Below, in pieces: positions 1-64,000 of a DNA stretch of 64,000 bases; the stretch's first letter is position 1, and each line of letters starts with the position of its first letter. The translations under genes and the position numbers were made by a program. Origin of the DNA: Tatumella citrea (GTDB lineage: Bacteria; Pseudomonadota; Gammaproteobacteria; Enterobacterales; Enterobacteriaceae); contig NZ_CP015579.1 in assembly GCF_002163585.1 (NCBI RefSeq), positions 3,596,001 through 3,660,000 of the forward strand, given 5' to 3'. The notes under the pieces were generated by a model. It saw only the letters and a list, made by a program, of their open reading frames with translations. It did not search any database and was not told the origin of the DNA.

Positions 1-732
1 GCATTTCTCACCGGCTATTTGCTGGAAAAAGCACTGGCGGTGGACAATGTCTTCGTCTGGCTGATGCTTTTCAGCTACTTCTCGGTGCCTGTTGCTTTGC
101 AACAACGGGTGCTGGTGTATGGTGTGCTGGGAGCCATTGTGCTGCGGACCGCGATGATATTTGCCGGCAGCTGGCTGGTTAATGAATTCAGCTGGATCCT
201 CTATCTGTTCGGTGCCTTCCTGGTCATCACCGGCATAAAAATGGCAGTCCCGGAAAAAAAATCAGCGCAGGATAGTGATGACAAACCGATGATCCGCTGG
301 TTACGCCGACATATCCGGGTAACCGATACTCTGGAAGGAGAAAAATTCTTTGTGGTCCGCAACGGTGTACGTTATGCCACCCCACTGTTGCTGGCACTGA
401 TCATGGTGGAATTCAGTGATGTTATCTTTGCTGTAGACAGTATCCCTGCCATCTTTGCTGTTACCACCGATCCGTTTATCGTACTGACCTCTAACCTGTT
501 CGCGATTCTTGGATTACGGGCCATGTACTTTATGCTGTCTGGTATTGCAGAACGTTTCTCATTACTGAAATACGGGCTGGCAATTATCCTGGTATTTATC
601 GGTATAAAAATGCTGCTGTTGGATATCTGGCATATACCAACATTTGTTTCACTGGCAGTGATTGCTACTATTTTAGTGGTGACGTTACTGATAAATCACC
701 TAAAAAACCGTCAGCTGTCGCAAAACAGATAA
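1..732 (+). CDS. alx: TerC-family membrane protein Alx, 5' end cut by window edge
   Basis: The frame is open from base 1, so the true start lies upstream and only about the last 243 residues are present. Inner-membrane TerC-family protein, a polytopic transporter that in E. coli is induced at high pH and linked to manganese export. The visible part holds several hydrophobic helices and the conserved segment [16 protein letters not shown] (near window base 420), whose acidic residues are the family hallmark. The likely internal TTG at 19 is not a real start, because the frame upstream reads AFLTGY and matches the family. The pH-responsive leader known upstream of E. coli alx would be outside the window. 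The next gene is sstT, as in E. coli. Confidence 0.93.
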
Positions 733-746
733 CAAGATAAAATCCC

Positions 747-769
747 GCAGGGAGAGCATATCTCCCTGC
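747..769 (+). terminator. Hairpin downstream of alx
   Basis: A perfect 9-bp stem (GCAGGGAGA / TCTCCCTGC) with a 5-nt loop lies 15 bases after the alx stop. No U-tract follows, so it may be a 3' end stabiliser or a Rho-assisted end, not a strong intrinsic terminator. The rest of 770-977 is AT-rich upstream DNA of sstT in which I see no gene. Confidence 0.5.
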
Positions 770-977
770 TAAACACAGAACTTCCCATAATAAGCGTTAT
801 TTATCTCCGGAATTTTCTGCCAAATCACCTGTTTATCCCTGCAGTCATTTACTCTGCCCTTAATTTATCCTTTATCTTGCAGATCTTTTACTTATACTTG
901 CGCGGGCAAACGTCATTTTACCGACTTCGGCATAAGTTAAAAAAATGATAACATCCTGACAACTAAGTAAATATTAT

Positions 978-2228
978 ATGATTAATAAAACAAATGGTTT
1001 TTTGAACTGGTTACGCACAGGTAACCTGGTCGGGCAGATTATTGTCGGACTGCTGGCTGGTATTTTACTGGCTCTGGTCTCTAAACAGACGGCCAGTTCT
1101 GTCGGACTGTTAGGTGAATTATTTGTTCATGCGCTGAAAGCGGTTGCCCCTATTCTGGTTCTGGTCCTGGTGACCTCCTCTATTGCCAATCATCAGCAAG
1201 GTAAACAGTCAAATATTCGTCCTGTCGTTGTCCTCTATCTGTTAAGTGTATTTTTTGCCTCTCTGGTGGCGGTTATTGCCAGCTACCATTTTCCTCAGCA
1301 ACTGCTGCTGTCGCACGTTCATCAGGGAATCATTCCTCCACAGGGAATCAGCGGAATCCTCCACAGCCTGCTACTGAGTATGGTGGTTAACCCTATTGAT
1401 GCTCTGATGAACGCCAATTACATTGGTATTCTGGTATGGGCAATTGGCCTGGGCCTGGCCTTCCGTCACAGCAGCGATACAACACGTCAGGTATTGAATG
1501 ATATCTCCTCCGCGATTGGCTGGGTGGTGCGTAAAGTCATTCGCTGTGCGCCGCTGGGAATCTTCGGTCTGGTATCATCCATCCTTGCCAGCAGCGGCTT
1601 CTCTACTCTCTGGGATTATGCATCGCTGCTGTCGCTGTTACTGGGTTGTATGGTGATTATGGCGCTGGTCATAAACCCGCTACTGGTGTTCTGGAAAATC
1701 CGTCGTAATCCTTATCCGTTAGTCTTTTTATGTCTGCGGGAAAGTGGAGTTACCGCCTTTTTTACCCGCAGTTCTGCGGCTAACATCCCGGTGAATATGG
1801 GGATAGCTAAACGCCTGGGACTGGATGAAGATACCTACTCAGTTTCAATCCCTCTGGGTGCCAATATCAGTATGGCTGGTGCGGCGATTACTATTACCGT
1901 ACTCACCCTGGCAGCCGTTCATACTCTGAATATTCCGGTCGATCTGCCTACCGCAATTATGCTGAGCCTGGTCGCGTCAATCTGCGCCTGCGGAGCATCA
2001 GGTGTTGCCGGTGGTTCGCTGTTACTGATTCCTGTGGCCTGTAATATGTTTGGTATTCCGAATGATACTGCCATGCAGGTGGTCGCCGTTGGCTTCCTGA
2101 TTAGCGTATTACAGGACTCTGCCGAAACAGCCCTGAATTCATCCACCGATATTTTGTTTACCGCCGCCGTTTGTCAGTCAGATGAGCAAAAGAAATTGTC
2201 TCTGGCTGAACAGAATCTGCCAAAATAA
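978..2228 (+). CDS. sstT: Serine/threonine:sodium symporter SstT
   Basis: Sodium-driven importer of L-serine and L-threonine, dicarboxylate/amino acid:cation symporter (DAACS) family, inner membrane. The 416 residues match the usual length of about 414. Family signatures are visible: the serine-rich re-entrant segment TRSSAANIP (about residues 263-271), NISMAGAA (296-303, often NMAGAA or NMNG in relatives) and [14 protein letters not shown] near residue 340. About eight hydrophobic helices are evident. The ATG at 978 has only a weak Shine-Dalgarno (AAGT about 10 bases upstream), but the N-terminus aligns with the family from there. Monocistronic, ending in a good intrinsic terminator. Confidence 0.95.
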
Positions 2229-2234
2229 TCGCTC

Positions 2235-2263
2235 ACAGGGGAAACACTGTTTTCCCCTGTTTT
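2235..2263 (+). terminator. Intrinsic terminator of sstT
   Basis: ACAGGGGAAA and TTTCCCCTGT form a perfect 10-bp stem with a 6-base loop, followed by a short T run, directly after the sstT stop codon. Confidence 0.85.
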
Positions 2264-2660
2264 CTGCATCACTGATATAAATGATTTGGCCCTATGGCAG
2301 GGTTAATTAATAATCTCCTCTCCCACATTGAGAAATTCTCTATTTAGCGATGAGCTTTTCTGAACCCCGGCCAGAAACGCGCACTCTGATCCCCGTCAAC
2401 CGGTTAAAAAACCCCTGTTATGTCAGTCCTTGTAAATATCCTTTTGCAATATGCCTGACCAGGTAAAACTCTGCCTCAACGCAGCGTTAGCTGTATTGAA
2501 GTCACATATTTTTTGTTACACTTAGTACGCTTTTTTTACCCTTCACCAAAATAAATCAAGGGTCGTTGAGCAGAAGTCTGGAACCATTCCGGCAGATTCC
2601 CCGGAGTGCATTATCTTTAAGACTTCTCCCGGGAATATTAATGCTGGCCAGGAACAAAAC
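2264..2660. other. Intergenic region upstream of yqjA
   Basis: Nearly 400 bases with no convincing gene. Reading frames in it are short or are extensions of yqjA in other frames. It presumably holds the yqjA-mzrA promoter, which in E. coli is CpxR-activated. I looked for a GTAAA-N5-GTAAA CpxR box and found only isolated GTAAA half-sites (near 2429 and 2463), so I do not claim one. An AGGA ribosome site sits at 2650-2653. Confidence 0.5.
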
Positions 2661-3332
2661 ATGGATACCCTACAAGCCTTACTCCACGCCTTATGGCAGC
2701 AGGACTTCGAAACACTTGCCGACCCATCACTGGTCTGGGCGATCTATGGCATTTTATTTATTATTTTGTTTCTGGAAAACGGTTTACTGCCCGCCGCATT
2801 TTTGCCGGGAGACAGTTTATTAATTCTGGTCGGGGTGCTGATTGCTAAAGGCACCATGGGCTTTCCACTCACCGTGTTTATTCTGACGACCGCCGCCAGC
2901 CTTGGCTGTTGGGTTAGTTATATTCAGGGGCGATGGCTGGGGAATACCCCGCTGGTGCAGAAATGGCTGTCTCATTTACCTGCGCAATACCATCAGCGCG
3001 CTCATAGCCTGTTCCACCGTCATGGCTTATCGGCGTTACTGGTTGGCCGGTTTATCGCTTTTGTCCGTACCCTGCTGCCTACTATCGCCGGGATTTCCGG
3101 CCTGAAAAGCGCCCGCTTTCAGTTCTTCAACTGGATAAGCGCCTTACTGTGGGTAGTCATACTGACCGTTGCAGGATATGCCCTTGGCAAAACGCCGTTA
3201 TTTCGCAAGTATGAAGATCAGCTGATGTTCTGCCTGATGATGTTGCCACTGGTGCTTCTGGTGTTTGGCCTGTTCGGTTCTTTATATATTTTGTGGCGTA
3301 AGCGTGCCAGACAAGACAGGGATGCGGGTTAA
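2661..3332 (+). CDS. yqjA: DedA-family inner membrane protein YqjA
   Basis: DedA/SNARE-associated family membrane protein of 223 residues (E. coli 220). The family includes undecaprenyl-phosphate and phospholipid flippases; YqjA supports membrane potential, alkaline pH tolerance and drug resistance. The family signature is visible: [18 protein letters not shown] in the first third, then [16 protein letters not shown] near residue 132, with the conserved acidic and arginine residues. The ATG at 2661 is preceded by AGGA. Its stop codon overlaps the start of mzrA (TAATG), the same coupled pair as in E. coli. Confidence 0.95.
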
Positions 3333-3655
3333 TGCAACATTCGCAAACACTGTATAGCCGTTACCGGCTGGCCGGGGTAGTGCTGCTCAGCACGATTATG
3401 GCCATTACCGGAATCGTGCTGGCTTCAGGCTTAATGGCAAAAGAACCTGAAATTCAAATCGGTGTAGCCCGGAAAGGCAGTAATTTACCCGATGGTTTTT
3501 TTGTCTATCAGCAACTGGCGTCTCATGGTGTGAACATCAAGAGTATCACCCCTGAGCAAGGCAAACTGGTGATTCGTCTGGAAAACGAAGAACAGCGACT
3601 GGCTGCACAAAAAGTACTTAATCAGATACTTTCTGACGCTTACACCAGTGCCTGA
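3332..3655 (+). CDS. mzrA: EnvZ/OmpR modulator MzrA
   Basis: Small inner-membrane protein (107 residues, one transmembrane helix at about 13-33 and a periplasmic tail) that in E. coli contacts EnvZ and links the Cpx and EnvZ/OmpR signalling systems. It starts in the last base of the yqjA stop codon, so translation is coupled. The C-terminal half (EPEIQIGVARKG, then DGFFVYQQL) keeps the family pattern. Function is assigned from synteny with yqjA plus length and topology. Confidence 0.88.
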   Translation: MQHSQTLYSRYRLAGVVLLSTIMAITGIVLASGLMAKEPEIQIGVARKGSNLPDGFFVYQQLASHGVNIKSITPEQGKLVIRLENEEQRLAAQKVLNQILSDAYTSA

Positions 3656-3821
3656 GAGCCACGAGGTTCACAGAACCTCCGGGGTAAATCGTTCTGACTC
3701 ATCATAACTTTGAACTTTCCGCCACCTGAATCTATACTCAGATAACTAAATGAAAACAGTCAGGTAAATTTTATCAGTACTGTTTTTTTGCTGATTCTCT
3801 CATGTGATAACACTGATCCTG

Positions 3822-4055
3822 ATGAAAATAATGGTACTGCTGATTTGCATTCTGATGATGTTATCAGCCACCGCTGAGGCAAAGGAAAACCGCTGCCCGC
3901 CGCAATACAAAGAAAAAGCGGCAGGCATTGAGCACGAAATTACTCTGGCTCAGCGGCATCATAATCAACGCAGGATTAATGGCTTAAAACGGGCGCTGAG
4001 TGAATTACAAACCAGCTGTTCTGACAGCGAAGTTTCACGTAAACAGCACCAGTAA
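3822..4055 (+). CDS. yqjC: DUF1090 protein, short YqjC-like
   Basis: Small exported protein of unknown function. A signal peptide (about residues 1-20, starting MKIMVLLICILM and ending in AEA) is followed by the DUF1090 core: a Cys, IEHEITLAQRHHNQRRINGL, ALSELQTSCSD. The two cysteines sit where E. coli YqjC has them. It has 77 residues against about 122 in E. coli: the Lys/Glu-rich C-terminal coiled half is missing and the frame simply stops. A GTG at 3804 would add six residues; neither start has a clear ribosome site. It lies upstream of yqjD as in E. coli. Confidence 0.75.
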   Translation: MKIMVLLICILMMLSATAEAKENRCPPQYKEKAAGIEHEITLAQRHHNQRRINGLKRALSELQTSCSDSEVSRKQHQ

Positions 4056-4184
4056 CTGGTCATTGACACCAGAGAGCCAAAAAAAGTGTGTAATGACTGC
4101 TATTATTGAGTCTGACTGAACATCACAACTGAGTCTGTTTCCTCCGCGTTTGCGGTTTAACACAACTTTCAGAAGGAGTTTCAA

Positions 4185-4490
4185 ATGGCTAATATTCCAT
4201 CATCACAGGACCTGCGTGCTGAACTGGCAACTCTGGCGGATACCCTGGAAGAAGTACTGAGTGGCGCCAGCGAAAAATCAAAAGTTGAAGTCGATAAACT
4301 GCATAAAAAAGCCCGGGCTACACTGCAAAGCACCCGCGACAGCCTTGGTGAATCGGGACAGAACATTGCAAAAACTACCCGTGAAGCCGCGCAAAAAGCC
4401 GATGAATATGTTCATGAAAAACCATGGCACGGTGTCGGTATCGCCGCAGCCCTTGGTGTCGTCTTCGGCATCCTGATTTCGCGCCGTTAA
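4185..4490 (+). CDS. yqjD: ElaB/YqjD/DUF883 membrane-anchored ribosome-binding protein
   Basis: A 101-residue tail-anchored protein. A long charged helix (residues 5-75, rich in Ala, Lys and Glu) precedes one C-terminal transmembrane segment (about 80-98) ending in SRR. In E. coli YqjD binds 70S/100S ribosomes through the N-terminal part and ties them to the inner membrane in stationary phase under RpoS. The ATG follows AGAAGGAGTTTCAA, a strong ribosome site. First gene of yqjD-yqjE-yqjK; only 2 bases separate it from yqjE. Confidence 0.93.
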   Translation: MANIPSSQDLRAELATLADTLEEVLSGASEKSKVEVDKLHKKARATLQSTRDSLGESGQNIAKTTREAAQKADEYVHEKPWHGVGIAAALGVVFGILISRR

Positions 4491-4492
4491 TT

Positions 4493-4891
4493 ATGGCTAC
4501 TCATCCTCAAAACGAAGGACCGGGCAAGAGCCTTATTACTATCGGTCAGCGCATGGTGACAACCCTTGCCAGCATTGTCGAGACAAGGGTTCGTCTGGCA
4601 ATTGTCGAGCTGGAAGAGGAAAAAGCCAATCTGATTCAGATGCTGTTAATGGTCGGCTTAACCATGATCTTTACAGCATTCGGGCTGATGAGCCTGATGA
4701 TATTAATCATCGTGGCAGTTGGGGCTGAATATCGCCTGATGGCTATTGGGATCACTACCGGAGTGTTATTTGCCCTGGCACTGATTCTGGGAATATGGGT
4801 ACTGGTAAAATCCCGGCGCTCTACCCTGTTACGTCATACCCGTAAGGAGTTGTCTACCGATCGGGAGCTGCTGGAGGAGCGTCAGTCATGA
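4493..4891 (+). CDS. yqjE: YqjE, phage-holin-like inner membrane protein
   Basis: A 132-residue DUF1469/Phage_holin_3_6 family protein (E. coli 134). A soluble N-terminal helix (VETRVRLAIVELEEEKANL) precedes two hydrophobic segments at about residues 50-75 and 85-108. I chose the ATG at 4493, two bases after the yqjD stop, because it matches the family N-terminus; an upstream in-frame ATG at 4424 lies inside yqjD. Its stop overlaps the yqjK start (ATGA). Function unknown; probably acts with yqjD in a stationary-phase envelope unit. Confidence 0.92.
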   Translation: MATHPQNEGPGKSLITIGQRMVTTLASIVETRVRLAIVELEEEKANLIQMLLMVGLTMIFTAFGLMSLMILIIVAVGAEYRLMAIGITTGVLFALALILGIWVLVKSRRSTLLRHTRKELSTDRELLEERQS

Positions 4892-5172
4892 GCCGTCGCG
4901 ATATAGAACGCCGCCGCGATGCTTTGCTGGCTGTGGTTCAGCAACAGCGTCTGGATTTAAAAGCCTGCGAACGTGACTGGTACCAGGCGACACGGCGTTA
5001 CGATGATTTGTGGCATACCGCACTCGGTTTGCGCCGCTATATTGCTGTCGGCAGCGGCCTTGCCGCTGTATGGTCGCTGCGCCATCCGAAATTCATGATT
5101 CGCTGGGGCAAGCGCGCCTTCGGCTTATGGAGCAGTTGGCGGGTAATACGTAATGCCTTGCCGCGAAAATAA
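4888..5172 (+). CDS. yqjK: YqjK-family protein
   Basis: A 94-residue basic protein (E. coli about 99). An Arg-rich N-terminal helix (SRRDIERRRDALLA) leads into a heptad-like stretch, then a weakly hydrophobic segment (YIAVGSGLAAVWSL) and a basic C-terminus. Translationally coupled to yqjE by an ATGA overlap. Function unknown. In E. coli yqjF (DoxX family) follows; here it is missing and a terminator comes straight after yqjK. Confidence 0.9.
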   Translation: MSRRDIERRRDALLAVVQQQRLDLKACERDWYQATRRYDDLWHTALGLRRYIAVGSGLAAVWSLRHPKFMIRWGKRAFGLWSSWRVIRNALPRK

Positions 5173-5184
5173 ATTCCGGCTATC

Positions 5185-5215
5185 TCAGCCAGCCTTCGGG
5201 CTGGCTGATTGTTTT
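5185..5215 (+). terminator. Intrinsic terminator of yqjDEK
   Basis: TCAGCCAGCC and GGCTGGCTGA form a perfect 10-bp stem closed by a TTCG tetraloop, followed by TTGTTTT. Confidence 0.88.
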
Positions 5216-5309
5216 CTGACACTGAAATATTTACGCGGATATTTATTCTTCCATCTGTTTGTCCTGTCCTGCAAAATCACTGCCTGGCTGTTTATCTCCG
5301 GAGATTATT

Positions 5310-6290
5310 ATGGGAATGCTGACTGAAGGTCGCTGGCAAGATGTTTGGTACGATACCAAAGCCAGTGGCGGTAACTTTGTACGCACACAATCACAATGGC
5401 GCCACTGGGTCACCCCGCAGGGGGAAGCCGGCCCTACCGGCGAAGGCGGATTTGCTGCCGAAAAAGACAGGTATCACCTGTATGTCTCACTGGCCTGTCC
5501 CTGGGCACATCGCACACTGGTCATGCGTCAGCTGAAAGCTCTGACCGAAGTGATCTCAGTTTCCGTAGTGCATCCGTTGATGCTGGAACACGGCTGGACA
5601 TTCGACCGTGATTTTCCGGGTGCGGATGGCGACCCGCTTTACGGGCTGGATTATCTCTATCAGGTCTATCTGAAAGCCGATCCACAAGCTACCACCCGTG
5701 TTACCGTCCCGGTGTTATGGGATAAACAGCGTCAGACTATAGTCAGCAATGAATCTGCCGAAATATTGCGGATGCTGAATACTGCCTTTGCTGCCTGTGG
5801 TGCTAACGACCACGACTTTTACCCGGTTGAACTGCAACAGGAAATTGATCAGCTTAATGAGTGGATTTACCCGCAAATCAATAATGGCGTCTATCGCGCA
5901 GGATTTGCCACCACTCAACAGGCCTACGATGAAGCAGTCAGTAGTGTAATGGCCGGGTTGGATAAAGCTGAGGCTATTCTGGCAGAACGCAGGTATCTGA
6001 CCGGTAATCGTCTGACAGAAGCCGATATCAGGTTATGGACCACTCTGATTCGTTTCGATGATGTTTATGTCACGCATTTCAAATGCAACCATCGGCGTAT
6101 CATTGATTATCCAAATCTGTATGGTTTTTTGCGTGAAATTTATCAAATGCCGGGAATTGCGGAGACAGTCAATCTGCAACATATTTGTTATCACTACTAC
6201 GCCAGTCACCGGCAAATAAACCCGTACGGAATTGTCCCGGTCGGCCCGCAACACGACTGGCTGACCCCGCACCAACGGGTTAACCGCTGA
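5310..6290 (+). CDS. yqjG: Glutathionyl-hydroquinone reductase YqjG
   Basis: Xi-class glutathione transferase that reduces glutathionyl-hydroquinones, releasing glutathione and the hydroquinone; cytoplasmic. It has 326 residues, close to E. coli (328). The catalytic cysteine is in LACPWAHRT (Cys63, same position as E. coli). Thioredoxin-fold N-domain to about residue 190 (RVTVPVLWD, SNESAEI), then the helical GST C-domain with the RYLTGNRLTEADIRLWTTL signature. ATG at 5310 follows CCGGAGA; an upstream in-frame start at 5259 has no family counterpart. Confidence 0.95.
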   Translation: MGMLTEGRWQDVWYDTKASGGNFVRTQSQWRHWVTPQGEAGPTGEGGFAAEKDRYHLYVSLACPWAHRTLVMRQLKALTEVISVSVVHPLMLEHGWTFDRDFPGADGDPLYGLDYLYQVYLKADPQATTRVTVPVLWDKQRQTIVSNESAEILRMLNTAFAACGANDHDFYPVELQQEIDQLNEWIYPQINNGVYRAGFATTQQAYDEAVSSVMAGLDKAEAILAERRYLTGNRLTEADIRLWTTLIRFDDVYVTHFKCNHRRIIDYPNLYGFLREIYQMPGIAETVNLQHICYHYYASHRQINPYGIVPVGPQHDWLTPHQRVNR

Positions 6291-6301
6291 TTAAAGCATA
6301 A

Positions 6302-6321
6302 GGGCGGGGAATTTCCCGCCC
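6302..6321. terminator. Convergent hairpin between yqjG and yhaJ
   Basis: GGGCGGG pairs with CCCGCCC around a 6-base loop in the 35-base gap between two convergent genes. It lacks a strong T run on either side, so termination strength is uncertain. Confidence 0.6.
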
Positions 6322-6325
6322 CCTG

Positions 6326-7240
6326 TTACCATACTGAGGATGTCTGATATTTGGCTAACAGCCGCGGGATCTCACGTAATGCCCAGGCTTTTGCTTCGCC
6401 CATGCTGTCACGCCGCCACGCCATGATGATATTGATGTCATTGCGATACTCGGGGCTGACCACTTTCAGCCGTCCTTCCGCCACATCCTTTTCTACCCAG
6501 GGCCATGGCATGGTGGCAACGCCTAACCCCGCCAGTAAAGCTTTACGCTTAGCCTCTAATGAACTCACAGTAAGGCGCTGCTGCTTATCGAGTAGCTGTA
6601 CGGTGATTACCGGGCGTTCCCGTGCGGTATCGGCCACCGCAATTCCCCGGTATTTTACCCTCGTCACTTCCGAGAGAGGTTCCGGTTCCTGGTGAATCGG
6701 GTGATCAGGGCTGGCAACATATACGCCGACCATATTGTACAGTTTGCGGGTATTTATTTCACTGGAGGTCCGGAAATGCAGGGCCGGGGCAATCACTATA
6801 TCGGCCTTCCCCTGATCCAGCCGCTCCCAGGAACCTGCCAACACTTCAGTCAGAATAGAAACCTGAGTATTAGCTTTCTCTGCCAGACGGTCCACCAGCG
6901 GGAACAGATGCTCACAGGGCACTAATGCTTCAGTAACAATGGTCAGATGGGTTTCCCAACCGCGAGCCAGCGCTTCGGCATCCGTGGTGAGCTTATCTGC
7001 CGCTTCCAGCAGCACCCTGCCACGCTCCAGTAACAAACGTCCGACGTTAGTGAATTTAGTTCGATGGCCAGAGCGATCAAACAGCACAACGTCCAGTTCT
7101 TCTTCAAGCTTTTGCATGGTGTAACTCAAGGCAGAAGGAACACGGCCAAGTTCATCTGCTGCCGCAGCAAAACTACCCCGCCTGTCTATCGCATCCATGA
7201 CCCGCAGAGCTTCAAGTGTCAGTGCACGTTCTCTTACCAT
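6326..7240 (-). CDS. yhaJ: LysR-type regulator YhaJ
   Basis: LysR-family transcription regulator of 304 residues. N-terminal winged helix-turn-helix (residues 5-65; GSFAAAADELGRVPSALSYTMQKLEEEL) and a C-terminal ligand-binding domain. It closely resembles E. coli YhaJ, which responds to dinitrotoluene breakdown products and activates yqjF; yqjF is not in this window, so the target here must differ. Divergent from yhaK across about 106 bases, where autoregulation and yhaK control are likely. The ATG at 7240 matches the family N-terminus. Confidence 0.93.
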   Translation of the reverse strand: MVRERALTLEALRVMDAIDRRGSFAAAADELGRVPSALSYTMQKLEEELDVVLFDRSGHRTKFTNVGRLLLERGRVLLEAADKLTTDAEALARGWETHLTIVTEALVPCEHLFPLVDRLAEKANTQVSILTEVLAGSWERLDQGKADIVIAPALHFRTSSEINTRKLYNMVGVYVASPDHPIHQEPEPLSEVTRVKYRGIAVADTARERPVITVQLLDKQQRLTVSSLEAKRKALLAGLGVATMPWPWVEKDVAEGRLKVVSPEYRNDINIIMAWRRDSMGEAKAWALREIPRLLAKYQTSSVW

Positions 7241-7346
7241 CGGATTCTCTTTCAGTAAATTTGAATATAGCAGGCAGATTAACTGGCTAACATTACGCCG
7301 TCCAGCCCTTTAAGATAAAAGCAGCATATTACCCACAGGAGGAAAA

Positions 7347-8063
7347 ATGCTAACTCTCCGGTCAGCAGAAAAATGCGGCACAGCCGATTATGGCTGGCTG
7401 AAAGCCCGCTACAGTTTTTCCTTTGGTCACTATTTCGATCCTGCGCTGATGGGTTTTGGATATCTGCAGGTACTGAATCAGGAAGTTCTGGCAGCAGGGA
7501 GTACTTTTCAGCCACGCAGTTTCCCGAAAGTCGATGTCCTGAATATTATTCTGCAGGGTGAAGCGGAATACCGCAGTAATGACGGGCAAATTTCACGCGC
7601 CGCAGAGGGAGAAGCACTGTTGTTATCAGCCAATGATAAAAGTATCTATCAGGAATCTAACCCCTGCAAAATCCGTCCGTTAATTCGTCTGCAGCTATGG
7701 CTAAATGCCTGTCCGCAGCAAAGCGCACCGCCCGTTCAACACCGTGCTCTGCCTTGTGATGAACAATGTATTCTGATTGCTTCTCCGGAAGGTGAAAATG
7801 GCAGTCTTCAACTGCGCCAGCAAGTCTGGGTTTATCAGATTAACTGCCGTGAAGGGCAGACACTGCCGTTTCGTCTGCAAGGCAGCCGGAGCTATTTTCA
7901 GTCAGTGCACGGAGAAGTTTCTCTGACAGGTGAACAGGATGCGTTGGCACTCACCTGTGGCGACGGAGCATTGATAAGAGATGAATCAGAAATTCAGATC
8001 ACGGCAGCTACAGACGGGAAACTACTGATTATTGACTGTAAAGATGATCTTCAGGCAGCCTGA
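7347..8063 (+). CDS. yhaK: Pirin-family bicupin YhaK
   Basis: Cytosolic pirin-like bicupin of 238 residues (E. coli 233). Two beta-barrel cupin domains; the N-terminal half holds the FSFGHYFDP and PKVDVLNIILQGEAEY motifs. E. coli YhaK is sensitive to reactive oxygen species and has no proven enzymatic activity, and canonical pirin metal histidines are only partly kept. A strong GGAGGA ribosome site precedes the ATG. Divergent from its probable regulator yhaJ. Its last codons form one arm of the hairpin shared with dolP. Confidence 0.93.
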   Translation: MLTLRSAEKCGTADYGWLKARYSFSFGHYFDPALMGFGYLQVLNQEVLAAGSTFQPRSFPKVDVLNIILQGEAEYRSNDGQISRAAEGEALLLSANDKSIYQESNPCKIRPLIRLQLWLNACPQQSAPPVQHRALPCDEQCILIASPEGENGSLQLRQQVWVYQINCREGQTLPFRLQGSRSYFQSVHGEVSLTGEQDALALTCGDGALIRDESEIQITAATDGKLLIIDCKDDLQAA

Positions 8064-8077
8064 GTGGCTGCCTGAAG
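8049..8077. terminator. Bidirectional hairpin between yhaK and dolP
   Basis: CTTCAGGCAGCC and GGCTGCCTGAAG form a perfect 12-bp stem with a 5-base loop that contains part of the yhaK stop codon. It separates two convergent genes 20 bases apart. No long T run flanks it. Confidence 0.7.
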
Positions 8078-8083
8078 CAAGGG

Positions 8084-8656
8084 TTATTTCAGCATTGTAA
8101 AGGCAGTCGTCACGTGTTTTACCCCGCTGACCCGGCTGGCAATCTCTGCGGCTGCCTGCCCTTCCTGAGCGGTTACCAGCCCCAGCAGAAATACTTCGCC
8201 CTGTTCGGTGGTCACCTTCACGTTGGAAGATTTAACTTTGTCACTGGCCAGTAGCTGTGAACGAACCTTGGTAGTAATCCAGGTATCACTGGAAGAAGTT
8301 CCCAGGGTAGCATTTGGCCCGATGCGAATCTCGTTATACACATCAGTTGCGCCATCCACACCTGCAGTGATCTGTTTGGCACGGTCAGCAACTTCCTGCG
8401 ACGGAGCTTCACCGGTCAGCAGTACTTTGCCCTGATACGCTGTGGCATTAATGTGAGTTTCAGCTTTAATCTGCTTGTCGGTCGCCAGTGCATTGGCTAC
8501 CCGCAGTTCTAACGTACCATCATCGACCTGAGTCCCAACGGTACGCGGATCTGTTGCCGATTTTGTTGCTACTGCTGCACTGCCGATCACTACGGCGGCA
8601 CAACCCTGTAGCATCAGGGCAGAGATCAGAATCGCTAACACCGAAAATTGTTTCAT
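8084..8656 (-). CDS. dolP: Outer membrane lipoprotein DolP (YraP), two BON domains
   Basis: Lipoprotein of 190 residues. The signal peptide ends in the lipobox LQGC (Cys19). Two BON domains follow (about residues 46-112 and 125-190). DolP sits in the outer membrane inner leaflet, binds anionic phospholipid at the division site, supports BAM function and outer-membrane integrity, and in E. coli belongs to the sigma-E regulon. Only 14 bases follow diaA, so the two are co-transcribed, as in E. coli. Confidence 0.95.
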   Translation of the reverse strand: MKQFSVLAILISALMLQGCAAVVIGSAAVATKSATDPRTVGTQVDDGTLELRVANALATDKQIKAETHINATAYQGKVLLTGEAPSQEVADRAKQITAGVDGATDVYNEIRIGPNATLGTSSSDTWITTKVRSQLLASDKVKSSNVKVTTEQGEVFLLGLVTAQEGQAAAEIASRVSGVKHVTTAFTMLK

Positions 8657-8670
8657 TAATGCTCCTTCAG

Positions 8671-9258
8671 TTATTCCTGCTGGGGAAATAGAGTGTTATC
8701 AATCAGTTCACACAGACAATTCACCGTCAGCATATGCATTTCCTGAATCCTTGCATTTCGATGCGAAGGAATTCGAATTTCAACATCATGAGGCCCCAGT
8801 AAACCGGCCAGTTCTCCGCCGTCAAATCCGGTCAGAGCGACAATAGTCATATCGCGGGTTACCGCTGCTTCGACCGCCCTGACAATATCACGGCTGTTGC
8901 CATGGGTGGAGATAGCCAGTAATACATCGCCTGCCTGGCCCAACGCTCTGACTTGTTTGGCATAAATTTCATCATGCTGTCTGTCATTGCCGATAGCCGT
9001 CAGCATAATATTATCTGCACTTAATGAGACTGCGGGCAGGCTGGGACGTTCATTTTCGAAGTAATTTATCATGGTGGCAGTAAAATGCTGCGCATTCGCC
9101 GCTGAGGCTCCGTTGCCGCAACTCAGGATTTTATGCCCGTTAAGTAACGACTGAACCAGAGTCATTGCAGCCCGGGATATAGCATCCGGTAAGGCTTCCG
9201 CCGCTGCTATCTGCGTCTGGATACTTTCGGTAAAACAAGCTTTAATTCTTTCCTGCAC
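8671..9258 (-). CDS. diaA: DnaA initiator-associating protein DiaA
   Basis: SIS-domain protein of 195 residues, almost identical to E. coli DiaA (196) including the N-terminus [20 protein letters not shown]. It forms tetramers, binds several DnaA molecules and promotes timely assembly of ATP-DnaA at oriC. The phosphosugar-type loop [13 protein letters not shown] and STHGNS are visible. It sits between yraN and dolP in the lpoA operon. Relevant neighbour in function: this window also carries a datA-like DnaA-box locus near 59063-59236. Confidence 0.96.
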
Positions 9259-9273
9259 AAGACCACCTGGTGA

Positions 9274-9669
9274 TTACATTTCGGTATTAAAAGCGTTTTT
9301 TAACCATTGCCACCGGTTTCCGGTCACAGCAATGATGTCAAAACGACAGTCTGTGGTAGCGAAACTCTGCTGCCTGGCGGCCAGCCAGATTGCGGCGGCC
9401 TTAAGTACCCGCTGTCGTTTTTGCCAGGTAATGCTGGCCAGCGCGCCGCCATATTCATCCGTTCGTCGATAACGGACTTCGACAAACACCCATTGCAGCG
9501 CATCGCGCATAATAAGGTCAATTTCGCCGGAGCGATAACTGACATTACTCGCTACCCATTTCAGCCCGGCGCGTTGCAGAAAACGGCGCGCACGCCGCTC
9601 CTGCAACTTTCCGCTGAAAATCCGGCTTAATGCACCGGCACGATTTGTCCCTGAGAATACTGATTCCAT
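9274..9669 (-). CDS. yraN: UPF0102 nuclease-fold protein YraN
   Basis: A 131-residue protein of the PD-(D/E)XK nuclease fold (UPF0102), function not established. Signature residues are visible: GEIDLIM then VFVEVRYR, the acidic and Lys/Arg positions of the fold. I chose the ATG at 9669 because an AGGA lies 7 bases upstream and the length equals E. coli YraN; a TTG at 9693 would add 8 residues. The first 43 bases overlap the 3' end of lpoA in another frame, implying coupled translation. Confidence 0.9.
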
Positions 9670-11768
9670 GATAACGTCCTGTTTATCACGCAATTCTGGC
9701 TGGCATTCAGAATACCGGTATCACCATTAATCTGATAACCGGGTTGCTGACGGATCTGGCTGAAATGGTTAGCCAGTGTCCAGGCATCGATACCCATGGC
9801 ATACAGACGTGCCAGTGAGTAATCGTTATTAAAGTTTTTCACTGTCTGCTGCATTAGCGCCGGATTAGCGCCGGACAGTAACGGAATATCACTAAACTGC
9901 AATCCATCCATTTCCAGACGGAAATCTGGTCCGGCACCTGCCTGGGAACTGCGTGAGCTCGCATACAGTGCAATATTACTGCGGGAACCGGTACTCATAG
10001 TGATCATCGGTTTAATCAGCGACAGTTCGTTCTGGCTTGCAACGATATACACCGAATCTATCTTGCCGGAGGCTGGTGTATCAGTGACAGGTGCTGGTTG
10101 TTCTGGCGCATTAAAGGTCAGACCTGCGACCGAAACTGCAGCAGGTGCTGCTGCTGCAGGCGCCTGAACCACCACAGGAGTTCCGGACATCGGAATACCA
10201 GAGTTACCGTTAATTCGTTGTTTCAGATCTGCGACTGAACCAAAGGTCTGTTCTTCAACCACCGAACCGCCCAGCTTTTGCCACTCCAGAGTAAATGCGT
10301 TAGCCACGCGGGTACCGTAATTATTCGACGGAACCAGCAACAATGGCATCCGCTTATTTTGCTGCCAGATATGGCGGGCTGCATCGCGGGCTTCATTTTC
10401 CGGTGACAATGCGAAATAACACATATTCGGGTGGTTCTGCAGGCTGCCAGGCTCATTAAGTGCCAGAATATTCAGCGGAGTAGATAAACCGGCCACAGTC
10501 GCGACATCTTCTTTCAGTAAAGGCCCGACCACCAGCGTTGCACCATCATTCTGTGCCTGCTGAATCAGCTGTGCGACCGGCTGAGCATTGGTGTCGTACA
10601 CTTTGATCTGCGCGTTACTGCTGGCTGGTGCGGTCTCCGGTTGAGCCGGAGCTGGTGCAGCAGCCGTTGCCGGTGTTGCACTCGCAGCTGTTATGGCCGG
10701 AGTAGTGCCAGGCACAGATGCGGCCGCCGGGCTGACTACGGTATTCGGGTCAGTCGGCGAAGTCGCACTGATCGGTGCATTAGCACTACCGGTGACTGTT
10801 GTTGTCGCTGGCGGTGTTACTGCCCCTTGCGCTCCGGCAGGTGCCGCAGTACCTGCCGCAGGGGTTGCAGTGCCGGGTTGTGCCGGTGCTGCAGCCACCT
10901 GATTAATCACTCCGTTACGCGCATCTTCAAACCCTTTCTCAATCGCCTGAGAAAATACTGCCGCTGGCCCGGTTAATGGCAGCAGCAAGGCAATGGTATT
11001 GGTCGAGGCCGGGGTCATATTCATGCTTTGCAGCAGCCCTGCAGGCAGCTGTTTAGAAGCCGGGTTGTCCGGATAACGGGTTTGCCAGTCTTTAACACCG
11101 GCTTTTAGTGTATTTTGATCGCCATTGCTACGGTAGTAGACGCCCAGCAGATCCAACCATCCCTGCAGCACATTTTCATTCGCATTGAACACGAAGTTAT
11201 TGGTCTGTTGCTGAGAGAATTTGCGCAGCGTTTGCCAGGTAGCATCCAGATTTTTTTGTGCTGCATCACCCTGCAACAACGGCTGTAAGGCTATATAAGC
11301 ACGTACCGTTTCGAGGGTTGGCTGATTGCTGGTCGCAGCTATAGTTGTTGCGTAATAGCGAGTCTTCTGATCGGCAGATAAACCGGAAACATCAGTCGAT
11401 TTCAGCAATGGCAGAGCTGCGGCGGAATTATTGGTAGCAACCGCATACTGCGCTTTCAGTAAATTCAGCTCCTGCTGCTGAGTCGCGGTGACTTTCTGCG
11501 GCAGTGTATGCAACTGTTTTCCGGCATCCGGATACTTTCCTTCAGCCATTAACGCGCGGATTGCGAGTAATTGCCAGTCGGTCTTGCTATCATCACTGCT
11601 TTGCTGCATTTGCTGCAGGTAATAAGCAGAGGTGCCGGTGGCCGGAGCCTGCACATTAACCGCAGGTGTCTGTGGCCCCTGAGTGGAGCAGGCAGCCAGA
11701 ATAAGTCCGGCGAGAACGACAGGAACAAAACGCCCTGCTTTACGACGATTCACATTTGAAAGAAGCAT
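9627..11768 (-). CDS. lpoA: Penicillin-binding protein 1A activator LpoA
   Basis: Outer-membrane lipoprotein that reaches through the periplasm to stimulate the transpeptidase of PBP1A (MrcA). It has 713 residues. Signal peptide with lipobox LAAC (Cys27); helical TPR-like N-domain to about residue 250; then a periplasmic-binding-protein-like C-domain ([16 protein letters not shown] from about 258). A low-complexity Ala/Pro/Thr linker of about 100 residues (roughly 289-386) interrupts the C-domain and is longer than in E. coli. The ATG at 11768 (GGAA upstream) matches the family; an upstream start at 11831 would spoil the signal peptide. Divergent from rsmI, heads lpoA-yraN-diaA-dolP. Confidence 0.95.
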
Positions 11769-11830
11769 ACGGTTTCCGGTTATGTTTTTTTCAGAACGCC
11801 TAATAATAATTCGGCAATTCGGATGAAACA

Positions 11831-12706
11831 ATGAAACAAAACGATCAGACAGAGATTTCTGCGGGCACCTTGTATATCGTCCCCACCCCGATAGGTAACC
11901 TGGGCGATATCACACAACGTGCACTGGATGTCCTGTCAAACGCAGACTTGATTGCCGCAGAAGATACACGCCACACCGGCATGTTACTACAACATTTCGC
12001 AATCAATGCGCGCCTGTTCGCACTACACGACCACAATGAACAGCAAAAGGCCGACCTGCTGATAACCCGGTTACAGGCAGGAGAAAGTATAGCGCTGGTT
12101 TCTGATGCCGGTACTCCGCTGATTAATGACCCCGGCTATCATCTGGTGACCAAATGCCGCCAGGCTGGAGTGCGTATTGTACCTTTGCCCGGAGCCTGTG
12201 CGGCGATAACAGCATTAAGTGCCTCGGGATTACCGTCAGATCGATTCTGTTACGAAGGATTTCTGCCCGCGAAAACCAAGGGGCGCTGCGATACCTTGCG
12301 TGCCCTGGTGACTGAGCCCCGAACCCTGATCTTCTATGAATCTACCCATCGTCTGCTGGATAGCCTGCAGGATATGGTGCAGGAACTGGGTGCCGACCGG
12401 TATGTCGTGCTGGCGCGAGAAATCACCAAAACCTGGGAGAGTATTCATGGTGCACCGGTGGCCGAATTGCTCAGTTGGGTGAAAGAAGATGAGAACCGGC
12501 GTAAAGGCGAAATGGTGCTGATTGTGGAAGGCTACCGTGCAGAGGAAGAGGCTTTACCTCCGGAAGCACTGCGCACCCTGAGCCTGTTGCAGCGTGAATT
12601 ACCGCTGAAAAAAGCGGCTGCTTTGGCGGCAGAGATTCATGGCGTAAAGAAAAATGCACTTTACCGTTACGCATTAGATCAACAGGAAGATGCGCAAGAC
12701 GCGTGA
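11831..12706 (+). CDS. rsmI: 16S rRNA 2'-O-methyltransferase RsmI
   Basis: SAM-dependent enzyme that methylates the 2'-oxygen of C1402 in 16S rRNA, in the tetrapyrrole-methylase (class III) fold; 291 residues (E. coli 286). Motifs visible: [16 protein letters not shown] at the start, [26 protein letters not shown], and FYESTHRL. Divergent from lpoA with 62 bases between starts. The stop codon lies inside the promoter of rnpB. Confidence 0.96.
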
Positions 12707-12731
12707 CAAATGTCAGCGAATACCCTATCAT
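12703..12731 (+). promoter_or_regulatory. Sigma-70 promoter of rnpB
   Basis: -35 GTGACA (12703-12708) and -10 TATCAT (12726-12731), each 5 of 6 to consensus, with a 17-base spacer. The RNA start inferred from E. coli rnpB is 12740, 9 bases after the -10. The -35 overlaps the rsmI stop codon (TGA at 12704-12706). Confidence 0.8.
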
Positions 12732-12739
12732 CCGCCGCC

Positions 12740-13114
<375 letters not shown>

Positions 13115-13122
13115 TTTATGTG

Positions 13123-13146
13123 AAAAACCCGCTTCGGCGGGTTTTT
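13123..13146 (+). terminator. Intrinsic terminator of rnpB
   Basis: AAAAACCCGC and GCGGGTTTTT pair around a TTCG loop and end in a T run, nine bases after the mature 3' end. Confidence 0.93.
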
Positions 13147-13234
13147 TGCTTTCTGCATTATGAAACATGCTCACCGCTGCCCTGTCGCGGACGGTCCACG
13201 ACGCTGTTCACCCCACAAAACGCCCCTGACCAGC

Positions 13235-14119
13235 TTACGGCAGTTGATCAGCCACCTGGCGGGCAAATGCCTGGATGGCAGGCATTAGATTTCCCTGTTC
13301 TGGCGGAGATAGCAGCCACAGAAAGTTTTCCGGCTGATATTCCCGACCGGCAATAATCTGCAATTTATCCCGTAGCGGGCTGCTTTCCAGCACCGCCAGT
13401 GGCACGATACCAATACCAACACCGTTAGCTACCAGCTCCATCTGCAAATGTGCCCCGGCACTTTCCACATTGACCTTTAACCGGCTGCCCTGCTGTTCAA
13501 GATAACGGATAACCCCGGCCCGCAGGCCGCACCCTTCCGGGTTCAGAACCCATCCCTGCCGGGCAGCTTCACACAAAGGAATATCGTCCGGATACATCCC
13601 TTTACGGGCAATGACGGCAACGGCCAGGGGTTTAAGGTTGGCTGCCTGGATATTTTCCGGTATCGCCAGATTAGCAGGACCGATTGCCAGCATCGCGTCC
13701 AGATCAAGATTTTCCAGCCTTTTCAGCAACTGCCCTCCCCACCCGCAACTGATAGTCACGCCGGCATGTTCAAATTGCTCGCGTAATTTCTCCAGCGTCC
13801 GGGTCAGGCTGACTTCACTCAGGCTCTGAGGTAAGCCCAGCCGCAGTGGCCCGCGGGCCTGGCCTTCTTCATCCGCTAGTGCATACAACCGTCTGGCTTC
13901 TCTTTTCAGGGTCAGACATTGCTGATAAACCCGCTGCCCGACGGTAGTCAGACGCAAAGGCTTGGTCTGTCTGTCCAGCAGCTGTGTACCCAGTGACTGC
14001 TCCAGGCTTTGTAAGCGGCGGGTAATCGCCGACTGAGTGATCCCCAGATGTTCGGCTGCCTGGCTCAGTGAAGAAAACTGCACCACTGCCAGCAGTGCAT
14101 CAATGTCGTCTATTCGCAT
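13235..14119 (-). CDS. LysR-type regulator of the adjacent organosulfur-like cluster
   Basis: LysR-family regulator, 294 residues. Winged helix-turn-helix at residues 3-62 (SLSQAAEHLGITQSAITRRLQSLEQSLG), then a two-lobed effector domain (GPLRLGLPQ onward). It is transcribed divergently from the first binding-protein gene across 111 bases, the usual layout for a regulator of the neighbouring operon. AT-rich repeats in that gap (GCATAT at 14142, GCATTT at 14166) could be operator halves. It does not look like CysB or Cbl by length or sequence. The inducer is unknown. Confidence 0.82.
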   Translation of the reverse strand: MRIDDIDALLAVVQFSSLSQAAEHLGITQSAITRRLQSLEQSLGTQLLDRQTKPLRLTTVGQRVYQQCLTLKREARRLYALADEEGQARGPLRLGLPQSLSEVSLTRTLEKLREQFEHAGVTISCGWGGQLLKRLENLDLDAMLAIGPANLAIPENIQAANLKPLAVAVIARKGMYPDDIPLCEAARQGWVLNPEGCGLRAGVIRYLEQQGSRLKVNVESAGAHLQMELVANGVGIGIVPLAVLESSPLRDKLQIIAGREYQPENFLWLLSPPEQGNLMPAIQAFARQVADQLP

Positions 14120-14230
14120 GCTTTTCTCTTATGAACTTATTGCATATTAGCTTAGCTTAAAATTGCATTTTAGGAATAAAAATCCCTTTGCTAACGTAAT
14201 ATCACATTTCATTTCAGTCAGGAATTATTT

Positions 14231-15193
14231 ATGCGTTTTTCCTTAGCAGTTCGTCAGTCCACACGCATGATTGCCGGGATATTGGGTCTGTGGTTGATGC
14301 TGGGCTCGGTTATCAGTGCCAGTGCAGCGCAAACCACACTGGTCATTGGCGATCAGGCTCGTATTTTACGCAGCCTGCTTGAAGCCTCAGGAGTATTACA
14401 GGGGATTCCGTACCAAATCCGCTGGGCCAATTTTCAGGGCGCCGCCCCACTGTTTGAAGCCCAGCGGGCCGATGCCGTCGATACTTCTTATGCAGGCGAT
14501 CTGCCGGTATTACAGGCACTGGCCGGAGGGGTTAATCTTAAAATTATTCTTACCGAAGTGAGCAGCGGCAAAGGTAACGGGATCGTAGTGCCGGCCAATA
14601 GTCCGGTTAAAACTGTCAGTGATCTGCGCGGACAGCAGGTGGTGGTTTCTTCAGCCGCCGGCAGTATTTCACAAAACCTGCTCTATCTGGCACTGGAAAA
14701 AGCAGGTCTGTCACGTCAGGATGCACGAATCCGCTTTGTGCTACCCGTCGATGCCAGCGCGGCCTTCAACAGTGGCCAAATCAAAGCGTGGGCTGTATTT
14801 GATCCCTACCTGGCCGTAGCTCAGCAAAATGGCGGACGGCTAATTACCGACGCCAGCAAACTCACTTCCTCATTTTCATTTCTGACGGCCACCAGCCAAT
14901 CGTTAGCTGATCCGGCCAAACAGCAGGCTATAAAAGATTTTGCCGGCAGGGTTCGTCAGGCCAGGTTGTGGGCTCTTAGCCATCCACAACAATATGCTGA
15001 CAGTTACGCAAAACTAAGTCATCTGCCACCAGCCACCGCCGTGCTGATCACTTCCCGGGCCGCTACAGACTCACGCAGTGTGACCTCTGCCGATCTTGCC
15101 AGTTTGCAGGCAACTGCAGACCGTTTTTATCACTACGGCATCCTGCCGGACAAAATCAACGTCACCGATCATGCCATCAAAGGATTTCTGTAA
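14231..15193 (+). CDS. ABC transporter substrate-binding protein, SsuA-like
   Basis: Periplasmic binding protein of 320 residues with a Sec signal peptide (about 1-33, ending SASAA). The mature part has the aliphatic-sulfonate/NMT1 pattern: YQIRWANFQGAAPLFEAQRADAVD, then VSDLRGQQVVVSSAAGSI and AWAVFDPYLAVAQ. Such proteins bind sulfonates, taurine or similar organosulfur anions, but the ligand cannot be read from sequence. No permease or ATPase is directly adjacent, so it may share those at 18834-20611 with the second binding protein. Confidence 0.85.
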   Translation: MRFSLAVRQSTRMIAGILGLWLMLGSVISASAAQTTLVIGDQARILRSLLEASGVLQGIPYQIRWANFQGAAPLFEAQRADAVDTSYAGDLPVLQALAGGVNLKIILTEVSSGKGNGIVVPANSPVKTVSDLRGQQVVVSSAAGSISQNLLYLALEKAGLSRQDARIRFVLPVDASAAFNSGQIKAWAVFDPYLAVAQQNGGRLITDASKLTSSFSFLTATSQSLADPAKQQAIKDFAGRVRQARLWALSHPQQYADSYAKLSHLPPATAVLITSRAATDSRSVTSADLASLQATADRFYHYGILPDKINVTDHAIKGFL

Positions 15194-15313
15194 CTGGCGC
15201 TAAATCATCTCAGTCGCCGCCAGCACGGGCTTGTTATATCTGATATGCATAATTACTAATGTTAAAAATGAATTTTGATCATATTAATATTCAGCCTAGA
15301 GTATAAAAAATCT

Positions 15314-15330
15314 CCTCCGGCCTCCGGAGG
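15314..15330. repeat. GC-rich hairpin in the leader of the LLM monooxygenase gene
   Basis: CCTCCGG and CCGGAGG pair with a 3-base loop, 36 bases before the ATG of the monooxygenase gene. No T run follows on the plus strand. It could mark the 3' end of the binding-protein transcript or a leader structure. Confidence 0.45.
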
Positions 15331-15365
15331 TCCCCGGTAACCAGTTAGGTATACAGGAAACGACT

Positions 15366-16457
15366 ATGAGCATTCAGTTTATCGGCATGATCAGCCACCG
15401 CCTGAGTTCAGAAACTATTGCAGCCTCTGGCCCTATTTTTGATAAAGATTACATCACCCGTATCGCCCGCGCCCATGAAGATGCCGGCTTTGACCGACTG
15501 CTGGTTGCCCATGCCTCTGACCAGCCTGACGGCTTTCTGGTCACCGCGCTGGCCGGACTTTCTACCGAAAAAATTAAGTTTTTACTCGCCCATCGCCCAG
15601 GTTTTGTTTCTCCTACCCTCGCAGCCCGGAAATTTGCAACTCTGCATCAGCTGCTGGATAACCGCCTGGCGGTGCATATCATCAGTGGTGGCAGTGATGC
15701 CGAGCAGCGTAAAGATGGCGATTTTCTCAACCATGATCAACGCTACGCCAGAAGTGAGGCGTTTCTTGATGTAGTACGTAATGTCTGGACCAGTGACAAA
15801 CCTTTCGATTTCAGTAATTCGTTCTACCAGGCAGAGCAGGCAGTATCTGCTATTCGTCCGGCAGCAGATCAGCCAATCCCGGTATTCTTTGGTGGTTCAT
15901 CAGACGCAGCCATCCGCGTCGCCGGTAAGCATGCCGATGTTTATGCGCTGTGGGGAGAATCTCTGGCCCAGACCAAAGAAACCATTGAGCGTGTGAGGGC
16001 AGAAGCCGCGCGTCATGGTCGCGAAGTTGAGTTTAGTGTCTCTTTCCGGCCAATTATTGCAGATACCGAAGAAGCCGCCTGGGAAAAAGCTAAGCAGATT
16101 CTTGCTACTGCTACCCATCGTCAACAGACCTCAGGACCGCTGAAACCAGACAATAAGCCGCAAAGTGTCGGAGCCAGAAGGCTGCGCGAAACCGCCGCCC
16201 TCGGTGATGTGGTGGATAAACGTCTGTGGACAGGAATTGCCCGTCTGGTTGGCGGCGGCCAAAACTCTACCTCTCTGGTCGGTACTCCGGAACAAGTGGC
16301 TGATGCACTACTGGATTACTACGATCTCGGCGTGCGGAATTTCCTGATTCGTGGTTTTGATCCGCTCAATGATGCGGTGGACTACGGCAAAGCTCTGCTG
16401 CCTCTGACCCGGGAAAAAGTCGCTGCCCGTGAGCAGGCTGAACGCAAACGCGCCTGA
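15366..16457 (+). CDS. LLM-class FMN-dependent monooxygenase, SsuD/MsuD-related
   Basis: Luciferase-like TIM-barrel flavoenzyme of 363 residues, of the group that uses FMNH2 and O2 to cleave C-S or other C-X bonds. Family landmarks: LAHRPGFVSPTLAARKFATL, ISGGSDAEQRKDGDFL and PVFFGGSSDAAI are all at SsuD positions. However, aligning by eye to E. coli SsuD, the residues tied to sulfonate catalysis are replaced: Cys54 by Gln53, Arg226 by Ser, His228 by Arg, Arg297 by Val, Tyr331 by Phe. So it is a distinct subgroup and alkanesulfonate may not be the substrate. No flavin reductase is encoded nearby. Confidence 0.85.
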   Translation: MSIQFIGMISHRLSSETIAASGPIFDKDYITRIARAHEDAGFDRLLVAHASDQPDGFLVTALAGLSTEKIKFLLAHRPGFVSPTLAARKFATLHQLLDNRLAVHIISGGSDAEQRKDGDFLNHDQRYARSEAFLDVVRNVWTSDKPFDFSNSFYQAEQAVSAIRPAADQPIPVFFGGSSDAAIRVAGKHADVYALWGESLAQTKETIERVRAEAARHGREVEFSVSFRPIIADTEEAAWEKAKQILATATHRQQTSGPLKPDNKPQSVGARRLRETAALGDVVDKRLWTGIARLVGGGQNSTSLVGTPEQVADALLDYYDLGVRNFLIRGFDPLNDAVDYGKALLPLTREKVAAREQAERKRA

Positions 16458-16477
16458 TACCTGTAGAGGAAGCTTCA

Positions 16478-17665
16478 ATGATCCAGGCAGAAAACCGTTC
16501 GTCCCCCTGGCCTGCCGGCCCGCAGTTTGCTGACATCGGCCGAAAGATGGCAGAAAGTGCAGAGCAGATTGACCAGAATGGCGCTTTCCCGCATCAGAAT
16601 CTGACATGGCTGCGGCAAAATAAACTGTTGTCTCTGGCAACGGCTCAGCAATACGGAGGTAATGGTGCGTCGTTAGCCACACTGCAACAGGTGATAGCCG
16701 CGATTGCCGGAGGAGAGCCTTCTACCGCGTTGATTACCTGTATGCACTATCTTCATCATCTCCGTCTGCGCCAGCCTAATCGCTGGCCGGCAGAGCTTAT
16801 CCGTCGGGTTTCGGAATCGGCGGTCAGTGAAGGTGGATTAATTAACAGCCTGCGGGTAGAACCGGAACTTGGCTCGCCTGCCCGTGGCGGGTTACCGCAG
16901 ACGATAGCCAAACGTACCGCAACCGGCTGGGTGCTGAATGGCCACAAACTTTATACCACCGGCATTGAGGGACTGCACTGGCTGGCGGTCTGGGCCCGGA
17001 GCGACGACCAGACACCACTGGTCGGAAGCTGGCTGGTGCCTAAATCAGCGCCGGGCATCAGCATTATTCACAGCTGGGATCATCTTGGTATGCGCGGTAC
17101 CGGCAGCCATGAGGTGATCCTGAAAGATGTAACAGTTCCGTTGAATTATGCCGCAGATGTGACTCCGTATACCGGAGCAGTTACGCCAGATAATGAGGCT
17201 TTAACCCGGTTTGCCAACGCAAATACCGCTTTGCTGGCAGCCATTTATGATTCGATAGCCCGTTCAGCTATCACCTGGCTTACCGGCTGGTTGCAACAAC
17301 GAATACCTTCCGGACTGGGCAAACCTCTGGCTTCACTGCCACGTGTCCATGAGCAGGTCGGACAGATTGAAGCTCTGTTACTGACCAACCGCAGCCTGCT
17401 GGATTTAGCTGCCCGTGAAGCCTTCAGCCAGTCCGATGCCGGGCTGGCCAAAGCGACCATTACTGACAATGCCATTACGGTAGTCGATCTGGCTCTGCAG
17501 TTATCCGGTAACCACGGGCTGACCCGTGATAATCCTCTGGAGCGTCATTACCGCAATGTTCTCTGCGGCAGAGTTCACACACCGCAACGGGATAGTGCCT
17601 GGATTCTCGCAGGGCGCCAGCGACTGATGACCACAAACACAACGATATCACCGGCAACGGAATAA
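16478..17665 (+). CDS. Acyl-CoA-dehydrogenase-fold flavoprotein, probable monooxygenase (SfnB/MsuC/DszC-like)
   Basis: A 395-residue protein with the acyl-CoA dehydrogenase fold: helical N-domain (1-120), beta-barrel (GWVLNGHKLYTTGIEGLHWLAVW near 145-170; HLGMRGTGSHEVIL near 205), helical C-domain. The C-terminal catalytic Glu of true dehydrogenases is absent; the segment reads YRNVLCGRVHTPQRD, as in flavin-dependent desulfurisation monooxygenases (DszC, MsuC, SfnB). It starts 20 bases after the LLM monooxygenase, so the two are co-transcribed; MsuD/MsuC are a comparable LLM plus ACAD-fold pair for methanesulfonate/sulfinate. Substrate unknown. Confidence 0.8.
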   Translation: MIQAENRSSPWPAGPQFADIGRKMAESAEQIDQNGAFPHQNLTWLRQNKLLSLATAQQYGGNGASLATLQQVIAAIAGGEPSTALITCMHYLHHLRLRQPNRWPAELIRRVSESAVSEGGLINSLRVEPELGSPARGGLPQTIAKRTATGWVLNGHKLYTTGIEGLHWLAVWARSDDQTPLVGSWLVPKSAPGISIIHSWDHLGMRGTGSHEVILKDVTVPLNYAADVTPYTGAVTPDNEALTRFANANTALLAAIYDSIARSAITWLTGWLQQRIPSGLGKPLASLPRVHEQVGQIEALLLTNRSLLDLAAREAFSQSDAGLAKATITDNAITVVDLALQLSGNHGLTRDNPLERHYRNVLCGRVHTPQRDSAWILAGRQRLMTTNTTISPATE

Positions 17666-17755
17666 TCACCTTCATGCCACGAATCTGATCCGGGTAATGC
17701 TGCCCGGTAATGGCTTTCTTCCCGCGACCGGGAACTGATGACAAGGAAATAATTT

Positions 17756-18853
17756 ATGCGCTCTTCTGTATTATCCCGCAGGCGTTTTCTGGCGCTAAGT
17801 TCCGGACTTGCCGCCACACCGTTACTGGGGGGATTTTCTTCACCACTGTGGGCGGCTCAGCCGGCCAGTGATTCTATGGCTGGTATGGCCGGGATGATAG
17901 AGGCTGCCGACAATACCAAAGGCGGGGTGGCGGATACTTCGTCGCTACGTTTGCCGGAGCCTTTTAAATTAAAACTGGCAATAAATCAAAGTGCTATCTG
18001 TATTGCGCCGGTCACGGTGGCGCAGCAGCAGAATCTGTTCAGCAAATACAATCTGGATGTCGAGTTCGTTAACTTCGGTAACTCGACCGATGTGCTGTTG
18101 CAGGCGATTGCCACCGGTAAAGCCGATGCCGGAATTGGTATGGCCCTGCGCTGGTTAAAAGCCCTGGAGCAGGGATTCGATGTCAAACTGACGGCAGGAA
18201 CGCATGGGGGATGCCTGAGCCTGCTGACCACAACAAACTCCTCCTACACTTCACTGAGCAGCCTGAAAGGCCAGTCTATCGGTGTCACAGACATGGCCGG
18301 GCCGGATAAGAACTTCTTCGCAATTTTACTGAAAAATCATGGCGTTGACCCAATTTCCGATGTTCAGTGGAAAGTTTATCCGGCGGACCTGATGACCCGT
18401 GCACTGGATAACGGGGAAATTGCTGCCGTCAGCGGTAGTGAACCCTTCAGCACCAGAATGCTGGATACCGGTAAATACAAGCTACTGGCCAGTAATATGA
18501 CCGGCGAATACGCCAATCTCAGTTGCTGTGTTATCGGGGTCAGCGGCACTCTGGCACGTAAGCATAAAGCTGCAGCCGCAGCCCTGACCCAGTCCCTGCT
18601 GGATGCTCATAGCTTTGCAGCAAAAAACCCGCAAAAAGTGGGTACTGAATTTATGGCCCATGCACTGAATACCACGCCACAGGAAGTTTCAGCCATCCTG
18701 ATGAGTCAGGCACACGACCACCATGCGGTGGGAGAGGTATTTGTCAATGAAATGACCCGTTACGTGACTGATTTGCAACGGGTACAGGTCATCAGTGCTT
18801 CAGTAAATCCTCACCAGTTCGCGGAGAGTATTTATGCAAATGTATTCGCCTGA
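17756..18853 (+). CDS. Tat-exported ABC substrate-binding protein (NMT1/SsuA-like)
   Basis: A 365-residue periplasmic binding protein. The N-terminus SRRRFLALSSG is a twin-arginine motif (Arg8-Arg10) with a hydrophobic stretch to about residue 34, so export is predicted through Tat, meaning it folds in the cytoplasm first. After a Met/Ala-rich linker (DSMAGMAGM) the NMT1-like fold begins (LKLAINQSAICIAPVTVAQQQ; VEFVNFGNSTDVLLQAIATGKAD). Cysteines occur at GGCLSLL and LSCCVIG. Tat export is unusual for this family and may reflect a bound cofactor. It overlaps the permease gene by 20 bases. Confidence 0.82.
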   Translation: MRSSVLSRRRFLALSSGLAATPLLGGFSSPLWAAQPASDSMAGMAGMIEAADNTKGGVADTSSLRLPEPFKLKLAINQSAICIAPVTVAQQQNLFSKYNLDVEFVNFGNSTDVLLQAIATGKADAGIGMALRWLKALEQGFDVKLTAGTHGGCLSLLTTTNSSYTSLSSLKGQSIGVTDMAGPDKNFFAILLKNHGVDPISDVQWKVYPADLMTRALDNGEIAAVSGSEPFSTRMLDTGKYKLLASNMTGEYANLSCCVIGVSGTLARKHKAAAAALTQSLLDAHSFAAKNPQKVGTEFMAHALNTTPQEVSAILMSQAHDHHAVGEVFVNEMTRYVTDLQRVQVISASVNPHQFAESIYANVFA

Positions 18854-19832
18854 TGACCTGCTGGCCCCTGCCCGACTGAGATTACCGCGGCTCTGGACTA
18901 AAGGCGGAATTGCCGCGTTGTTCTGGCTTCTCTCCGCCGCAATTACCGTTTACTGGCCAAATGGCGCCAGAGACTGGCCTTACTCACAATTGTGGGCGGA
19001 AATAAATACCGCTATCGCGATATTATTGCTGGCGCTGACCCTGACTTACCGACACTGGGTTGGCCGCCTGCCACGCCTGAATCATGCCGCAGCGTGGCTG
19101 ATAGCCTTGCCGGTACTGCTCGGTAGCTGGCAGATCCTGACTGCAAAACTGTTGTTACTGCCGGTGCCATTTTTCGCGCCACCTCAGGCATTGCTGCAGG
19201 TTTTCCACGATGACTGGCCACGTCTGCTGGACAGCCTGTATCACTCACTGTCCTTGCTGCTTAGTGGAGTAGTGCTGGGCACACTATTCGGCTTTATTGC
19301 AGGTCTGGCGATTGGCTGGTCACCCCGGGTCGGCTACTGGATGCATCCGTTACTCAGGGTGCTGGGACCACTACCGGCAACCGCCCTGCTACCACTCTGC
19401 TTTTTCCTGTTCCCTACCAGCCACGATGCCAGCGTATTTTTAATCGCTCTGGCGACCTGGTTTCCGGTAACCGTTCTGACCTGGTCCGGCGTCGCCAGTA
19501 TCGATCAGGCATGGTACGACGTCGCACGTACTCTGGGTGGGAATTCGCGCTTTCTGATCTTGCGGGTCGCTATTCCTGCGGCGTTACCCAGCGTGTTTGT
19601 CGGCTTATTTATGGGCCTTGGCGCTTCATTTTCGGTGTTAATTGTGGCCGAAATGGTGGGTGTGAAATCGGGAATTGGTTTCTATCTGCAGTGGGCGCAA
19701 GGCTGGGCGGCTTATTCCAATATGTATGCGGCCTTAATACTGATGGCTCTGCTGTGTTCAGGTCTGATTAGCCTGCTGTTTGCCGTCAGAAACCGGGTAT
19801 TACGTTGGCAAAAAGGAACCATGAAATGGTAA
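18834..19832 (+). CDS. ABC transporter permease, SsuC/TauC-like
   Basis: Inner-membrane permease of 332 residues. A long N-terminal hydrophobic part (extra helices at about 20-40 and 60-80) precedes the binding-protein-dependent transport domain. The EAA-type loop that contacts the ATPase is visible around DVARTLGGNSRFLILRVAIP, followed by GLFMGLGASFSVLIVAEMVG. It is larger than SsuC (about 263), because of the N-terminal extension. The ATG lies inside the end of the Tat binding-protein gene, and its own 3' end overlaps the ATPase start by 7 bases. Confidence 0.87.
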   Translation: MQMYSPDDLLAPARLRLPRLWTKGGIAALFWLLSAAITVYWPNGARDWPYSQLWAEINTAIAILLLALTLTYRHWVGRLPRLNHAAAWLIALPVLLGSWQILTAKLLLLPVPFFAPPQALLQVFHDDWPRLLDSLYHSLSLLLSGVVLGTLFGFIAGLAIGWSPRVGYWMHPLLRVLGPLPATALLPLCFFLFPTSHDASVFLIALATWFPVTVLTWSGVASIDQAWYDVARTLGGNSRFLILRVAIPAALPSVFVGLFMGLGASFSVLIVAEMVGVKSGIGFYLQWAQGWAAYSNMYAALILMALLCSGLISLLFAVRNRVLRWQKGTMKW

Positions 19833-20611
19833 ATACCGCACTGGCAACAGACTATTCCCGCGGACTGAGTATTCGCCTGAACAATATCAGTCACCGCTTC
19901 ACCCTGAAAGATAAACAACTGCCGGTACTGGATAATGTCAGCCTGCAGATTGAGCCGGGGGAAAGTGTCGCGCTGCTCGGCCCTTCAGGCTGTGGAAAAT
20001 CGACCCTGTTACGACTGCTGGCCGGACTCGAACCTCTGCAACAAGGGCAACTGCTGGCAGATAATCAGCCGGTGACGGCTCCCGGCCCTGACCGGATTCT
20101 GGTATTTCAGGATCCGACGCTCTATCCGTGGCTAACCGTGCGGCAAAACGTCCTGCTCGGTCCACAGGCCAGAAAACTTAAAGACCAGCACCCCAAAGCT
20201 GATCAGCTGATTTCCCGTATCGGTTTACAGGAATTTGCCCATGCCTGGCCAGCACAACTTTCAGGGGGTATGGCGCAGCGTGCCGCGCTGGCCAGAGCTT
20301 TATTGAATGAACCCCGGTTGCTGTTACTGGATGAACCGCTGGGCAAACTGGATTCACTGACACGAATCCGGATGCAAAGTGAATTAATTACCCTGTGGCA
20401 AAGCCAGGGTTATACCAGTGTACTGGTTACCCACGATATTGAAGAAGCTTTGTTACTCAGCCACCGGGTGGTGGTGTTTTCGCCACGTCCGGCGCGAATT
20501 CTCGCGGAATTTCATAATCCGGCGCCTTTCCCGCGCCATCGTGATGCTCCTTTGCTGGTGAAACAACGTCAGGAAATTCTGGCCCTGCTGGGCCAGGGGA
20601 CTGACTGGTAA
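19826..20611 (+). CDS. ABC transporter ATP-binding protein, SsuB/TauB-like
   Basis: Nucleotide-binding subunit of 261 residues. Walker A GPSGCGKST, Q-loop VFQDPTLYPWL, signature LSGGMAQRAALARAL, Walker B LLLLDEPLGKLD and switch His in VTHDIEEAL are all present. I prefer the ATG at 19826, which has AAGGA nine bases upstream; a TTG at 19805 would add seven residues. It completes the importer with the permease and one or both binding proteins. Confidence 0.9.
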   Translation: MVNTALATDYSRGLSIRLNNISHRFTLKDKQLPVLDNVSLQIEPGESVALLGPSGCGKSTLLRLLAGLEPLQQGQLLADNQPVTAPGPDRILVFQDPTLYPWLTVRQNVLLGPQARKLKDQHPKADQLISRIGLQEFAHAWPAQLSGGMAQRAALARALLNEPRLLLLDEPLGKLDSLTRIRMQSELITLWQSQGYTSVLVTHDIEEALLLSHRVVVFSPRPARILAEFHNPAPFPRHRDAPLLVKQRQEILALLGQGTDW

Positions 20612-20630
20612 CTTATCGACAGGAATCCTT

Positions 20631-21413
20631 ATGAGTACAGACACCTTAGCTCGCCACAGTACTGCTGCTGCACATCCCTGGACTGCTGAAGAATATGCTG
20701 TCCGGCTGGATTTATCCCGTGCCTACCGACTGGCCGCACAACTCAAGTTTACCGACCATATTTACACTCATTTTTCGGTACGGGTGCCGGGAAAAGAAGA
20801 GCATTTCCTGATTAACCCTTACGGTCTGTTATTTGAAGAAATTACTCCTGAAAGCCTGATCAAAATTGATGTGCGTGGCAATATTATTGATGATCCGACA
20901 GGGCTGGGAATTAATGAAGCCGGCTATGTGATTCATGGGGCTATCCATGAAGCCCGTCCGGATCTGAAAGCCATTCTGCATACCCATACCCGTGATGGTG
21001 TTGCGGTTTCGGCACAGCGTGAAGGGTTACTGCCCATTTCACAGCATGCACTCGGTTTTTACTCGCGTATCACCTACCACGAATATGAAGGCATTGCTCT
21101 CGATCTGGATGAACAGCAGCGGCTGGTGAATGATTTGGGGGACAGCGATGTGATGATCCTGAGAAATCATGGCTTACTGGCGGCGGGTGCAAACATCGCC
21201 CAGGCATTTCGTAATCTGCATATGCTGGAGCGGGCCTGTAATATTCAGATAGCTGCACTGGCCGGTGGCAGGGAAAATATTTTACTGGCGCCGCAGGAGG
21301 CGATTGATAAGGTTCGTCAGCAATCGTCCCGTTTCCGCGACGGTAACGACCCCATCACCCGGAAACACTGGCAGGCATTACTCCGCTCGCTACCCGACCC
21401 GGAGTTGCGCTGA
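20631..21413 (+). CDS. Class II aldolase/adducin-family protein
   Basis: A 260-residue class II aldolase/adducin-fold protein. Metal-site histidines are visible as HTHT (near residue 121) and in LRNHG (near residue 183). A Glu precedes the first His pair (NEAGYVIHGAIHEARPD), but spacing differs from FucA, so the acid/base role is uncertain and it belongs to the poorly characterised adducin-like branch. It follows the ATPase by 19 bases with its own AGGA site, so it is the last gene of the cluster. A role in cutting the carbon skeleton left after flavin oxidation is possible but inferred. Confidence 0.82.
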   Translation: MSTDTLARHSTAAAHPWTAEEYAVRLDLSRAYRLAAQLKFTDHIYTHFSVRVPGKEEHFLINPYGLLFEEITPESLIKIDVRGNIIDDPTGLGINEAGYVIHGAIHEARPDLKAILHTHTRDGVAVSAQREGLLPISQHALGFYSRITYHEYEGIALDLDEQQRLVNDLGDSDVMILRNHGLLAAGANIAQAFRNLHMLERACNIQIAALAGGRENILLAPQEAIDKVRQQSSRFRDGNDPITRKHWQALLRSLPDPELR

Positions 21414-21419
21414 AAACAA

Positions 21420-21448
21420 CCAGCACTGTCCTGACAAGGCAGTGCCGG
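21420..21448. terminator. Hairpin between class II aldolase gene and cybC
   Basis: CCAGCACTG and CAGTGCCGG form a 9-bp stem with one G-U pair. A short T run follows on the plus strand (CTTTTA). It serves two convergent genes. Confidence 0.6.
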
Positions 21449-21458
21449 CTTTTATGGT

Positions 21459-21845
21459 CTAGCGGAACTTCTTGTGGTTCTGATTACGGATATCACCCAG
21501 CTTTTTGGCTGCAGCTTTGGCTTCCGGCAGTTTATTGGCAGCAGCCAGCTTATCCACCACCGCGATTTGTGCAATCAGCTGATCCAGCCCGGCATGGTAT
21601 TCCTTTATCCCTTCACTGTCGGCTGACTGGCCCTGCAGTTTATAAGGGGTCGATTTCTTCGCATCTTCAGCCGCATCGTGCATTTTCTGTAATGATTGCT
21701 GCATTTCTGTCGCACTACTGGTGCTTTGAACGGTAGCCAGTTCGGTACCTAAGATGTCCATATCCTGTTCCAGCGGTAGCGCATAGGCTGTGGCACAGGA
21801 AAGCAGTAACGCAGCAGATAATGCTGTTTTCAACGATTTATGCAT
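21459..21845 (-). CDS. cybC: Soluble cytochrome b562
   Basis: Periplasmic four-helix haem protein, 128 residues. Sec signal peptide (about 1-22, ending AYA). In the mature protein Met7 (LEQDM) and the His of the C-terminal RNQNHKKFR correspond to the two axial haem ligands of E. coli cytochrome b562, so haem binding should be intact. Electron partners are not established. Position beside pmbA is as in E. coli. Confidence 0.92.
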   Translation of the reverse strand: MHKSLKTALSAALLLSCATAYALPLEQDMDILGTELATVQSTSSATEMQQSLQKMHDAAEDAKKSTPYKLQGQSADSEGIKEYHAGLDQLIAQIAVVDKLAAANKLPEAKAAAKKLGDIRNQNHKKFR

Positions 21846-21922
21846 TGCTCACTCCTCAATGTGGATAATCAGGGCTCCGGCATAGTTATGATTGTCACCG
21901 GAACCCGCAGCTTATCGCCGAA

Positions 21923-23263
21923 CTACTGGCCGGCGATTTTCATCCCGGACAACAACACCGATCCGCACTGAATATTACTGCGGGTTTCAATGTCATCGCC
22001 GACAGTAACCATGTTCTGCCACATATCTTTCAGGTTTCCTGCGATAGTGATCTCACTGACCGGGTACTGAATCTCTCCATTTTCTACCCAGAAACCTGAA
22101 GCTCCGCGCGAATAATCACCGGTAATCGCGCTGACGCCCTGTCCCATCAGTTCTGTCACCACCAGCCCGGTGCCCATCTGTTTCAGCAAATCGTTAAAAG
22201 AGCTGCCCTGACCTGCAATCCGCCAGTTATGAATGCCTCCGGCATGCCCGGTGCTGTGCAAGCCTAGTTTACGGGCTGAGTAGCTGGTCAGTAACCAGTC
22301 CTGCAATACACCACGGTCGATAATCGTCCGGTCAAGGGTACGAACCCCTTCACTGTCAAACGGTGTGGAAGCCACGCCTTTCAGCAAATGTGGGCGTTCT
22401 TCAATGGTCAGCCAGTCAGGAAAAATTTGTTTGCCGAGAGAATCCAGCAGAAAAGTAGACTTGCGATAGACATTCCCGCCGCTGATTGCTCCAACCAGAT
22501 GACCAAACAGTCCGGTCGCCACTTCAGCAGCAAAAATAACCGGGGCTTCCATAGTGGAAAGTTTTCTCGGTGCCAGTCGGGCCAGTGTACGGCGCGCACA
22601 CTCTTCACCCACCCATTGTGCAGACTGCAGATCAGCAAAATCACGGGACGCTGTATAAGCGTAATTACGTTCCATATGACCATCCTGCTCAGCAATTACG
22701 CTGGCAGAGATGCCGTGACGACTACTGCAATAACTGTTAAGCAGACCATGGCTGTTACCAAATACGCGGATACTGGCATGGCTGTTGAGACTGCCGCCTT
22801 CGGTATTGATAATCCGTTTGTCTGCCTGCAGGGCAAATTGTTCTGCTTCTGCCGCCAGTTCGATAGCCCGGTCAACTTCGATGTCTAACGGGTGGAAAAG
22901 ATCCAGGTCCGGCGCATCCCAGGCCAGTAAATCTTTTTCGGCAACTCCGGCATAGGGATCCGGTGAGGTATAACGGGCAATGTCTACCGCAGCCTGAACT
23001 GTACGCTGGATAGCTTCCGGACTCAGGTCAGTCGAAGAGGCACTGCCTTTTCGCTGTTGCAGATAGACGGTGATACCCAACGCACCATCACTGTTGAATT
23101 CAACATTTTCCACTTCGCCATAACGCGTACTGACGCTGATACCGGTGGTTTTGCTTACTGCGACTTCTGCACCATCTGAGCTGTTTTTTGCCAGTTCCAG
23201 TGCGTGAGACACTGCCTGTTCCAGCAGCTTACGTTGTTCTGCAACCTGAGTTGATACGTTCAT
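21923..23263 (-). CDS. pmbA: Metalloprotease subunit PmbA (TldE)
   Basis: A 446-residue member of the TldD/PmbA family, the non-catalytic partner of TldD in the TldD-TldE heterodimeric protease that processes microcin B17 leader and degrades CcdA. The HExxxH zinc motif belongs to TldD and is not expected here. Conserved PmbA blocks seen: [14 protein letters not shown], then [19 protein letters not shown] and [16 protein letters not shown] near the C-terminus. Divergent from darP across 114 bases. tldD is not in the window. Confidence 0.95.
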
Positions 23264-23377
23264 CGATTCGCCGTCTACTCTTATGTATGAATATATTCAG
23301 TCTATCAGAGTCAGAGAACAATTTCGCAGTCGCCCTGTAACCTGTTAGCATTAGCCTCTTTTTTCAGGAGCCCGATA

Positions 23378-23923
23378 ATGACCAAACAGCCAGAAGAGTG
23401 GCTCGACAACGAGCCAGACCCACAGGAAGATGAAGATGATGAGATTATCTGGGTCAGTAAAAGTGAGATAAAACGCGATGCCGAAGAGCTTAAGCGCCTC
23501 GGTGCGGAGCTTATCGACTTAAGCAAAAATGAGCTGGAACGCATTCCGCTGGATGAGCAACTGCGCGATGCCATTGAACTGGCACAGCGTATCAAGAAGG
23601 AAGCCCGTCGCCGCCAGTTACAATTAATCGGTAAATTATTACGTTCACGTGACGTCGAACCATTACGTCAGGCGTTAGATAAACTGAAGAACCGCCATAA
23701 TCAGCAGGTGGCACTGTTCCATAAACTGGAAGCCATTCGTGACCGCTTAATTGAGCAGGGTGATGATGCCATCGCCGAAGTGATTAATCTCTATCCGGAT
23801 GCTGATCGTCAGCAGCTGCGTAGCTTTATTCGTAATGCTCAGAAAGAGAAGTCCGCCAATAAGCCACCAAAATCTGCACGACTGATTTTTCAGTACCTGC
23901 GTGAACTGGCTGAAGCCGAATAA
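23378..23923 (+). CDS. darP: Ribosome-associated 50S maturation factor DarP (YjgA)
   Basis: A 181-residue, highly charged helical protein (DUF615) that binds pre-50S particles and helps late peptidyl-transferase-centre assembly. Acidic N-terminus ([33 protein letters not shown]) then a basic helical body ([18 protein letters not shown]) and a C-terminal helical domain. The length matches E. coli (183). It is convergent with mpl, 38 bases apart. Confidence 0.95.
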
Positions 23924-23961
23924 AGGTTCTGGCAGGGCGAACTTTTCGCCCTGCCGGCGGA

Positions 23962-25323
23962 TTAGCTGAGCTTTTCCAGTCGTTGTTGCAGTTTTTGATG
24001 AATACCTTCAAAGCCGCCGTTACTCATCACCAGCACGGTATCGCCTGGCTGCGCTTCTCTGGCAATCATTTCGACCAGTGTATCGATATCGGCACTCCAG
24101 TGTGCCGGTTGCATACAGGCTTCAGCCACCTCAGACACCTGCCATGAAATGTGAGGCGGCTGGAACAGGAATACCTGGTCCGCCCTGGCCAGCGATGGCG
24201 CCAGATCGTTTTTACTGATTCCCAGTTTCATGGTGTTTGAACGAGGCTCGAGCACCGCCAGAATCCGCGCTTTGCCACCCAGTTTGCTGCGTAATGCTGA
24301 CAATGTTGCCAGAATGGCTGTCGGGTGATGCGCAAAATCATCATATACATCAATACCGTTAAACTTACCACGCCACTCCAGGCGGCGACGGGCATTAACA
24401 AAGTTGTTGAGTGCCGCAGCAGCATCGCGAGGGGTAACACCCACATGCCTGGCGGCCGCCATCGCCATCAGACCATTATGCATATTATGTTCACCCACCA
24501 GCGACCAGTTCACCTCAGCCACAGGCTGACCGTCGAACAGAACTTCCCAGTGTGAAGCATCCGCATTACGCTTTTGCGCCCGCCAGTGTCCCTGCTCACC
24601 GAGTGTCTCCTGCTCACTCCAGCAGCCCATCTGAATCACCTGACGCAGATTACTGTCCTGCTCTGGCCAGATAATTTTTCCCTGACCTGGCACAATACGC
24701 ACCAGATGATGGAACTGACGCTGAATTGCCCGCAGATCATCAAAAATATCCGCATGATCAAACTCCAGATTATTCAGGATCAGTGTACGTGGGCAGTAAT
24801 GGACAAACTTCGAACGTTTGTCGAAAAATGCGCTGTCATACTCATCCGCTTCAATCACGAAAAACGGGCTGTCACCCAGCCGGGCAGACACGTCAAAATT
24901 GCCCGGGACACCGCCAATCACAAAGCCTGGCGCCAGACCGCAGGCATCCAGTATCCATGCCAGCATTCCGGAGGTGGTGGTTTTCCCGTGGGTTCCGGCC
25001 ACGGCCAGTACCCAACGGTCCCGCAACACAAAATCATGCAGCCATTGCGGACCAGACATAAAGGGAAGATTTTTTTCCAGCACAGCCTCAACACAAGGGT
25101 TTCCCCTGCCCATGGCATTACCGATAATCACCAGATCCGGTGCGGGTTCCAACTGCTGCGGATCATAGCCCTGAGTAAGTTCAATACCTTGTTTTTCCAG
25201 CAGAGTACTCATTGGTGGGTAGACATTGCTGTCCGAACCTGTCACTTCGTGCCCCAGCGAGCGTGCCAGTATTGCCAGCCCGCCCATAAAGGTGCCACAA
25301 ATACCCAGAATGTGAATGCGCAT
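23962..25323 (-). CDS. mpl: UDP-MurNAc:L-Ala-gamma-D-Glu-meso-DAP ligase Mpl
   Basis: Mur-ligase-family enzyme of murein recycling: it joins the recovered tripeptide to UDP-N-acetylmuramic acid with ATP. It has 453 residues. P-loop AGTHGKTTTSGM (near residue 108), central Mur domain with VIEADEYDSAFFDKRSK, and C-domain VYDDFAHHPTAI. ATG at 25323 fits the family N-terminus MRIHILGICGTFMGG; an ATG at 25335 would add four residues. Divergent from fbp. Confidence 0.95.
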   Translation of the reverse strand: MRIHILGICGTFMGGLAILARSLGHEVTGSDSNVYPPMSTLLEKQGIELTQGYDPQQLEPAPDLVIIGNAMGRGNPCVEAVLEKNLPFMSGPQWLHDFVLRDRWVLAVAGTHGKTTTSGMLAWILDACGLAPGFVIGGVPGNFDVSARLGDSPFFVIEADEYDSAFFDKRSKFVHYCPRTLILNNLEFDHADIFDDLRAIQRQFHHLVRIVPGQGKIIWPEQDSNLRQVIQMGCWSEQETLGEQGHWRAQKRNADASHWEVLFDGQPVAEVNWSLVGEHNMHNGLMAMAAARHVGVTPRDAAAALNNFVNARRRLEWRGKFNGIDVYDDFAHHPTAILATLSALRSKLGGKARILAVLEPRSNTMKLGISKNDLAPSLARADQVFLFQPPHISWQVSEVAEACMQPAHWSADIDTLVEMIAREAQPGDTVLVMSNGGFEGIHQKLQQRLEKLS

Positions 25324-25475
25324 AAACTGATCCATTGCCCAAAAGTTACTGTACAGTGTAACGCCAGAGCTGATAACTAAGAAATAGGATGATTGATTAA
25401 GTTATTCACGCCCGTTAAGTTTGCAATAGTGTTAATATCGAGTAATTCATTAATTAACCTTTCCAGAGAATTGTT

Positions 25476-26483
25476 ATGAAAACATTGGGTGAATTTATTG
25501 TTGAGAAGCAGAATGACTTTCCGCACGCTACCGGTGAGTTGACTGCACTGATTTCAGCAATCAAACTTGGCGCGAAAGTTATACATCGCGACATCAATAA
25601 AGCAGGCCTGGTGGACATTCTGGGTGCCAACGGTGTTGAAAACGTTCAGGGCGAGCAGCAGATGAAGCTCGACCTGTTTGCCAACGAAAAGCTGAAGTCC
25701 GCACTGAAAGCCCGTGGTATTGTCGCCGGTATCGCTTCTGAGGAAGAAGATGAGTTTGTCATCTTTGAAGGCGTAGAGAACGGTAAATACGTCGTACTGA
25801 TGGACCCGCTGGATGGCTCATCAAATATCGACGTAAACGTATCGGTAGGTACCATTTTCTCTATTTACCACCGTATCACCCCTGTCGGCACTCCGGTCAC
25901 CGAAGAAGACTTTATGCAACCGGGCACTGAGCAGGTTGCTGCCGGTTATGTGGTCTATGGTTCTTCCACCATGCTGGTTTACACCACCGGTCACGGCGTT
26001 CATGCCTTCACCTATGATCCTTCTCTTGGCCTGTTCTGTCTGAGCCAGGAACGGATGACCTTCCCGGCCTATGGTGCTACCTATTCAATTAACGAAGGCT
26101 ACTATTCCCGTTTCCCTAACGGCGTGAAGAAGTACCTGAAGTACTGCCAGCAAGAAGATAAAGAGACTCACCGTCCTTACACTTCACGTTATATCGGTTC
26201 TCTGGTGGCTGACTTTCACCGTAACCTGCTGAAAGGCGGTATCTATCTGTATCCAAGCACGGCAAGTTATCCTACAGGAAAACTGCGTCTGCTGTATGAA
26301 TGCAACCCAATGGCTTTCCTGGCTGAGCAGGCCGGTGGTAAAGCCAGCGACGGTGTTAACCGTATTCTGGAACTGAAACCGCAGACCATCCATCAGCGCA
26401 GTCCGTTCTTTGTCGGCAACACGGCGATGGTGGATGATGTTGAACGTCTCATCCATGATAATCCGGACGACAACGCTAAATAA
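25476..26483 (+). CDS. fbp: Fructose-1,6-bisphosphatase class I
   Basis: Gluconeogenic enzyme that hydrolyses fructose-1,6-bisphosphate to fructose-6-phosphate; 335 residues, cytoplasmic, Mg-dependent, AMP-inhibited. The metal motif [12 protein letters not shown] is near residue 110, with SEEEDE (metal-binding acids) near residue 88 and the substrate-site [22 protein letters not shown] near 265-290. The N-terminal [12 protein letters not shown] matches the family. Divergent from mpl, ends in a strong hairpin. Confidence 0.97.
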
Positions 26484-26494
26484 TCTGCCGTAGT

Positions 26495-26539
26495 CCCCCA
26501 CAGAACGCTGCCACAGGCGGCCTCTGCGGGGGAGTTTTC
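26495..26539. terminator. Terminator between fbp and the chemoreceptor gene
   Basis: CCCCCACAGA and TCTGCGGGGG pair (one mismatch) around a loop that contains a second small hairpin, then AGTTTT. It serves convergent genes, with the better T run for fbp. Confidence 0.78.
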
Positions 26540-26541
26540 TG

Positions 26542-28098
26542 TCAGACAGCCAGCCTGAACGCCGCGACTGTCTGTTGTAACCGCGCACTTTGTTCTTCAA
26601 GCACATGAGTGGCAGAGGTGGCCTGTTCTACCAGTGCCGCATTTTGTTGTGCGACTTCATCCATCTGAGTTACTGCGACATTAATCTGTTCTATCCCACG
26701 ACTTTGTTCATCTGAAGCCACCGATATTTCTTTCATCAATACAGTGACCTGAGATACTTCAGAATAAATTTCATTCATTGCACTCCCGGCACGGCTGGCC
26801 ATTTTACTGCCGTCGGAGACCTGCGATTGCGAAGTCACAATCAATTGCCGAATCTCTTTTGCCGCATTGGCGCTGCGCTGCGCCAGACTCCGGACTTCAT
26901 TAGCGACCACCGAAAAACCCCGCCCTTGCTCACCGGCACGAGCCGCCTCTACCGAGGCGTTAAGAGCCAGAATATTGGTCTGAAAGGCAATATCATCAAT
27001 CATTCCCAGGATATCGCCGATCTTTTGCGAGCTTTGGGTGATATCCTGCATTTTCTCAACCACCTGATTCACCACATTAGCCCCGCGCTGTGCCGTTTCA
27101 GATACTCTGGTAGATAAATGATGAGCCTGATGCGCGTTACCGGCATTTAGCCGCACAGTGGCTGTAATCTGCTCCATACTTGCTGCAGTCTGTTCCAGAG
27201 AAGTCGCAGACTCTTCGGTACGCTGTGACAGATTAACAATCCCTGCCCCCAACTCGCGGCAACCGAGATCAATCTGAAAGCTGGCTCCCGATACCTGTTG
27301 TACAGAATGGGTCAGTGAGTTCTGCATATGTTGTAGCGTACCCATCACCACATGCAGATCTTTGTTACCGGCCAGCGGGACGCTGCGGGTCAGATCCCCG
27401 TCAGCAATCAATGTCAGATGTTCCCTGACCAGGGCCAGCGGATTCAGCAATGCTTTACGTAAAATACGCCAGCTGACGACCATCGTACCGAGGGCAATAA
27501 CCGAACAGATAACCAGCAGCACTTCCATTTGCCATTTACGACTTCCGGCCAGGATAAACTGTTGTTGGGCAACATGGCTGGCATAGCGATTAAAATTCTG
27601 AACTGACTGACTGAACGCGGCCATTAACGCCGGAAATTTTTCTATACTCCGGTAATAGCCTTCCAGGTCTCCGTGTTGCAGTTCGGCCACCATTGGCAGT
27701 ATTGCCTGATCCATATAAGCCTGGTAGTTCTGAGCTACATCCTCTGCCATCTCTTTGCCTTTCAAAGTGACGGTACCTGCTTTCAGAAACTTCTTCATAT
27801 GCGATTGTGAATTAGTGACCGCCGTACTTACGTCCTGAAAATATTTTTCCGCCGCACGACTGTCACCCAGTTCAGCTTTACGCACGGCCAGTGCGGCCAG
27901 CGACCGCCCATGCAACAGATCACTGTTACTCTGGTAAAGGCTGGCCAGTTCATCTTCATGAATACGGTTAATTTCGGTCAGTGAGTGGTCTGCCGCATTC
28001 AGCGCAAAAAATCCGGTAGCACTGACCACAATCAGCAGTGCAGCCATTAGCGTCAGAATAATCAGTAAGCCACTACGCAGAGACAATTTAAACAGCAT
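26542..28098 (-). CDS. Methyl-accepting chemotaxis protein
   Basis: A 518-residue chemoreceptor. Transmembrane helices at about 10-32 and 190-212 bracket a periplasmic four-helix-bundle sensor of about 155 residues; a HAMP domain (213-265) and a long signalling bundle follow. The conserved hairpin tip is at about 370-415 (FQTNILALNASVEAARAGEQ, then GFSVVANEVRSLAQRS). The C-terminus ends FRLAV and lacks the NWETF-type CheR/CheB tether of Tsr and Tar, so it probably relies on other receptors for adaptation. Ligand not deducible. ATG at 28098 gives a normal N-terminus; an upstream start at 28191 does not. No other che or flagellar gene is near. Confidence 0.9.
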   Translation of the reverse strand: MLFKLSLRSGLLIILTLMAALLIVVSATGFFALNAADHSLTEINRIHEDELASLYQSNSDLLHGRSLAALAVRKAELGDSRAAEKYFQDVSTAVTNSQSHMKKFLKAGTVTLKGKEMAEDVAQNYQAYMDQAILPMVAELQHGDLEGYYRSIEKFPALMAAFSQSVQNFNRYASHVAQQQFILAGSRKWQMEVLLVICSVIALGTMVVSWRILRKALLNPLALVREHLTLIADGDLTRSVPLAGNKDLHVVMGTLQHMQNSLTHSVQQVSGASFQIDLGCRELGAGIVNLSQRTEESATSLEQTAASMEQITATVRLNAGNAHQAHHLSTRVSETAQRGANVVNQVVEKMQDITQSSQKIGDILGMIDDIAFQTNILALNASVEAARAGEQGRGFSVVANEVRSLAQRSANAAKEIRQLIVTSQSQVSDGSKMASRAGSAMNEIYSEVSQVTVLMKEISVASDEQSRGIEQINVAVTQMDEVAQQNAALVEQATSATHVLEEQSARLQQTVAAFRLAV

Positions 28099-28309
28099 AA
28101 CAACCCATTCCTTAACAGGTCTGTGGGGAGGAATACTCTGTTTATCGTCCCTGGCCGGTAATCCTTTACATGGTTTACCAGCCACCAGCACTGTGACTTA
28201 AGGGCTAAGTTATCCGGGAGCGCTTTGTATAAGGGGTTTTTTCGCATAAAGCACTGGACGGATCACTCTGAAAGCAGAAAAAGAGGCAATACTTTCACTG
28301 TCAGTTAGC

Positions 28310-28315
28310 TATAAT
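28310..28315 (+). promoter_or_regulatory. -10 element of the ppa promoter
   Basis: A perfect TATAAT lies 39 bases upstream of the ppa ATG in an AT-rich divergent region. No good -35 hexamer is seen at the normal distance. Confidence 0.5.
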
Positions 28316-28353
28316 ACCGGGCACTTAATTGATGTCATTGAAGGAATTAAACG

Positions 28354-28881
28354 ATGAGTCTGAACCTGGTTGAGGCAGGAAAAGATCTGCCAGAAGATAT
28401 TTATGTAATCATTGAAATCCCGGCAAACGCTGACCCGATCAAATATGAAGTTGATAAAGAATCAGGCGCTCTGTTTGTTGACCGTTTCATGTCTACTGCC
28501 ATGTTCTACCCATGTAACTACGGTTACATCAACCATACCCTGTCACTGGATGGTGACCCGGTAGACGTTCTGGTTCCTACACCATATCCGTTAGAGCATG
28601 GTTCAGTGATCCGCTGCCGTCCGGTCGGTGTTTTGAAAATGACCGACGAATCCGGTGAAGATGCGAAAGTCGTTGCTGTTCCGCACAGCAAACTGACCAA
28701 AGAATACGATCACGTTAAAGATGTGACCGATTTACCGGAATTACTGCGTGCGCAGATCACCCATTTCTTTGAGCACTACAAAGATCTGGAAAAAGGTAAG
28801 TGGGTAAAAGTTGACGGTTGGGCAGATGCTGCTGCAGCGAAAGCCGAAATCGTCTCTTCTTTTGAACGCGCTAAGAAGTAA
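28354..28881 (+). CDS. ppa: Inorganic pyrophosphatase (family I)
   Basis: Essential cytoplasmic hexameric enzyme that hydrolyses pyrophosphate and so pulls biosynthetic reactions forward; 175 residues (E. coli 176). Active-site features: [16 protein letters not shown] (Lys and Glu), [19 protein letters not shown] with the metal-binding aspartates, and [22 protein letters not shown] precedes the ATG. Convergent with ytfP across a strong bidirectional terminator. Confidence 0.97.
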
Positions 28882-28898
28882 TCTGCGGCTCCGCGGAT

Positions 28899-28933
28899 AA
28901 AAAAACGCCGTCTGTTTCAGACGGCGTTTTTTA
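28899..28933. terminator. Bidirectional terminator between ppa and ytfP
   Basis: AAAACGCCGTCTG and CAGACGGCGTTTT pair around a short loop with A and T runs on either side, so it works in both directions. Confidence 0.93.
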
Positions 28934-28934
28934 T

Positions 28935-29285
28935 TTATAACGACTCTTCATCCCTTTTCAGCCAGTCGCCGCTCATAATCTGCTGACGATCTGCTACCGG
29001 TCGCTGGTAGATATACATCCACGCAGTACCATAGGGAGTGGATATTAACTGACGCTTATACTCTCCGCCCCGGGTGCGTAACGCATCCAGTTCACCAAGC
29101 GTAGTTGCATCGATCCGGTACACTTCACAATAAACACTTCCCTGCCCGGCAACCACGCCAGGATAAAGGCCGAGATTATACAGATCGTAACCTTCGACCT
29201 GATAATCCCCTAACCACTGCGCATTGGTCATCCAATGACTGTTTCCTTGTTTGCGCCTTAAACTGCCATAGACGATTATTCGCAT
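28935..29285 (-). CDS. ytfP: Gamma-glutamylcyclotransferase-like protein YtfP
   Basis: A 116-residue AIG2/GGCT-fold protein. The signature YGSLRRKQGN (substrate-binding loop) is at residues 6-15, and GEYKRQLI supplies the conserved Glu region (DALRTRGGEY). E. coli YtfP has no proven substrate. It follows tamB by 2 bases and is the last gene of tamA-tamB-ytfP, as in E. coli. Confidence 0.93.
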   Translation of the reverse strand: MRIIVYGSLRRKQGNSHWMTNAQWLGDYQVEGYDLYNLGLYPGVVAGQGSVYCEVYRIDATTLGELDALRTRGGEYKRQLISTPYGTAWMYIYQRPVADRQQIMSGDWLKRDEESL

Positions 29286-29287
29286 TG

Positions 29288-32200
29288 CTAAAACTCAAAC
29301 TGATAAAGCAAATCGAGGGCCTGATCAACACCAGACACCGCTTCCAAATAGAGTTTAGGCATCAGCCGGTAGCGCAGGGTTAAGGTCGCCAGAGAATCAA
29401 ATAATCCGACACCATATTTCACCTGCAGCCCTGGCAGGACATAACCGCTGACCTGCACCTGCTGACTATCACCGACCCCTGCGGTATCAAGAGAAAGATT
29501 ACTCACACCGAAGGTTTCGCCGATTTTGCCCATGACCTGACCACTTTGTGCAACCCCTAACCCAACCAGTGCCGATGTCAGTGCATTGCTGTCACCGTCA
29601 CTGCCAAGCCCTTGTCCGCGTAATAAGTAAGACAACGCTTCCTGTTGTGACATCGTCGGGTCTGAGAACACTTCAACTTTAGGTTCATCAGCCAGACCGG
29701 TCACACGGATCCCCGCTGTCACACTATCTTCTGTCGCTTCAGGGTTGCGGATAGCTTCCAGATTAACATACGGCTGATCCGGCGGGCCGGAGAACTGTAA
29801 TTGTCCTTTACGTACCAGCAGATCCTGACCGTAAGCATGGAAGCGTCCTGACGGGATATTAATCTGTCCGTTAAGTCCTAGTCCATTCTTATCCTGTATT
29901 ACTTTTAAATCCCCGGTCAGACGGGCATTCAGACCAAAAGCAGACAGCCGGACGTTGTCACCTACATGTATGATTAAATTACTGTTTATTGGAATTGATG
30001 TTGTTTTAGGCTGAATCGGCTTCAGATTATCATCCAGCATCACTTCATCAGAAGAAACCCCTACGGCGCTCTCCGGTACCTGCTGAACGGTAATTCTTGC
30101 CCAGGGCACATCCACTTTACCGTCGAGATTAAAGGCCGACGGAGTCGCTTCAAACACCAGATCTGGTGAGACATCCATCCTGACCATTGGCGGGACCGTC
30201 ACCCGGATTTTATCGCCTTTGGCTGCCACTCGTGCGCGCCAGTTATCCAACTGAGCCCAGTCGGCATTCCCTGTCAGATTCAGGGTACCCTGTCGGGTCT
30301 GGATCTGCCCCTGCAGGGTTGAGCTGACTCCGGCGAACACCAGATTCAGATTCGCCCCGGTCATCTCTACCGGCATAAAATTGCCGTTAATCACCATATC
30401 AGTTAATGCTGTCTGGCCGAAGATCCGTGGATTTTGCAGATTCCCGGACAACCGCAGCTTGCTGTTCAACATTCCCTTAATCTGCTCGCCTTTCGCCAGC
30501 GCAGGATTAAATAGCGCCAGTGACAGATTAGCAATATTGACCGAACCACTGAGATTGCGCACCTTCTGTGGATCATTAATCAGAATGTTGCCATCCAACT
30601 GACCATTGTTAGCAATCTTCACCAGCCATCCCAGTTGGGCTTTTCCTCCCACCAGCGAGGCTTTCAGATTCAGAGCATCAAAGGCTATGGGTAAAATATT
30701 GCCCTGAACATTCTGTTTTACCTCAACACCTTTACCGCTCAGAGTGACATTACCGGTCGGCAAGCCACCGGCTGCTGTCCAGTTAACCCGGGCGTCGCCG
30801 CTGAATACCCCTTTAAGTTCCGTATCCGCCGGTAACACTGGTTTAAGCATCGCCAAATCGAAGCGGCTTAGCTGAATATGCGCATGCCCGTCGGCCCCGG
30901 CGACCACTGGCTCCGGAACACAAATCTGTGCGTTCGGATTCAGCCAGCAATGGGTACCCACCGTGATCGTTTTCTGCGCATTTTTATAATCCAGGCTAAC
31001 AGCCTTACTCAGTCGCCACTCACCCACCGGAGTATTAAAGTGCGTATTGCTGAGTGCGCCCTGCCAGCGTTGGGTCTGCCGGTCGAAACTACCGTTTAGC
31101 TGTAACTGCCCCGATACCGGTTCACCATCCACCGTCAGTTTCAGTTGGTGCTGTTTTTCGTTACCACTGGCGTCCAGCACAATGCTGCTAATTTTTAGCG
31201 CCGCCTGCTGTAACTGCGAGACCCGCAAGGCCAGCTTACCGGCGATTTGCTGTGCTGAACTGACATTACCTTTCAGACTAAAGCTGCCAATACTCAGCTG
31301 CTGCCAGCGTAAACCACGACCATCAAGATCAGCTTGCAGTTCCGGTTGCTGTAATGTACCACGGGCATTAATCGTCCCTTTCACGACCCCACCCAGCCCC
31401 GGTAAGGCATTATTGAGGTGCGAGGCATCAATAGTGGCATCAAGGTTAATTTTATCGGCCAGTGTTCCTTTCACATCCAACCGGTTTTGGCCCAGCAGCA
31501 GACTGATCTCCGGAATACTCCACTGGTTATAGCTGTTGCCGTAAAGAGAACCTTTTACGTTAACTGCATTCTGTTTCACATTGCCGGTCAGTGAGAGTGA
31601 CGGCACCCGAACCTGCCAGCTACCACCATACAGGCTGCCGCGCGTGGTTATGCTACCGTCAAGTTTCGCCGGCCAGTCCGGATACTGTTTTGCAGTATTA
31701 ATACCACTGAGCGTCAGTTGGCTGTTCCAGCTAATCGCTTTAGTCCAGTCCAGCAATGCATGAAGATCGACATTGCCCTGCAACGCCGACACCCGCAACT
31801 TATCCAGAGAGAACTGATCGGTATTCCCTTTACCATCGAGGGCAATATCCGCTGGCGGGATGGAGGTACCGGACACTGATGTCCGTAATGAGATAGTGTA
31901 ATCCGTCGCTTTCCCGCCAGTGGTCAGGGCCAGATTTTTCACCAGCCAGTCAGCCTGCCCGGTCAGTGGCCAGCGTAACTGAGAACTGTTGAAAGATAAC
32001 GAGAACGGCAGCCCCGTTACCGCAGGCTGAGCCATCGCCTGCAGTTGGGCTTTTACCGGACCGGACAGATTAAGATTCAGACTGACCTGTTTTTTGGCTG
32101 CGCCCTGCATCACCAGCTTCACTTTCTGGCCTTTGACCGGGTCCATATTAATGTCGCTGTTCAGCGTCAGATTTAGCGGCCAGTCACCACTCAGGGTCGC

Positions 32201-33178
32201 CTGGCCGGTGACGCTGAGTATTCCCTGCTGAGCATTCACTTTCAGGGTCTGTAAATCCACTTTATTATCGACCGCCTGAGCTTTCAGCAGCAACTGGTTG
32301 ACGGTCAGATCGGTATCCCCGGTCAGACGCAGATTTTCACCGCTGATCTCTTCAATAGTCAGATCCAGCGGTAAGTGAAACTCAGGCAAATCCAGTAATG
32401 GTTTGGCAAACAACGCTCTCAGCATCTCAGACGGCGATTGTTCCGGAACCGGCTGGGGTTTTGTCTGTGCGGTTTTCGACTCTGAAGAGGGTTGATTATC
32501 TGTTGCGGTCGCAGGGGTAGCCGTTGGGGTTACCGGTTGTCCGGCCGTCGCGGCAACATTCTGCTTCAGCTTGTCAGTCTGTTTAACCACAGCCTCAGTT
32601 GAAACCTGCTCTGCCGCGGCTTTGGCTTTAGGCAATGCCAGCAGCAGGTTCGCGATTTTGGTTGGTGTCAGTGTCAGCTGGCGACCCTGCCAGTTCAGCC
32701 CGGTCGAAAAACTTCCCAGAGCAATCGCCGTATCATTAATCTTAACACTGACATTATCTAAACCAAGATGCCGTAATGTGATGGGATACGGGGTGGAAAG
32801 ATTACCACTGCTGCTATCGTCTTCCGTTTTTTCAGGTGCAGCGGGTGCCATTTTACTGCTGTCCACCACCACGCTGACATCTTTCAGGGAAATATCGTTA
32901 ACGCAGACTGAAGAGTGAATCAGACACGAAGCATCCAGCGACAGGTGTAGTTCGCCACCTGACACACTAACACCGGCCATCTGATATCCCAGCCCTTTGA
33001 TAGTAAGGTTGCTCCAGCCACCTTCAACCTGCTGAATTTTCAGCCCTGGCACCCAGCGGGCTGCGCTGTTAAGCACCAGATGCAGGCCTGGCGCTGTGCC
33101 GATAAGAAAACCAACTATCGCTATCAGCAGCAGTAAAAATATCAGAATCCCTGTCAGGACTTTCTTCCATCGCGTCAT
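29288..33178 (-). CDS. tamB: Translocation and assembly module subunit TamB
   Basis: A 1296-residue AsmA-like, inner-membrane-anchored beta-groove protein that bridges to TamA and takes part in outer-membrane protein assembly and glycerophospholipid transport to the outer membrane. One N-terminal transmembrane helix (about 7-29), then a long repetitive beta-rich body. A Pro/Thr/Gln-rich low-complexity stretch (about 200-255) interrupts it. The DUF490 C-domain (from about 950) ends [20 protein letters not shown], the family terminus. Its start overlaps the tamA stop by 4 bases. Confidence 0.96.
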
Positions 33179-34920
33179 AGTTCCGGCCCCAGTCCTATAT
33201 AAAACTGCATTCCGTGATTATCTTTGTCACCCACCGGGGCGGCGATATCCAGTTTGATTGGGCCCACAGGGGAAGCCCAGCGGATACCAAATCCGGTCCC
33301 GGTTTTAATGTTGGTATCTTTAAAATTATTTACCGCTTCGCCGGAGTCGACGAATACCGCCCCCCACCACTTGCCGGTAAAGTTGTACTGATATTCAATC
33401 GACCCGGTAGCCATTTTCGAAGCACCGGTCAGCTTGCCGTCAGAATCGCGCGGCGAAACACCCTGGTATTTATAACCACGAATACTGCGGTCACCCCCGG
33501 CGAAAAAACGTAAATCCGGTGGAATACGTTCAAAATCACTGGTTTCTATCCAGCCAAAGTTGCCACGGAATACAAAACGGTGTTTTTGCGCCAGCGTTCG
33601 GATCCAGACGTTTTGTGCCTGAAAAATAACAAAATTAACATCCGAAGCCCAGGTGGTATCAGAGACATCTACTGAATAGCGTTGGGAATCTCCCCAGGTA
33701 GGCATCATCCCGCCACGCGAGCGGGTCCGGTTAACACTCACTCCGGGGTAGATCAACATGGTCTTATCCGACACATTACCCTGGGTATAGTTGTCCAGAC
33801 TCCAGCGCAAATTCAGTGCTTTTTGCCAGCCGGACTGATTGTCCCAGTAACGTGATACGGCCACTGTCGAGGTATCTGATTTGGTATCGTTCAGGTTGAT
33901 ACGCTTTAACCCACCCTGCAACAGATAATATTGCTCCAGCGGGCTTTTCAGTAACGGGATTTTATAAGTCGTGTCCAGCTGTTGTTCCGGCTGTGACAGG
34001 TAAGTATTCACCGACAGACTTTGGCCGTAATCGTTAACCCACGGTCGTTTCCAGGTGGCTTTAAGATGCGGGCCGACATCGGTGGAATAACCAATACCAG
34101 TCTCTGCAGAATTTTTTACCGCCGGGGTGAGTGCTGCATTAACCGGCAGAATTTTAGTCGTATGCGCTTTATCAAATTCAGGGGCAGCCACTACTGAGCT
34201 GAACCAGCCTGTGGCAGATAACCGACGGTTTAACTCGGCCAGGTCAGTGGAACTGTAATAGTCCCCTTTATGAAAAGGGATCAGGTTGCGCAGATATTCT
34301 TCGCGGATATTTGAGCCTGCAAAGCTGACATCCCCGAAGCGGTAACGCGGCCCGCTGTCATAGTCGAGGTCCCAGAAAGCCTCATGCCGGTCAACCGAGA
34401 CGCCGAGTTGGCTTTTTTTGAATTCGCCGTCAAAGTAGCCTTTACGCAATGCGATGCTGGAAAAGCCACTTTTGAAACTGTCATATTGTCCGTGATTCAG
34501 TACGGTACCGTTTTTCGGCCGTCCTTTTTTCACCCACTGAGCGTAATCAGGATCTTTACTGGCCTCGCCTTCCACCACTATGGTACTGCCGGCAATTTTC
34601 ACTGGCGGGCCTGCATCGACATTCACACGGATTACCGTGTTTCCCCCCCCCAGCGCATCGGGTGGCGTCGGGAAAGTGATTTCTGGCTGATAATAGCCCA
34701 GCGCTCTCAGGCTCACTTTAATAGAATCCGTCAGACGAGCCTGAAAACGACTGTCAGCAGAGACTTCTTCACTGGCAATTGCCGCCAGGCGAATCCGGAC
34801 ATTGTTCTGTAATTCGCCTGAAAGCCCTGTCAGCTGCAACTTAACAGTCGCAGCCTGAAGCGAAGGCGCTGCCAAAAGCAATACCGTCACACCATATAGC
34901 GATAAACGTAGACGTGGCAC
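33175..34920 (-). CDS. tamA: Translocation and assembly module subunit TamA
   Basis: Omp85-family outer-membrane protein of 581 residues (E. coli 577). Signal peptide 1-23 (ending LQA), three POTRA domains (about 24-270), then a 16-strand barrel with the Omp85 motif [15 protein letters not shown] (lid-lock VRGF/IRGY type) near residue 475 and a C-terminal strand ending FYIGLGPEL. Works with TamB. First gene of the tamAB-ytfP operon. In E. coli msrA is its divergent neighbour; here it is ytfL. Confidence 0.96.
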
Positions 34921-35248
34921 GCAAACTCCTGTTTATACCGGCCGTTTTCCCGGAGTCATCGCCCGGAGTATATATAAATACCTTATCTACAGCGTAGTCG
35001 TCCATCCGGACCCGCGGGTAAAAAAACAACCAAAAAGATAAAAATAACAGAGATATCGGCTATTGTCGGTAAATGCATCAGTTAACACAACACCCGTAGT
35101 GAGATAAAAAACCACTCCAGCGATTTTAACCGGCAAACTCACCACAAAATCCGGGATAAAAAACTACCATTTTCATATTGGCGATACATTTTTCTATTGA
35201 TGAAAATTTGTTCACCTTTACCTCTGGCGGCCCCTCTGCGGCTGCTGC
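34921..35248. other. Divergent intergenic region tamA/ytfL
   Basis: About 330 AT-rich bases with no gene; msrA, found here in E. coli, is absent. It holds the upstream DNA of tamA and, at its right end, the ytfL promoter. An inverted repeat ATTTTCAT ... ATGAAAAT spans about 35170-35208 and could be an operator or hairpin. Confidence 0.5.
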
Positions 35249-35254
35249 TATAAT
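35246..35254 (+). promoter_or_regulatory. Extended -10 promoter of ytfL
   Basis: TGCTATAAT is an extended -10 (TGN plus a perfect TATAAT). No clear -35 is seen. Transcription from about 35262 would give a leader of about 155 nt before the ATG at 35417. Confidence 0.65.
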
Positions 35255-35261
35255 CGGCCCT

Positions 35262-35390
35262 TCAGGAAAACCTGAGTCGTTTCTGTCTGAGAGGTATGCT
35301 ATTTAGCTGCCGGACAGACATTTTTGGCGCGGATAGCCAGTATGGCACTCATGTCATACGTGGAAGTTTCTGTTGCCCACGCCAAAAATG
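35262..35390 (+). promoter_or_regulatory. Structured 5' leader of ytfL (candidate riboregulator)
   Basis: A hairpin TCAGG/CCTGA lies at 35262-35276. A second, larger element is closed by a perfect 11-bp stem (35319-35329 CATTTTTGGCG with 35380-35390 CGCCAAAAATG). Inside it sits an 8-bp hairpin GTATGGCA / TGTCATAC (35340-35347 / 35352-35359, one G-U pair, CTCA loop), leaving unpaired bases around it. TGTCTG at 35284-35289 could pair with CAGACA at 35315-35320 and compete with the closing stem. I do not recognise a known riboswitch class. The structure ends 26 bases before the start codon, and the ribosome site GGA is at 35408-35410. Confidence 0.5.
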
Positions 35391-35416
35391 ACAAAAGTAT
35401 AAAAATTGGACCTTCT

Positions 35417-36760
35417 ATGTTAGATAGCTTATTTGTCATCTTATTACTGATAGTGATCAGTTCATTCTTCTCTCTGTCTGAAATTTCGTTGGCTGCCGCC
35501 CGCAAAATTAAACTTAAATTACTGGCGGATGAAGGAGATGTTCGGGCGCAACATATCCTGAAAATGCAGGAATCCCCGGGCATGTTCTTCACCGTCGTAC
35601 AAATCGGCCTGAATGCAGTTGCTATTCTTGGCGGTATCGTCGGTGATGCAGCGTTTTCACCGGCTTTCAACTCGCTGTTTTTACGCTTTTTCTCGCCGGA
35701 AGTTGCCGACCAGTTAAGCTTTATCTGCTCTTTTACCATCGTTACCAGCCTGTTCATTTTGTTTGCTGACCTGACGCCGAAGCGCATCGGTATGATTGCT
35801 CCGGAAGCAATTGCTTTACGAATTATCCACCCGATGCGTTTTTGCCTGACGGTGTTCCGGCCACTGGTATGGTTCTTTAACGGCATGGCCAACAATATTT
35901 TCCGCCTGTTTAAAATACCGATGGTACGTAAAGATGACATCACACCTGATGACATCTACGCAGTAGTAGAAGCGGGTGCGCTGGCCGGGGTACTTCGGAA
36001 ACAGGAACATGAGTTAATTGAGAACGTATTTGAGCTTGAATCACGTACTGTTCCGTCTTCCATGACCTCGCGTGAAAATATTGTCTGGTTCGATCTGAAT
36101 GAAGATGAAGTGAGCCTGAAGTCGAAAATCGCACGTCATCCGCATTCCAAATTTTTGGTCTGTAATAACGATATTGACCATATTATTGGTTATGTCGATT
36201 CCAAAGAATTGCTGTTACGTGTACTGGGTAACCAAAGTCTGACGCTCAACAGTGGTGTGCAGATTCGTTCGGCACTGATAGTTCCGGATACTTTAACCCT
36301 GTCAGAAGCACTGGAAAGTTTTAAATCTGCAGGTGAAGACTTTGCAGTCATCATGAATGAATACGCACTGGTAGTGGGTATTATCACACTGAATGATGTA
36401 ATGACGACACTGATGGGTGACCTGGTAGGACAGGGCTTTGAAGAACAAATCGTCGCCAGGGATGCGAATTCATGGCTGGTTGAGGGCGGTACGCCTATCG
36501 ACGATGTGATGCGGGTTTTACATATTGATGAGTTCCCGCATAACGGTAATTACGAAACCATCGGCGGCTTTATGATGTATATGCTGAGGAAAATACCGAA
36601 ACGTACCGACTTTGTGATGTTCTCTGGCTACAAATTCGAGGTGGTGGATATCGACAGCTACCGTATCGATCAGTTACTGGTCACGAGGATAGATGAGCGA
36701 CCTGCAGTTCTGGTTCCGGCGGGAACGGCGGTGGCTGAAGAAAGTACCACGGTCAGCTAA
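35417..36760 (+). CDS. paeA: CNNM/CBS-domain membrane protein YtfL (PaeA, polyamine exporter family)
   Basis: A 447-residue CorC/HlyC-family protein. The N-terminal CNNM (DUF21) domain has four hydrophobic segments (residues 1-190; FFSLSEISLAAARKIKLKLL is the family signature), then two CBS domains (about 205-335) and a C-terminal CorC_HlyC domain (about 350-430, GNYETIGGFMMYMLRKIPK). E. coli YtfL was shown to export cadaverine and putrescine and renamed PaeA. ATG at 35417 is placed by family alignment with GGA six bases upstream; an in-frame upstream ATG at 35324 would lie within the structured leader. Confidence 0.93.
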   Translation: MLDSLFVILLLIVISSFFSLSEISLAAARKIKLKLLADEGDVRAQHILKMQESPGMFFTVVQIGLNAVAILGGIVGDAAFSPAFNSLFLRFFSPEVADQLSFICSFTIVTSLFILFADLTPKRIGMIAPEAIALRIIHPMRFCLTVFRPLVWFFNGMANNIFRLFKIPMVRKDDITPDDIYAVVEAGALAGVLRKQEHELIENVFELESRTVPSSMTSRENIVWFDLNEDEVSLKSKIARHPHSKFLVCNNDIDHIIGYVDSKELLLRVLGNQSLTLNSGVQIRSALIVPDTLTLSEALESFKSAGEDFAVIMNEYALVVGIITLNDVMTTLMGDLVGQGFEEQIVARDANSWLVEGGTPIDDVMRVLHIDEFPHNGNYETIGGFMMYMLRKIPKRTDFVMFSGYKFEVVDIDSYRIDQLLVTRIDERPAVLVPAGTAVAEESTTVS

Positions 36761-36769
36761 ACCAACAAT

Positions 36770-36799
36770 CAGGGCGCCTGTCGGCGCCCTGGCTTTTTT
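36770..36799 (+). terminator. Intrinsic terminator of ytfL
   Basis: CAGGGCGCC and GGCGCCCTG form a perfect 9-bp stem with a TGTC loop, followed by GCTTTTTTA. The T run reaches the stop codon of ytfK on the other strand. Confidence 0.93.
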
Positions 36800-37004
36800 A
36801 ACGATATTCTGCCTGTAAGCGCAATACCAGCCGGTTAATCTCCGACATCACATTCAGTTGCTGCTTATCTTTTACAGATGGCAGTAACAACCTGCCTTTA
36901 TCGAAATCAAAAGCCCCAATGCCAGTAATATACAAACGGCCTTTAAATAACGTTTTGACGTATTTAGCGATTTGCAGAGGGTTATATCGCTGAAAAATCT
37001 TCAT
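36798..37004 (-). CDS. ytfK: DUF1107 protein YtfK, SpoT-acting stringent response factor
   Basis: A 68-residue protein nearly superimposable on E. coli YtfK (68): [19 protein letters not shown] at the start, [13 protein letters not shown] in the middle, [12 protein letters not shown] at the end. In E. coli YtfK binds SpoT and tips it to (p)ppGpp synthesis under phosphate or fatty-acid starvation. TAAGGATCATAAGG precedes the ATG (the first AAGGA is at the right spacing). Convergent with ytfL. A PhoB box, known upstream in E. coli, was not clear here. Confidence 0.93.
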
Positions 37005-37459
37005 CCTTATGATCCTTACTTGCTGATGCCCTGACAGTCAGAGATCCAAAACGGATTTCACTGTTATGACCACAATTTACTGAAAAAGTGCCCCACCGCT
37101 CAATCAGATAAACCACAAAATCATCATGGAATAGTCTTATATCTTGTATATTTATTGTAATACAGTATAAAACTAATATCTGTGCAGTCTCACACAAATT
37201 ATTAACAACCTGCGAGCGCGTATCATGCAGGGGTTATGTTTCAGTAAAATGAACGAAGGTTAAAATAGCAGGCAGGTGCCGCAGTTAAAGGCCGGGTAAA
37301 GCGGTAATTCGTGGCAGACAACGAAGCTAAAGAAATATTCCTGCCGCACAAAAAGCCACAAGAGCACACCAGAGTGCTCTTTGAAATCTGCTGTTTTCCG
37401 TTACTGGCTGTGCTTATGCCCGTGGAAAGCAGCAGATTATTCCAAATGAAATCGTAGTA
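37005..37459. other. Intergenic region ytfK/cysQ with hairpins
   Basis: About 455 bases with no credible gene. The left half is the upstream DNA of ytfK. On the right two hairpins lie downstream of cysQ: an imperfect 15-bp stem (37385-37399 with 37424-37438, one G-U pair, 24-base loop) and an AGAGCAC-type stem (about 37367-37383) followed on the minus strand by TTGTGGCTTTTTG, a likely cysQ terminator. ytfJ and ytfI, which lie in this interval in E. coli, are missing. Confidence 0.6.
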
Positions 37460-38206
37460 TCAGAACAGGCTGACACGAAAACCCGGGTTAAGGAAGGATT
37501 CACGAGGCGTGTAATCCAGCGTTTTCCCGGCCCAGTCGGTCACATGCGCACCCGCGGCTTTTGCAACTGCATGCCCGGCTCCGGTATCCCAGATATTGGT
37601 AGGCCCGAAACGCGGGTAAAGCTGAGCCTTGCCTTCTGCGACCAGGCAGAATTTCAGAGAAGAGCCTACTGAAACGGTCTGATGCTCACCCAACTGGCTG
37701 AGGTACTCTTTCAGTTCGCTGTCAGCATCCGCATGCGAGCGACTGACAACCACCAGCGGTGGATTAGCCTGCTGTACCTGGATAGGAGTGCGGGCGCCCT
37801 GCTCTTCTTTCCAGGCCTGTCCATCGGCGGCAAAGTACATCAGATCACTAGCCGGGGCATAAACCACTCCGGCAACCGGCTCACCCTGCTCAATCAGAGC
37901 AATATTCACGGTGAACTCACCATTACGACGGATAAATTCTTTAGTCCCATCCAGTGGGTCTACCAGCCAGTAGCGCTGCCATTGTCTGCGCTCTTCCCAG
38001 GGAACCGGAGACTCTTCCGACAATACCGGAATATCCGGGGTTAGCCTGGACAATCCTTCAAGGATCACATGATGCGCTGCAATATCGGCCGCAGTAACCG
38101 GTGAGTTATCTGCTTTATGTAACACTTCTGTGGGCTGGCTGGCATTGTAGATCTGCATAATTTCAGCCCCGGCCGCTCTTGCCAGCTGGCAAAGTTGTTC
38201 CAGCAT
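37460..38206 (-). CDS. cysQ: 3'(2'),5'-bisphosphate nucleotidase CysQ
   Basis: Mg-dependent, Li-sensitive phosphatase of the inositol monophosphatase fold that hydrolyses PAP (and PAPS) formed during sulfate assimilation; 248 residues (E. coli 246). Metal motif [17 protein letters not shown], upstream SEES acidic pair, and [15 protein letters not shown] near the C-terminus. Monocistronic. No other sulfate-assimilation gene is near. Confidence 0.95.
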
Positions 38207-38363
38207 GATTCACCTCTTTGCATTCAGCATCTCATCAGGGAGATGCATCATTAATCTCAGTTTTTTCAGTGTAACGTATTTTTATCTGGCTTGCAGAAGG
38301 CTGTAACAGGCGAATATCTGCCACTCAATGCCCTTTAATCCATCAAAACGGGTAAATTTAAGC

Positions 38364-38391
38364 CAAAAAAAACCGGCACACTGGCCGGTTT
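38364..38391 (-). terminator. Intrinsic terminator of fklB
   Basis: On the minus strand AAACCGGC and GCCGGTTT pair with a short loop and run into a T-rich tail (plus-strand A run at 38365-38372), 17 bases after the fklB stop. Confidence 0.85.
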
Positions 38392-38407
38392 ACACTGAGC
38401 AGAAGAA

Positions 38408-39028
38408 TTACAGGATTTCCAGTAATTCTACTTCAAACACCAGAGTGCTTAATGGCGGAATAGATGCGCCTGCACCACGCTCGCCGTAGGCCAGCTGCTG
38501 AGGGATAACCAGCTCCCACTTCGAGCCAACCGGCATCAGGGTTAACGCTTCAATCCAGCCAGCGATAACACCGCTGACAGGAAATTCAGCAGGCTCGCCA
38601 CGCTGAACCGAACTGTCGAACACAGTTCCGTCGATCAGTTTACCGGTGTAATGAACACGAACCCTGTCCTGACGAGAAGGAATCGGACCTTCACCCTGAG
38701 TCAGTACCCGGAATTGCAGGCCGGATTCTGTGCTGCTGACGCCTTCACGCTGGCGGTTTTCTTCGAGGTATTTCAGCCCTTCAGCAGCCATAACCTGAGT
38801 ACGTTCCTGGCGCACAGCTTCAGCACGTTCATGAACTTCACGCAGTGCACGATGTACGACGTCCACAGGGACAGCCGGCGAGTTTCCTTCCAGTGCATCA
38901 CGCAGACCGGCCAGTAACGCTTCAGGCTGTAATCCCTGTAATCCTGATTCCAGCAGCTGCTGCCCAACCTGCAGTCCAATACCGTAGCTTGCCTGCGCTT
39001 CAACGCTATCAAAAGAAAGAGTCGTCAT
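38408..39028 (-). CDS. fklB: FKBP-type peptidyl-prolyl isomerase FklB (FKBP22)
   Basis: A 206-residue prolyl cis-trans isomerase, same length as E. coli FKBP22. N-terminal dimerisation helices (1-90, [16 protein letters not shown]), then the FKBP domain: [39 protein letters not shown] and [12 protein letters not shown] at the end. No signal peptide with this start. ATG at 39028 follows AGGAACAGGAA; the frame runs upstream but those residues have no family match. Confidence 0.95.
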
Positions 39029-39236
39029 TTCCTGTTCCTGTTTTATCCTCGATAATTGAGACGGCAGCATAACAGTGCGCGGCCCCGGGGTAAAACCGAA
39101 CCTGCAACTGGTGACTTTTTTTTCTGAAAGATAAACAATAGCAGGCATAAAGTGCAACTATCTGCGGGTCTGCTATAAACAATATGTCAGATTCGTAACA
39201 GAACATTCATTCGCTGTGTAACAAGAGAGAATAAAG

Positions 39237-39896
39237 ATGGGCCAATTTGCCCGCCGTCAGCACCCTACTATCCGAAGTCGCGTTGCAGATGCCATACAGG
39301 CAGCAAAGCCCGGCAGTCTGCGCCATTTGTTTACTCCGCCAGAGGAAACGAGTATGCGGAAACAGGAAAATACCGCCGGTCAGCCTTCCCTGTTCAGTTC
39401 GGTCGGGCACTGGCCTGAGAAACTGCGCTGGATGGACCCCCTGCCACTCACTCATCGCTGGGGAATCTTTGCCGGAGTCATACTGGTGGTAATCGGAATT
39501 TTACTACCAGGTCAGTCACAGCAATTTCCGGTACAGCGCCCGGTGAATAGCAACTCAACAGTGATGCAGGCACAGTTAGATAACAGCGGTGATACTTCAT
39601 CATCTATTCCGGTGCCATCGTCAGATGATCCACAGGGCCAATGGCATAACTATCAGATTGCCGATGGTCAGACGCTGGCACAGCTGTTCAGAGATAATAA
39701 TTTACCGGTCAGTGATGTGTTTGCGATGGCAAATGTCGAAGGGGCGGATAAACCGTTAAGTAATTTACAGACTGGTCAGCAAATACGCTTGCGAATTAAT
39801 GCCAGAGGTACCGTGACCGGGTTAACCCTTAACGGTAGCAACGGACCAGTGCTGTTTGTCCGTCAGGGCAACGGCAGCTTTATCCGGGCTCAGTGA
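39237..39896 (+). CDS. ytfB: OapA-family cell-envelope protein YtfB
   Basis: A 219-residue protein with a cytoplasmic N-terminus, one transmembrane helix (about 82-98, IFAGVILVVIGILL) and a periplasmic C-terminal OapA/LysM-like domain (YQIADGQTLAQLFRDNNLPVSDVFAMANVEG). E. coli YtfB localises to the division septum and binds glycans. Start is uncertain: ATG at 39237 gives an MGxxARRQ-type N-terminus I think is shared with relatives, while ATG at 39354 (GAGGAAACGAGT upstream) would give 180 residues. Divergent from fklB. Confidence 0.88.
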   Translation: MGQFARRQHPTIRSRVADAIQAAKPGSLRHLFTPPEETSMRKQENTAGQPSLFSSVGHWPEKLRWMDPLPLTHRWGIFAGVILVVIGILLPGQSQQFPVQRPVNSNSTVMQAQLDNSGDTSSSIPVPSSDDPQGQWHNYQIADGQTLAQLFRDNNLPVSDVFAMANVEGADKPLSNLQTGQQIRLRINARGTVTGLTLNGSNGPVLFVRQGNGSFIRAQ

Positions 39897-39933
39897 GCTT
39901 ATTTTATGCTGGTGATACCAGCATATGGCAGAA

Positions 39934-39966
39934 ACAAAAACGCCGGCATAATGCCGGCGTTTTTGT
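39934..39966. terminator. Bidirectional terminator between ytfB and rplI
   Basis: A perfect 16-bp palindromic stem (ACAAAAACGCCGGCAT and its complement, one-base centre, so the real loop is larger) with A and T runs. A smaller hairpin (TATGCTGG / CCAGCATA, 39905-39925) precedes it just after ytfB. Confidence 0.93.
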
Positions 39967-39977
39967 TGCGCTGCAGA

Positions 39978-40430
39978 TTAAGCAGCAGCAACGACATTAA
40001 TAACCAGTTTAGCAACAACGTCGCTGTGAACCTGGAAATTAACTTCGTATTCACCGATAGCGCGCAGAACGCCTTCCGGTAAACGCACTTCGCTTTTAGC
40101 AACTTCAACGCCAGCCGCAGTTACTGCGTCAGCGATGTCGCGTGCGCCGATAGAACCAAACAGTCTGCCACCGTCACCGGCTTTAGAATTGATGGTTACA
40201 GTACCCAGTGCATTGATTTTCTCAGCACGGGCATTGGCAGCAGCCTGAGTTTCAGCTTGTTTAGCTTCCAGCTCAGCACGACGAGTTTCGAAAAACTCGA
40301 TGTTGGTTTTGGTTGCAGGGACAGCTTTACCCTGTGGAACCAGGAAGTTACGAGCGTAGCCCGCTTTTACGTTGACCTGATCACCCAGGTTACCCAGGTT
40401 TGTTACTTTATCAAGCAGAATAACTTGCAT
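39978..40430 (-). CDS. rplI: 50S ribosomal protein L9
   Basis: A 150-residue L9, binding 23S rRNA domain V through its N-domain ([36 protein letters not shown]) with a long central helix ([20 protein letters not shown]) and a C-domain ending in VVAA. Last gene of rpsF-priB-rpsR-rplI; the 39-base gap from rpsR fits the E. coli operon. Confidence 0.98.
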
Positions 40431-40469
40431 TACCTTATCCTCTCAAAGTCGTTAATGGACAGTGGCCGA

Positions 40470-41022
<553 letters not shown>

Positions 41023-41025
41023 GGA

Positions 41026-41421
41026 TTACTCTTCAGAATCCTCAGCATCTGAGTCATCAGAGGTTTCGTTAGCAAAATCTTCACGACGATCACGACGTTC
41101 TTCTTTTGCTTTAACCATTGGTGACGCTTCAGTTACCGCGTTTTTAACGCGCATAACCATGCTACGGATAACGGCGTCGTTGAAGCGGAAGTTAGTTTCC
41201 AGCTCATCGATAACACTCTGCGGCGCTTCAACGTTCAGCAGAACGTAGTGTGCTTTGTGCAGTTTGTTGATCGGGTAAGCCAGCTGACGGCGACCCCAGT
41301 CTTCCAGACGGTGAATCGTGCCTTCAGCACCGGTGATAGCACCAGTGTAACGCTCGATCATTCCTGGAACCTGCTCGCTCTGGTCAGGATGGACCATAAA
41401 TACGATTTCGTAATGACGCAT
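41026..41421 (-). CDS. rpsF: 30S ribosomal protein S6
   Basis: A 131-residue S6. The core [25 protein letters not shown] to [10 protein letters not shown] is followed by an acidic C-terminal tail ending EDSEE, the kind that RimK extends with glutamates in E. coli. First gene of the operon, with a readable promoter and a leader that closely resembles the E. coli S6:S18 regulatory leader. Confidence 0.98.
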
Positions 41422-41500
41422 CGGTTGCTCCTTACGGATTATTCAGCCTCCTGTCAGGGTCAGCCGTGGCCCATGGAAGCAAGGAACGTTTTTAAGTACG
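41422..41500 (-). promoter_or_regulatory. rpsF leader with S6:S18 binding element
   Basis: On the minus strand the leader carries ACGTTCCTTGCTTCCATGG, then GGCCACGGCTGACC and TGACAGGAGGCTGAATAATC up to the AAGGAG ribosome site, practically the E. coli rpsF leader as I remember it. In enterics the S6:S18 dimer binds this conserved structure and represses the operon. The assignment rests on this resemblance; I have not folded it. Confidence 0.65.
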
Positions 41501-41519
41501 GCTGAAAAATTGACGCGTA

Positions 41520-41548
41520 ATAATACTGACCAGATGAGTGAAACTCAA
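41520..41548 (-). promoter_or_regulatory. Sigma-70 promoter of the rpsF operon
   Basis: On the minus strand, -35 TTGAGT (41543-41548), a 17-base spacer, and -10 TATTAT (41520-41525). It starts an RNA of about 90 nt leader length before rpsF. Confidence 0.75.
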
Positions 41549-41756
41549 GCAAATAAATCAGCCAGTGGTAGAAAATATCTGTCCGTCGGGCAGAAACCGG
41601 CTGACGGTCAGGCAAAAGCCTGATCATTTCCCCCTGCGATTCCCCTTTCAGACCACAATCATCCTGACGCGCAGGTGAAAATCTCACCCACGTGCTATGC
41701 TCAGCAGGTCATCCACAGCCATTCAGAAATGGCTGCTGACTCAACAGGAGGAAGTG

Positions 41757-42224
41757 ATGAATATGACATTCCGTATCGCATGTGCTGCCGTACTGCTCTC
41801 TGCGACGGCCCTGCCCGTTGTTGCTCAACCACTGCCCGGCCTCAGCTCCCTGCTCCAGAGCCAGCAAGGCCGCATAGCCTTTTCACAACTAATTGCCGGA
41901 CAGCATTTACCTGGCTGGATAAAGAAAGGCGGAGTAGAAACGCCGATGCAGGAAGTGACTCTGGACGGTACGACTTACCAGCTGTACTACAGCTGCAAGC
42001 CTCATGACTGCGCCGCTGATCGTTTTGCCCTGATTTATTCACCGGCTGACAACAGTATGAGTGGATTATGGTCCCGTGTTGATGAAAAAAATCATAAAGA
42101 GCAGCTACGTTGGCTGAATATCAGTGATAAGTTTTCAGTGGATGGTAAGACCGTGCTGTATGCGGCCATCAGCGGCAGTCTGGCCAATCATCCGCACGAT
42201 TTCAATTATACCAGTCAACACTAA
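41757..42224 (+). CDS. ivy: Periplasmic lysozyme inhibitor Ivy
   Basis: Inhibitor of vertebrate (C-type) lysozyme and of some lytic transglycosylases; periplasmic dimer. It has 155 residues. Signal peptide about 1-24 (ending VVAQ), and the inhibitory loop CKPHDC is intact at residues 80-85 with its His pointing into the lysozyme active site in the known complex. The C-terminal SGSLANHPHDFNY matches the family. ATG at 41757 is 5 bases after a strong AGGAGG; an upstream in-frame start at 41697 is not needed. Confidence 0.94.
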   Translation: MNMTFRIACAAVLLSATALPVVAQPLPGLSSLLQSQQGRIAFSQLIAGQHLPGWIKKGGVETPMQEVTLDGTTYQLYYSCKPHDCAADRFALIYSPADNSMSGLWSRVDEKNHKEQLRWLNISDKFSVDGKTVLYAAISGSLANHPHDFNYTSQH

Positions 42225-42327
42225 GCCCGATAGTCCACAGCACGGCAGCTGCCTTCCGGGGGCCATCCGTGAATATCCGCAAGTCACTCTGTGATTGCTG
42301 CCCTCTGACACTAAGGTGAAGGATAAA

Positions 42328-42678
42328 ATGCCGTTACGTGTACTCACACTATGTTTTTCGCTGCTACTGAGTGGTTGCGCTTTGGTACATCCAACCCCGG
42401 TGCCCCGCCCGCCCCTGAAGCCTTATGCCCAGGAACTCAGTCTGGCGCAGACGCTGGATCTGTGTAAAACCGCCAATGTGCATGTGACTGTCTACGGATC
42501 GCCGGATGATGCAGAACGGGCAATTCACGCGATGGCGAATCAGGCTGGCGTACGCTGGTACCGGATTATTATGGTGAGTGATACGGTGGTGCCGGGCAGA
42601 TGGTACAGTGAGGCAATATTTTACCGGACCAGTCCCGCCGTCCGCAGAGCCGGAAGCACCACGGACGGAGGCTGTTAA
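42328..42678 (+). CDS. bsmA: BsmA-like lipoprotein (YhcN/DUF1471 fold)
   Basis: A 116-residue lipoprotein with lipobox LSGC (Cys17), a Pro-rich linker (PTPVPRPPLKP) and a DUF1471-like domain: VTVYGSPDDAERAIHAMANQAG then YRIIMVSDTVVPGRWYSEAIFY, matching E. coli BsmA (YjfO), which is tied to biofilm peroxide resistance. The tail after FYRT is about 13 residues longer than in E. coli. ATG at 42328 follows AAGGATAAA. Its stop codon directly abuts the rlmB stop on the other strand. Confidence 0.87.
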   Translation: MPLRVLTLCFSLLLSGCALVHPTPVPRPPLKPYAQELSLAQTLDLCKTANVHVTVYGSPDDAERAIHAMANQAGVRWYRIIMVSDTVVPGRWYSEAIFYRTSPAVRRAGSTTDGGC

Positions 42679-43416
42679 TCAGGAAGTCTGGCGCTGGCGC
42701 ACCGCTTCAAACAGACAAATTCCGGTCGCGACCGACACATTCAGTGACGAAACGCTGCCGGACATCGGGATGCTGATCAGTTCATCACAATGCTCACGGG
42801 TCAGGCGGCGCATACCTTCGCCTTCAGCCCCCATCACCAGTGCCATCGGGCCGGTCATTTTACTTTGATACAGATTATGGTCAGCTTCACCAGCTGTGCC
42901 CACAATCCATACATTGTATTCCTGAAGCAGACGCATGGTACGTGCCAGGTTGGTAACACGGATTAATGGCACAGACTCTGCTGCTCCACTGGCTACCTTT
43001 TTAGCCGTTGCATTCAGTGAAGCCGAGCGATCTTTCGGTACAATAACAGCATGAACTCCGGCGGCATCTGCACTCCGCAGACAGGCACCGAGGTTGTGCG
43101 GGTCAGTCACTCCGTCCAGAATCAGCAGGAATGGCTGTTCGATTTTTTCCAGTAGATCGGGTAAATCCCCTTCCTGGTAATGACGACCGGGCTTCACGTT
43201 AGCAATGATCCCCTGATGTACCGCCCCTTCCGCTTTACTGTCCAACCACTGACGCGTGGCTATCTGAACCACAACACCCTGGGCTTCCAGTGCAGTGATC
43301 AACGGCTGCAGACGGCGATCATCGCGTCCTTTCAGAATAAATACTTCCTGAAAACGCTGCGGATCACGCTCCAGTAAGGCCTCGACGGCATGAATACCAA
43401 AAATAATTTCGCTCAT
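42679..43416 (-). CDS. rlmB: 23S rRNA 2'-O-methyltransferase RlmB
   Basis: SPOUT-class enzyme that methylates the 2'-oxygen of G2251 in 23S rRNA; 245 residues (E. coli 243). N-terminal substrate domain ([15 protein letters not shown]), then the knotted domain with [21 protein letters not shown] and the three SPOUT motifs ending [18 protein letters not shown] and [18 protein letters not shown]. Last gene of the nsrR-rnr-rlmB segment, 75 bases after rnr. Confidence 0.97.
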
Positions 43417-43491
43417 AACTCAGTTCAATGGTTGGACGTTAAATAACAGACATCTGTCGGGGGAGCGACAGATGTCCTTGGATAAAGGCTG

Positions 43492-45993
43492 TCAGTCAGC
43501 TTTTTTAGCCGCAGACTTTTCCTTTTTAGCTGCACGTTTCGCTTTAGTGGCTGCGGCGATTTTACGTGTTTTCTCCGAGACTTTTTTGACTTTCTTCACC
43601 GGAGTCTCAGCGCTACTGCTGTTTTGCGCGGCTTTCTTTTTCGAACTGCGCTTCTTCGCCGGTTTCTTGCTGTCAGTACGGAAAGCACTGTCTGGCTCGA
43701 AGTTAGCAGAGGAACTAACTTCTCGACGACGCTTTCCGGCAGCACTGGCCGTGCCCGTTTTCTTCGCTTTTTCACGGGCGGTTTTACCGGCTCCGCGCGG
43801 CTGGCGCTGGCTCGATATCAGAGCGAAGTCTATCTTACGTTCATCCATATGTACGGCTTCAACCCGAACTTCGACAATATCACCCAACCGGTAAGTATGG
43901 GCGCCGGATTCACCGATCAGCCGCTGTCCTATCGCATCAAAGCGATAGTAGTCGTTATCCAGAGTTGAGACATGCACCAGGCCATCGATAAACAGATCAT
44001 TCAGCCGGACAAAGAAGCCAAATCCGGTGACGCTGGAGATAACGCCACTGAAAGTAGTACCGACCTGATCCTGCATGAAATCACACTTCAGCCAGTCAGC
44101 AACATCACGGGTCGCTTCATCAGCACGCCGTTCGGTCATAGAACAGTGCTGACCCAGTTGCAGCATCTGTTGCAGATCGTAGTGATAACCGCCGGTCGGG
44201 GTAGTATTCCCTTCCTGTTCACCGGCAATTTTTGCCAGCAGGTACTTAATTGCACGGTGCAGCAGTAGATCCGGATAACGACGAATAGGCGAGGTAAAGT
44301 GCGCGTAAGATGTCAGTGCCAGACCAAAGTGACCACGGTTTTCCGGGTCATAAACCGCCTGTTTCATTGAACGCAGCAGCATGGTCTGCAGCATTTCTGC
44401 ATCCGGCCGGTCGGCAATTTTTTCCAACAACTCTGCGTAATCCAGAGGTGCGGGTTTAACGCCTCCTGACAGGCTAAGCCCCAGTTCACTCAACACAGTG
44501 CGGAAACTTTTAATACTGTCATCAGATGGCCGGTCATGATCGCGGAACAGCGCCGGTTCCTGATATTTTTCGACGAATTTCGCCGAGGCGATATTTGCCA
44601 GAATCATGCACTCTTCAATCAGCTTATGCGCATCATTACGGCTGGTACGTTCTACCCGTTCGATTCTGCGTTCGGCATTAAAGATAAATTTAGCTTCTTC
44701 GGTTTCAAACGAAATACCGCCACGTTCGGCCCGCGAAGTTTCCAGCACCTGATACATACGATGCAACTCTTCCAGGTCTCCGACCAGCGGTGCATATTGC
44801 TCCCGCAGTTCCGGATTGCCCTGCAGAATGCTCCACACCTTGTTATAAGTCAGACGGGCGTGAGAATTCATTACTGCTTCGTAGTGTTTATAGCCACTCA
44901 GTTTTCCTGAAGCAGAAATAGTCATTTCGCAGACCATACACAGACGGTCTACCTGCGGATTCAGTGAACACAGGCCGTTGGACAGAACTTCCGGCAGCAT
45001 TGGAACCACCTGGGACGGGAAGTAAACTGACGTTCCGCGAAGCTGTGCTTCATTGTCCAGTTCGGTTCCGGGGCGTACATAATAGCTGACGTCAGCTATC
45101 GCAACCCATAAACGCCAACCTCCACCACGTTTTTTCTGGCAATAGACGGCATCATCAAAATCACGGGCATCTTCACCGTCGATAGTGACCAGAGGCAGTT
45201 TGCGCAGATCGACACGACCTGCTTTAGCTTTTTCCGGAACCTCTTCGCTCATGGCAGCCATTTGCTGCAGAACGGTTTCCGGCCAGCTATGTGGAATTTC
45301 ATGGGTGCGCAGTGCCATATCTACAGCCAGGCTGGTTCCCATGGTGTCACCGAGAATTTCAATAACACGGCCAATAGCTTTGGTGCGACGGGTCGGACGC
45401 TTTTCCAGTTCCACTACCACCACAGCACCCATCCGGGCATTGAGGGTAAATTCCGGTTCAATCAGAATATCGAAACTCAGGCGGCTGTCATCCGGCACGA
45501 CGAAACCAGCGCCGGCATCCACGAAATAACGTCCGACAATCTGGCTGTTACGTGGCTCTAACACCCGTACAACCCGCGCCTCACGACGACCTTTACGGTC
45601 AGCGCCACCCGGCTGTGCCAGGATAACATCACCGTGCATACAGAATTTCATCTGTTCGGCCGATAAGTACAGGTCATCTTTGGAATTTTCTATCCGCAGA
45701 AAACCGTAACCATCACGATGACCAATAACTTTGCCACGTAACAGGTCCAGGCGCTCAGGTAAGGCATAGCACTGACGGCGGGTAAAGACCAACTGTCCGT
45801 CACGTTCCATAGCTCTCAGGCGGCGACGCAGGGCTTCTGTCTGCTCTTCACCACTGATATTCAGTTCGCGGGCCAGTTCTTCACGGCTGGCAGGTTTTTC
45901 CCGTTTATCCAAATGGGCAAGAATAAATTCTCTGCTGGGGATCGGATTTTCATATTTTTCCGCTTCCCGTTGCTGAAAAGGATCTTTTGACAT
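43492..45993 (-). CDS. rnr: Ribonuclease R
   Basis: Processive 3'-5' exoribonuclease that degrades structured RNA and, with tmRNA-SmpB, faulty mRNA; 833 residues (E. coli 813). Order: N-terminal helix-turn-helix, two cold-shock domains ([28 protein letters not shown]), RNB catalytic domain with [13 protein letters not shown] and [19 protein letters not shown], an S1 domain ([21 protein letters not shown]), and a Lys/Ala-rich basic tail of about 95 residues. ATG at 45993 has GGAGGAACCT upstream; earlier starts lack this. Confidence 0.97.
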
Positions 45994-46007
45994 AGGTTCC
46001 TCCAATG

Positions 46008-46451
46008 TCATGAATGTGTATTTACCACAGCGGCATCCGTGATAAGAATTTTGTATAAATTGTCGTTATTTTGAACGATATCCGCCAGCGTATAGTTATC
46101 CAGTTCGCTCAGAAATTGTTCCATTGCACTATTTAACGCTGCTTTCAGGCGGCAAGCCGGGGTAATAGCACACTCCTCACAATTCACCAGTTGCAAAGGC
46201 TCCAGTTTCCGCACCACATCACCGAGATTAATTGACTCAGCAGGCATTCCCAGACGGATTCCACCATTTTTTCCCCTGCTGGCACGGACAAACCCTTCAC
46301 GACTTAACTGATTAATAATTTTAACCATATGGTGCCGCGAAACACCATAGACATCCGTCACCTCAGTGATACTGGTCATCCGGTGCTCCGGTAACGTCGC
46401 CATAAAGATGAGTGCCCGCAGGCCATAATCTGTAAAGCTGGTTAGCTGCAC
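46008..46451 (-). CDS. nsrR: Nitric-oxide-sensing repressor NsrR
   Basis: Rrf2-family [Fe-S] repressor of NO-stress genes; 147 residues from a GTG start at 46451 with GAGGAAACA upstream (E. coli nsrR also begins at GTG). DNA-binding part: [21 protein letters not shown] and [10 protein letters not shown]. Cluster cysteines are at 91, 94 and 100 ([11 protein letters not shown]), a C-X2-C-X5-C pattern two residues tighter than the E. coli C-X4-C-X5-C. Heads nsrR-rnr-rlmB, with 15 bases to rnr. Confidence 0.94.
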
Positions 46452-46617
46452 TGTTTCCTCGTCGTGTTTGCCGGGCAAAAAACTGAATAGTGGTTAAACA
46501 AAAAAACCTCTGTGTACTGATAATAAACCAGAGAGCGGGGTTACGGAGAATTATTTAAAGAACCGGTAAACCAGGTCAGCAAGCGGGGAGAAAGGAAAAT
46601 GCTGGCAGGAAAGACAA

Positions 46618-46638
46618 AGGCCGGAAATATTCCGGCCT
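46618..46638 (-). terminator. Hairpin terminator of purA
   Basis: AGGCCGGAA and TTCCGGCCT pair with a short loop just after the purA stop; on the minus strand TTTGTCTTTCC follows. It separates purA from nsrR. Confidence 0.8.
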
Positions 46639-46646
46639 GAGTATGA

Positions 46647-47978
<1,332 letters not shown>

Positions 47979-48093
47979 CTACCATCTGAAAACCGCTCTT
48001 TCAGCATTTTTAGCATACGATTGCGCACTTTTTTTGCTCTGTTTTTGCGCAGCCGCACAAAACCCGGTCAGCCCGGCCTGTTTCATGAAAAGT

Positions 48094-48282
48094 TCAGCGG
48101 CTCACCATGTAATAGATAACAATACCTGCAACCACCAGACCACCGCCAAACCGCCGCAACAGGCTATCGGGAAGCTGAGTCATCGCCGCAATAAATTTTC
48201 GCCATCCCCCGGGGTAGAGCATCGGTCCCAGGCCTTCCAGCACTAATACCAGAGCCAGCGCCATCCAGATTGTTGTATTCAT
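48094..48282 (-). CDS. yjeT: DUF2065 membrane protein YjeT
   Basis: A 62-residue protein with two transmembrane helices (about 3-22 and 44-60) joined by a short loop (YPGGWRKFIAAMTQLPDSLLRRFG). Function unknown; conserved between hflC and purA in enterics. Lies 57 bases after hflC, past the hflC terminator hairpin, so expression probably depends on read-through or its own promoter. Confidence 0.9.
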   Translation of the reverse strand: MNTTIWMALALVLVLEGLGPMLYPGGWRKFIAAMTQLPDSLLRRFGGGLVVAGIVIYYMVSR

Positions 48283-48294
48283 TTCTGATATTCC

Positions 48295-48321
48295 ATAAAA
48301 AAGGCCGGCTAACGCCGGCCT
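48295..48321 (-). terminator. Terminator of the hflKC genes
   Basis: AGGCCGGC (48302-48309) and GCCGGCCT (48314-48321) form a perfect 8-bp stem with a TAAC loop; on the minus strand a T run follows. Confidence 0.82.
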
Positions 48322-48339
48322 GTCATTATTAATTGCAGA

Positions 48340-49353
48340 TTAATGCGCCGGAGTTGCCACCGCAGTCGGTGGTTTCATAAAGCGCAGGAAATCATTATCA
48401 GGGCTCATAACAATCACATCCTGATTATCTTTAAAACTGTTTTCATACGCAGTCAGGCTTCTGACGAAAGAATAGAAGTCAGGATCTTTGCCAAAGGCAT
48501 CCGCAAACAGTTTCGCGGCCTGAGCATCTCCCTCACCGCGAATGATCAATGCCTGACGCTGTGCTTCTGCCAGAGTCGTGGTGACCTGGTAATCAGCCTG
48601 GGCACGCAGTTTTTCCGCTTCTTCCTGGCCTTGTGAACGCTGGCTACGGGCTACCGATTCACGCTCTGCGCGCATACGGTTGTAGATAGCATCCGACACT
48701 TCTGCCGGCAGATTGATCTGTTTGATACGAACATCGACCACGTCAATCCCCAGAGCTGCCATGCTGTTAGGATTTACCGCTGCAACTTTACCCTGAGTTT
48801 CCTGCTCTACCCGTGCCGCAGCACTGGCAATCGCATCATCAGCTGCAGGAGTCTGTACTTCATCATCCGTTCCCGCGCTGCCGGTATTCAGTGCATCACG
48901 GACATCCGTTGTCAGTCGGCCACGAGAATCAGTAACGATATCACGTACATCCAGACGACCAATTTCAGAACGCAGACGGTCACTAAACTTACGTTTCAGC
49001 AGCAACTCGGCCTGAGAGATATCACCGCCACCGGTAGCCAGATAATAGCGACTAAAATCGCTGATCCGCCACTTAATATAGGAATCAACAATCAGGTCTT
49101 TCTTCTCTTTGGTTACAAACCGGTCAGCCTGGTTATCCATGGTCTGAATACGGGCATCAAGCGTCTTAACCGTTTCAAAGAAAGGCATTTTAAAATGCAG
49201 TCCCGGAGTATAAACCAGCGGTTTATTTTCGCTGTCCCGCAGAACTTTACCAAAACGCACAACAATACCGCGCTGGCCTTCCGGCACAACAAACATAGAG
49301 GTGAATAACAACACCAGCACTACAACAATCGCTACAATTACAGAATTACGCAT
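48340..49353 (-). CDS. hflC: FtsH modulator HflC
   Basis: SPFH/band-7 protein of 337 residues with an N-terminal transmembrane helix (about 4-22) and a periplasmic band-7 domain (FVVPEGQRGIVVRFGKVL) followed by a long coiled helix (AERESVARSQRSQGQEEAEKL). With HflK it forms the large cage around the FtsH protease. ATG overlaps the last base of the hflK stop. The mid-domain insert with Ala/Thr/Asp (about 155-190) varies among enterics. Confidence 0.97.
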   Translation of the reverse strand: MRNSVIVAIVVVLVLLFTSMFVVPEGQRGIVVRFGKVLRDSENKPLVYTPGLHFKMPFFETVKTLDARIQTMDNQADRFVTKEKKDLIVDSYIKWRISDFSRYYLATGGGDISQAELLLKRKFSDRLRSEIGRLDVRDIVTDSRGRLTTDVRDALNTGSAGTDDEVQTPAADDAIASAAARVEQETQGKVAAVNPNSMAALGIDVVDVRIKQINLPAEVSDAIYNRMRAERESVARSQRSQGQEEAEKLRAQADYQVTTTLAEAQRQALIIRGEGDAQAAKLFADAFGKDPDFYSFVRSLTAYENSFKDNQDVIVMSPDNDFLRFMKPPTAVATPAH

Positions 49354-50603
49354 TATTCATCTCCTCCATCACGCTGGCCATCATTGCGTAGCGCATTGGC
49401 TCTGCGCTGATCCAGAACACTTTCCGGTGAATAACCAGAAGTGCTCTGGCGCATGCTGACATCAGAAGATGAATAAGATGAAGGCTTCAACGGGGTTACC
49501 GGCTTAGCCGTTTTACCTGACGTAGCTGCCGCTGCAGCGCCACCTTTCAGCAACTGATCGAGTGGCAATACCATCAGGTTATTACTTTTATCACTCACTA
49601 TCACTTTACGGGTATGAGAGAGCACCCGCTCCATGGTATCCAGATACAGACGTTCTTTAGTAATCTGAGGTGCTGCTTTGTATTCCGGTAAAATTTCGGC
49701 AAAGCGCGCAACTTCACCCTGAGCTTCCAGCACAGTACGTTCTTTATATGCGCGAGCTTCTTCCAGAATACGCTGTGCCTGGCCGTTGGCCCTTGGCTGA
49801 ACTTCATTGGCGTAAGCTTCGGCTTCACGGACATACTGTTCGCGGTTTTCACGGGCCGCAATGGCATCATCAAAAGCGGCTTTAACTTCTTCCGGTGGAC
49901 GTGCCGCCTGGAAGTTAACATCCAGTACACTGATGCCCATATTGTAAGGACGAATAGTCTCTTCGATCTCACGCTGAGTTTCACTGCGCACTACAGTTCG
50001 CCCTTCGGTCAGAACTCTGTCCATTGTTGAACGACCAATGACACCGCGTAACGCACTGTCAGTCGCCTGGCGCAGGCTATCGTCTGCATCAGTGACAGAA
50101 TAGAGATAACGTTCAGGATCCGTGACCCGGTACTGGACGTTCATTTCCACACGCACGACGTTTTCATCTGAAGTCAGCATCACACCGGAAGTTGCCAGTT
50201 CACGCACGGCTTCCACATTCACAGCGCGGACCTTATCAATAAAGGTCGGTTTCCAGTTAAGCCCCGGTTCCACCAGATGACTAAACTGACCAAAACGGGT
50301 AACCACCCCACGCTCTGCTTCACCGATAGTGTAAAAACCACTGGCGGCCCAGACCACCACCGCAACGGCCACCACCACCGCGGCAATTTTACCGCCGTGC
50401 TGACCCTGACCCTGGCCCTGACCGTCAGATTTTCCGCCACCGAATTTGCCCAGCTTGCTGCTAAGCTTGCGGAAAATATCATCCAAATCAGGAGGTCCCT
50501 GATCACGACCCCCACGATTCTCCCCGGAATTGCCGCCTTTTTTATTGCTGCTTCCCCAGGGGTCGCGGTCCTGTCCGTTATTACCGGGCTGATTCCACGC
50601 CAT
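49353..50603 (-). CDS. hflK: FtsH modulator HflK
   Basis: SPFH/band-7 protein of 416 residues. A Gly/Asn/Asp-rich cytoplasmic N-terminus (WNQPGNNGQDRDPWGSS) precedes a transmembrane helix (about 74-92), the band-7 domain (GEAERGVVTRFGQFSHLVEPG) and a coiled helix (RILEEARAYKERTVLEAQGE). The low-complexity C-terminal tail is periplasmic. Partner of HflC around FtsH; starts 92 bases after hflX. Confidence 0.97.
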   Translation of the reverse strand: MAWNQPGNNGQDRDPWGSSNKKGGNSGENRGGRDQGPPDLDDIFRKLSSKLGKFGGGKSDGQGQGQGQHGGKIAAVVVAVAVVVWAASGFYTIGEAERGVVTRFGQFSHLVEPGLNWKPTFIDKVRAVNVEAVRELATSGVMLTSDENVVRVEMNVQYRVTDPERYLYSVTDADDSLRQATDSALRGVIGRSTMDRVLTEGRTVVRSETQREIEETIRPYNMGISVLDVNFQAARPPEEVKAAFDDAIAARENREQYVREAEAYANEVQPRANGQAQRILEEARAYKERTVLEAQGEVARFAEILPEYKAAPQITKERLYLDTMERVLSHTRKVIVSDKSNNLMVLPLDQLLKGGAAAAATSGKTAKPVTPLKPSSYSSSDVSMRQSTSGYSPESVLDQRRANALRNDGQRDGGDE

Positions 50604-50695
50604 GCTTATACTCCATTTATAGTAGTGCGGTGATAATTTAACGTATGTGCGGTGGTATCCGATGCTGCGATACTATTTAAGGTATTAATAAAAAA

Positions 50696-51976
50696 TCAGA
50701 CAATATAATCAATTACTGAAGGTTCCTGTTTACACATTCTCCGCCAGTCAACAATTGGCATCCGGATTTGCATTCCGGTACTGCCATCTTCTTCATTCCA
50801 CTCTTTTTCAATGGCCTGCAGCTGATAAAAGCGGCTGCGTAATTTTCCCGCACCTGGCGGAAGACGCAGCTCATAGCTGGCAATTTCGCCGGCCAGACGT
50901 TCTGATAACGCCTGCCACAGCAAGGGAATTCCGGCACCAGTCTGTGCAGATAACCAGACACGGACTGGCATATTTTCTTCATTACGATCAATACGCGGTT
51001 CAAAATCTTCCAGCATATCGATTTTATTCATAATTAATAATGTCGGAATTTCGTCGGCCTCAATTTCAGCCAGCACTTCATTTACCGCATCAATATTTTC
51101 ATTCACCCGTAAATCTGCAGCATCAATCACATGCATCAGCAATGAAGCCTGCCGGGTTTCCTGCAATGTCGCTTTAAAAGCGGCGACTAAATCATGGGGC
51201 AAATGACGAATAAAACCGACCGTATCCGCCAGAACAACTTCTCCGACATCAGCTATCTGCAACCGACGCAGGGTCGGGTCCAGGGTGGCAAATAACTGAT
51301 CTGCGGCGTAAACATTCGCGGAGGTCACGGTATTAAACAGTGTCGATTTTCCGGCGTTGGTATACCCCACCAGCGAAACCGTGGGAACATCGGCTTTCGC
51401 TCTGGCCTGACGTCCCTGTTCACGCTGTTTTTCAACCCTGGATAACCGCGACAATATCAGACTGATACGGTTACGCAGCAATCGACGGTCGGTTTCCAGC
51501 TGTGTTTCACCAGGCCCGCGCAAGCCTATTCCGCCTTTCTGGCGCTCAAGGTGGGTCCAGCCTCTGACCAGTCGGGTCGCCAGATGGCGCAACTGGGCTA
51601 ACTCAACCTGTAGCTTACCTTCATGAGTACGGGCACGTTGTGCAAAAATATCCAGAATCAGCCCGGTGCGATCAACAACCCGGCATTGACATAAACTTTC
51701 AAGATTTCGTTCCTGGGCAGGCGATAAAGCATGGTCAAACAGTACCACTGAGGCACCCGTCGCCTTCACCGCATCAGCAATTTCTTCTGCTTTGCCTTCA
51801 CCAACGAAATATTTGGGATGGGGGGCTTTACGGCTTCCGGTCACTACCTGGAGTGATTCAACACCCGCTGAAGAGACAAGTGTTTCGAATTCCTGTAAAT
51901 CTTCAACATCCCGGTCCTGTGTAAACCAGATATGGACCAGTACGGCCTGCTCGCCGGCATCATAACGCTCAAACAA
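50696..51976 (-). CDS. hflX: Ribosome-splitting GTPase HflX
   Basis: A 426-residue OBG-family GTPase that splits stalled or heat-damaged 70S ribosomes. N-terminal ATP-binding-like domain ([17 protein letters not shown]), the glycine-rich linker [13 protein letters not shown], then the G domain: G1 [10 protein letters not shown]3 DTVGF, G4 NKID. Downstream of hfq past a terminator-like attenuator, the E. coli arrangement. Confidence 0.97.
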
Positions 51977-51991
51977 GCGACAACCTCTCTT

Positions 51992-52037
51992 AAAAAAAGA
52001 CCAGGGCGGGGGACAACACGTTTGTCACCGACCCTGG
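51992..52037 (-). terminator. Terminator/attenuator between hfq and hflX
   Basis: On the minus strand CCAGGG and CCCTGG close a 37-base hairpin that contains further pairing (GTGACAA with TTGTC), followed by TCTTTTTTTA. It should limit hfq transcripts entering hflX. Confidence 0.8.
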
Positions 52038-52053
52038 CATTGCGGATTACTAA

Positions 52054-52353
52054 TTACTCTGCGTTGTCACCGTCTTGTTGTGACTGAGCCGGTGCTGACC
52101 CGTTGTTATGATAGTTACTGCCACCTGCCGGTGCATTAGTATGATGAGAGACCGGGCGGGAAGGAACTACCGTCGAAATTGCGTGCTTGTAAACCATCTG
52201 ACTCACGGTATTTTTTAACAGAATGACAAACTGATCAAATGACTCAATCTGACCTTGCAATTTAATGCCATTCACCAGATAAATCGAAACCGGTACACGT
52301 TCGCGACGCAAAGCGTTTAAAAACGGGTCTTGTAATGATTGCCCTTTAGCCAT
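52054..52353 (-). CDS. hfq: RNA chaperone Hfq
   Basis: Hexameric Sm-like RNA chaperone, 99 residues (E. coli 102). Sm1 and Sm2 motifs are typical: [19 protein letters not shown], then [19 protein letters not shown] and [14 protein letters not shown], followed by a flexible C-terminal tail rich in Asn, Ser and Gln ending in an acidic DGDNAE. It matches sRNAs to mRNAs. Transcribed after miaA with a 99-base gap. Confidence 0.98.
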
Positions 52354-52452
52354 TCTATCTTTTCCTTATATGCTTGTTGTTTATTATTGCAGAACCAACA
52401 GTGTAAAAATTGCGAAAAATTTTGCGCACGGTAACCAATCAATTGTACACAT

Positions 52453-53403
52453 TCACCCAATGTTAGCACTAACTACCTGCATAATCGCATCTTGTGCCAA
52501 TAAGGGCTGATCACTGTCAAGCCAGTGAACATTTTGCCAGCCACGCAACCATGTTACCTGCCGTTTTGCCAGCTGGCGGGTAGCCACAATACCGCGAAAA
52601 ACCATCTCATCGTAATCGGTTTCACCCAATAAATAAGACCACATCTGGCGATAACCTACGCAACGAATTGAAGTCATATCGGTATGCAGATCACCTCGCG
52701 CGAATAATTCCCGCACCTCAGTCTCAAAACCTGACGCCAGCATCTGTTCAAAACGTAACGCGATACGCTGATGCAACAATTCACGTGTGGCAGGTGCAAT
52801 AGCAAATTGTAAGACATCGTATGGTAACGCTTCACCGGAAACTTTCGTCAGCTCTGTTAAAGTTTTACCTGAAATAAAAAAAACTTCCAGTGCCCGCGAG
52901 AGTCTCTGGGGATCATTCGGATGAATACGCATTCCGGATTGCGGATCAATCTGGCATAGATCACGATGTAATGACTCCCAGCCTTCCTTTTTTGCTCTGT
53001 CTTCAATCTGCTGGCGGATTTCAGGGTTTGCCGCTGGCAATGGTGATAATCCTTCAAGCAGCGCTTTGAAATACAGCATGGTACCGCCAACAAGCATCGG
53101 AATACGCCCCTGCTGTACGATATCGTCCATTTCCTTCAGAGCATCCCGACAAAAATCAGCTGCAGAATAAGCTTCTGCCGGGTCACGGATATCCAGTAAG
53201 CGGTGTGGTGCCTGCGCCAGTTCCTCTGCCGAAGGCTTGGCCGTACCAATATCCATTCCTTTATAGATCAACGCAGAGTCAACGCTGATAATCTCAACCG
53301 GCAGTTTCTGACGTAATGCAATTGCCTGTGCTGTCTTCCCTGAAGCTGTCGGCCCCATCAAAAATATCGCCTTCGGCCGGTCAGCCGGATTTATGTTACT
53401 CAT
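52453..53403 (-). CDS. miaA: tRNA dimethylallyltransferase MiaA
   Basis: Transfers dimethylallyl to N6 of A37 in tRNAs reading UNN codons, the first step of ms2i6A; 316 residues, equal to E. coli. P-loop GPTASGKT (near residue 18), [34 protein letters not shown] and the C-terminal [16 protein letters not shown] at 53403 matches the family and overlaps the mutL 3' end by 8 bases; an in-frame start at 53424 would only add residues coded within mutL. Confidence 0.97.
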
Positions 53404-55279
53404 GTTCCAACGCTTCAAAAACATTATCTAAATTCACTGCCTGTAATAATCCGGCAGGAGGTGCCGACACCAGGGCAGGTGTCAGACGTTCCAGCTCAGC
53501 CAACAGGGCAATCGCCTGTGTATGATTCCATTCTGAATGTGCAGTATGGCAACGTAATGCCAGCCATTGGGCAAGCTGCTCTGCACTACTCTCTGACTGA
53601 AGGGCAAGATAGCCTAACAGTTCCGGAATCAAGATTTGTAAATTTTGTGTGCGCAATGGTAAAGGCACCCCGCGCAGGGTCACATGCTGAGCATCCGTCG
53701 CAAAATCCAGCCCCAGAGCCTGCAAACAGTCAGCATGACGCGCCAGACTCTGGCGCTCCTGTTTTTCAGTTTTTAACCGTACCGGAATCAGCAAAGGTTG
53801 CGAACGTAACGCGCCATCGACAGGTTGCAACTGGGCCCGAATCAGCCAGCGAGCGGCAACACTCAGAGAAATGATACTCAGCCCCTGCGAACCTTCTGTC
53901 AACGCATATGACTGCCGCAGCACACTTAATACGCGGCCAAAACTCTGCTGGTGTGATGCCAGCGGCGCCTGAACCGGGACTGGCTCCCTGGCTTTAGGAA
54001 GTGACTGGCTGGCAGTGGACAGCATCTGCTGATACAGCGCTCCCTGCTTAGCCTGGTACTCCGGAGCACCAAACGCTGGCGTCGCAGAACGACCGGAAGA
54101 ACTGCGGTTTCCCGCCGTTCCTGCAGCAGCTGGCGCGGGTGATGACAATTCTACTGGCTTTGTCACCTGAGGTTCGACCACCGGGGGCTGCGAAAAACGG
54201 TTACTTCCGGCAGCACTTCGGTTGACCGGTGCAAATCTCAGACCTTCATCAGGAAGTGATGGTTCGGCAGGTAAGATTTGCCCTGCACTTTGCAACGCAC
54301 TCAATACTCCCTGATAGATAAAATCATGAACCAGCCGGGATTGGTGAAAACGGACCTCATGCTTGGCCGGATGCACATTGACATCCACCTGGTGCGGATC
54401 AATCTGCAAATAAAGAACATAAGCAGGTTGCTGATCTTCCCCGAGTTTATCCTGATAGGCCTGGCGGATGGCGTGATTAATGAGTTTATCCCGCATCATG
54501 CGGCCATTGACGTAACAATATTGCAGGTCGGTGATCTGCCGGGCCCCCTGAGGGTCTGCAACCCAACCGGTCAGATTCAGAGAATCGTGTTGCCACTCCA
54601 GATGCAAAGCATGTTCCAGGAAAGCTGAACCACAAATTGCCGCTAAACGACGTTCCCGCTGTCGTTGATCGGTAGCAATCCGGTAATGCCTGACCATTTT
54701 ACCGTTATGAGTTAACAATAACTCCACATCAAAACGCACCAACGCAATCCGTCGGATAATTTCATCAATATGGGCAAATTCTGTTTTCTCGGTACGCAAA
54801 AATTTCCGGCGGGCCGGTGTGTTATAAAACAGGTCCAGCACTTCAAGCGTAGTTCCGCAAGGATGTGCTGCGGGTTTCAGCGTTACCGCCATATCCCGGC
54901 CTTCTGCATAGGCCTGCCAGGCCCCGCTCTGTTCGGCGGTACGGGAGGTGAGTGTCAGTCGCGACACCGAACTGATACTGGCCAGCGCTTCGCCACGAAA
55001 TCCCAGGCTCATGATGGCTTCAAGGTCATCCAGACTGGTGATTTTACTGGTGGCATGGCGCGCCAGCGCCATTGTCAGCTCATCTTTAGCAATACCCGCA
55101 CCATTATCCCGAATAGATATCCGCTTTGCGCCGCCTTTATCTATCTCAACTTCAATTTTTGTCGCGCCTGCATCCAGACTATTTTCCACCAGCTCTTTTA
55201 CCACCGATGCCGGGCGTTCAACCACCTCTCCGGCAGCTATCTGGTTCGCCAGTTGCGGCGGTAATATCTGTATTGCCAT
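53396..55279 (-). CDS. mutL: DNA mismatch repair protein MutL
   Basis: GHKL ATPase of 627 residues that couples MutS to MutH and UvrD in methyl-directed mismatch repair. N-domain motifs: [29 protein letters not shown] Ser/Pro/Ala-rich linker lies between about 330 and 430; the C-terminal dimerisation domain lacks the DQHA endonuclease motif, as expected for MutH-containing enterics. Sits between amiB and miaA. Confidence 0.97.
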
Positions 55280-55330
55280 CGCCGATCCTCACAAAAATTG
55301 CGTCCGGGCAGCCCGCCGTTGCCGGGTAAT

Positions 55331-56923
55331 CTATGGCTGCGAAATAGTCAGGGTCTGACCCAGCATGACATTTTCAGAGCGCATATGGTTTTGCTGCATG
55401 ATTGTTTTGCTGCTTACCCCGTAATGGGAAGCAATACTGCTTAAGCTATCGCCCCGCACGACTTTATGTCTTATCACGGCAGGTTTTCCTACTCCAGTCG
55501 CCGACACATTTTTGGCCACCGCATTAATCTTCAGGCGCTGCCCTACCCAGACACCAGGTTTCTTCAGTTTGTTCAGTTCTGTCAGTTCACGAGTGCTGAC
55601 GCCGTATCGCTGTGCAATCCCCGATAAAGTTTCACCACGCTGAACGACATGAATCTGAAGTGTGCCACCGCTGACAGGTTTAACCGAATTCACCGGCAGT
55701 GCTTTGTTCTCTTTTCTTGGGATATTTTGTATCGGGTGGGCTTTAAAATAGTTATACAGCCCGTGATAAATCGCTTTGGCTATTTTATCCTGATAGGCAT
55801 TGCTGCCCAGTAACCGCTCTTCATTACGATTACTGATAAATCCGGTTTCCACCAGCAATGACGGGATATCCGGCGAACGTAAAACTCCCAGACTGGCGTG
55901 CTCCGGCAGTCGTTTATGCATCGGCGTTACTGCCCGCAATTGCTGGATAACTTTCACCGCAACGTCATATCCAACCCGCTGAGAATGACCAAATTGCAGA
56001 TCTAATACAGCCTGGCTGAAATATGGGTCGGCCTGACTATTGGCCAGAAGATCTCCGGCACCACCCAGTAATTCAGACTGCTTCTCGGTTTTCTCCAGCC
56101 AGCCGGCCATCTCAGAATTTGCCCGCCGGTTCGACAATACCCAAACTGATGCCCCGGTCGCGCTGTGGCTGGGTGCTGAATCGGCATGGATAGAGACCAG
56201 CAGATTAGCATTCTCTTTACGTGCTACTTCAGAACGTCCCATCACCGACACATAATAATCTCCGGTACGGGTCATCACAGCTTTAAACATCCGGTTAGCG
56301 TTGAGCAACTTCTGTAATTTACGGGCAATAGAAATAGTGACGTTCTTCTCTTTCAGGCCATGTTGCCCAATGGCGCCAGGGTCCTGGCCGCCATGCCCGG
56401 CATCAATCGCCACAATCACCCGTTCGTCAATCACAGCGTGGCTGACGGGTGTCGGCGAGGCGACCTGGGTGACCGTATTCACCGGCGGTGCAGCAGACGC
56501 TGATGAGCTGGAAGGGTTGGCTGCGCCCTTGCCTCGCAGCGAAAAGATAACCTGATAAAGATTGCCTTTTTGCGCCACCCGCACCACTGTGCTGGATGGC
56601 TGTGCCAGTTCAAACACCAGGCGGAAACTCTGATTATTCACCGGACGACTGGTACGAATACGTTTTACGAGGTTCTGACCACTAAAATTCAGTGGTAAAC
56701 CTTTAATGGTTCCGGCCTGGCGAATATCCAGCACAATCCGTTCCGGGTTATGCAGAGGAAACCATGAATAGCCAGGTTTGCCGGTAAAATTGAGAGTCAC
56801 GGTTGTCAGTGACTGGCCATTATCCACGCCAATGTCAGACAGGGAAGCCGCAGACGACAGCCCTGGCAACAGCAACAGCAGCAACAATGTGACCCCATAC
56901 CGGCAGCGGCACTGCCAGGTCAT
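55331..56923 (-). CDS. amiB: N-acetylmuramoyl-L-alanine amidase AmiB with two LysM domains
   Basis: Periplasmic zinc amidase that cleaves septal peptidoglycan under EnvC control; 530 residues, longer than E. coli AmiB (445). Signal peptide 1-25, AMIN domain (about 27-130), Amidase_3 domain (about 169-395) with zinc ligands His177 (DAGHGG), Glu192 and His246 (SIHADS) and catalytic Glu359. Two C-terminal LysM modules follow (about 423-466 and 485-527). Overlaps tsaE by 4 bases. Confidence 0.96.
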
Positions 56924-57414
56924 GCGTGCTTCCCGTCGGTAGTGAGTGCATTCACCAGACTCTGACCATACGGGCTTCCCGCAGCAATCTCAGCCTGTCG
57001 GGCATCGCCATCGTAGCTCATCGTTACGACTAAATCCGGCTCAGGCAGAAAGCCCTGTCCCCGCTGTGGCCACTCCACCAGGCAAATAGCATCACCGCCA
57101 AAATAGTCGCGGATTCCCATAAACTCGAGTTCTTCCGGGTCCGCCAGACGATAAAGATCAAAATGATAGATTGACCGTTCAGCAATCACATAGGGTTCTA
57201 CCAGAGTATAAGTCGGGCTTTTCACATTTCCCTGATGACCAAGTGCCTGAATAAAACCGCGACTGAACGTGGTTTTGCCGGCTCCGAGATCGCCGTGCAA
57301 ATAAATAATGGTTGCCTGACGGCAGAGCTGAGCCAAAGCCGCACCTAAGGCAAGCGTTGCTGATTCTTCGGGTAAAGAGATGACAATGGTATTCATTATT
57401 TGTTTTAGATTCAT
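56920..57414 (-). CDS. tsaE: tRNA t6A synthesis ATPase TsaE
   Basis: Essential P-loop ATPase that works with TsaB and TsaD to make N6-threonylcarbamoyladenosine at position 37 of ANN-decoding tRNAs. It has 164 residues. Walker [30 protein letters not shown] and [18 protein letters not shown] are present. The ATG at 57414 overlaps the nnr stop (ATGA); an internal ATG at 57396 is the alternative. Confidence 0.96.
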
Positions 57415-58907
57415 TCCGGATTAACTAATCGCCTGAGCGGTTCAAACAGATCGCTGGCTAACATACCTCGCATTCCATGCTCGCGGGCCACCCAATCGGC
57501 AGCGCCACCGTGGGCGACTACCCCTGCACAGGCTGCATCATAGAGAGAGAGCTTCTGACCGGCAAGTGCAGTAATAACCCCGCTCAGAACATCCCCCATC
57601 CCACCCGTCGCCATCCCCGGATTGCCTACATCGGCAATGACTGTTTCCCCGGTCGATGAGCTGATAACAGTACCTGCACCTTTCAGCACCACGACTCCGC
57701 CATAGCGTTGGACTAACTGCCGCGCCGCCAGCAAACGATCGTTTTCCACCTTCTGCACCGATGTGCCTAATAATCTTGCAGCTTCTCCCGGATGAGGAGT
57801 AAGAATGCGATTCTGACGTGTATCGGGACTGATTGCCAGAAGGTTAAGGGCATCTGCGTCCCAAAGTGTCTGTTTTTTACTTTTTTTTACCTGGTTAAAG
57901 ACCCATTTTCCCCATGCCTGCTGGCCAAGCCCCGGACCGATCATCACGGTATCGGCCCATTCCAGACTTTCCTCCAGCCATTGTTCAGACATTGCAGCAG
58001 CCATAAGTTCCGGGCGTGCCGTCACTAACGCGTTAACGTTATCTGGATGCGTCAGAACCCGCACCAGCCCGGCACCGCTACGCAGAGCCGCCTCCCCCGC
58101 CAGACGAATTGCGCCACCGGTACCATCATCACCGCCTATCAGTACTAGTTTGCCATGATCACCTTTATGCGCAGTCGCTTTACGGGCAGGTAACCAGCCA
58201 GCCAGATGGCTAACGTCCTTGCGCCATACCGGAGGATCAGCATAGTTCCCTGCCAGCTCAGGGCCTAAAGGATCTAACAGGATCGTTCCACAATAATCGC
58301 GGGCTTTACCGGTAAGTAATCCGGCTTTCAGAGCAATAAATGTCAGTGTGACATCAGCTTTGATTGCCACACCAGGTACCGTGCCACTGTCGGCCATGAC
58401 TCCGGACGGAATATCCAAAGCAATTATCGGGACGGATCGCTCCTCCGCTTTTTCGATCAACTGACGGTAAGGATCTTCCGGTGCACGATTCAGGCCGATC
58501 CCCAGCAAAGCATCAACGATCAGATGTTCTTCACCGATCCAGTCGCTGTCAGCTGGCAAACATTCGCCACCACAGGCCAGCCATTGCTCTCTTGCCTGCA
58601 ATGCTTCCGCCGGTAACCGGGCGGCATCGCAGGCAATCACTGTCACCCGGAAACCTGCCTCTTTAGCCAGCCGGGCCACCACATAACCATCACCGCCGTT
58701 ATTTCCGCTACCACAAAGAATCCGCCAGTGTTCAGCCTGCGGCCATAGACGGCAAATATGCTGAAAAGCCGCGTGCCCCGCCCTCTCCATCAACGTTCTG
58801 GTGGATATCCCGCAAATACTACAGAGTTGTTGTTCAAGTGACGGAAACTGACTGGCTGGCCAGACGGCCCCGGAAAGTGACGACAGACTGAAGTTATTTG
58901 CAGACAT
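57411..58907 (-). CDS. nnr: Bifunctional NAD(P)H-hydrate repair enzyme Nnr (epimerase plus dehydratase)
   Basis: A 498-residue fusion that repairs NADH/NADPH hydrates: an N-terminal YjeF_N epimerase ([17 protein letters not shown] near residue 66; [12 protein letters not shown]) and a C-terminal ADP-dependent dehydratase ([37 protein letters not shown]). ATG at 58907 follows AAGAGGTGGTCC and fits the family; the frame extends upstream to 58955. First gene of the superoperon. In E. coli queG lies divergent beside it; here it faces the datA-like region. Confidence 0.95.
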
Positions 58908-59062
58908 GGACCACCTCTTACCAGCAAAAGGAAAGCAGTCACAATAACATACCAAAGGTCAAAAGGGGGTTGAGCAGAAATTGTCCTGACATCAGTTGAA
59001 TACACTATTTTGGTCTGAGACAGAAAATAATTCCGGAGGGCTGGCTGGTAGTTTTTTTCTTC

Positions 59063-59071
59063 TGTGGATAA
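59063..59071 (-). promoter_or_regulatory. DnaA box (TTATCCACA)
   Basis: Reads TGTGGATAA on the plus strand, so TTATCCACA on the minus strand: a perfect high-affinity DnaA box. Confidence 0.8.
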
Positions 59072-59156
59072 AAATAAAAAACCTCAGACATTCAAAGGCT
59101 ACAGACGAAATATGACCGGGGTCACATCTGTGAGGAAGGAAAAATATAAATAATTA

Positions 59157-59169
59157 AATCAATAGATTA
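59157..59169 (+). promoter_or_regulatory. IHF binding site
   Basis: AATCAATAGATTA matches the IHF consensus WATCAANNNNTTR at every defined base and is preceded by an A/T-rich tract (about 59139-59156), as in strong IHF sites. It lies between the two perfect DnaA boxes. Confidence 0.78.
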
Positions 59170-59227
59170 TATCATCCTGGTCATACCAGGACAGTAGCGC
59201 GTTCAGAGAAAACAAATCATCTGTGAC

Positions 59228-59236
59228 TGTGGATAA
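59228..59236 (-). promoter_or_regulatory. DnaA box (TTATCCACA)
   Basis: Second perfect TTATCCACA on the minus strand, 165 bases from the first and in the same orientation. Confidence 0.8.
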
Positions 59237-59723
59237 CTCTGTTTACAGACTACAGAATAAAACCATGGTTTTTGACCGATTTCAGACGATTTTCCCGAAG
59301 AAAAAACTACTTTAAGTCTGCATTGCGCAGAGTGACATCAGCCGATGCCTTTCGGGGAGGCGCATTATGCAGGTATCCCCCCGTGATAGCAATCACCAAA
59401 TCCTCTGCTGCAGACTGTTCGCTTAGTATCTGTACAATAGCTGGCGAATATTCTGTAGTAAAACCTGCATGGGCAGAGGGAGAAAAAATAACCTGATCAG
59501 CAGGATAGGAATAAGATCTTTCGATCCTTCAGTCACAGACAAGGATCGACTCCGGGATCGTTTGTCAGCAGGATAATAGATCGCGATAAAATCATCCCGC
59601 AGGAAACTATTCAGCCCGCTGTATTTCTTGGTATGCTGCATTTAGCTGTTGTTCTAACTGGTAATTACTTTCCATACGAAACAGTTTCGATAGAAAATTA
59701 AATAAGCAACCTGGAAAATAACA

Positions 59724-60581
59724 ATGAATAGTCGCGAAATCATTTGGTTTGATGGAGAGTGGAGTACAACGGACAAGCCGGTTATTGGATTAACCGATCA
59801 TGCACTATGGATGGCTTCAGGGGTATTTGATGGCGCGCGCTCTGTCAAAGGCCACCTGCCGGATCTCGAACCGCACTGCCAGCGGGCGATCCGTTCCGCG
59901 ATCACTATGGGTATGGCTCCTAAAATCTCTGCAGAAGAGATTGCGAATCTGGTTCGTGAAGGTCTGAAACAACTGCCTCATGATACTGATTACTATATTA
60001 AGGTCCTGTTCTTCTCTCCGGGCGGATTCCTGTTACCTGATCCGGATACCACCACTTTCGCATTGCATATTTTTGAAACTGCTCTGCCGGAAGATAACGG
60101 ATTTAGCGCTACCTTCAGCCCGTTCCGTCGTCCGGATGCGACTATGGCTCCGACCGAAGCAAAAGCGTCCTGCCTGTACCCGAATACACAGCGTATTATC
60201 CGCGAAGCTAACCAGCGTGACTTTAACACCGCTGCAGTGCTGGATGCAGAAGGCAACATTGCTGAGTTTGCCGCTGCTAACCTGTGGATCGTGAAAAATG
60301 GTATCGCCTATACACCGGTGCCAAACGGTACTTTCCTGAACGGGATTACCCGCCAGCGAGTGATTAAGCTGCTGAGTGGTGACGGAATTAAGGTAGAGGA
60401 AGTGACCCTGACTCCGGAAGATGTACTGAATGCCGATGAAATTTTCAGTACCGGTAACCACGGAAAAGTCCTGCACTGCAACCGCATTGAAGACAAAGCC
60501 CTCACCCGTGGTCCTGTCAGTGCCCGCGCCCGTGAGCTGTATCAGGAATTTACTCTGCAATCAGAGAAAGTTGCCGGATAA
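59724..60581 (+). CDS. Class IV PLP aminotransferase (branched-chain type)
   Basis: Fold-type IV aminotransferase of 285 residues. The PLP lysine is Lys147 (TEAKASCLY), the pyridine-N Glu is about Glu181 (NIAEFAAANLWIV), and the phosphate-binding segments FLNGITRQRVI and STGNHGKV are visible. It is shorter than IlvE (about 309) and its substrate-determining N-terminal half (FDGEWSTTDKPVIGL, GVFDGARS) differs from E. coli IlvE, so it could be a branched-chain, D-amino acid or related transaminase. Stands alone with its own terminator; not part of the E. coli order here, so it is an insertion. Confidence 0.85.
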   Translation: MNSREIIWFDGEWSTTDKPVIGLTDHALWMASGVFDGARSVKGHLPDLEPHCQRAIRSAITMGMAPKISAEEIANLVREGLKQLPHDTDYYIKVLFFSPGGFLLPDPDTTTFALHIFETALPEDNGFSATFSPFRRPDATMAPTEAKASCLYPNTQRIIREANQRDFNTAAVLDAEGNIAEFAAANLWIVKNGIAYTPVPNGTFLNGITRQRVIKLLSGDGIKVEEVTLTPEDVLNADEIFSTGNHGKVLHCNRIEDKALTRGPVSARARELYQEFTLQSEKVAG

Positions 60582-60602
60582 CACGCAGGTTTTATCAGTT
60601 AA

Positions 60603-60630
60603 GGCCGGCGTTGATACGCTGGCTTTTTTA
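60603..60630 (+). terminator. Intrinsic terminator of the aminotransferase gene
   Basis: GGCCGGCG and CGCTGGCT pair (two G-U) around a 6-base loop and are followed by TTTTTA. Confidence 0.82.
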
Positions 60631-60672
60631 TGTGCTGAATAGTTACAGGCGTAAGAAATCACGCTTTATCAG

Positions 60673-60760
60673 CTGAAAGACTGAAAGACTGAAAGACTGA
60701 AAGACTGAAAGACTGAAAGACTGAAAGACTGAAAGACTGAAAGACTGAAAGACTGAAAGA
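60673..60760. repeat. Tandem octamer repeat, 11 perfect copies of CTGAAAGA
   Basis: Eighty-eight bases made of 11 uninterrupted identical 8-base units, in the gap between the aminotransferase terminator and a tRNA-Gly gene. No gene spans it: reading frames through it arise from the repeat itself. It is not a CRISPR (no spacers). Confidence 0.97.
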
Positions 60761-60786
60761 AGTAAAAAGAGAAGATACAAAAAAAC

Positions 60787-60862
<76 letters not shown>

Positions 60863-61099
60863 ATTGGAAGGTGTTACTGCTGCATCTCTGTTACTGTGCT
60901 TTCGCTGGTGAACCTGAACTAACCCTTTGATTGAAAGGTGTTTTTTGTTCCCCTTAACAGGATGGACAGTATTATGGACTAACTTTTCAGTGACAGCAAG
61001 CCTCATGCCATCTTTTTTTTTCGGGTGATATTCATTGCCACATCCGCCAGTTTCAAAGCCTGCGGCGATGCGCTCTCCCCCGTCGACGGGTTATCTTTC
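60863..61099. other. Upstream region of the separated tRNA-Gly
   Basis: No gene. It holds the 5' leader of the tRNA, the promoter-like element described at 60971-60999, a small ACCCTTT/AAAGGT hairpin near 60920, and the 3' flank of the LysR gene. Confidence 0.5.
60971..60999 (-). promoter_or_regulatory. Candidate promoter of the separated tRNA-Gly
   Basis: On the minus strand -35 TTGCTG (60994-60999), 17-base spacer, -10 CATAAT (60971-60976). It would give about 100 nt of leader before the tRNA, so it could let the separated copy be transcribed on its own. Confidence 0.5.
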
Positions 61100-62029
61100 T
61101 TATGGCTGGTATTTCCAGTATGCAGGACTGCCAAATTTATCGGCGAAGAAGTCGATAACCGTACGTACGTTCAGCGGCATAAAACGTGCATGCGGATAAA
61201 GCATAGCAATGGCCAGTTCCTGCTGGCTGATGGCAACCTGGTAATCAGGTAGCAAACGCACCAGCTGGCGTTGTTTCAGTAATTCACCAATCAGCCAGTC
61301 CGGCATGGCAATAATACCGCCGCCCTGTAATGCAGCATTCAGCAAAGTTTCTGCATTGTTAGATAACAGCACCCCTTGTGGAGCCTGAATCTCAGTCGTC
61401 TGGCCTGGTTTTGTCAAAAACAACCGCTGTGCCCCCATCACCCCTTTGTAGACCAGGCAACGATGATCATCCAGCTCACCCGGCAGTTGCGGCGTACCGT
61501 GGCGGGCAAGATATTCAGGACTGGCTGCCAGATGATAAACAGAAGTATCGACGACTCTGACGTGCAGACCAGAATCCTGTAAAGGTGCAATACGAAACAA
61601 TAGATCAGCAGTATCGCTTAGCGGATCGATAAAATCGTCAGTCTGAGTCAGTTCAATGCGCAACCCGGGATACTGTTCAGTCAGCTCTGCCAGCCAGGGT
61701 GCAATATGCCGGTAACCAAAAACCACCGGTGCATTGATTCGTACCAACCCTGCCGGCTGGCTCTCACGGTCCAGTAACAGTTGAGTCGTACTACTCAGCT
61801 CATCCAGTACCCGCCGAAAAGTATTGCCATACAGCCGCCCTGCCTCTGTCGGAACAATAGTTCGCGTATTGCGAAACAACAGCTGTAATCCCAGTTCATC
61901 TTCCAGCTGGCTGATAATCCTTGATACCGATGACGGTGACATAGATTCCCGGCGCGCTACGCCGGAAAAATTGCCGGTATCAAGAACCGCAACATACAAC
62001 TGCATCGCCCTGGTGCTAATACTCATCAT
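61100..62029 (-). CDS. LysR-type regulator next to the YdcZ pair
   Basis: LysR-family protein of 309 residues: helix-turn-helix (residues 5-62, GNFSGVARRESMSPSSVSRIISQLEDELG) and effector domain of the CrgA/DmlR-type subgroup (GLVRINAPVVFGYRHIAPWL). Divergent from the two small transporter genes over 108 bases, so it probably controls them. Two ATGs in a row; either could start it. Not found at this place in E. coli. Confidence 0.85.
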   Translation of the reverse strand: MMSISTRAMQLYVAVLDTGNFSGVARRESMSPSSVSRIISQLEDELGLQLLFRNTRTIVPTEAGRLYGNTFRRVLDELSSTTQLLLDRESQPAGLVRINAPVVFGYRHIAPWLAELTEQYPGLRIELTQTDDFIDPLSDTADLLFRIAPLQDSGLHVRVVDTSVYHLAASPEYLARHGTPQLPGELDDHRCLVYKGVMGAQRLFLTKPGQTTEIQAPQGVLLSNNAETLLNAALQGGGIIAMPDWLIGELLKQRQLVRLLPDYQVAISQQELAIAMLYPHARFMPLNVRTVIDFFADKFGSPAYWKYQP

Positions 62030-62137
62030 GATTTATCTGTGCATCTTTTGCATAAGTGTTATGCAATCTTCCCTCTTTTTAGAAAACTGCTCAAATCTTA
62101 TTATTGGTTTTTTCTTTATTTTCGGAAGTTAAAAATC

Positions 62138-62575
62138 ATGAAATTAGCCGCAATCCTGCTGGTAATACTGGCCGGGATGGGACTCTCCGTTGAAGCCGGT
62201 ATCCTTGGACCACTGGGGGAACGTGTAGGGCATTACTGGGCAAGCCTGAGCTTGTTCGGTGTTGAAGCCGCCTTAACCTGGATACTGATGCTGTTTTGGG
62301 GGCCAAGAAATCCTCAACCCTTTCTTACCTCCCCGGGCTGGCAACTGACCGGGGGTATCTGGGGGCCGATGTACGTCATTATTCTGACCGTCGCAACCCC
62401 GGTGATTGGAATCACTCTGTTGATGACAGGAGTCTTGGCCGGACAGGTCAGTAAAAGCCTGCTGATTGACCATTTTGGCTGGTTTGGTGCACCGCGCCGG
62501 CCGGTGAATGGTAAAAGGCTGACAGCTCTGGTGTTTGTTGCTGCAGCCCTGATTTTAATTGCCGGAGGCAAATAA
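62138..62575 (+). CDS. YdcZ-type DMT-superfamily membrane protein (first of pair)
   Basis: A 145-residue protein of the DMT_YdcZ family (formerly DUF606) with about five hydrophobic segments (LAAILLVILAGMGLSVEAG; MYVIILTVATPVIGITLLM; TALVFVAAALILIAGGK). Half-size relatives of the drug/metabolite transporters usually act as dimers. GGAAG precedes the ATG at 62138. Two bases separate it from its paralogue. Substrate unknown. Confidence 0.85.
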   Translation: MKLAAILLVILAGMGLSVEAGILGPLGERVGHYWASLSLFGVEAALTWILMLFWGPRNPQPFLTSPGWQLTGGIWGPMYVIILTVATPVIGITLLMTGVLAGQVSKSLLIDHFGWFGAPRRPVNGKRLTALVFVAAALILIAGGK

Positions 62576-62577
62576 CA

Positions 62578-63054
62578 ATGATTATTCTGATGGTGATACT
62601 CGCCATTATTGGCGGTGCGTTGCTCAGTGTACAGGCAGCTGTTAACGGTAAGCTTGGGGCAACCCAGGGGGCTATCCGCACCACCTTTCTGACCTTTCTT
62701 TGTGGCACTGCAGTCAGTGCGCTGCTGGTCATCTTTCTGGAACCGGCACACAGCATCACTCTGTTTGATGTCCCGAAATGGCAGCTAACCGGATCATTCC
62801 TTGGCCTTGCCTATGTACTGACCATGGTTTTTGCTGTGCAGCGTATCGGCACTGCCGTGGCTACCGTGGCAGTGATTCTTGGACAACTGGCGATGTCGAT
62901 GATGATTGACAGCTTTGGCTGGCTGGGCAACCACGCCATTCCTCTGTCGTGGAATCGCATCCTGGCTGCGGTGTGTCTGGTGATTGCGCTCTGGTTTATC
63001 TATAGCGGGAATAAATCTGCATCTCAGGCCAGCCAGAAAAAACGTGCCGGATAA
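62578..63054 (+). CDS. YdcZ-type DMT-superfamily membrane protein (second of pair)
   Basis: A 158-residue paralogue of the preceding gene with the same plan: GGALLSVQAAVNGKLG at the start (compare GMGLSVEAGILGPLG), LTGSFLGLAYVLTMVFAV in the middle and SWNRILAAVCLVIALWFIYSG at the end. Two bases after its partner, so surely co-transcribed; the pair probably forms a heterodimer. A basic tail (SQKKRAG) ends it. Confidence 0.86.
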   Translation: MIILMVILAIIGGALLSVQAAVNGKLGATQGAIRTTFLTFLCGTAVSALLVIFLEPAHSITLFDVPKWQLTGSFLGLAYVLTMVFAVQRIGTAVATVAVILGQLAMSMMIDSFGWLGNHAIPLSWNRILAAVCLVIALWFIYSGNKSASQASQKKRAG

Positions 63055-63152
63055 TCCTACATGGCCTTGTTCTGAACACCGGGTTCAGGATAAGGCTCCG
63101 CACAGCCGGTAGTGATGGTCGCGCATAATTGTTCGGACGAAACGCAGAAACG

Positions 63153-63179
63153 AAAAAAGGACCCGAAGGGTCCTTTTTT
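63153..63179. terminator. Bidirectional terminator between YdcZ pair and tRNA-Gly
   Basis: AAAAAAGGACCC and GGGTCCTTTTTT pair around a short loop with A and T runs, so it ends both the transporter pair (plus) and the tRNA-Gly operon (minus). Confidence 0.92.
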
Positions 63180-63221
63180 CTGTGAAACACAGAGGCAATT
63201 GTCATTCTGTATCTCTGAATC

Positions 63222-63297
<76 letters not shown>

Positions 63298-63337
63298 AGG
63301 GTGGTGCTTTTTACATCTGTAACTTTACATCTTAATC

Positions 63338-63413
<76 letters not shown>

Positions 63414-63453
63414 GCCGGCAACGTATAAATTTCTTCATCGTTACGGGGTGCGA

Positions 63454-63481
63454 ATTATACGAGAATAATTTCCCGGCGCAA
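63454..63481 (-). promoter_or_regulatory. Stable-RNA promoter of the tRNA-Gly operon
   Basis: On the minus strand -35 TTGCGC (63476-63481), a 16-base spacer and a perfect -10 TATAAT (63454-63459), followed by a GC-rich stretch (CGCACCCCG). The short spacer and GC-rich discriminator are typical of stringently controlled tRNA promoters. Confidence 0.85.
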
Positions 63482-63562
63482 GCCCCGCAGATGATATTTT
63501 TCCTGCTTTTATGCTGACTGCTGCTTTAATCGGCAGGTTGCTGACAGATTAGACAATTTAGC

Positions 63563-64000
63563 TTAAAGCTTAAGGAAATTTTCGCGGTAGTAACGCAGTT
63601 CCGCCACTGATTCACGAATATCGTCCAGCGCCTGGTGGGTACCGGCTTTTTTAAAGCCAGGTAAAATCTCCGGCTTCCAGCGACGAGCCAGCTCTTTCAG
63701 AGTACTGACATCCAGGGCCCGATAATGGAACCAGGCTTCCAGCTCTGGCATATATTTATATAAAAAGCGCCGGTCCTGACCGATACTGTTGCCGCAGATA
63801 GGTGAGGCATTAGCCGGAACCCATTGTTTTAAAAATTCCAGGGTCGCCAACTCAGCAGCACGGTCGTCATATTCGCTACGTTTCACCCTGTCTACCAGAC
63901 CGCTGCCGGTATGAGTTCGGACATTCCAGTCATCCATCAGAGCCAGTTGCGCATCTGACTGATGAACGGCAATCACCGGCCCTTCTGCCAGAATATTCAG
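63563..64000 (-). CDS. orn: Oligoribonuclease Orn, 5' end cut by window edge
   Basis: DEDDh-family 3'-5' exonuclease that clears 2-5-nt RNAs (essential in E. coli, also degrades pGpG). The frame is open to base 64000; about the first 36 residues, with the DxE metal motif, lie outside. Visible part: [44 protein letters not shown], then [14 protein letters not shown] with the catalytic His and Asp. Adjacent to tRNA-Gly genes as in E. coli. Confidence 0.97.

Follow-up and report, generated by a model that had tools for sequence, protein, structure and literature searches.

A datA locus in Tatumella citrea faced by a tRNA-type promoter-like sequence of its own

An intergenic gap of Tatumella citrea contains what is almost certainly the datA of this organism, as judged from sequence, and the same gap holds a conserved promoter-like sequence facing datA. 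The explanation that we favor, with a probability of roughly 0.78 for the whole, is that Tatumella datA has a promoter of its own, which would replace the tRNA read-through known from E. coli. It draws on sequence comparison and on analogy with E. coli. The element belongs to a known kind, datA, and its setting is a variant: tRNA-Gly and queG are gone from the side of datA, and a stand-alone promoter-like sequence of tRNA type is present. A literature search, restricted to titles and abstracts of papers available without subscription, found neither this variant nor datA in Tatumella, nor a datA-facing promoter outside E. coli.

Materials and methods

Positions refer to the window, that is, the whole 64-kb stretch of T. 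citrea DNA that was analyzed. NC_000913.3 was the reference sequence for E. coli datA. Loci were collected with the datA pattern ACAGAGTTATCCACAN{138,168}TTATNCACA and with a variant of it containing ACAGAC. The pattern itself fixes boxes 2 and 3 and, therefore, independent evidence comes from the features that it leaves free. One of the 13 named matches (L063, a Lachnospiraceae contig) had none of the marker genes, was taken as a chance match and was excluded from later counts.

Promoters were scored with a simple home-made sigma70 matrix. A site passed if it scored at least 8.5, had at least five G/C among the eight bases after the -10 and lay 60-300 bp before box 7. The first set was made up of 105 distinct loci with at least about 3.9 kb of sequence, which do not represent all 132 pattern-positive genomes, together with a few named or order-level loci. 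L192 was dropped from its 41 separated loci because of short upstream sequence, and the remaining 40 were grouped into 18 clades, with six genera counted as one clade. A looser pattern for the hold-out gave no genome beyond the first pattern list and, thus, the ACAGAC variant was used instead. The hold-out consisted of 110 loci from the 112 genomes with the variant; G284 and G405 were left out, and L213 and L246, which lie at contig edges, were left out of the promoter test.

Results

On the minus strand nnr starts at 58907 and on the plus strand a class IV aminotransferase gene starts at 59724, and the 816-bp gap that separates the two holds datA and the promoter-like sequence (Table 1). A preliminary description of this DNA had reported two perfect TTATCCACA boxes in the same orientation, 165 bp apart, with a perfect IHF consensus between them that is preceded by an A/T tract. 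All of this was confirmed: the minus strand carries both boxes, whose starts are 165 bp apart, and the tract lies at about 59140-59156. The orientation of the IHF site relative to the boxes is that of E. coli datA, and the window has one other perfect match to the IHF consensus. A box 7 equivalent, absent from the preliminary description, was also found; it has three misfits, compared to two in E. coli, and its position is that of the low-affinity box 7 of E. coli datA. Boxes 7, 2 and 3 all point one way. In an alignment of six Tatumella genomes, all 9 columns were invariant in each of boxes 3 and 2 and 8 of 9 in box 7, while the IHF 13-mer was exact in five genomes and had one mismatch in the sixth. 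The two weaker boxes that had been proposed, at 59129-59137 and 59529-59537, did not hold up: each has two misfits to TTATNCACA, and only 0/9 and 1/9 of their columns, respectively, were invariant. No reverse box of the kind that would represent box 4 directly follows box 3 in the window sequence; across loci, a reverse box with up to two misfits occupies this place in 29 of 67. Box 4 of datA is stimulatory in vitro and not essential in vivo. The box-1-like TATNCACA was not found at Tatumella datA.

Table 1. Coordinates of datA, the promoter-like sequence and the neighboring genes in the T. citrea window
Feature	Position	Strand	Remarks
nnr, NAD(P)HX epimerase/dehydratase	57411-58907	-	First gene downstream of datA on the promoter's strand
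DnaA box 3 equivalent	59063-59071	-	TTATCCACA, perfect; E. coli box 3 is TTATTCACA
IHF-binding site (IBS), predicted	59157-59169	+	13-mer AATCAATAGATTA; perfect match to consensus WATCAANNNNTTR
DnaA box 2 equivalent	59228-59236	-	TTATCCACA within TGTAAACAGAGTTATCCACAG
DnaA box 7 equivalent	59240-59248	-	CTGTAAACA, three bases from box 2; E. coli TTGTAAACA
GC-rich, tRNA-type discriminator	59353-59363	-	GCGCCTCCCCG; part of the promoter-like sequence
Promoter-like sequence	59353-59392	-	TTGCTA (59387-59392), 17-nt spacer, CATAAT (59364-59369); faces datA
Class IV aminotransferase gene	59724-60581	+	Antisense to the tRNA-to-datA direction
tRNA-Gly (GCC), nearest copy	60787-60862	-	
LysR regulator and two YdcZ-family genes	61100-63054		Split the tRNA-Gly array
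Two tRNA-Gly (GCC) genes	63222-63413	-	Array promoter TTGCGC-16-TATAAT-TCGCACCCC
orn (3' part inside the window)	63563-63976	-	Conserved flank of the glyVXY-datA region

The likeness to datA that had been suggested was upheld by alignment with the E. coli sequence. The block TGTAAACAGAGTTATCCACAG is identical in the two over 21 bp, with box 2 and box 7 inside it, and the order in the E. coli direction is TGTAAACAGAGTTATCCACAG, IHF site and then TTTTTATCCACAG (in E. coli TTTTTATTCACAA). The IHF site and box 3 are in register, since the distance from the start of the IHF site to box 3 is 98 bp in the window and 97 bp in E. coli. What E. coli datA requires, according to PMC5742627, is boxes 2, 3 and 7, all pointing the same way, together with a single IHF site. 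A place for box 7 between the IHF site and box 3 was considered and rejected because PMC5835720 puts box 7 beside box 2. The 183-bp minimal length in E. coli fits TTGTAAACA as box 7, 12 bp upstream of box 2. The T. citrea genome offers no better candidate, as the datA pattern matches it once, at the window locus.

TTATCCACA occurs 54 times in the genome, and apart from the datA pair no two copies on one strand lie within 200 bp of each other. The chance expectation of such a pair is 0.06, or about 6 percent of genomes, so the pair by itself is only mildly unusual. The locus stands above chance because the extended box 2, box 3, an IHF site at a constant distance and the neighbors recur across the family. 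The datA pattern was found in 132 of 392 family genomes, once in each, and the ACAGAC variant in 112 further genomes, with no genome in both lists. This gives 244 of the 392; the exact pattern is absent from the other 148, and a reversed-pattern control had no match in the 392. An order-wide draw gave matches in 22 of 394 genomes, three of them outside the family, and 5375 of 5426 E. coli genomes contain the datA region.

Among the features that the pattern leaves free, the IHF site was matched at a fixed place, with one mismatch or none, in 135 of 215 distinct datA loci, compared to 1.6 percent of 4085 control windows. Position -9 of box 2 was T in 210 of the 215, and box 2 and box 3 were 161 bp apart, start to start, in 143. 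Either queG or nnr lay within 3 kb downstream of datA in 211 loci; queG was detected in 199 loci, always in convergent orientation. Taken together, these sequence data make it almost certain that the element is the Tatumella datA.

Two other observations were made on the boxes. A block, GATCNCTTG, precedes box 3 by about 48 bp in 135 of the 215 loci, and by exactly 48 bp in 118 of these. It contains a GATC (Dam) site, and the Tatumella window has GGTCATATT there; to our knowledge, the block has no known role. E. coli oriC (L095, position 482) has a perfect box with the extension of datA box 2, ACAGAGTTATCCACAG, which we take to be R4.

The replication partners of datA were found in the T. citrea genome. 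DnaA retains R281, R285, L290 and R334 and is 97.6 percent identical over residues 130-467, and both IhfA and IhfB scored above the cut-off. The distance from oriC to datA is 666 kb, which is 14.8 percent of the chromosome (10.1 percent in E. coli).

The preliminary description placed the element beside tRNA-Gly in the neighborhood of E. coli datA. The interval orn - tRNA-Gly - queG - nnr is indeed recognizable and a tRNA-Gly gene is present, but queG has been lost and the tRNA lies about 1.5 kb off, behind an antisense gene. Neither change was in the preliminary description. Box 7 and tRNA-Gly are separated by 1472-1940 bp in Tatumella, compared to 73 bp in E. coli, and all six Tatumella genomes have the aminotransferase gene in this interval. 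Judged by gene arrangement only, read-through from tRNA-Gly would be unlikely to reach datA in Tatumella. The insertion of the LysR and YdcZ-family genes in the tRNA-Gly array is shared by the window and T. morbirosei (2/6 Tatumella). No queG turned up in the six Tatumella genomes or in G060, all seven of which have queA; another epoxyqueuosine reductase may replace queG, or the pathway may stop early. The start of nnr lies 148-165 bp past datA on the same strand in all six.

A search for an RNA gene with Rfam over 58900-61100 gave only the tRNA at gathering score. Directly downstream of the tRNA-Gly gene at 60787, eleven perfect copies of an 8-bp repeat, CTGAAAGA, occupy 60673-60760, the place expected for the tRNA terminator. 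In a different genome (L078, G004), the nnr match consists of two overlapping pieces, perhaps from a duplication or a frame break.

The promoter-like sequence, which the preliminary description also lacked, has a -10 that ends 115 bp before box 7. In the six-genome alignment, the -35 was invariant in 6/6 columns, the spacer in 4/17, the -10 in 6/6 and the discriminator in 10/11. Together, the hexamers and the discriminator are invariant in 22 of 23 columns, compared to 9 of 104 in the leader. A plain consensus scan of 58700-60900 gave this one site, with 3.0 expected in shuffles, and it is the conservation that argues for a putative promoter.

Other genera were then compared. In the first set, tRNA-Gly was on the same strand within 200 bp of datA in 64 of the 105 loci and beyond 400 bp in 25, and the stretch of sequence covered held no tRNA-Gly in 16. 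With thresholds chosen after looking at these data, a promoter was found to face datA in 11 of the 18 clades with separated loci (30 of 40 loci). None was seen on the reverse strand, where the control covered a slightly different span (40-280 instead of 60-300 bp). When one member per clade was shuffled, 200 times in all, 1.45 clades passed on average and never more than 5.

The same thresholds were fixed beforehand for the hold-out. Of its 110 loci, 75 had tRNA-Gly within 400 bp, two were at contig edges and 33 were separated. A promoter was found in the forward direction in 22 of the 33 and on the reverse strand in one; by genus, counted by hand, the figures are 10 and 1 of 15. Sixteen of the 22 passing loci have TTGCCA-17-CATAAT with a GC-rich discriminator. 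No passing promoter was detected in 11 of the 33 hold-out loci and 7 of the 18 first-set clades; in six of the 11 (L261, L264, L280, L281, L299 and L300), a sequence of this form is present but weaker. These genera and clades are not independent trials, since the promoter may be one ancestral element. A single draw of 392 genomes supplied most of the loci in both sets, and two genera, g165 and g167, have separated loci in each.

Convergent queG comes after datA in 18 of the 22 hold-out loci that passed and in 23 of the 30 that did so in the first set; with one exception, it is 17-62 bp from datA. The promoter in those loci is, therefore, without an adjoining sense gene. The other four passing hold-out loci, all g141, have nnr directly after datA, as in Tatumella, and queG was not found beside datA.

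Loci with an adjacent tRNA were examined for the origin of the promoter. A promoter of the same score lies 15-160 bp before the tRNA cluster in 127 of 132 such loci, on the forward strand, which was the only one scanned, and 115 of the 127 have TATAAT. Of the 15 loci in which a lone tRNA-Gly gene adjoins datA, 9 have a tRNA promoter of the CATAAT, 17-nt type. A 3' remnant of tRNA-Gly, exact over 14 bases, was found upstream of datA in L180. Remnants with 2-4 mismatches were seen in two genera, one of which failed the promoter test (L280-281) and one of which passed it (L271-274). Overall, 6 of 73 separated loci have a remnant with at most three mismatches, and shuffles predict 0.6. We read the datA-facing promoter as a tRNA promoter that was probably retained after loss of the tRNA gene.

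Discussion

In E. coli, read-through from glyVXY (PglyVXY) is required for timely departure of IHF from datA, and the timing of IHF release is stated as open, both according to PMC10950094. By analogy with E. coli, ATP-DnaA in Tatumella would occupy boxes 7 and 2 and, across the IHF site, box 3; a bend introduced by IHF would bring the DnaA molecules into contact, and their ATP would be hydrolyzed. This hydrolysis of DnaA-ATP at datA would damp re-initiation at oriC. The antisense gene and the distance of 1.5 kb would hinder read-through from the tRNA, and the promoter-like sequence could supply transcription through datA in place of glyVXY. A GC-rich discriminator makes inhibition by ppGpp possible at rrnB P1, as described in PMC7483510, and IHF release in Tatumella might in this manner still follow growth rate and ppGpp. 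What is observed is the promoter-like sequence, how it is conserved and that it recurs in further genera; its activity and purpose are our inference. The step from a conserved promoter to eviction of IHF is borrowed from E. coli, and we consider it only slightly better than an even bet that the promoter drives transcription through datA for IHF release.

Another possible explanation is that the promoter serves nnr and later genes after the loss of queG, with polymerase crossing datA as a side effect. The promoter-like sequence of Tatumella does point also at nnr, selection could be for nnr expression, and the position of nnr close after datA in a genus where queG was not found fits this, as do the four g141 loci. 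The next gene is antisense, however, in most passing loci of both sets, where convergent queG follows datA, and we regard the explanation as rather unlikely. Antisense control of queG was also considered as the purpose and rejected since queG was not found in Tatumella. Expression of nnr fails as a purpose where queG is convergent, and in Tatumella it is antisense control of queG that fails, which leaves datA as the common target. Likewise, making tRNA or controlling queG cannot be the common reason for the promoter because Tatumella datA adjoins neither tRNA-Gly nor queG.

The promoter could instead be left over from a former tRNA-Gly gene beside datA and have no present role. The CATAAT, 17-nt type that it shares with promoters of lone tRNA-Gly genes next to datA would be accounted for in this way, as would the remnant in L180 and the weaker ones in two other genera. 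We find this improbable, given that the leader has drifted in Tatumella but the hexamers and discriminator have been kept.

It is quite improbable that the locus only titrates DnaA, or that its boxes regulate flanking genes, without hydrolysis. Genes can be regulated by DnaA boxes close to promoters. According to PMC5835720, titration of DnaA is another activity of E. coli datA. Against this, fixed spacing, same orientation and a fixed IHF site are needed for DDAH in E. coli, according to PMC4585315 and PMC5742627, and these features persist in Tatumella despite the departure of queG and the tRNA from datA's side. Chance clustering of boxes, which has in its favor only the 0.06 probability that the genome holds two boxes on one strand within 200 bp of each other, is practically negligible in light of the family-wide conservation and the shared neighbors.

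A datA promoter in place of tRNA read-through, as we propose for Tatumella, could be one case of a wider rule. Enterobacterial datA would generally have a dedicated ppGpp-sensitive promoter that sends RNA polymerase through datA, evicts IHF and couples growth rate to the inactivation of DnaA; this would be the tRNA operon in E. coli and a stand-alone promoter, kept after tRNA loss, in Tatumella and other genera. We see the odds for this rule as even. The findings suggest that being transcribed is part of the function of datA. Lineages in which tRNA-Gly is distant and a tRNA-type promoter nevertheless points into datA would provide a natural experiment on the timing of IHF release, and a promoter aimed at datA where E. 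coli uses a tRNA operon makes the question of switch timing testable.

Among known systems, DARS1 and DARS2 are also non-coding clusters of DnaA boxes, and DARS2 also uses IHF. The core boxes of DARS2 are oppositely oriented, as stated in PMC13036160, whereas the three boxes of Tatumella point one way, and this orientation rules out a DARS-like reading. The promoter-like sequence resembles PglyVXY of E. coli in its sigma70-type hexamers and in GCGCCTCCC directly after the -10. It differs in its 17-nt spacer and CATAAT, compared to 16 nt and TATAAT in E. coli, and in having no tRNA gene between itself and datA. With E. coli datA, the Tatumella locus shares boxes 7, 2 and 3 in one direction, a single IHF site between boxes 2 and 3, a nearly equal box spacing (165 compared to 162 bp, 3 bp longer in Tatumella), the chromosomal neighborhood, and position and orientation relative to oriC. 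Unlike E. coli datA, it has a box 3 of perfect consensus, one extra misfit in box 7 and no boxes 1 and 4; queG is lost, tRNA-Gly lies 1.5 kb off behind an antisense gene, and datA has a promoter-like sequence of its own.
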